From IMG/VR virus record IMGVR_UViG_3300014501_000076, positions 1 to 23,689 of that record: 23,689 bases of DNA; one strand, written 5' to 3'. The notes beneath the pieces are model-generated. The model did not search any database. It worked only from the letters and a program-made list of their open reading frames with translations, and was not told the DNA's origin. Source of the DNA: a virus. The position numbers were made by a program, and so were the translations under genes. Positions 1 to 23,689 of the stretch are shown piece after piece; position 1 is the first letter of the stretch; every line of letters starts with the position of its first letter.

Positions 1-479
1 AGCGAGCCTTCTGCAATCGCGCGCTTAGGGAACCCGGCAGAGCCCATTCCCCCGCCAGGAAAAGCGCTCCCTGATCCGCCGCCACCACCTGATCTACCAC
101 CGCCGCCTGTGCCTCCGCTGAATGTGGCACCTCCTGCGTTGCCCGTGCCGGATGGCGTTACCGGAATGCCGGTGACCATGCCGAACGCCTTTGTCACCCC
201 CGCCATAAATCCGCCGCTAGAGGACGAAGGCAGCGTTGTGCCCTGGCCGCCAGGCCCATTCGAGAACCCGCTCCCGCCCCCGACAGCACCTGATGCCTTA
301 CTGTAAAGCGCGGCGAGCTTGTCTACGGCAGCGGCAAATTTATCAATTGATGCCTGAAGCTTGTTTGTTCCGAGCATGCCAGAGAAAGCATCAGCGGAAG
401 GCGTAGAGGAGAAGGTGCCGGACCCAGTGATGTCACTGTTGTCATCGTCCGCGAACCCAAGACCTGTGCTAGGCGGCAT
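1..479 (-). CDS. Probable tape measure protein, N-terminal part (cut by window edge)
   Basis: The frame opens with ATG at 477-479 and stays open for 159 codons to the window edge, so only the N-terminus is visible. The protein starts MPPSTGLGFADDDNSD, has a short helical stretch around residues 40-65 (KLQASIDKFAAAVDKLAALY), then becomes very rich in glycine and serine. The start lies one codon after the stop of the frameshifted chaperone extension (TAG at 483-485, same frame), which suggests translational coupling. Tape measure proteins set tail length and follow directly after the tail assembly chaperones in most long-tailed phages. The assignment rests on that position plus the low-complexity helical N-terminus, not on a recognised domain. 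A different large tail protein is possible. Confidence 0.6.
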   Translation of the reverse strand, partial: MPPSTGLGFADDDNSDITGSGTFSSTPSADAFSGMLGTNKLQASIDKFAAAVDKLAALYSKASGAVGGGSGFSNGPGGQGTTLPSSSSGGFMAGVTKAFGMVTGIPVTPSGTGNAGGATFSGGTGGGGRSGGGGGSGSAFPGGGMGSAGFPKRAIAEGS

Positions 480-482
480 TTC

Positions 483-735
483 CTACCCGGTTCCACTAAA
501 CGCGTCCCGAACCACGGCCTTGTAACCGCTCTTCGGCACTGTGCGACTGTGCACAGCGGGACGTTCCTTATGGTCGTGATCCCACTTTGCCCGCGCCCAT
601 TGTGCCCAGTAGGTGCGCTGGCGGAAAGTAAGATTCCCGAGAGTGCGTGGATTCCAGGCCGGGAATATAACGAGAATATCCGTGTAGTCCTGATACCGTT
701 GAAGCGCCGATGCGTCATGCGAGAAACAAGTCCCC
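483..735 (-). CDS. Frameshift extension of the tail assembly chaperone (G-T-like product)
   Basis: This second frame opens just after an in-frame TAG at 735-737, crosses the TGA of the upstream gene (715-717) and runs 78 codons past it to TAG at 483-485. It reads HDASALQRYQDYTDILV, then a Trp/Tyr-rich, charged stretch containing FRQRTYWAQWARAKWDHDH, which looks like real protein. It has no ATG, GTG or TTG until a GTG about 55 codons in, so it is unlikely to start on its own. The simplest reading is that it is made only as a C-terminal extension of the 289-residue protein by a +1 (or -2) ribosomal shift. This matches the gpG/gpG-T chaperone pair of long-tailed phages, which sits just before the tape measure gene. 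The sequence shows the open frame; the shift itself is inferred. Confidence 0.7.
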
Positions 736-738
736 TAG
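715..738 (-). other. Candidate ribosomal frameshift site
   Basis: On the coding strand the zero frame reads CTA GGG GAC TTG TTT CTC GCA TGA. A shift into the extension frame must happen between the +1-frame TAG (735-737) and the zero-frame TGA (715-717). Two +1 slips allow re-pairing: GGG moving along GGGG (732-735), and TTT moving to TTC (723-726). No standard X XXY YYZ heptamer for a -1 shift is present, and a -1 shift would enter a different, less protein-like frame. Confidence 0.55.
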
Positions 739-1584
739 ATCAACTGCCAGGGACACCTCTTTACCGCAATCCATGTCCGTAATCTTAATGTCAGTATACT
801 TCGGCCCAGGCTGACGATCAGTAATCTCAGACAGGATCGTGCGGCGGTCTGCCATTCCCAGGGACAATGCCATCCGGGGCGAGACAATCATCCGCCGCTC
901 CCGGCCGTCAGGCGTGGTGATAGATTCCACGCACTTCTGGATAATGATAGTGTTCCGCCTGGCCTGCGTCGGCTTCCCCTCGTTCAGGGCGGCCTGGGTG
1001 TTGCCGTCAGGCAAGCGCACCTTAGCCACGCTGCCGTTGCGAAGCGTAACCTCGAAAACATTGTCGTGAGGGTTGTCGAGTTTCCTGACCTCAATGTCAT
1101 CGTCCAGCTCGAACTCGATGTCAGAAATGTTGCCGCACTCCGGGCAGCGGAAGTTAAAGACCTTGATGCTGTTGCCGTATGTGGCCACCCGGATGCCGAT
1201 GAGCACGGCATCCCGGTCCCCGATAAGCAGGCGGCCCAGAAGAGCCCTGGTGCTGGCCTCAGGCTCATCCCCCACCTGCACCGTGCCGCGCTCCAGGAGC
1301 GTTGTGAGGAAGTGATAGGGCTCACCTGAGGCGAGGGCTCGGGCCAGTGCCTCCTCGTCCTCTCCGTTCAGCTCACGGACGCGTACCGTGGAGACCACGC
1401 GCTCATTATCCAGGCCCTCATCCAGGATCAGCCCGCCGGGAAGCGGAATTAGATCACAGGGAAATTCGGGGGGATCCGGAAGCCTGTCTTCTCCCGCAGC
1501 CATCGCGGCGGCCACGGCCCCTGCTGCCGCAGGGTGGCTGGCCGGAAGAAAGGCGGCCGGGATGTCAGTCGAAGGTGTGCCCAT
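715..1584 (-). CDS. Tail assembly chaperone / T4 gp26-like baseplate family protein
   Basis: This is a 289-residue protein with an Ala/Pro-rich start, then an acidic domain with VSTVRVRELNGEDEEALARA at about 64-83 and a single CxxC pair (FRCPECG, Cys147 and Cys150). A third cysteine sits near residue 273. The VRVRELNGEDEE...L pattern and the short CPxCG element are features I associate with the T4 gp26-like baseplate/chaperone family that sits between tube and tape measure genes in contractile phages. The start is ATG at 1582-1584, with GGAGA seven bases upstream. The role would be to hold the tape measure and tube subunits during tail assembly. The 3' end overlaps a second open frame (483-735) that looks like a programmed extension. 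Family placement is by motif memory and gene order, not by a search. Confidence 0.65.
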   Translation of the reverse strand: MGTPSTDIPAAFLPASHPAAAGAVAAAMAAGEDRLPDPPEFPCDLIPLPGGLILDEGLDNERVVSTVRVRELNGEDEEALARALASGEPYHFLTTLLERGTVQVGDEPEASTRALLGRLLIGDRDAVLIGIRVATYGNSIKVFNFRCPECGNISDIEFELDDDIEVRKLDNPHDNVFEVTLRNGSVAKVRLPDGNTQAALNEGKPTQARRNTIIIQKCVESITTPDGRERRMIVSPRMALSLGMADRRTILSEITDRQPGPKYTDIKITDMDCGKEVSLAVDLGDLFLA

Positions 1585-1625
1585 GTAAATTCTCCGTTAA
1601 GTGTTTCGATTACGCACTGATTCTA

Positions 1626-2186
1626 TCAGGAAGTAAAGCCGGGCACCTCGGCAGTTCCGGGACCCGGGGCGATCTGCACGGCAAAGCCCTCGTACACAAG
1701 CGCCATCTGGGTAATGAACAGCTGGTTCGCACCGGCATCCAGGTCAGACCATGCCATCGACGTCGGCCATGCGTTGTAACAGCGGAACAATGCCTTGACA
1801 GGATCGCTCGCCGTGGTAACCGGATGATCGAGCACCGAGATGTCAGCCAGCCACCGGAAGTTAGTGCCGGGAGCCTGGGTGCCCGAGCCCTGCATGACGG
1901 TAAAGAGCTGCTGGATCCACTGAAGATCCTGGGTTTCGCCAACGATAACGCCGTGAGAAAGAGTCAGCGGGTTAAAGGAAGCCTGCCCAGGCATATTCTG
2001 GGTCGTGGTGTTCATGCCGCCCTCACGGTACGGAATGACGTCGATGGTCATAGCCAGCCCGGAGACAGTCATGAAGCCCATCGTGATTGCCTTGCCCGAG
2101 GGCGGGCGGAGATCCACCTGGAACTTGAAGTTCCGCAGGGGATCGGTCGCAATCGAAGAGAGCGACGGGGACTGATTAACGGACAT
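1626..2186 (-). CDS. Tail tube protein (T4 gp19-like)
   Basis: This is a 186-residue protein, close to the usual length of contractile-tail tube proteins. The N-terminus holds the family pattern DPLRNFKFQVDL at residues 15-26, then GFMTVSGLAM, YREGGMN and LTLSHGV. These correspond to the beta-rich tube monomer fold that stacks in hexamers to form the DNA channel. The start ATG (2184-2186) is preceded by a strong GAGGAG site, expected for a highly made virion protein. It lies 11 bases after the sheath gene, the normal sheath-tube order. I am confident of the family. Confidence 0.9.
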   Translation of the reverse strand: MSVNQSPSLSSIATDPLRNFKFQVDLRPPSGKAITMGFMTVSGLAMTIDVIPYREGGMNTTTQNMPGQASFNPLTLSHGVIVGETQDLQWIQQLFTVMQGSGTQAPGTNFRWLADISVLDHPVTTASDPVKALFRCYNAWPTSMAWSDLDAGANQLFITQMALVYEGFAVQIAPGPGTAEVPGFTS

Positions 2187-2197
2187 TAGCTAGCTCC

Positions 2198-3754
2198 TCA
2201 AGAACCGGCGTTAGTGGTGCTGACAGAAGTCGTGCCGTCACCCTGGAACATCGAGAGAGTGATGTTGATGTACTCTGCCGGGCTGAGCAGCGACACTGCG
2301 ACAAGCATGTTGACGATGCCCGCCGATGCCTGCGCGGGAGTAGTCGTGGTGTCATCGCAGGTAACCATGAATGAATCGGCAGGCGTGTCCCCGCCGAGCT
2401 GCCCGGCCTGGAGAAGCTGTCCGAGGTAACCCTGGATCACCGTGGTCATCTGCTTCCAGAGAACAACATCGTTCGGCTCGAACAGCGCGAACTGAAGCAG
2501 CCACTTAAAGTCGTGCTCCAGCTTGATGATCATCCGGCGAACGGCGATATACCTGTCCGGGTACCCCGGGTGAAGGGTGCGCCCGCCGAAGATGCAGAAG
2601 CCGATTCCCGGGATGAGCTTAACCGCATTGACGAAGTTATCGTTCAGGGTGTCGAGCTGCGCATTAGAGAAACGCGCCTCAAGGTCAATGACCTTGAGCG
2701 TGTTCCCGATTCCGGCCGGGGTCTTAACCGTGCCGAACGTGGCGTCCGTCCAGTTCCACTGACCGAGCACCGCGCCGCCGGGAGGCAGGTACCTGGTTGC
2801 GCCGGGGACAGTGCTCGAAGGATCCTGGCAAAGCAGCCAGGGAGCGTACACAGCCAGGTAGGTAGACGAGGGCAGCGCCGTATCCCCGCTGACCATTGCC
2901 AGGTAATTGGAGGTAACCGTGGCGGTTGTCTCCGGAAGGTCGGGCACAGGTCCGTCCACGACGAACATCGTGTCGCCGCGAGCGGCAGCCCAGCTATCCA
3001 GCGTGGTAAGCGTGGTGGTGTCATCCAGGCCGGGGATGTTCACGTACAGCGCCTGGTTAAGCAGGGTGTCGAGCTGAGCGGGAACGGCGACGGTAAGGTC
3101 GGGTGCGGTAACACCGTCGTTGCCCCCGGTCAGGGGAGAAGGCGAAACCAGGGAAAGGTCAGTCTCGCCCAGTACATAGGGGCCGCCGAGGTTCTCGGAA
3201 AGGACGACATACTGCGAGCCTGAGACCGGGGAGTTAACCATGTTCACGATGTAACGCGGGTCGGAGGGGGAAGTGGAAAGATCCTGGAAGGTCTCAACCA
3301 GGTTCGTGTTCGCGGTGCCGTTGTAATAGATGTTGAAGCTGATGCGCCCGGCGGTGCCTGCGGAAACTACCTCGACGTAAATGTTCTGGCCCCAGACTCC
3401 GGGGGACAGCGCGGTGACGGTAACGATGTCAGACGGTGATTCCGCGACATCCAGGAGACTCAGTGATGCCGGGACCGCGTCAGAGTTAGGCACCCGGACG
3501 ATAAATAGCTGAGACCCTCCGTTCAGGAAGAACTGATTGACAGCAAAGGGAAACAGGTTGCCAGGGTCGGTGGTGAAGTCACCGTAAAGATTGGTGAACT
3601 GCGACCAGGAAGTGATGGGGGTCGGAGCGATAGGTCCCCGGGGGAAAACACCAGCGATGCAGGGCAGCGCCTCACCAGGAATGGCCGGGCCATTATTGGA
3701 AAGCGGAGCGAAGTTCTCTGTTACGAAAACTCCTGGGCGTCCGGTAGTCGGCAT
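2198..3754 (-). CDS. Tail sheath protein
   Basis: This 518-residue protein begins with the sheath signature RPGVFVTENF and GVFPRGPIAPTPITSW, followed by the variable protruding domain (about 90-330). The conserved C-terminal region is also present: YIAVRRMIIKLEHDFKW, FEPNDVVLWKQM and IVNMLVAVSLLSPAEYI. Sheath subunits polymerise around the tube and contract to drive it through the host envelope. Length, end motifs and its place directly before the tube gene all agree. The start ATG at 3752-3754 follows AAGGAAATAGC. This gene is the main evidence that the phage has a contractile tail. Confidence 0.93.
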   Translation of the reverse strand: MPTTGRPGVFVTENFAPLSNNGPAIPGEALPCIAGVFPRGPIAPTPITSWSQFTNLYGDFTTDPGNLFPFAVNQFFLNGGSQLFIVRVPNSDAVPASLSLLDVAESPSDIVTVTALSPGVWGQNIYVEVVSAGTAGRISFNIYYNGTANTNLVETFQDLSTSPSDPRYIVNMVNSPVSGSQYVVLSENLGGPYVLGETDLSLVSPSPLTGGNDGVTAPDLTVAVPAQLDTLLNQALYVNIPGLDDTTTLTTLDSWAAARGDTMFVVDGPVPDLPETTATVTSNYLAMVSGDTALPSSTYLAVYAPWLLCQDPSSTVPGATRYLPPGGAVLGQWNWTDATFGTVKTPAGIGNTLKVIDLEARFSNAQLDTLNDNFVNAVKLIPGIGFCIFGGRTLHPGYPDRYIAVRRMIIKLEHDFKWLLQFALFEPNDVVLWKQMTTVIQGYLGQLLQAGQLGGDTPADSFMVTCDDTTTTPAQASAGIVNMLVAVSLLSPAEYINITLSMFQGDGTTSVSTTNAGS

Positions 3755-3765
3755 GTGCTATTTCC

Positions 3766-4533
3766 TTACTGTGCCAGGGCCTGGGTGTTCCAGTTAACGG
3801 TCGCCCGGCTGCCTACGATGCCGGTCGATTCAGAAAGCTGCTGGTAGGACAAGTCTGCGAACGAGCGGTAGCAAGTCAGGTCCACTTCAATGTCCGTGGC
3901 CAGCGGGTACTGTCCGGGTGTCGTATTAATGATAGGCCCGACCAGCTCGGAACTGATACGAACGAGGAACGTATCCCTCAGAAGGCGCTTCTGCTTTCCC
4001 TCGACATCTATCTTCGCGTAGCTTCGTTCCGGGCCGCCGGTAACCTCCATAAAACGGTACGTGCCGTCCTGCGGGATATCCAGCCAGCTCATCCGGCCGA
4101 GGTACTTATCAGTCAGGAGTGCTGCCGTAATCGGGATCGTATGATCACGGGCAAGCCGGGAGAACGTGGAGACCTGGTAATTCAGCCAGTACGGGACAGG
4201 GAAGTCCGCGCGGTAAGGAGAGTCCGCCGGATCGAAGGTTGTCGCGGAAGGATCCCACCAGGGCGGCTGGCCTTCCGGTGCGTAGGGCAGATGGTAGTTC
4301 CCGATGACGCCGCCATATGCCCGGTGCTCGCGCTCAGTCGCCCGGGTGATACTCATCAGCTCGATGATGATGCACGGGTAGGTCAGGGTAGTGGTCTCGT
4401 CCTCAGGCAGCCGGTATTTCACCTTAACCTGGCGCACTCCGCCCGGAAGATTAGTCACCGCGTCAATATCAGTAACCGTAATTCCTTGCAAACGGTATTT
4501 TAGTGCCGCGTCCTCAGCAAGCAGCCAGCCCAT
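3766..4533 (-). CDS. Tail completion / neck protein, unrecognised family
   Basis: This is a 255-residue protein lying between the connector genes and the sheath, where contractile phages usually carry a tail terminator or neck protein. It has no signal peptide or membrane segment. It contains TLTYPCIIIELMSITRATER at about 49-68, and ITAALLTDKYLGRMSWLDIP and DTFLVRISSELVGPI later on. A 'convert to short-range strand and helix' layout is typical of terminator-like proteins, but I do not recognise a specific family. Its ATG (4531-4533) overlaps the stop of the small membrane protein as TAATG, so the two are translationally coupled. Confidence 0.6.
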   Translation of the reverse strand: MGWLLAEDAALKYRLQGITVTDIDAVTNLPGGVRQVKVKYRLPEDETTTLTYPCIIIELMSITRATEREHRAYGGVIGNYHLPYAPEGQPPWWDPSATTFDPADSPYRADFPVPYWLNYQVSTFSRLARDHTIPITAALLTDKYLGRMSWLDIPQDGTYRFMEVTGGPERSYAKIDVEGKQKRLLRDTFLVRISSELVGPIINTTPGQYPLATDIEVDLTCYRSFADLSYQQLSESTGIVGSRATVNWNTQALAQ

Positions 4534-4694
4534 TACTTGCCCTTACCGAAGTTACGGTAGGCAACCCAGCCGATAAGCCCGGCAGCCATGACCCCCTGCG
4601 TGACAAGCAGGCGCTTCATGTTCTCGCGCTTCTCATCCTCGATGCCCTTGAGAAAGTCCTGCACCCTGCCGAGGTCTTCCTTACTCACTGGCAT
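4533..4694 (-). CDS. 53-residue protein with one membrane segment
   Basis: ATG at 4692-4694 to TAA at 4533-4535 encodes 53 residues. The N-terminal half is charged and helical (KEDLGRVQDFLKGIEDEKRE). It is followed by a hydrophobic segment at about 29-46 (LLVTQGVMAAGLIGWVAY) and a short basic tail (RNFGKGK). This looks like a single-pass membrane protein with a cytoplasmic helical head. The stop overlaps the next gene's start (TAATG), which supports real translation. The function is unknown. Small membrane proteins among late genes could act in lysis or superinfection control, but nothing here decides that. No better frame exists in this stretch. Confidence 0.6.
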   Translation of the reverse strand: MPVSKEDLGRVQDFLKGIEDEKRENMKRLLVTQGVMAAGLIGWVAYRNFGKGK

Positions 4695-4785
4695 AGCGGA
4701 ACCAACTCTTAATCAGGTACATCGGCGTTACTGCGACGACATGATCGCGTGCCCTGCCGTCTTACCTCTATGGTATCTGCTGAGC

Positions 4786-5136
4786 CTAATATTCTTTAAC
4801 CACGCGCATCGGATGGCGGGACATGAAAGAAGTCCCGCCGGGGTGGAAGGTGTCGTCCTTTACCGGGCCAGTCGGCTCTACCTGGTAGACGTGGCCCCCG
4901 CCATCGCCTGTCTTATCCGCGTAGTACGTTGCGGTGGAGAAGCGGCTGGTGGCGAACACATGACCCTGCTGCCGGTGCCATTGCTTCAGATTCGGCGCGG
5001 GGTTGCTCTCGATGACTCCGCTTATCTTGGGTGGCTGGACCATATCGCCAGGCTGCATTTCCCTGTGCGTCCCGTGGAGCAAGGTGCCGAACTGGTCCGG
5101 GCTCAGCGCAGGATGGTACACCTGCCGGTCGCTCAT
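4786..5136 (-). CDS. Arr-type (rifampin ADP-ribosyltransferase-like) protein
   Basis: I choose ATG at 5134-5136 because it forms an ATGA overlap with the upstream stop; an in-frame GTG lies nine codons further up. The 116-residue product matches the Arr family layout. It has HGT at 21-23, then GDMVQP, a VFATS strand at 60-64 followed by a Tyr/Ala helix, the hallmark VYQVEPTGPVKDD at 83-95, and a C-terminal RHPMRVVKE like the SREPLRIVGE end of Arr enzymes. The length is slightly below the usual ~140. Arr enzymes move ADP-ribose from NAD onto rifamycins, and distant relatives probably modify other targets. Inside a head-tail connector operon a virion-borne or host-modifying role is more likely than drug resistance, but that is inference. 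Confidence 0.72.
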   Translation of the reverse strand: MSDRQVYHPALSPDQFGTLLHGTHREMQPGDMVQPPKISGVIESNPAPNLKQWHRQQGHVFATSRFSTATYYADKTGDGGGHVYQVEPTGPVKDDTFHPGGTSFMSRHPMRVVKEY

Positions 5137-5663
5137 GACATAACGTCCGGGACATTGGCCCACTGCGAGAACTCAGCATCATCGACAAGCTCATCGCGCT
5201 TCATCTGGGTGGCCTCGAAGTTAACGATGGTCGGCCGGTGCTGAATCTTGCCCTCGATCGAGATCCTCGTTACCCGGAATACTTTCTGGTCATAGATAAC
5301 CCGGTCCCGCTCATAGTTCTCGGTCTCCACGTCGGCAAGTGACATCCCGCTTTTAATGAAGATGTCGTATACGCAGGTGAACACCAGGTCGTCGTTGGTG
5401 AAGAAGCCGTACTCTCCCCCGGAATCCTCATCACGGATATGGTTGACATGCATGCACTGAAGGTTAACCGGGGCAGCGTAAACACGCCCGACTCCGATGG
5501 CCTCGCTGTACACATCGTCATACTGCGTGGCCTGGGTATCCAGCCGGTAGTAGGCAACGTAGTCCCCGAAGCTGTCACTCCAGCCTTCCATGGCCCCGTA
5601 CATGCTCTGGGTCTCGGCGTCGGTTGTGAAGCGCCCGCTGTTCTTCCTGTCGGCGCGGCTCAT
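5133..5663 (-). CDS. Head-tail connector / head closure-like protein, unrecognised family
   Basis: This 176-residue protein has stretches such as QYDDVYSEAIGVGRVYAAP, LVFTCVYDIFIKSG and DQKVFRVTRISIEGK followed by PTIVNFEATQMKRDEL. The aromatic-rich beta composition and the gene order (adaptor, small proteins, this gene, then terminator and sheath) fit a head closure or neck protein. ATG at 5661-5663 overlaps the stop of the ParB-like gene (ATGA), and its own stop overlaps the Arr-like start. No catalytic motif is visible. The family name is not secure. Confidence 0.5.
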   Translation of the reverse strand: MSRADRKNSGRFTTDAETQSMYGAMEGWSDSFGDYVAYYRLDTQATQYDDVYSEAIGVGRVYAAPVNLQCMHVNHIRDEDSGGEYGFFTNDDLVFTCVYDIFIKSGMSLADVETENYERDRVIYDQKVFRVTRISIEGKIQHRPTIVNFEATQMKRDELVDDAEFSQWANVPDVMS

Positions 5664-6115
5664 CTTGGTGCCAGTCCTTTAAAATCATCACCAGATTCAT
5701 AGATATTGGGCGTGACGCGCATATGCGTCCAGCCAAGCTGATGCGCGATAGCAAGGCGGTGCCCGCCGTTTCCTAGCTGAGTCCTCCCCGGGAAAATATT
5801 ATTGCCGCCGTAATGAGCAGAAGCATCTTTTGCGACATGCAGTGGCGGGATAGCATCAGGGCCGCCTGCGCGCATTGCCTGCACCAGCGGCGCATAGCCG
5901 CGAGCATGATAAGCGATATCTCCCTTTTTAGCGCTTTCCACATCGTGATCCGGCGTCCCCCGGTAACGAGCCTTCGCCAGATCACCCATGCCCCTGTCAC
6001 TGTTCCCGTACGCTGCTGCCAGCAGCGGGTCCGAGTCAACGGACGGCAGCTTCAGCAGTCTCCGGACAGACATCATCGGGAACTGCTCCGGGCTCATGTT
6101 CTCCTGCGCGCTCAT
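5660..6115 (-). CDS. ParB/sulfiredoxin-like domain protein
   Basis: I choose ATG at 6113-6115, in an ATGA overlap with the zinc-ribbon gene; an in-frame upstream start at 6154 would run through that gene. The 151-residue product contains LGNGGHRLAIAHQLGW at 114-129. This resembles the nucleotide-binding 'GxHRxxAAxxxG' loop of ParB-like nuclease and sulfiredoxin-fold proteins, preceded by a conserved IPPLHV strand at 89-94. ParB-like domains are common in actinophage genomes, where they may cut DNA or bind nucleotide. A structural or packaging role would fit this location. The fold call is moderate and the function is open. Confidence 0.5.
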   Translation of the reverse strand: MSAQENMSPEQFPMMSVRRLLKLPSVDSDPLLAAAYGNSDRGMGDLAKARYRGTPDHDVESAKKGDIAYHARGYAPLVQAMRAGGPDAIPPLHVAKDASAHYGGNNIFPGRTQLGNGGHRLAIAHQLGWTHMRVTPNIYESGDDFKGLAPR

Positions 6116-6219
6116 TCTTCTATCATCTCGCAGCAGCCAACCACGAAATGACACTCCGGGCAGACGAGCTTAGCCTGGCGCGGAACCAGGTCAGCCTGCC
6201 AGCACATAGGGCACTGCAT
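6112..6219 (-). CDS. 35-residue zinc-ribbon protein
   Basis: ATG at 6217-6219 to TGA at 6112-6114 encodes 35 residues. It has two CxxC pairs, MQCPMCW at the start and VCPECHF about 20 residues later, plus a CC pair near the end, as in a minimal zinc ribbon. Both ends overlap neighbours: TGATG with the adaptor gene and ATGA with the ParB-like gene. That tight packing, together with the paired cysteines, argues for a real gene. The function is unknown; similar tiny zinc ribbons occur in actinophage structural operons. Confidence 0.65.
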   Translation of the reverse strand: MQCPMCWQADLVPRQAKLVCPECHFVVGCCEMIEE

Positions 6220-7043
6220 CAGGGAGCCCCGCCGTAATAGATCTGCGAGGGGATCCCGCTGTCGTCTGCGTACCTCTCGTCAATTGGCGGAAGCTGACGC
6301 GTCGGGTACTCATGGTCATCGTACTCACGCGGAGTGTAGATAGGCACCAGGCGGCCTGTGGTGGCCGACACGCGCCGCAAAGTCATTACCTCGATACGAT
6401 TCCTGCCGATATTAAGCTGGCCGCAGTAGTCGGCGTACCGGGCTTCCAGCGCGCCGATCTGCTCCATAACCTGACGGTAGCGCTGCGACCGGGAGATGTG
6501 CGTTCCCTCGGCCGTGTCCACGTCCACGTCTGTCGTAGCATCATTGGCCAGGGTCCAGAAGATATTCAGGACCGACAGGATGGTAAGCGGCAGCTCTTCC
6601 TCAGGCGGAAGGTTCAGCAGGTGAATCTGATCCGGCCGGTAATTGATAAAGCCCTGGCGGCTCATGTACCTTTCGGGAATGGAGCGCCCCTGGCAATGCC
6701 ACAGGACAGCATCCCGGGCAGCCTGCGTCAGGTCATTGTCGGAGAACATTCCCCAGGTAGTCCCGGTGACGATAAGCTGCGCGCCAAAGGGCACGGGGAC
6801 AGTCATCGTCATCTTGCCCAGAAGCCAGTCCACCGTGTAGTCGGTGTTCAGCGCCAGGGTAGTTGTCGATGCCCCGCTGAGAATCTGCACGGTGAAACCA
6901 GCCTGCTGGATCTGCTCGTACGGCAGGTCGATCAGTACCATGGCGCCATCGCCTAGCTGAATGGCCTGAAAGTTCCTGACAGGGTCACCTAGTTCAGAGC
7001 GCATTCGCGTAAGCAGGTCAACAAGTTCCACTGTGCTCCACAA
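6219..7043 (-). CDS. Head-to-tail adaptor-like protein
   Basis: This 274-residue protein starts VELVDLLTRMRSELGDPVRNF. It then has beta-strand pairs (VLIDLPYEQIQQAGFTVQI, DYTVDWLLGKMTMTVP) ending in LIVTGTTWGMFSDNDLTQAA, then a helical region. This order, a strand-rich 'position plus surface' part followed by FSDxDL and a helix, recurs in adaptor proteins that dock beneath the portal. The C-terminus is Pro/Tyr-rich and probably extended. The start codon at 7041-7043 lies directly after the stop of the 938-residue gene. The assignment rests on these motifs and on the position ahead of the connector genes. Confidence 0.55.
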   Translation of the reverse strand: MWSTVELVDLLTRMRSELGDPVRNFQAIQLGDGAMVLIDLPYEQIQQAGFTVQILSGASTTTLALNTDYTVDWLLGKMTMTVPVPFGAQLIVTGTTWGMFSDNDLTQAARDAVLWHCQGRSIPERYMSRQGFINYRPDQIHLLNLPPEEELPLTILSVLNIFWTLANDATTDVDVDTAEGTHISRSQRYRQVMEQIGALEARYADYCGQLNIGRNRIEVMTLRRVSATTGRLVPIYTPREYDDHEYPTRQLPPIDERYADDSGIPSQIYYGGAP

Positions 7044-8354
7044 CTATTCAGCCGACTGCCAGCTAACGCCAGCCATACGGCGCTCGCCAAGGGATACGGG
7101 CATGCCGACATCCCATTCCATTGTAGCCGTGGAGTGCGGGTCGTGCAGTGTATTCCACTGTGCCAGGGCGATTACCGGGTAGGTCTTTATCTCATCCCAG
7201 GTGCATTCCTGCACCTGATACGCGCGCCCGGTGGTGTTCCATGAGCAGGCTTGTGCAGCACGAGTACACGCTTTACGTGTATTCCAGGCACATGAGCCAG
7301 ATGAATATGTTGCAGCTCGCATATTCCAGTAGCATGCGGCTGGCTTCAGCCTGCGGGACCTGACATTCCACTTCATCAGCTCGGAGTCAGAGGTCACGGT
7401 CAGGCCCAGCGTATTCCAGGCGATAACCCAGTGCGGCAGGCGGGATGCCCTGGCCCGGTCATTCCACAGAACAGCATCAATAGAGCCATTGCGGCGCTGA
7501 ATAGTGTTCCACTTGCACGAATGAAGCTGATCAATACGCTGAATAATGTTCCATTCGCACGCATGCGAGGAAGACGTAACAGGATTACGCACATCCCAGG
7601 TACTGACCTTAACTGCCCCGGAGTTATTAACGCGCTTGATTGCCTGCCAGGTGCACCTGGCAGAGCTGAGCGGGCGAGCCCTGGTCACCCAGCGGCAGGT
7701 GCCCGTCTTAACCGCCCGGGCGTAGTCATCCCAGGTAAGGGATGCGCTCTTAGCAACATGAGCACGCGTGTTCCACTTGCTCGCATTTGAAGAGGAGACA
7801 ATACTCTTCCGCGTGTTCCAGGCAAAACGCGGATCCCGGCTGGTGCGCAAGGAAGTAGCCCAGCCGAGCTGAGCCGTCGAAACAACGTCTCCGTAACTCA
7901 AGGTGTTCCAGGCAAGGAAGGCAACCGTGGATATCCCCCCGGTCTTAACATTCCATGCAAAGGAGGCCGTGGCGCTATCGTGCCCTCCGGTGTTCCACCC
8001 GATATTAGCGATCGACTGGATTCTCTGCGGGATGTTGTAAGTAACCTCAGCCGACTTGCTCTTACGGAACAGGTCGGCAAACTCCATCGCGGGCGAGGAA
8101 GAGACCACGGCCTCAAACGTACGGAAAAGGTTACGCGCGGTAACTGAGTACCGCTCCTGCTCATTCCAGGAACATGCAGCCTGCGCACGGATAAGCTTCC
8201 GGTCCTCAAAGCCGGATGTGGTCGCGGAAGTTATTCTGATGCGAACGTTGAACAAGGAACTGACCAGGGAGGCAGGACGCTGAAGCGTGTTCCACGTTAT
8301 AGCAGGAGACGTTGCCGAGATGGTCAGCGAGCTGACATTCCAGGCCGAGCTGCC
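7044..8354 (-). repeat. W(N/D)xxxR coding repeat array
   Basis: More than 20 units of 16-18 residues, each with a Trp-Asn or Trp-Asp core followed by Arg two or three positions later. The unit is often preceded by Ala/Cys-Cys/Ser. In DNA the plus strand shows regular 'gttcca' or 'attcca' (Trp-Asn) and 'tcccag' (Trp-Asp) motifs roughly every 50 bases. Confidence 0.8.
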
Positions 8355-9860
8355 GACAACAGAGACGCGCTGGCGCGGCGGCACGATGGCGTACCCGATA
8401 GCTGACGGCAGCCCGGTGCGGGAGGTCGTGCTGTTGACAACCCCGGATGCGTCGGCAAAGGCACCGCTATCGCTGTCGGATAGGATAACCCCCTCACCCG
8501 CAGTGTTCTCCTCGAAAGTTCCCTCATCCGCACCTGTCTTCAGGACAGGGGGAGGATTGACCTGCGAGTCAGTTCCGGTGCCGAAATCAACGGAGAAAAT
8601 CGCAGCAGTGATCTTCCCTGCGTCAGCAAAGTGCCCGGTCTCCGTGTCGGTAACCGGATTCATGTTGCCCAGGTCAATGCCTATCCCGGTATCAGAGTCC
8701 GGTATAACGGCGGTAATAACAGAGGCTTCCGCGAAACTTCCGGTGTCAGTATCTGTCTTGCCCCCGGTGTTCGGTGTCCCGGCATCCGCGCCCGAGCCTG
8801 TATCCGTGTCCGGCAGGGTAGCTACTATCGAAAGGAACGCGTCCAGACCAGAGCCTGTATCCGTGTCCGGCAGGTGCGCTGCGGTAGAGAGGAAGGCATC
8901 CGCGCCCGATCCGGTATCGGCACTGATAATCGAGACAAACGGGCTGCCTGCGTCAAGCCCCGAACCTGTATCGGCTGCCTGCGGGGCGACATTCTGAGCC
9001 TCTGAGCCGGTCCCTGTGTCCGCTGTAATGAAGGTGTAGCTGTAGACCCCCGCCGCAGCGCCCGAGCCTGTGTCCGTGTCGCTCAGCGTTGCGGCGGGCA
9101 CTGTAGCCGCGTCGAGACCCGAGCCTGTGTCTGATGCCTGAGGAAGCAGCCCCTGTGCGTCAAGTCCCGAGCCAGTGTCGGCATCGGTAACGGGCGTAGC
9201 CACGGCGCTCTTGAGCGTTGCTGCCACGCACGCCCACGAGCTGCTCGTGCCCGTGGACGTGGTGCCGTTGAATGTCTGCGCGCCGGTCGCCGAAATGATG
9301 TCGTATCCGCTGATACCCGCCGTGTTGCCGGAACCCAGCGCCGCATTGACCCAGGGCGACGAGGGGCCGGTCAGGGCCATCCCTGCCCCGCCGATCTGAG
9401 CCACCACGCCGAAGACGATCTCGTTCGCCTGCGTGGTGGTGGCAGTGGCCAGCGAAGTCCACGACAGGCCGGTGGTCCCCGAGTCGGAGGAAACCTGGTC
9501 CAGTGCCCCGGAGGCCAGCAGGCCGCTGACCTCATAAACATCGGCAAAGAGGAGGCCCGTGTTGACCGACACGCTCAGGGTGATGACGACCGCTGTCTGG
9601 CCGCCAGCGCAGTTCTGGTCCGTCCAGATCTCAGCGCACGCCTTGGCGCTCGCGTCCTTCGCCACGGCTGAGGCGAAGTTACCCGCCGAGCCGCCCAGCG
9701 TGATGCCGCTGACGCCGTGGACGCCCGCAACTGCGCTGGCGGTGCCGACGCATACGACCAGGCAGTTGCCCGCAGTAGTGGGGTTCGCCAGGGTGATGGT
9801 CAGCGTCGTGCCACTGCCTGCGGTGACGCCGGTCTGCGACTGGACTACCGCGATAGCCAC
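7044..9860 (-). CDS. 938-residue two-repeat virion surface protein (fibre/decoration-like)
   Basis: Start is GTG (9858-9860) with GGAGG nine bases upstream. Residues 1 to about 222 form a beta-sandwich-like domain (VVQSQTGV, TITLANPTTAGNCLVVCV, VYEVSG) common in phage and actinobacterial surface proteins. Residues 227-475 carry about a dozen DTGSG(L/A)DA repeats spaced roughly 17-28 residues apart. Residues 505-935 carry more than 20 repeats of 16-18 residues, each centred on a W(N/D)xxxR core such as CSWNEQER, KWNTIQR and LWNDRAR. Both arrays probably form long beta-rich shafts. There is no signal peptide, membrane segment or catalytic motif. The protein sits between a fibre-like protein and the adaptor gene. 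A virion fibre or head-decoration role is likely but inferred. Confidence 0.7.
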   Translation of the reverse strand: MAIAVVQSQTGVTAGSGTTLTITLANPTTAGNCLVVCVGTASAVAGVHGVSGITLGGSAGNFASAVAKDASAKACAEIWTDQNCAGGQTAVVITLSVSVNTGLLFADVYEVSGLLASGALDQVSSDSGTTGLSWTSLATATTTQANEIVFGVVAQIGGAGMALTGPSSPWVNAALGSGNTAGISGYDIISATGAQTFNGTTSTGTSSSWACVAATLKSAVATPVTDADTGSGLDAQGLLPQASDTGSGLDAATVPAATLSDTDTGSGAAAGVYSYTFITADTGTGSEAQNVAPQAADTGSGLDAGSPFVSIISADTGSGADAFLSTAAHLPDTDTGSGLDAFLSIVATLPDTDTGSGADAGTPNTGGKTDTDTGSFAEASVITAVIPDSDTGIGIDLGNMNPVTDTETGHFADAGKITAAIFSVDFGTGTDSQVNPPPVLKTGADEGTFEENTAGEGVILSDSDSGAFADASGVVNSTTSRTGLPSAIGYAIVPPRQRVSVVGSSAWNVSSLTISATSPAITWNTLQRPASLVSSLFNVRIRITSATTSGFEDRKLIRAQAACSWNEQERYSVTARNLFRTFEAVVSSSPAMEFADLFRKSKSAEVTYNIPQRIQSIANIGWNTGGHDSATASFAWNVKTGGISTVAFLAWNTLSYGDVVSTAQLGWATSLRTSRDPRFAWNTRKSIVSSSNASKWNTRAHVAKSASLTWDDYARAVKTGTCRWVTRARPLSSARCTWQAIKRVNNSGAVKVSTWDVRNPVTSSSHACEWNIIQRIDQLHSCKWNTIQRRNGSIDAVLWNDRARASRLPHWVIAWNTLGLTVTSDSELMKWNVRSRRLKPAACYWNMRAATYSSGSCAWNTRKACTRAAQACSWNTTGRAYQVQECTWDEIKTYPVIALAQWNTLHDPHSTATMEWDVGMPVSLGERRMAGVSWQSAE
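8436..9188 (-). repeat. DTGSGxDA coding repeat array
   Basis: On the plus strand the repeats show as recurrent gcgtc-aagccc-gagcc-tgtatc-type units. They encode ADTGSGLDA, TDTGSGADA and decayed versions such as DTETGHFADA and DFGTGTDSQ toward the C-terminal end. The same unit, in a DTWSGLDA form, recurs in the gene at 23308-23689. Confidence 0.8.
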
Positions 9861-9875
9861 GGTTCACCTACCTCC

Positions 9876-9899
9876 GGCGGGCCAGGGGAAGGCCCGGCC
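9876..9899. other. GC-rich hairpin before the 938-residue gene
   Basis: GGGCC and GGCCC arms flank a seven-base loop (TTCCCCT on the coding strand), extended by GGC/GCC past a one-base bulge. It ends directly before the GGAGG ribosome binding site and lacks a T-run, so it is not a typical terminator. It may modulate translation of the large gene. Confidence 0.4.
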
Positions 9900-9964
9900 T
9901 AGCTCTCGGCTGCGGTGCCGGAGATAGGCCCGCTAGTGGTTTTCTGGACTAGAGTCCACGACAC
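9899..9964 (-). CDS. Possible 21-residue peptide or vestigial N-terminus
   Basis: GTG at 9962-9964 follows an excellent GGAGG seven bases upstream and runs 21 codons to TAG. The start, SWTLVQKTTSGPISG, resembles the N-terminus of the next gene (IAVVQSQTGVTAGSG) and of that domain family. It may be the leftover start of a second, deleted copy rather than a working gene. It fills the otherwise empty 126-base gap between the 211- and 938-residue genes. Confidence 0.35.
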   Translation of the reverse strand: MSWTLVQKTTSGPISGTAAES

Positions 9965-9986
9965 GCTGCCACCTCCGGGCGGAGGA

Positions 9987-10622
9987 TTAGCTCAGGGTGA
10001 CTGTGGTCTGGAAGACCCAGGAAGCACCCGAGACCTTGGTGCCAAGCGAGGAGATCTTGTGGTTAATCAGCACAGGAGAGGTACCGCTGGCGGCAAAGGT
10101 ATCGGAGTCAACCGCTGCGGCAGCGACAACCCATCCCCATTCGGCCCAGGCGAAGTTCCCGTCCGAGGTGGTAAAGGTGGACTGCATGCTCATCAGGCCG
10201 TTAGCCTGGGTGGGATAGGCCGTGTCCGCAGGGATGTACCGGCTGTGGTTCGTGGAGTTAGAGCCAAGCTGGGTGTCACCTGTGGTAGCTGCCGTACTAG
10301 TATCGCCCGCACCAGTCAGTATTGAACCGTGGGAAAGTCCCTGCCCGCCGCCCGCGATAATCAGGGATGTAATGCGGTTCAGCCCGACAGTGACCAGCAG
10401 GTTACCGGCAGCTTCCGCGTAGCCATCTTCCGGCTCACCGCAGAGCAACGAGAGAAACTCGCCCTCAACCTTCCGGGGACCGCCATGAATGCGATTGCGA
10501 ACCTTGGTAGAGAAATTCCGGGAAGCCCAGCGCTCTTCTGCGAAGCGTCCCTGATCGGGGGAGTACTTCAGGACAAGCGCATGCGCCTTCCAGTTAAGTC
10601 CTTCGTGCGCGGCAACAGACAT
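9987..10622 (-). CDS. Beta-rich virion protein (fibre/decoration-like)
   Basis: This is a 211-residue protein with KVEGEFLSLLCGEPEDGYAE at about 51-70, NRITSLIIAGGGQGLS, AATTGDTQLG, and the recognisable TTSDGNFAWAEWGWVVAAA at about 151-169. A 'NFAWxEWG' strand following a short GDTxL loop is a pattern seen in small phage tail or decoration proteins. An AAAGGA site precedes the start codon at 10620-10622. It lies between two other beta-rich virion genes. The exact role (head decoration, collar fibre or tail fibre) cannot be decided. Confidence 0.55.
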   Translation of the reverse strand: MSVAAHEGLNWKAHALVLKYSPDQGRFAEERWASRNFSTKVRNRIHGGPRKVEGEFLSLLCGEPEDGYAEAAGNLLVTVGLNRITSLIIAGGGQGLSHGSILTGAGDTSTAATTGDTQLGSNSTNHSRYIPADTAYPTQANGLMSMQSTFTTSDGNFAWAEWGWVVAAAAVDSDTFAASGTSPVLINHKISSLGTKVSGASWVFQTTVTLS

Positions 10623-10679
10623 TGCGTACGTCCTTTATATTCGGCTACTTGAATTCTACCTAAATGAAAGATTGTTTGG

Positions 10680-11510
10680 TTAGCCCGGCTCAGTTATGAA
10701 GTAGGCTACCGTGCCGGTGTCCCCGGCGACTGTGGACTTAACGCTGAAAGATGTGGCCGCTACCCGGGCGGATATATAAGGAGCCCCGACAGTCCCCGTT
10801 CCGGTCTGGTTGGTAAGGAAGATCCTGCTGTTCGCGGTGACTGAGGTATTAGCGACCACAACGGCGGTAGTGCCATTCAGCGTTAGCGTACCCTGCTTGG
10901 CATTGCTTCCTTCCGCGACTTTCAGGCCGAATCCGGCAGTGGCAATGTCCACGCTTCGCCCTGTGATTGAGGCGGCAATAGCAATCCCGGCCGCAATAGC
11001 CGCAGCCGCAATGGCAGCAGCTTCGGCAGCATCCACATACTGTTTGCTTGATATGCCGAGAGCGGTAACGGGATCGGCGGTAACCGCTCCGCCGGTCAGG
11101 ATCTTATTCGTCAGTGTCTGCGAGTCGGTAGTGCCCACCACAGACCCGGCAATGCCGTGAATGCCTGACGCTGCCGCGTAGTGAGCCTGCGCATCGTTGC
11201 CGTCCATGCCGACGAAGCCGTGCACAAAGGTAGCCCCAGCGCTGTGAGCCTGCGCTGTGGTCCCGTCCTGGCCCCGGAGGCACGGAATCGTCCAGGTGCC
11301 GTCTCCGTTGCTTACAGGCGCGCTAGTGACCTGGATGACTTCCTGGATCAGCGACGTGCCCGAGTAAGTGCCAAGGTCTATGATCCCGAAGAAAGGATAA
11401 GAAGCGGGCAGGCCGGTAACCAGGTTAACAGAAGGATTTCCGGAGGATCCGACAGCAGCGCTGAGATTAGCGGGGATAGCCGTGGAAGTGAAGTAACGAT
11501 TTACCGACAA
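10680..11510 (-). CDS. Fibre-like virion protein
   Basis: The start appears to be TTG (11508-11510) with GAGGT five bases upstream. The GAGG comes from the very end of the upstream endonuclease gene. The 276-residue product has an N-terminal beta part (IQEVIQVTSAPV, CLRGQDGTTAQAHSAGATFVHG), the VVGTTDSQTLTNKIL motif common in tail fibre and minor tail proteins, and an Ala-rich helix at about 155-185. The C-terminal domain, KQGTLTLNGTTAVVVANTSV then NSRIFLTNQTGTGTVG and GTVAYFIT, is a module widespread on phage fibres. It probably forms a trimeric fibre, an inference from these modules. Confidence 0.65.
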   Translation of the reverse strand: MSVNRYFTSTAIPANLSAAVGSSGNPSVNLVTGLPASYPFFGIIDLGTYSGTSLIQEVIQVTSAPVSNGDGTWTIPCLRGQDGTTAQAHSAGATFVHGFVGMDGNDAQAHYAAASGIHGIAGSVVGTTDSQTLTNKILTGGAVTADPVTALGISSKQYVDAAEAAAIAAAAIAAGIAIAASITGRSVDIATAGFGLKVAEGSNAKQGTLTLNGTTAVVVANTSVTANSRIFLTNQTGTGTVGAPYISARVAATSFSVKSTVAGDTGTVAYFITEPG

Positions 11511-11513
11511 TGA

Positions 11514-12128
11514 TTACCTCGCGAGAATGGGGGCCTCCTTCATTGTAGCGAGAAACTCATCGCCGTTCTTCTTATTCTTCCGGTAGTTACAGGATCCGCA
11601 GGCGTGCACGATGTTCCACCAGTGATCAGTTCCGCCGTTGTGCAGGCTGATGTAGTGATCAAAGTGCCACTTCTTCGCAGAAGTAGTGCCGCAGTAGAAA
11701 CAGGTATCGTTCCTGATTGCCTTCCTGTAATCACGGGAGATGCCACGATCAAGGGCATCCATCGTCTTGTAAGCATTTGACCTGCGCTGCGCGTTGGTGG
11801 CCGCTCGTGACTCCGGGTTGTTCTTCTCCCAGGCTAGGGCGCGGGTAATAGTCAGCGCTTGATTCTCCTGATACCACTTAGCTTTACGTTCGCGCTGAGC
11901 GGGTTGCTGCATGTAGTGCGTGATGCACAAGCCGAGCCTCACAGCAGGCTCAGAGCACTCTTTGCAGGTCTTCCCTGCGTTCTGCACCTTGATGATGATC
12001 GGGGTGGTGGAGAAGTTCTCGCCCATACGCAGGTAGCGCTTGTAATGAGGGTTGCAGAGCCAGAGAGCCTTGGAGTACCGGGGGCGACCACAGTCAGGGA
12101 GCTTACACAGGTGTGGGTTCAGGTCCAT
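11514..12128 (-). CDS. HNH homing endonuclease
   Basis: This is a 204-residue free-standing endonuclease. The N-terminal half has two zinc-finger-like modules (CKLPDCG...LCNPHYKRY and CKECSEPAV...LCITHY). The C-terminal half is an HNH domain: CFYCG at 143-147, HFDHYISLHNGG at 155-166 with the catalytic His, Asn172 in WWNIVHAC, and CGSCNYRKNK at 177-186. Such genes spread by cutting phage genomes that lack them. It sits in a gap between two structural genes, ending with AGGTAA that supplies the ribosome binding site of the next gene. A leader with a predicted hairpin lies upstream. Confidence 0.85.
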   Translation of the reverse strand: MDLNPHLCKLPDCGRPRYSKALWLCNPHYKRYLRMGENFSTTPIIIKVQNAGKTCKECSEPAVRLGLCITHYMQQPAQRERKAKWYQENQALTITRALAWEKNNPESRAATNAQRRSNAYKTMDALDRGISRDYRKAIRNDTCFYCGTTSAKKWHFDHYISLHNGGTDHWWNIVHACGSCNYRKNKKNGDEFLATMKEAPILAR

Positions 12129-12180
12129 GCCTGAAGTCTACCACAACTCGTCACAATGGATTATCCCACAGTGTTGAGTT
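12129..12180 (-). promoter_or_regulatory. Leader hairpin upstream of the HNH gene
   Basis: AACTC (12145-12149) can pair with GAGTT (12176-12180). Inside, CACAATGG (12152-12159) pairs with CCACAGTG (12166-12173), allowing one mismatch and one wobble in RNA. The plus-strand sequence AGTCTACCACA (12135-12145) between hairpin and start codon recurs in two other endonuclease leaders. Confidence 0.45.
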
Positions 12181-12183
12181 AGC

Positions 12184-12726
12184 TCACCCCATCGTGTCAA
12201 AATCGACCTCAATGCCGAAGCCGTCTGCGTTGACGGGGGCACTGTTGGTGGCGGTGCGCTTAACCCAGACCGCCTTGCAGTACCCGGGAGCAATGGTCCC
12301 GAGCTGAAGTCCGTTCGTGTAGCTAGGAGTAGTGGGCTGCGTGCCGGTGGTGGCCACGAACGAGCCCACCCCGGCCGGTGCCGTGGTAGCTGACACGATC
12401 TTCACAGCCTGGAGAGTGCCGGACTGAGCCTTGGGACTGGCGGCGGTAGGATCAGCGGCCAGGGAGACCGTGGCCCCGCCAGCAACGTCTGCGGAAGAAG
12501 GAAGCCATGCGACGGTATTCAGCATGGAGTTGCCCGAGGCAGTGTTGTTCAGGATGAACAGGCAGGCATAATCAACCTGGCTGGCAGCGTTCTCGGCCCC
12601 GGTAATATCGGTGAACAGGTTATCGAGCGGCGTGCTGGAGAGCACGGAGCTGCTCATGTAGCCGCCCCACGAAGATCCGGGAGACCCGGCTGTGGCAAAG
12701 CCTGCTGATGCACCTGGCGCAGACAA
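12184..12726 (-). CDS. Beta-rich virion protein; start unclear
   Basis: From TTG at 12724-12726 the product is 180 residues. The open frame continues upstream through IPTTAIVPSDIVYY to 12768, directly against the stop of the upstream HNH gene. That segment looks like the missing N-terminus of this family, whose members usually start with a short lead into 'SDIxYxLSGGAS'. No ATG, GTG or TTG is available there, only CTG or ATT. The body has LDNLFTDITGAENAASQVDY, LFILNNTASG and, near the end, IAPGYCKAVWVKRTA, a pattern common in small actinophage structural proteins. The HNH gene has probably displaced the original start; translation may now use the internal TTG or the ATT/CTG. Confidence 0.6.
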   Translation of the reverse strand: MSAPGASAGFATAGSPGSSWGGYMSSSVLSSTPLDNLFTDITGAENAASQVDYACLFILNNTASGNSMLNTVAWLPSSADVAGGATVSLAADPTAASPKAQSGTLQAVKIVSATTAPAGVGSFVATTGTQPTTPSYTNGLQLGTIAPGYCKAVWVKRTATNSAPVNADGFGIEVDFDTMG

Positions 12727-12767
12727 GTAGTAGACAATGTCGCTGGGGACTATTGCGGTCGTGGGAA

Positions 12768-13346
12768 TCAGCCCATTTCACAGTGGGGAACAGGAGCCTT
12801 GCGACTCCGCCCAGAGGTAATGCAGTAGACGTAGTGCTCGGTAATTCCGTACATCTCAGCCAGTCTGCCTTTACTTATTCCGAAAAACTTCAGTGCCTTT
12901 ATCTCTTGCACTTGCTCTCGTGAGATAGCCCGCGCGTCATACTCTTCGTGACACAGTCTGCACAGTGCAATGTAGTCCTGAGGATTCAGTCCTGTTGTCC
13001 CGTGAAGCTGCGCCCACTCAAAGCGGTAGACAGCTTCCATTGTATGGCAGTGAGAGCAAGGACCATTAGCTTTGCCTCGCGCCCGCTTAACCCGCTGATG
13101 CCGGGTGTTGTAACTTGCCTGATCTCCCGACCAAGAACCATTAGTACTTCCCCTGGCTGTCCCTCCTCTTCGGGATAGTGTGGCATGCGGAGGTCTCAAG
13201 GCTGTGCCACAACGTAGCAGGGCGTTTCTTACCGCGTTATACGTTGCCCCGCGTTCGGTCGCAAGCATGCAAATGCTTTCGCCACCAAGATACTTAGCGC
13301 TCAGCTCTGAAGCAACTTCAGGAGGAAAAAATGGGGGACGGCCCAT
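12768..13346 (-). CDS. HNH endonuclease with helix-turn-helix ends
   Basis: This is a 192-residue protein. The N-terminus (PPEVASELSAKYLGGESICM) looks like a resolvase-type helix-turn-helix. The middle carries the HNH-family element WSGDQASYNTRHQRVKRARG at 72-91, then CSHC at 97-100. Trp111 and DYIALCRLCHEEYD at 124-137 supply the remaining metal and catalytic positions. The C-terminus is a second helix-turn-helix (GISKGRLAEMYGITEHYV). Its ATG (13344-13346) overlaps the previous gene's stop (TAATG), so it relies on coupled translation rather than a leader hairpin. It sits against the disrupted start of the next structural gene. Confidence 0.78.
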   Translation of the reverse strand: MGRPPFFPPEVASELSAKYLGGESICMLATERGATYNAVRNALLRCGTALRPPHATLSRRGGTARGSTNGSWSGDQASYNTRHQRVKRARGKANGPCSHCHTMEAVYRFEWAQLHGTTGLNPQDYIALCRLCHEEYDARAISREQVQEIKALKFFGISKGRLAEMYGITEHYVYCITSGRSRKAPVPHCEMG

Positions 13347-13879
13347 TACGACTGACTCAAGTTCAGGCCACTAGTTCCTAGCTGGATAACCTGACTTACT
13401 TCTACCTGCTGGCCAGGAATCTGCCAGGAGTACCGGAAGTGCCCGGCAGTGCCCGATGACACATCTACCAGCGCAAGCCATTTAGCTGCCTGGAGCATGT
13501 CCGCGCTAAACGGTCCCCAGGTAACTACGCCTGTGTTAGCAGACACTCCAGGATAGCCTCCAGGGTCGGCCGACATGGTAACCGGCTGCCTTGCGTACCC
13601 GGCTGTGGTGATCTCCGTCAGATCAGAAATCAGGTTGGCGGGAAGAAGGGTGGGGTCCGCCGCTAGCAACGCAAGGTAAAGACTAATTGTCGAAGCGTTA
13701 ACCCAGGCAGTTCCGTTGTACTCGTAAACAATGGGAGGGCTGGTGCTGTCGTTAACCCAGTATTGCCCTGCCACAAACGAAACGGGAGCAGTCGCCGCGA
13801 CAATAGGAACGTTCAGGTGCAGGACGCTGTTAAGCGAGACCTGCGCTCCGTACGGGGCAACCTGCCCGCCAACTGCCAT
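13346..13879 (-). CDS. Virion structural protein, unrecognised family
   Basis: This 177-residue protein has a beta-rich N-terminus (GQYWVNDSTSPPIVYEYNGT), then SLYLALLAADPTLLPANLIS at about 66-85, LTEITTAGYARQPVTM, TGVVTWGPFSADM and a terminal FRYSWQIPGQQVEVSQVI. The 'LYLALLxADPT ... YARQPVxM ... WGPFSADM' series recurs in small actinophage structural proteins, I believe in decoration or minor tail roles. The start ATG is at 13877-13879. It is followed directly by the HNH gene (TAATG). Confidence 0.55.
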   Translation of the reverse strand: MAVGGQVAPYGAQVSLNSVLHLNVPIVAATAPVSFVAGQYWVNDSTSPPIVYEYNGTAWVNASTISLYLALLAADPTLLPANLISDLTEITTAGYARQPVTMSADPGGYPGVSANTGVVTWGPFSADMLQAAKWLALVDVSSGTAGHFRYSWQIPGQQVEVSQVIQLGTSGLNLSQS

Positions 13880-13890
13880 TCGTCAGCCTC

Positions 13891-14478
13891 TCAGTGTCCT
13901 TGGTAGCCCGCCGGGCCACGTTTGTTCAATGCTCTCATCCTACGGTAAGTTTGCTCTTGCCAGATAGCGTCCTTACGTCTTTCAGGATGAGCCTTGCACT
14001 CTGCTGTGTACTCGATCCCCAGCTCGGCGCGTTCTTTCTTACCCACCATGCAGGGGATCACCTGGGCTAGAACAGCAGCCGCCTGAGACCCCCCGCATCT
14101 CCAGGTGTAGGTTTGTTTTCTGTTTGAAGTTTCTTTATGCTGCACCCTTGTAGATCCTGCGCCTGTGATTCGTTCCACATGCGCCAGCAATTCTTGATTA
14201 GTATTCGCTATCTGCAAGGTAAGACTTAGGGCTTTTTTAGCTCCGCCTGTGTATAGCGCCACATGCCCATCGCCGTCAATCAGACCGGCGAGATACGCCG
14301 CCTCAGTGGAGGACATCTGCCGGGGCAATTTAGCTTTTGGCCCAGGAGCGTATCCTTTGCGGGAGCATTCTTGCGAGCAGAACTTTCGTGAGCGTTTACC
14401 ATGAAGCGCGCCCCCGACCAGGAAGGTTCGGGGGCATGCCTGGCAGACTTTTTCTTCGGGGACAACCTTAGCTACCAT
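13891..14478 (-). CDS. LAGLIDADG homing endonuclease
   Basis: This 195-residue protein has an N-terminal zinc finger (CQAC at 12-15, then FCSQECSRKGY with Cys34 and Cys38). It has one LAGLIDADG motif, AYLAGLIDGDGHVAL at 61-75, whose Asp/Gly-Asp residues form the active centre. With a single motif it should work as a homodimer on a near-palindromic site. The rest (LTLQIANTNQELLAHVERIT, TYTWRCGGSQAAAVL) matches the beta-saddle DNA-binding fold. It starts two bases after the stop of the 168-residue gene; a small hairpin (ACAT-GTA...TAC-A-ATGT) lies just upstream of the ATG. Confidence 0.88.
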   Translation of the reverse strand: MVAKVVPEEKVCQACPRTFLVGGALHGKRSRKFCSQECSRKGYAPGPKAKLPRQMSSTEAAYLAGLIDGDGHVALYTGGAKKALSLTLQIANTNQELLAHVERITGAGSTRVQHKETSNRKQTYTWRCGGSQAAAVLAQVIPCMVGKKERAELGIEYTAECKAHPERRKDAIWQEQTYRRMRALNKRGPAGYQGH

Positions 14479-14480
14479 GC

Positions 14481-14987
14481 TTACATTGTAGCGTACATGT
14501 CACCCCCAATACATAAATGCCAAACTGCGCCGATGCGATCCAGGTGCTCGAACATCTCACGAGGCACCCGGTACTTGCGGCCTTCCTTGAAATTGAACTT
14601 GCTGACGTCACCGAGAATGGCGGGAGTGTGCTGGCGGATCACCAGTCCGGTGTCCGGATCCCTGACCAGCTCAGTACCCGCCGGAACGAGGATCTTCCGG
14701 CCGTATGTCATTTCCGGTAGGTCCATCTTGCAGCGGAATTCGACTTGCGCGGGAAGCTCGGCGTCCGGATCGGCAGCGGGCTTAACCTCTTCCAGCGGGG
14801 TGTCCACACCACTGTAGTCAACGGCCTGGGCGTTGAATCGCTCGTCCTCAGCCTTGGCTGCGGCCTGTGCTATCGCGGTCTCTTCGTCACGCTGCCTGAT
14901 AGCCGCCTCAAGCTCGGCGGCCTTCAGGGCGGTGGCGTCACGCGTTCCTGCGCGGGGCCTAGCTGCCCGCTGTGCTGTTCCTGGCAT
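14481..14987 (-). CDS. 168-residue virion-region protein, unrecognised
   Basis: The N-terminal half is charged, helical and probably coiled coil (DATALKAAELEAAIRQRDEE, AQAAAKAEDERFNAQ). The C-terminal half is a small beta domain (KILVPAGTELVRDPDTGLV, KFNFKEGRKYRVPREMFEHL). It sits two genes after the major capsid gene, with AAGGAAAG upstream of ATG 14985-14987. The position suggests a head or head-tail role, but no family is recognised. The neighbouring endonuclease genes on each side appear to be insertions, so its native neighbours are the capsid protein and the 177-residue protein. Confidence 0.5.
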   Translation of the reverse strand: MPGTAQRAARPRAGTRDATALKAAELEAAIRQRDEETAIAQAAAKAEDERFNAQAVDYSGVDTPLEEVKPAADPDAELPAQVEFRCKMDLPEMTYGRKILVPAGTELVRDPDTGLVIRQHTPAILGDVSKFNFKEGRKYRVPREMFEHLDRIGAVWHLCIGGDMYATM

Positions 14988-14998
14988 TTCTGCTTTCC

Positions 14999-15661
14999 TT
15001 ATCCTGAGTATTTTCCGATGTCATTCCATGCCTCCAAGTAGTTTACCGCATTTCGGAGAACGGCTATGTTGTCGTGGAACAGCCCCAGGCAATGGTTGCA
15101 GTTCTTGCAGAGCAGCCCACGCACGCACTTTCCGCACGACTTCCGCCCAGGGCAACAGGCGTGGTCGTGGTCGATGTGCGGGTTGAGCATTGGTTCACTG
15201 CACACCCCACACCGGCCGGACTGCGCGATGAGCATCGCGTCAAACCGTTCCAGCGTGATGCCGTAGCTCTTGAGCAGTATTCGGCGGCGGGACGCTGTGG
15301 CGCAGATGCGGCAGTGCCTGCGCCCCTTGTACACATAGGTGTTGTCCGGGGTGTACTCATGTTTCTTCGGGCAGTGGGTCTTTGCCTTGTTGAGTCCGCC
15401 CTGGCCAAGGCCGGGTGTCCGACGCGACTGCATCCGCTCGCGCTGGCACGCTCTGCACACCCAGTAGCCCTGGTTGTTCCTGGTGTGCTCAGACGCATCG
15501 TGCGGGCAGTTCTTGAGATGTTCTGATGCTGGCTTTGGCGGCTTCCACACCGCGCGGCAGTCCTTGCAGCGCAGGCGGGTGCCCTCGGTGTAGGTGTTGC
15601 CCTCGGTGAGCAGGTGCCTGCGTCGGCAGTGCCCGCCGATAACGTATGGCTTCGCTGACAT
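14999..15661 (-). CDS. Endonuclease VII-type HNH homing endonuclease
   Basis: The 220-residue product starts with three zinc-binding modules, each a C/H pair then CxxC: HCRRRH...CKDC, CPHDASEH...CRAC and CPKKHEYTPDNTY...CRIC. The C-terminal part is an endonuclease VII domain, with YGITLERFDAML at 133-144, CGVC at 151-154, HIDHDHACCPG at 162-172, and CVRGLLCKNCNHCLGLFHDN at 179-198. That domain, with its HNH core and zinc site, cuts branched or specific DNA. The gene sits between the capsid gene and the 168-residue gene and has a nested leader hairpin that covers its ribosome binding site. It is very probably a mobile gene. Confidence 0.88.
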   Translation of the reverse strand: MSAKPYVIGGHCRRRHLLTEGNTYTEGTRLRCKDCRAVWKPPKPASEHLKNCPHDASEHTRNNQGYWVCRACQRERMQSRRTPGLGQGGLNKAKTHCPKKHEYTPDNTYVYKGRRHCRICATASRRRILLKSYGITLERFDAMLIAQSGRCGVCSEPMLNPHIDHDHACCPGRKSCGKCVRGLLCKNCNHCLGLFHDNIAVLRNAVNYLEAWNDIGKYSG

Positions 15662-15710
15662 AAGAAACTCCCTTCGATGTGTAGCCTACCACATCTGGGG
15701 GAGTCTCTTA
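15661..15710 (-). promoter_or_regulatory. Nested leader hairpin masking the endonuclease ribosome binding site
   Basis: TAAGAAACTCCC (15661-15672) pairs with GGGAGTCTCTTA (15699-15710). The one DNA mismatch becomes a G-U pair in RNA. Inside, GATGTG (15676-15681) pairs with CACATC (15690-15695). On the coding strand the GGGAG that serves as ribosome binding site lies in the stem, 6-7 bases from the ATG, and the last stem bases overlap the start codon. It stands 14 bases after the capsid stop. Confidence 0.65.
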
Positions 15711-15723
15711 TTACGGACCAGTT

Positions 15724-16725
15724 CTAATTCGTTTCCAGCACGCAAATCGACTGGTCGGTGATCAGGCCCAGGCCCCAGATGGAGTACCAGGCAAGTCCGT
15801 GCTCACGACCATAGTCGAGAATACCGGAGTCGCGCAGTTCGACCGGAAGTGAGATGGCATGTCCGAAGGCATTGTCACCAATCATGATGGCGTCGTTGAA
15901 CGTCGCGCCAGACGTACCGGAAACGTACTGCGGCTGGATCTGCGTGGTCTCGATGAACACCGCATCGTTGTACCGGCCGATCTCACCGAGCATAAACGAG
16001 CCCGGCTGCGCGTACTTCGACACCTCAATGAACTCAGGGTCGTCTCGGAGAGACCGGCTCTGGCTCGGGTGGATGAAGCACACGTAGGTGTCGCCCAGCC
16101 TCGGGACGTTCTTAGAGGCCAGCGTCAGGACCGCGTCCTTGACAAGTGCCGTGGTAAACGCGAAGTTGCCCGCACTGAGCTGAGAGCGCGCAGTGGCGGG
16201 CGTGCCGTGGTCATACGGCGACAGCGGCGAGCGAATGGTCCCGGCAAGCGCGGGCTTGTTATACCCGTACAGAACCGAGGAGCCGAGGTACATGGTGTCC
16301 CGGGCGGAGCTGTCCAGGTACAGGGCCATGTTCCGGCCCAGAAGACGTGCGGCCGAAGCCATGACGTCATCGAAGGAGGCATTCAGGAGGAACTCGGTGG
16401 TCGCAACCGCGAACCCCTGCTCTGCAACGGTGATGCTGAACTGCGAGGAGGTCAGCGGCACAGTCGCCATGCGAGCGCCTTCAACGAGCTGACTGGCAGC
16501 GCCCAGGTTGTTGTACCGCATGAAGTTCACGGTAGTACCAGGGGCCGTGGCAAGCTCAGTCTTCTTAATGGCGAACTGCTCCATGCGAAGAATCGGCATT
16601 GCCTGGAACAAGATTTCCTTGCTCCACAGCGTCTGAATGGCCGGGGTAAGGGCCGAGCCGCCACCCGTGTAAGCAGTAGGACTAGCAGTCATGTACTGCG
16701 TCCCGGTAATGGCCGAACCAGCCAT
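15724..16725 (-). CDS. Major capsid protein (N4-gp56 family, HK97 fold)
   Basis: This is a 333-residue protein with the family order LWSKEILFQAMPILRMEQFA at about 33-52, PGTTVNFMRYNNLGAASQL then EGARM, ITVAEQGFAVATTEFLLNAS at about 98-117, DDVMASAARLLGRNMALYLD, and VCFIHPSQSRSLRDDPEF. These are hallmarks of the N4-gp56-type capsid proteins that build the icosahedral shell. Length fits. A strong AGAGAG/GGAAG site precedes ATG 16723-16725. It follows the scaffold-like gene, the standard portal-scaffold-capsid order. It has no obvious N-terminal propeptide or signal. Confidence 0.9.
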   Translation of the reverse strand: MAGSAITGTQYMTASPTAYTGGGSALTPAIQTLWSKEILFQAMPILRMEQFAIKKTELATAPGTTVNFMRYNNLGAASQLVEGARMATVPLTSSQFSITVAEQGFAVATTEFLLNASFDDVMASAARLLGRNMALYLDSSARDTMYLGSSVLYGYNKPALAGTIRSPLSPYDHGTPATARSQLSAGNFAFTTALVKDAVLTLASKNVPRLGDTYVCFIHPSQSRSLRDDPEFIEVSKYAQPGSFMLGEIGRYNDAVFIETTQIQPQYVSGTSGATFNDAIMIGDNAFGHAISLPVELRDSGILDYGREHGLAWYSIWGLGLITDQSICVLETN

Positions 16726-16755
16726 AGTTAACTCTCTTCCGTAGCGTGCCCGGTC

Positions 16756-17604
16756 TTAGCCGAACAATCCTTCGCCGCGACCCGGTGTGCGGATCCCTGC
16801 TGCCGCGCGAGCGGCCAGGTGCTCAGGTGAGCCAGGCGGCATTGCGGCAATATCTGCCGCCGAATAAGTCCGCTGCCCAGGCTGAGCTTCCAGGGGTCCG
16901 GTATTGCCTGCGGCCGATGAGACCCCGGGCATTGCCGAGCGCGATGCAGTTTGCGCCTGCTGTATCCCTTCCAGGATACTCACAGTCTTTTCCTGAAGGT
17001 TAGTAAGTGACTGCTCCACCTCTTCGGGAGTAGTCCCGGTAATCAGGTCCGCGAACTCCGGGATGATAAGATCCTTTGCCATTACCTCGGCAACCCGGCG
17101 GGCCTTGTACTTCTCCAGCTCGGAGTATTCCCGCTCTTTGGCAAGAAGGGCTTCCTGCCTTTCGCGGGCCTCACGCTCGGTATTAAAGCGTGTCTCCCAC
17201 TCCTGCTCCTTGCGCTCGAATAGCTGCCGGACTGAAAGCTCATCCTCTTCGCGCTTCTTAGCTGCGGCAGCCTCAGCCTCGGCCAGGGCATTAGCCTCAG
17301 CGTCCCGTGCCTGATCCTTAGTGCGAAGACCCGCGACCTCTTCCTGAAGCGCCTGGTACTGCGCTGCGGTCTGCTCGATGCGAGGGTAGAGCTTTGCCTT
17401 CTCCTCGGCCCGGACGCGCGCACGCTCGGCCTCAAGCTGTTCCTGGGTGTACAACGGCGCAGGCACGCCCTGGGGGAACACCTGCGCGGGAGAAGGAACT
17501 ACGGGGGGCTGGACCGGGGGTTCCGAGCCGCCCTGCTGAAGGTAGATCGGACGGTTGGTCTTGGGGGTGTAGCCGAGAAAACGGCCTGCGGGGGTAGTAG
17601 TCAT
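16756..17604 (-). CDS. Capsid scaffold-like coiled-coil protein
   Basis: The 282-residue product has a Pro/Gln-rich N-terminus (about 1-50), a long charged coiled-coil segment from about 53 to 185 (EQLEAERARVRAEEKAKLYP and KREEDELSVRQLFERKEQEW among others), and a Gly/Ala/Pro-rich C-terminus. There is no catalytic motif or membrane segment. Scaffold proteins of this shape guide capsid assembly and leave or are cut before packaging. Position between portal and major capsid gene, plus AAGGAAG upstream of ATG 17602-17604, supports this. The absence of an obvious protease gene nearby means its removal mechanism is unknown. Confidence 0.75.
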   Translation of the reverse strand: MTTTPAGRFLGYTPKTNRPIYLQQGGSEPPVQPPVVPSPAQVFPQGVPAPLYTQEQLEAERARVRAEEKAKLYPRIEQTAAQYQALQEEVAGLRTKDQARDAEANALAEAEAAAAKKREEDELSVRQLFERKEQEWETRFNTEREARERQEALLAKEREYSELEKYKARRVAEVMAKDLIIPEFADLITGTTPEEVEQSLTNLQEKTVSILEGIQQAQTASRSAMPGVSSAAGNTGPLEAQPGQRTYSAADIAAMPPGSPEHLAARAAAGIRTPGRGEGLFG

Positions 17605-17657
17605 CGTGCTTCCTTAATTAGTTTTCCGTGTAAATCCCGAACTGCTTTTTCTTTGCC

Positions 17658-20393
17658 TCAGCTATTGCTGTTCTTGTCGATGTCCCTGAGCGCGCTGCGC
17701 TTAGGTCCGTAGGCTTCAGTAACTAGCTGAGAATAGATATTGTTGCTTGCCTCGTCTATCATACCGGCAACGACAGGATTCATAGGAGGCAATGGCGGGG
17801 CACCCTGAACGGCAGGCGGCGTATCCTGCGGAACAGGCTTTCCGTCAGCGTCAGTCTGAGGCGGCGGCGGCTGCTCGGAATCGTCGGTCATCTGCTGCCC
17901 GGTCATCTCCAGGATGTAAGCAGTGATCTGCGCCTTGATAAGCGCGAATGCGCCTTCCTGAATGGCGTCAGTCTTCTGCTCATCGAACAGCTCGCGAAGC
18001 TTCTCGTCCGGGAATTCCTCGCCCAGCTCGCGCAGCGCGCCCTTCCTGGACTCCAGGCGCAGGGCCAGCTTCTGCTGAATCTGCTCCAGCAGGATCAGGA
18101 TGTCCACTGGCAGCGGCGAGTCCCAGACGCACTCGGTATTGTACACATCCGGGTCGGACGGGTCGATGAAAGGCGGCTGGCCTTCTTCCATGATCCCGTC
18201 TGTATTCGGATCATAGAAAATCGTATTCGGCTCGGCCTGGAACAAGGTCATCAGGATCAGCTTGTTAAGCTCGCACAACCCCGGCTTGCCGTACATGATT
18301 TTCTTCAGCCCGAACTTCATGGTAGTCGGCATGTACTGGATCGACAATGCCACCCCGGAGGTATTGGAGATAGCCTGCTCCTCGCCCAGGGAGTTAGCGT
18401 TGACGCCTGCCAGCTCGTGCATCGCGGTCTTAATCCGGTCCAGGAACTCCATCGCCGGGGCAAGACCCTGGAATCCGCCCGCAAGGTTGAAGACCTTAGC
18501 CTTGTCGCTGCCCAGTCCCCAGATCTTTGCCGGACCCTTCTCCAGGTTCGGGGGCTTGCCCCCGGTGATCACCGTGATAGGCGCGGCATGATAATTGATA
18601 ATAGTCGAGATTTCCGTGGCCTTCTCGTTGTACTCACGGTTAAGCGGGATAAGCTCCCACACGTCAGACAGCCCCCAGGGCGAGCCTGCGGCGGGGGCAT
18701 TGGCAATATGGACGATCGGTATGCGCCCCAGCGGATTCGGCCGGGGGGAGCCCACGCAGAGCTGGTCGTTAAGGTACTCGCGGATCTCCGAGGGCGTGAT
18801 GATCTCACAGTTTCCCGTCCAATAGGTAACGCCATTTCGTCGGGCCAGCCAAGTTCCCGTGCGTACAGTGGGGCACCAAACCTTGCCGGTATAGCTCTCT
18901 TCTGAAACCTTTAGATAACGAAATGCCGAGTACGAGGTCCGGTACACAGACACTGACGAACAGTCTTCACCATGTGGGTGTGTTGCCGTAGCAGTTCCTA
19001 GCATGGCAGCTAGCATTTGAAAGCTGTCTATGCGTCCCTGATCTTTTTGCGCCCAGGTGTTTAGCCCGGTGTCCATGCGTCGATGCCCGTCAGCGTCAAT
19101 GCAAGTCTGGTAAAACAGCCGAGCCTGAACTTCAGTAAGCGTCCCCAAGAACGCCACAGTGATCTGCTTTTCGGGAGCCGTATTTCTGATTTGGGCTCCC
19201 AGGTCACCACTGAAGAAAAAGTCTACGACTGTATCGTCTCGACCAGTACGGGCGTACTCTCTGGTTCGACAGCCCTGCGCCGCAAAGTGTTTACTAAGCA
19301 AGCGAATTCGTTCAACATAGTCCGGGTTTGCAGACAGTGACTGAGTTACGACTACTGCGCGCTCCCCTTGCGTAGTATGCCGGTAGTACCCCTCATTTAC
19401 TACCCATGCCATCAGCTCCACAAATTCATCACTATAAACTTTTTCGGAGGGGAAGTGAGCAGGTGTCCCGCCGCCCAGGTACAACTGGTCCCCTCCGCGT
19501 CCTGGAGTGAACTCATGCGTACGCTTCACCTTTAGGGGACGGTCACCCGTACGCCCCTGGCGTGCAAGCCAACGGTGATCCGGAGTAGTTAGGGCGTCAA
19601 TCTTCTCACCCTGCCAGCGTGTAAGTGGGCCATCCCAGTCAAACACGTTGAGCTTCTGCAATGGCTCCCAGGTGATGTCTTTACTGGTTTGATCCACTGA
19701 CAGCAGTTCATCCGTTGCCTGAATATCCCAGCGATGCTTCCATCCGTCCTTAGTAAGAACCTCTGTCTCGTCATCGACACAGTAGGTATTTATCAGCCTG
19801 GTACCGTCCGGCGCGGTGGACCAGAACTTGTACTTCAGCTTGAAGGATTCCATCCGGCTGCGGTCATGCGGATGCCAGGTCGGAAAGCAGTGCGCGGGGT
19901 TCAGGGGGATGATGCGGACCCGGGGAGGATGAAGCATTCTCGCGTCATCCATAAAAGCATCCTCGTGTGAGACCTTAACGAACACGTCCCCGTAAATCGA
20001 GCCCATGTTCCCGATTTCCCAGAGAAGCTTCGACTTATCGTTGTCGGTATCCCAGGCGCGGTCAAGCAGAGCGGGGATGATGTGCTGGAACTCCCAGGCG
20101 CAGTTGAAGCTGACGCCTTTCGAGAAGCAGAAGTTTGTGAGAAAGTCGCTGAGTGCCCGGACGTAATTAAAGACTAGCTGCTGATCGCCAACCGGCTGCT
20201 TCCATGCCCAGTGGTGACCCAGGTAGAAGGCTGCGGCATTCGCGTACCTGACCATGCGTAATCGAGGGCCATGTACTTCAAATTCTTCATCGCTAAGCTC
20301 AATCATCCCGAGCGGCGAGATCTGTACTGCTAGATCTCCGCCCGAAGCTCTCATCGAAGGTGAAGGGAAGTCCATTGACACTTTTGGCATCAC
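17658..20393 (-). CDS. Portal protein interrupted by an in-frame intein
   Basis: The frame of 911 residues can start at GTG (20391-20393) or the following ATG (20388-20390), which has GGGGG just upstream; numbering here uses GTG. The N-extein (1-204) and C-extein (529-911) together give a 587-residue portal-like protein. Its features include FVKVSHEDAF, RVRIIPLNPAHCFPTW, then GRIPIVHIANAPAAGSPWG, DVWELIPLNREYNEKATEIS and AISNTSGVALSIQYMPTTMK, followed by a Pro/Gln-rich tail. Portals form the dodecameric ring through which DNA enters the head. The insertion falls directly after ...RLINTY, ahead of CEIITPSEI. The portal should work only after splicing. Confidence 0.87.
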   Translation of the reverse strand: MMPKVSMDFPSPSMRASGGDLAVQISPLGMIELSDEEFEVHGPRLRMVRYANAAAFYLGHHWAWKQPVGDQQLVFNYVRALSDFLTNFCFSKGVSFNCAWEFQHIIPALLDRAWDTDNDKSKLLWEIGNMGSIYGDVFVKVSHEDAFMDDARMLHPPRVRIIPLNPAHCFPTWHPHDRSRMESFKLKYKFWSTAPDGTRLINTYCVDDETEVLTKDGWKHRWDIQATDELLSVDQTSKDITWEPLQKLNVFDWDGPLTRWQGEKIDALTTPDHRWLARQGRTGDRPLKVKRTHEFTPGRGGDQLYLGGGTPAHFPSEKVYSDEFVELMAWVVNEGYYRHTTQGERAVVVTQSLSANPDYVERIRLLSKHFAAQGCRTREYARTGRDDTVVDFFFSGDLGAQIRNTAPEKQITVAFLGTLTEVQARLFYQTCIDADGHRRMDTGLNTWAQKDQGRIDSFQMLAAMLGTATATHPHGEDCSSVSVYRTSYSAFRYLKVSEESYTGKVWCPTVRTGTWLARRNGVTYWTGNCEIITPSEIREYLNDQLCVGSPRPNPLGRIPIVHIANAPAAGSPWGLSDVWELIPLNREYNEKATEISTIINYHAAPITVITGGKPPNLEKGPAKIWGLGSDKAKVFNLAGGFQGLAPAMEFLDRIKTAMHELAGVNANSLGEEQAISNTSGVALSIQYMPTTMKFGLKKIMYGKPGLCELNKLILMTLFQAEPNTIFYDPNTDGIMEEGQPPFIDPSDPDVYNTECVWDSPLPVDILILLEQIQQKLALRLESRKGALRELGEEFPDEKLRELFDEQKTDAIQEGAFALIKAQITAYILEMTGQQMTDDSEQPPPPQTDADGKPVPQDTPPAVQGAPPLPPMNPVVAGMIDEASNNIYSQLVTEAYGPKRSALRDIDKNSNS
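18810..19781 (-). mobile_element. Portal intein with LAGLIDADG endonuclease (324 residues)
   Basis: It starts at Cys205 (CVDDETEVLTKDGWKHRW, splicing block A) and ends at Asn528 before Cys529. Block B is DALTTPDHRWLARQ with Thr-x-x-His. The endonuclease part has the two helices LMAWVVNEGYY and FYQTCIDADGHRR. Block F is GKVWCPTVRTGTWLARRNG, and the last residues are WTGN followed by Cys. Cys1, the TxxH and Asn plus Cys+1 predict a class 1 intein. The usual His before the last Asn is replaced by Gly. The DNA length is an exact multiple of three and the flanks rejoin in frame. Confidence 0.9.
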
Positions 20394-20399
20394 CCCCGA

Positions 20400-20582
20400 T
20401 CATTCAATCAGGGATTTTGTCCCTTGACCCGACAAGTACGCTACAGCAGCGAGCAGGGTATTCACGTCATCATCGAACAACCCAAGCCCAGTGTTGCACT
20501 TGTTACAGAGTACCCCACGAAAGCAGCCAGATACATGGCAGTGATCAGTTGCCTTGTCCCGGTAGTCCTCGCCCGCGTGTGT
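20400..20582 (-). pseudogene. Truncated endonuclease VII remnant
   Basis: An open frame of 60 codons after a TGA at 20583-20585 and without any start codon ends at TGA 20400-20402. It contains [18 protein letters not shown] then TGLGLFDDD, the HNH and zinc core of the endonuclease VII family, and a terminal helix ([13 protein letters not shown]). The N-terminal half with the first Cys pair is gone. It overlaps the end of the 97-residue gene in the +1 frame and stops just before the portal start. It is most simply the tail of a decayed homing endonuclease. Confidence 0.7.
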
Positions 20583-20838
20583 TCAGGTACTCCAGGTATT
20601 CGCCAATCGACGGGAGATCGTCGCCACCTCTATGGCGGCTGGTGAATCTGTCCTTTGCTGCCCTGCGGATAATTCTATCAGCTTCCTGCTGATCCCATCC
20701 TGTTCGCAATTGCACGCCCGTTTCCCGGAACCTCTTGTTAGCCGCAGTAAGGGTAGTCCGGGTCACGGGAGTAGCGTAGTCTTCCTCGCGCGGAAGGTGC
20801 CCGGAGGGACGCCTGTCCCTGACAATGCTGTCATCCAT
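20545..20838 (-). CDS. 97-residue protein of unknown function
   Basis: The sequence starts [16 protein letters not shown], is rich in Arg, Asp and Glu, and has a helical middle ([20 protein letters not shown]) and [14 protein letters not shown] near the end. No known domain is seen. The last about 12 codons overlap the endonuclease VII remnant in another frame, so the native C-terminus may have been altered when that element arrived or decayed. It lies between the small hydrophobic peptide and the portal gene. It may be a small head or packaging protein, but this is unsupported. Confidence 0.45.
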
Positions 20839-20854
20839 TTAAGGATTCGCTCAG

Positions 20855-20935
20855 TCAACCACGCATGCAGGAGGCAAAGCCCGCGCCGTGGAAGATAAAG
20901 GCGAGGATGAACGCCAGGGCTGCAACGAGTGCCAT
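20855..20935 (-). CDS. 26-residue hydrophobic peptide
   Basis: ATG (20933-20935) to TGA (20855-20857) encodes MALVAALAFILAFIFHGAGF plus six residues (ASCMRG). Nearly the whole chain is one membrane-length hydrophobic segment ending in a basic residue. It begins six bases after the stop of the HNH gene and fills the gap before the 97-residue gene. The upstream ribosome binding site is weak, so it is a modest call. Short holin-like or membrane peptides are known near phage structural genes, but no function can be assigned. Confidence 0.45.
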   Translation of the reverse strand: MALVAALAFILAFIFHGAGFASCMRG

Positions 20936-20940
20936 GTCAG

Positions 20941-21588
20941 CTATCGCCGCCGCTCTGGGTTCCAGTTGTTCCTCGGGGTACTGATCGCATCTTCATCTTT
21001 CCATCCTAGCCGATTACGCGAGTCCAATGTTTTCTTGGATACCAGGCACCGCTCGTCGTCTGCCCAGTCGGGCAGTGACTTTGTTTCACCGAACGCTGTC
21101 AGCATCTTGTTCATCCGCGTGTTGCGGAGGTTGACTTTCCTGGTCACCCACCGGCAGTTGCCCGGCGAGTAAGGACCGTCATTGTCTATTCTATCAATGT
21201 CCAGCTCAGGAGAGTAACCGTTGCTGAGCGCCCAGGAGCGGAAGACCTCGAAGTCCTCCCAGGCCGGGTCAATGGTGATCCCTCGGCCGCCGTAGTTTGG
21301 GTACTCCTTGCGCTGCGGGTTGTTGCACCGTTCCCGCATCCCGCGCCAGATGTGGTGGAGTTTGGTCTTGGACTGGCCATGCGTTTTGGTACGAGCGGAC
21401 GTGACCTCACGCTGCAGGCACCCGCAGGACTCGCTCTGGAATCCCCCCTTGAAAACAATCTCCCTCTCGGTTCCACAGGAACACCTGGCGGGGAACCACG
21501 CCGCGCCACTCTTTTCCCGGCGGAACTCTGACGACAAGATGGTCCATCGCCCGTGGGTGAATCCATTGTGAACATCGGCAGCACGCAT
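20941..21588 (-). CDS. HNH/AP2-type homing endonuclease
   Basis: This is a 215-residue protein. The N-terminus has a zinc-like module (CSCG at 36-39, CGC at 55-57). The core is LHHIWRGMRERCNNP at 77-91, YGGRGITIDPAWEDFEVF at 99-116, and LDIDRIDNDGPYSPGNCRW at 129-147 followed by N-rich NLRNTRMN. That core defines a family of phage and bacterial endonucleases combining an HNH-like nuclease with DNA-binding elements. The C-terminus has a DNA-binding-like region (TAFGETKSLPDWADDERCLV). A strong nested hairpin covers its ribosome binding site. It separates the 138-residue gene from the small peptide and appears to be an insertion. Confidence 0.85.
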   Translation of the reverse strand: MRAADVHNGFTHGRWTILSSEFRREKSGAAWFPARCSCGTEREIVFKGGFQSESCGCLQREVTSARTKTHGQSKTKLHHIWRGMRERCNNPQRKEYPNYGGRGITIDPAWEDFEVFRSWALSNGYSPELDIDRIDNDGPYSPGNCRWVTRKVNLRNTRMNKMLTAFGETKSLPDWADDERCLVSKKTLDSRNRLGWKDEDAISTPRNNWNPERRR

Positions 21589-21589
21589 A

Positions 21590-21642
21590 GTTGACTCCCT
21601 ATGGTAGGCATTGACCCTAACAGTCTACCACAGGGAGTCAAC
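21590..21642 (-). promoter_or_regulatory. Nested leader hairpin masking the HNH ribosome binding site
   Basis: GTTGACTCCCT (21590-21600) pairs perfectly over 11 bases with AGGGAGTCAAC (21632-21642). After one mismatched pair, TGGTAG (21602-21607) pairs with CTACCA (21625-21630), leaving a 17-base loop. On the coding strand AGGGAG, the only ribosome binding site of the endonuclease, sits in the outer stem six bases before ATG. The hairpin begins 10 bases after the stop of the preceding gene. Confidence 0.75.
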
Positions 21643-21651
21643 AGTGCTTAA

Positions 21652-22068
21652 CTAATCGACCACGCAAGCTGGATTCTTTCTGAGATAGTGCGCACCATCG
21701 CGCTCGACAGCCACGTAAGCACGCTCCGCTTCCGGACCCGCACCCTCGGCAAAGGCACCCATGAAGTCCGGCGACTGAGTCCACGCGGCGGAGCCCATGT
21801 GAGCACGCTCACGGACAGTCTCCTCAGCAGGCTTCTCATAGACATTCGCGTTATGGTTCGGACGGCCGGGAGCGGTCATGTAGCCCTGCATAATGCCCAC
21901 GTTGAAGTCGTTGGGCACGTCAGTGTCGGTGGCGATGCCTTCCTCAAACCGAAGAGGACCGCGCCCGCCCGGCATGTTGGGGGCTTCCTTGACTTCCCAG
22001 ACATTACCCGTGCGCTCCGGGGGGATATCCACGGGAGCCAGCGGGCTAGTCAGATTTGCGTCAGCCAT
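21652..22068 (-). CDS. 138-residue protein of unknown function
   Basis: The product has an N-terminal ANLTSPLAPVDIPPERTGNV, a PGGRGPLRFEEGIATDTDVP region, and a polar C-terminal part (YEKPAEETVRERAHMGSAAW, then AYVAVERDGAHYLRKNPACV). No signal peptide, membrane segment or catalytic motif is visible. The ATG at 22066-22068 follows the stop of the 51-residue gene by two bases. It lies among virion genes ahead of the portal, so it may be a small structural or head-assembly protein. I do not recognise a family. Confidence 0.5.
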   Translation of the reverse strand: MADANLTSPLAPVDIPPERTGNVWEVKEAPNMPGGRGPLRFEEGIATDTDVPNDFNVGIMQGYMTAPGRPNHNANVYEKPAEETVRERAHMGSAAWTQSPDFMGAFAEGAGPEAERAYVAVERDGAHYLRKNPACVVD

Positions 22069-22070
22069 TG

Positions 22071-22226
22071 TTACGATCCATTCACGTTGTTGAGGTCTTT
22101 TACCGAGGCGGCCTGGTCAACGCTGGAAGCGCTATCAGGAGTCAGCGCTGCCCCCGCTGCCGCGCGGGCGTTGTACTGAGCCGTCCATCCAACGATATTC
22201 CAGGTCGGGTCTGCGAGGTTAGCCAT
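22071..22226 (-). CDS. 51-residue protein of unknown function
   Basis: ATG (22224-22226) to TAA (22071-22073) encodes 51 residues: an N-terminal ADPTWNIVGWTAQYNARAAA, then a Ser/Ala-rich polar stretch (TPDSASSVDQAASVKDLNN). The gene fits tightly between two others (gaps of 3 and 2 bases) and its codon use matches theirs, which supports it. No domain is recognised; the size and position suggest a small virion-associated protein. Confidence 0.55.
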   Translation of the reverse strand: MANLADPTWNIVGWTAQYNARAAAGAALTPDSASSVDQAASVKDLNNVNGS

Positions 22227-22229
22227 TGG

Positions 22230-22589
22230 TCATCCTTGTCCTGAAACCGCGTACTCCGGTGTCCCGGCCGAGATAAGCTTGACGGTGGTTCCGCCATCGG
22301 CTGCATACTGGCTGCCCGCCAGCGGAGCGTACGGGGCCTGCAACGTGTTCTGGAACCACAGCCCCGAGTTGTTCCCCAGGGTGGCAGAGGTACCCGGCTC
22401 GATGGCGGTACAGTCATCCCCGCCGACAGTAGGAGCAACGCCATTAGTGGTGGCGTAGATAATGGCGGTGTCAGCAGTCCCGGCAGGCTCAAGATTCTGG
22501 ATCTCGATCTCGCCGTACCGCGCGGTAAACGTAACCGTGGCAACCGTAGCGGCTGTCAAGGTACCATTCTTTGCTTCGACAGCGGTCAT
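22230..22589 (-). CDS. Beta-rich virion protein, 119 residues
   Basis: The sequence alternates polar and hydrophobic residues throughout (TLTAATVATVTFTARYGEIE, IYATTNGVAPTVGGDDCTAI and ISAGTPEYAVSG). This is typical of a small all-beta domain such as a decoration, fibre-tip or head-binding protein. It overlaps the end of the upstream 217-residue gene by the pattern TGATG. There are no catalytic residues. The function is inferred from composition and neighbours. Confidence 0.6.
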   Translation of the reverse strand: MTAVEAKNGTLTAATVATVTFTARYGEIEIQNLEPAGTADTAIIYATTNGVAPTVGGDDCTAIEPGTSATLGNNSGLWFQNTLQAPYAPLAGSQYAADGGTTVKLISAGTPEYAVSGQG

Positions 22590-23242
22590 CAGCTAAGGCC
22601 GAACCAGATACGCGAGGAGCCTGCGACGGTGGCGGAGGTCATGGTGACGGTGGCGGGGGTGGTGGTGACCCCGGTGGCCAGGATGGCACACAGGAAGTCG
22701 GCAGAAGCAGCGGACAGGCCGACGTTCACAAGCTTTGTGTCGGCACCAGAGGCAGCGAAGGTCGGCAGCGTGGTCCCGGTGGCAACCACAGCGCCGAAGT
22801 ACGTACCGGCTGCCAGGTTGGAAAGCGAGCCGGTGGTGGAAGCCACGAGCGCGGTTCCGCCAGCAGCCGAGCCGCCTAGCCCGGCGGTCGTCCAGATGGT
22901 GTGCTGGTCGGCGGACTGGCCGATCAGGGTACCGGCCGAGTTGAACAGCAGCGCGAAACAGTCACCAGAGGCAAGGGTCGCGCCAGCGGTGGTGACGTCG
23001 TACCACAGCTTGGAGACCGTGTTCTCCTGAGCCAGGGTGACAGCGGATGCGTACACCGAGCCAGCAACGGCCAGCAGGTACGGCACCTCTGCCATCGCCG
23101 GGTCGAACGAGTACCCCAGCAGCCCGGTGTTTTTCAGCGCGCTGGAGAGTGACAGGTCCGGGGCATTACCAGTCAGTGCCTCGTTGCCGTTCGCCTGAAT
23201 ATTCCACCCGGCGACAAGCTGGGGATTGGTGGCAACAGTCAT
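22589..23242 (-). CDS. Beta-rich virion protein, 217 residues
   Basis: A 217-residue all-beta protein with KLWYDVTTAGATLASGDCFA at about 78-97, then LFNSAGTLIGQSADQHTIW, LSNLAAGTYFGAVVATGT and TSATVAGSSRIWFGLS at the C-terminus. The series 'WYDVTTAGATLxSGxxFAxLxxSAGTLIGQSAD' is a pattern I associate with actinophage tail-fibre or decoration domains. AAAGGA precedes the ATG at 23240-23242. It follows the repeat protein at the window edge and precedes the 119-residue gene; the three together look like a surface-decoration set. Confidence 0.6.
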   Translation of the reverse strand: MTVATNPQLVAGWNIQANGNEALTGNAPDLSLSSALKNTGLLGYSFDPAMAEVPYLLAVAGSVYASAVTLAQENTVSKLWYDVTTAGATLASGDCFALLFNSAGTLIGQSADQHTIWTTAGLGGSAAGGTALVASTTGSLSNLAAGTYFGAVVATGTTLPTFAASGADTKLVNVGLSAASADFLCAILATGVTTTPATVTMTSATVAGSSRIWFGLS

Positions 23243-23251
23243 GGATGAAGT

Positions 23252-23265
23252 CCTTTAGCTAAAGG
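23252..23265. other. 14-bp perfect palindrome upstream of the 217-residue gene
   Basis: CCTTTAGCTAAAGG is self-complementary and contains the AAAGG used as ribosome binding site for the gene starting at 23242. It could bind a dimeric regulator or form a small hairpin that hides the site. Confidence 0.4.
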
Positions 23266-23307
23266 TCAGTTCTACCGACCACGATACGGTATTCTGCCCG
23301 GGAAGTA

Positions 23308-23689
23308 TTAGATGCCCGCAGCAACGTTGGAGGCGTACGGCCCGGCGGAAAGAGCTAGCGGGGAAGCGCTGAACGGAACAGATCCGGCAAGGCCGATTAC
23401 CTTTTCCATACCTGTCCAGAAGTCTGCGTCTTCTACCAGCTCGCCCCAGTGCATCTCTGTCCACACGAAGAAATCCGCATCGGCAAGGAGGGCATTCAGG
23501 CTGGCACTATCAGCCCCGGCCCAGGTATCGCTGCCGGGCAGTGTGGCAGCAGGAACAGCGGGGGTGTCAGTTCCCGAGCCTGTATCAGCACTGAGAAAGG
23601 CTGCCAGGACCGCAGCGGCGTCAAGACCAGACCAGGTATCGCTGCCGGGCAGTGTGGCAGCAGGAACAGCAGCGGCGTCAAGACCAGAC
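23308..23689 (-). CDS. Repeat protein with DTGSG/DTWSG units, C-terminal part (cut by window edge)
   Basis: The frame enters from the right edge and ends at TAA 23308-23310. It has units PGSDTWSGLDAAAVPAATL and SADTGSGTDT, about 18-19 residues each, then PGSDTWAGADSASLNALLAD. A unique C-terminal part follows (FFVWTEMHWGELVEDADFWT, VIGLAGSVPFSASPLALSAG). The repeats match those in the 938-residue protein, so both are probably surface proteins of the same kind. Length and N-terminus are unknown. The final part could be a head-binding or trimerising tip. Confidence 0.65.
   Translation of the reverse strand, partial: SGLDAAAVPAATLPGSDTWSGLDAAAVLAAFLSADTGSGTDTPAVPAATLPGSDTWAGADSASLNALLADADFFVWTEMHWGELVEDADFWTGMEKVIGLAGSVPFSASPLALSAGPYASNVAAGI
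23521..23689. repeat. Exact 39-bp direct repeats within the DTWSG array
   Basis: The 39 bases at 23521-23559 are repeated exactly at 23632-23670, 111 bases apart. A second, shorter unit of 21 bases at 23612-23632 recurs at 23669-23689, 57 bases (19 codons) apart. The spacing keeps the reading frame, so copies can be gained or lost without breaking the protein. Confidence 0.85.

Follow-up and report, generated by a model that had tools for sequence, protein, structure and literature searches.

The window (the whole 23,689-nucleotide stretch of viral DNA analysed here) carries on its minus strand a structural module that runs from tail sheath through tail tube to a gp26-like gene, an open frame that extends this gene, and a tape-measure-like gene. 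The features considered below are:

2198..3754, minus strand: tail sheath protein, upstream neighbour (PHROG 23, E = 1.5e-39).
1626..2186, minus strand: tail tube protein (gp19-like), upstream neighbour (PF06841, E = 8.2e-24).
715..1584, minus strand: gp26-like gene (289 aa, PF12322 T4_baseplate), whose short product is a proposed tail-assembly chaperone (G analogue).
754..762, minus strand: Shine-Dalgarno (SD)-like element AAAGAGGTG, proposed upstream half of a stimulator; located at -35 relative to the slip codon, it forms a predicted duplex of about -9.6 kcal/mol with the 16S rRNA tail.
732..753, minus strand: predicted hairpin TCCCTGG-(8 nt)-CTAGGGG between the SD-like element and the slip site, -8.6 kcal/mol.
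721..729, minus strand: putative slip site TTG_TTT_CTC (UUG_UUU_CUC), at which the P-site TTT (726-724) can re-pair +1 as TTC (725-723).
483..734, minus strand: extension frame without a start codon (T analogue), open from 734 to a TAG at 485-483.
3..479, minus strand: start of the tape-measure-like gene, an ORF that begins at an ATG (479-477) and exits at the window end.

The tail sheath gene upstream identifies the phage as a myovirus. In a G/G-T pair, a frame overlaps the end of the gene that separates tail tube from tape measure, and the same layout is seen here; annotated cultured relatives have a large gene at the tape-measure position, annotated as the tape measure in SP-15, LIS04 and immuto. 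The initial annotation had described a startless frame that follows the gp26-like gene, overlaps its stop and ends before the tape-measure ATG, in a geometry that excludes a -1 shift. Our coordinates agree on each point: the gp26-like ORF stops at a TGA (717-715), the extension stops 3 nt ahead of the tape-measure ATG, its frame relative to the gp26-like frame is +1/-2 and not -1, and any shift must fall within 734-717, about 18 nt. Joining the frames after F287, at the TTT of the slip site, gives a 366-residue product. The first ATG, GTG or TTG in the extension is codon 58 after the slip codon, past a conserved R-x-R-x-x-W motif (see below).

Two further observations concern the window at large. 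At least five HNH or endonuclease VII-like genes, likely homing endonucleases, lie within the structural module at an unusual density (11514-12128, 12768-13346, 13891-14478, 14999-15661 and 20941-21588, minus strand). A 911-residue protein (17658-20393, minus strand) matches portal proteins only at residues ~514-822, which leaves its first ~500 residues unexplained.

A protein search of IMG/VR and named phages found hundreds of relatives; 314 loci with a gp26-like gene were reduced to 141 distinct loci with enough downstream sequence, among them the Streptomyces phages BRock, GiJojo, LuckySocke and pSt2308, while a single pattern tried against genome contigs found no relative there. In 140 of the 141 distinct loci the longer open frame after the gp26-like stop is the +1/-2 frame, the one exception being a truncated locus (L267). 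By this comparison the frame break is far beyond chance, and dN/dS places the extension under purifying selection, with medians for the extension frame of 0.10 (group A) and 0.15 (group B; both groups are defined by slip codon, below) against 1.2-1.9 for the other two frames of the same DNA. In the alignment of the extension R-x-R-x-x-W is invariant and is accompanied by a GW/GF-x-L pattern. A lone contig could carry an indel, and either a sequencing error or a decayed gene would then account for the break; since 140 distinct loci share the break, finished Streptomyces phage genomes among them, and the extension is under purifying selection, we regard both possibilities as negligible. It should be noted that the loci are related, and that the slip classes and the stimulator described below were recognised after inspecting the data, so these counts do not represent independent events.

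The proposal of a tail chaperone extended by a frameshift would have been refuted by relatives in which the extension has its own conserved start codon or is continuous with the first frame. Neither was encountered: no conserved start codon for the extension was found among the relatives, 56/139 of which have no start in the first 30 codons and only 3/139 of which have one with an SD there, and the two frames are continuous in 0/140 loci. The proposal is thus supported, for a +1 shift, in that many lineages conserve the frame, the slip codon, the motif in the protein and the order of genes, with the fused product itself unseen.

Annotation of these regions is uneven. In the deposited genomes L160, L318, L319, L323 and L082-L085 the extension is either unannotated or called as a small gene from an internal start, just before the tape measure; in several of these myovirus genomes a +1 extension accounts for the apparent gap or for the small gene with a wrong start. 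In one locus (L018, 3620-5064) the extension frame continues into a long tape-measure-like frame (1444 nt), which near-identical relatives do not show, probably reflecting an indel error.

To locate the slip we listed every codon of the overlap whose tRNA could re-pair one base downstream, and at least one such codon exists in all 140 loci. The slip codons fall into UUU_C (80 loci, group A), CUU_UUA or CUU_CUA (CUU_YUA; 59 loci, group B, which form one clade in the tree, 100/99) and UUU_U, in Listeria phage LIS04. TTT_C and its position are conserved in 80/80 group A loci, the window included, and the P-site UUU followed by C that defines one half of the UUU_CGN class (tRNA-Phe moving to UUC) is present in all of them. 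The next codon is CGN in 70 of the 80, CAR in 6, CTC in 3 and CTA in 1; with CUC in the A site, the window does not meet the CGN half. The preceding codon is UUG in 69/80 group A loci. Synonymous identity exceeds expectation at each of these codons (group A TTT, 1.00 versus 0.61 expected; group A TTG, 0.97 versus 0.35; group B CTT, 1.00 versus 0.37), and in L004 and L005, whose zero frame extends 8 codons beyond the TTT to its stop, the TTT_CGT register is kept.

A rare A-site codon was rejected as the cause of slipping, since neither CGN nor YUA counts as rare in these genes. TTT_CGN is absent elsewhere in the group A gp26-like genes, and over all genes of those loci its count is near expectation (56 versus 63.9), so global avoidance was judged weak and was not retained. 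As a separate observation, in-frame TTT is far rarer than expected before CT or CC across all long ORFs of group A loci (ratios 0.16 and 0.21), with TTT_GC and TTT_AA at expectation; this depletion possibly avoids +1-prone pairs.

The initial annotation left the direction of the shift at +1 or -2, which arrive at the same frame. The first fits and the second does not. At TTG_TTT a -2 slip would put tRNA-Phe on UGU, and at NCA_CTT it would put tRNA-Leu on a non-pairing codon, so that neither conserved codon allows the tRNA to re-pair after -2, whereas after +1 it re-pairs cleanly in 140/140 loci. The GGGG of the window is reminiscent of the G run in phage Mu, where the shift is -2, which would speak for the same here, but this GGGG is specific to the window lineage and takes part in a stem, and we consider a -2 shift highly improbable. 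The same GGGG had been named alongside TTTC as a slip candidate. Both are present and only TTTC is conserved as a slip site; we rejected GGGG, which occurs only in the window's own small lineage and is base-paired in the hairpin stem. It could still be argued that the window itself slips at GGG_GAC (735-730), with TTT_C only a relic, as GGGG allows perfect +1 re-pairing of tRNA-Gly and offers a second candidate in the window and in L002/L003. We give this little credence, because the other group A loci have no GGGG there and keep TTT_C in register, and because the G run forms the 3' arm of the stem, facing CCC, in the window lineage.

A T-like extension, in most cases left unannotated, is also present in distant relatives within PF12322. 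It lies in the +1 frame in LIS04, SP-15, Streptococcus phage GXN1 (TTT_CGT), Mel-JY01, immuto and LR756508 (TTT_CTA), and in the -1 frame in XacN1 (L321), Atu_ph07 (L324) and probably LR756511 (L320). XacN1 and Atu_ph07 have slippery T-rich runs at the same place; the end of the first frame is less clear in LR756511. Homologous extensions in both frames indicate that the same G-T pair is made by shifts in either direction.

Upstream of the slip codon, the strongest unexpected constraint on synonymous sites lies at a distance of 60-70 nt, at GGGGAGGTG in group A and at GAGGTG in 59/59 group B loci. These far SD-like elements match the complement of the 16S rRNA tail almost perfectly (mean duplex about -12 kcal/mol), and their distance is fixed. 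In nearly all relatives the element is placed at either -69..-61 or -39..-28 from the slip codon, and loci without a far element mostly have a near one (the window, the Streptomyces phages, L004, L005, L010 and LR756508). A duplex of -8 kcal/mol or stronger is found at one of the two positions, about 33-69 nt before the slip codon, in 137/139 loci, whereas 4.1% of the remaining 24-nt bins of these genes have one; in L024 the element is weak only. For the two positions we considered a ribosome queue, in which SD elements 30 nt apart would hold trailing ribosomes, and dropped it because the hairpin explained both spacings.

The interval from SD-like element to slip site is predicted to fold as a single stem-loop in 139/139 loci, mostly leaving 1-8 nt unpaired. 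In the window the SD-like element abuts the stem, which is followed by 5 nt and then the TTT. Folding energies are unusual at this place, with a mean z of -2.35 at -75..0 in the group A far-SD loci and -2.04 at -60..15 in group B, compared with about 0 to -0.9 farther upstream. In alignments without gaps, pairing holds for 91.7% of cells in group A and 92.7% in group B, and doubly changed paired cells number 29 in group A (12.1±2.4 when shuffled; slid controls at most 8) and 16 in group B (5.1±1.9; slid controls at most 2). Covariation in groups A and B therefore supports stems equivalent to the window hairpin, with the qualification that the alignments were not fitted to the structures but the structures were derived from the same sequences. 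Near-SD loci have a shorter hairpin. Taken singly and compared with shuffles, it reaches significance in LR756508, L019, BRock, GiJojo and pSt2308 but not in the window (P = 0.13), L004, L005 or L008, with ordinary folding energies in L005 and L008.

A downstream stimulatory structure was rejected, as folding directly after the slip site was no stronger than in shuffles for the window and for most sequences taken singly. Farther on, the averages for groups A and B do show another fall in folding energy (mean z about -2; +45 to +135, or up to +150, after the slip codon), which lies inside or just past the extension and possibly reflects the tape-measure start region.

Measured linearly, SD and slip codon are 24-62 nt apart, against about 3 nt in prfB; if the hairpin is left out of the count, mostly 1-8 nt remain between them (5 in the window), and the closeness of this spacing to the prfB value suggests a split Shine-Dalgarno stimulator. 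It is possible, though unlikely, that the SD-like element and hairpin are not stimulatory, and that they pause ribosomes, serve coding or act in mRNA decay while UUU_C alone is enough. SD-like sequences alone can pause ribosomes, according to one report (PMC3673220), and the region codes for a conserved Cys-rich stretch. However, the synonymous positions of GAGGTG and the stem pairs are constrained beyond coding, the SD-like element shifts together with a shorter hairpin in other lineages, and SD pairing and upstream duplexes or hairpins each raise +1 shifting in a 70S in vitro system (PMC6321510).

The element could alternatively be a split ribosome-binding site from which the extension is made as a separate small protein, with a non-standard start just after the hairpin. 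Its layout is like that of T4 genes 25 and 38 (PMC3014915), and group A has a conserved TTG just before the slip codon. This TTG sits in the zero frame, though, so that translation begun there would stop after a few residues; no ATG, GTG or TTG is conserved in the extension frame, conservation sits exactly on the codons able to re-pair +1, and the -1 relatives show their slippery T runs at the same place. We judge a separate protein very unlikely.

As to the proteins themselves, the gp26-like product matches PF12322 T4_baseplate (E = 1.1e-12; 48.5 bits, above the curated cut-off of 24.5) and PHROG 150, baseplate hub. An AlphaFold2 model of the first-frame protein alone (pLDDT 88) was compared with 888 PDB chains, realigned with VIA-align; the best matches were the HK97 tail assembly chaperone (2ob9, Z 6.7) and YqbN (3klu, Z 6.5), which we take to be a prophage chaperone-type protein, with the next at 4.4. 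Scores of 6.5-6.7 are under the level that the aligner calls safe, and neither a PDB sequence search with the protein nor Foldseek against the PDB with the model (E ≤ 0.001) returned a match, but the two chaperone matches agree with the position of the gene. This branch of the gp26 'T4-like baseplate hub' family is likely to consist of tail-assembly chaperones. The T-domain role of the 366-residue product is inferred by analogy with lambda gpG/gpGT, its low-ratio synthesis and its binding to tape measure or tube being unshown.

Taken together, we hold it very probable that the locus encodes the G/G-T chaperone pair of a contractile-tailed phage, made by programmed +1 frameshifting at UUU with a conserved upstream SD and hairpin. 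Under this mechanism, most ribosomes would complete the 289-residue gp26-like protein, and a minority would slip +1 while tRNA-Phe is on UUU (726-724), re-pair with UUC and read the second frame, yielding the 366-residue T-domain protein coded beside the tape-measure gene; in the CUU_UUA/CUU_CUA clade, tRNA-Leu would move from CUU to UUY, as in prfB. The hairpin would refold behind the passing ribosome and bring the SD-like element to its mRNA exit, where the effective spacing in the looped form would resemble that of prfB (3 nt), and SD pairing with 16S rRNA, together with the hairpin itself, may loosen E- and P-site contacts and favour the slip. The need for an upstream hairpin to refold in time behind the ribosome counts against this scheme. 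The frame, the selection on it, the slip codon, the SD-like element and the covariation of the stem are established at the level of sequence; that slipping occurs, its efficiency and the role of each stimulator are inferred, without protein, reporter or bench data.

The initial annotation considered a +1 site unusual for a tail chaperone. It is indeed uncommon, but there is precedent in the haloarchaeal myoviruses HSTV-2 and the HF1 group, in which a tail chaperone +1 frameshift at UUU_CGC (TTT-CGC) has been reported or predicted, and a 2020 paper tied that site to the UUU_CGN of eukaryotic viruses (PMC7230728, PMC5009743); +1 shifting in a chaperone is therefore no novelty in itself. The haloarchaeal systems differ in their archaeal hosts, in a first CDS (177 aa in HSTV-2) without a PF12322 match, in having UUU_C without a strong upstream GAGGTG, and in lacking a CUU_YUA form. 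In influenza A PA-X and amalgavirus, tRNA-Phe slips from UUU to UUC before an Arg CGN codon; these sites are read by eukaryotic ribosomes, and the accessible parts of the two sources name no SD-hairpin element (PMC3498833, PMC5052127). Unlike there, CAR and CTN also follow UUU in the phage family. Lambda gpG/gpGT and other pairs of the Xu-Hendrix-Duda type likewise combine a short chaperone with a rare longer T-domain form beside the tape measure, but shift -1, whereas the present family (PF12322) shifts +1 at different slip codons, and only the distant XacN1, Atu_ph07 and probably LR756511 use a lambda-like -1. With prfB the family shares an SD-stimulated +1 slip and, in group B, the CUU slip codon; in prfB the SD is at a linear distance of 3 nt and the A site holds UGA (PMC12421855), whereas the phages have a sense A-site codon (CUC, CGN or YUA), so the stop codon of prfB has no counterpart, and an SD 24-62 nt away with a hairpin between.

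On balance we favour, without great confidence, a further reading: that a distant SD brought by a hairpin to a sense-codon slip site (UUU_C/CUU_YUA) is a new class of bacterial +1 signal, conserved across diverse myoviruses for a chaperone that has long been classed as the T4 gp26 baseplate protein, and replaced by -1 shifting in distant relatives. We did not find the combination of SD and hairpin for +1 frameshifting in the searchable literature, outside which most subscription papers lie. What appears to be new is the bacterial family, along with the CUU_YUA form, the split-SD element and the switching of homologues between +1 and -1. Prediction of +1 shifts at sense codons is difficult, with few known sites and no general stimulator to go by; the present loci provide a large aligned natural family with an explicit signal of SD-like element, hairpin and slip codon, and add bacterial phages to the eukaryotic and archaeal viruses in which the UUU_CGN +1 site occurs.

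A likeness to the upstream element is seen in T4 genes 25 and 38, where a hairpin cuts the SD-AUG spacing from 27 to 11 and from 22 to 5 nt, bringing the SD near its target, and where one such element lies at the 3' end of gene 26, of PF12322 type (PMC3014915). The T4 element serves initiation at an AUG, not frameshifting, and is reported only in close T-even phages. In the T4 sequence (L088, 5850-5800, minus strand) the end of gene 26 reads AAGAGG followed by CTCAAAG-AGTT-CTTTGAG, the SD-hairpin that serves gene 25; its presence at the end of a PF12322-type gene could be a coincidence or a re-used relic of a frameshift signal.
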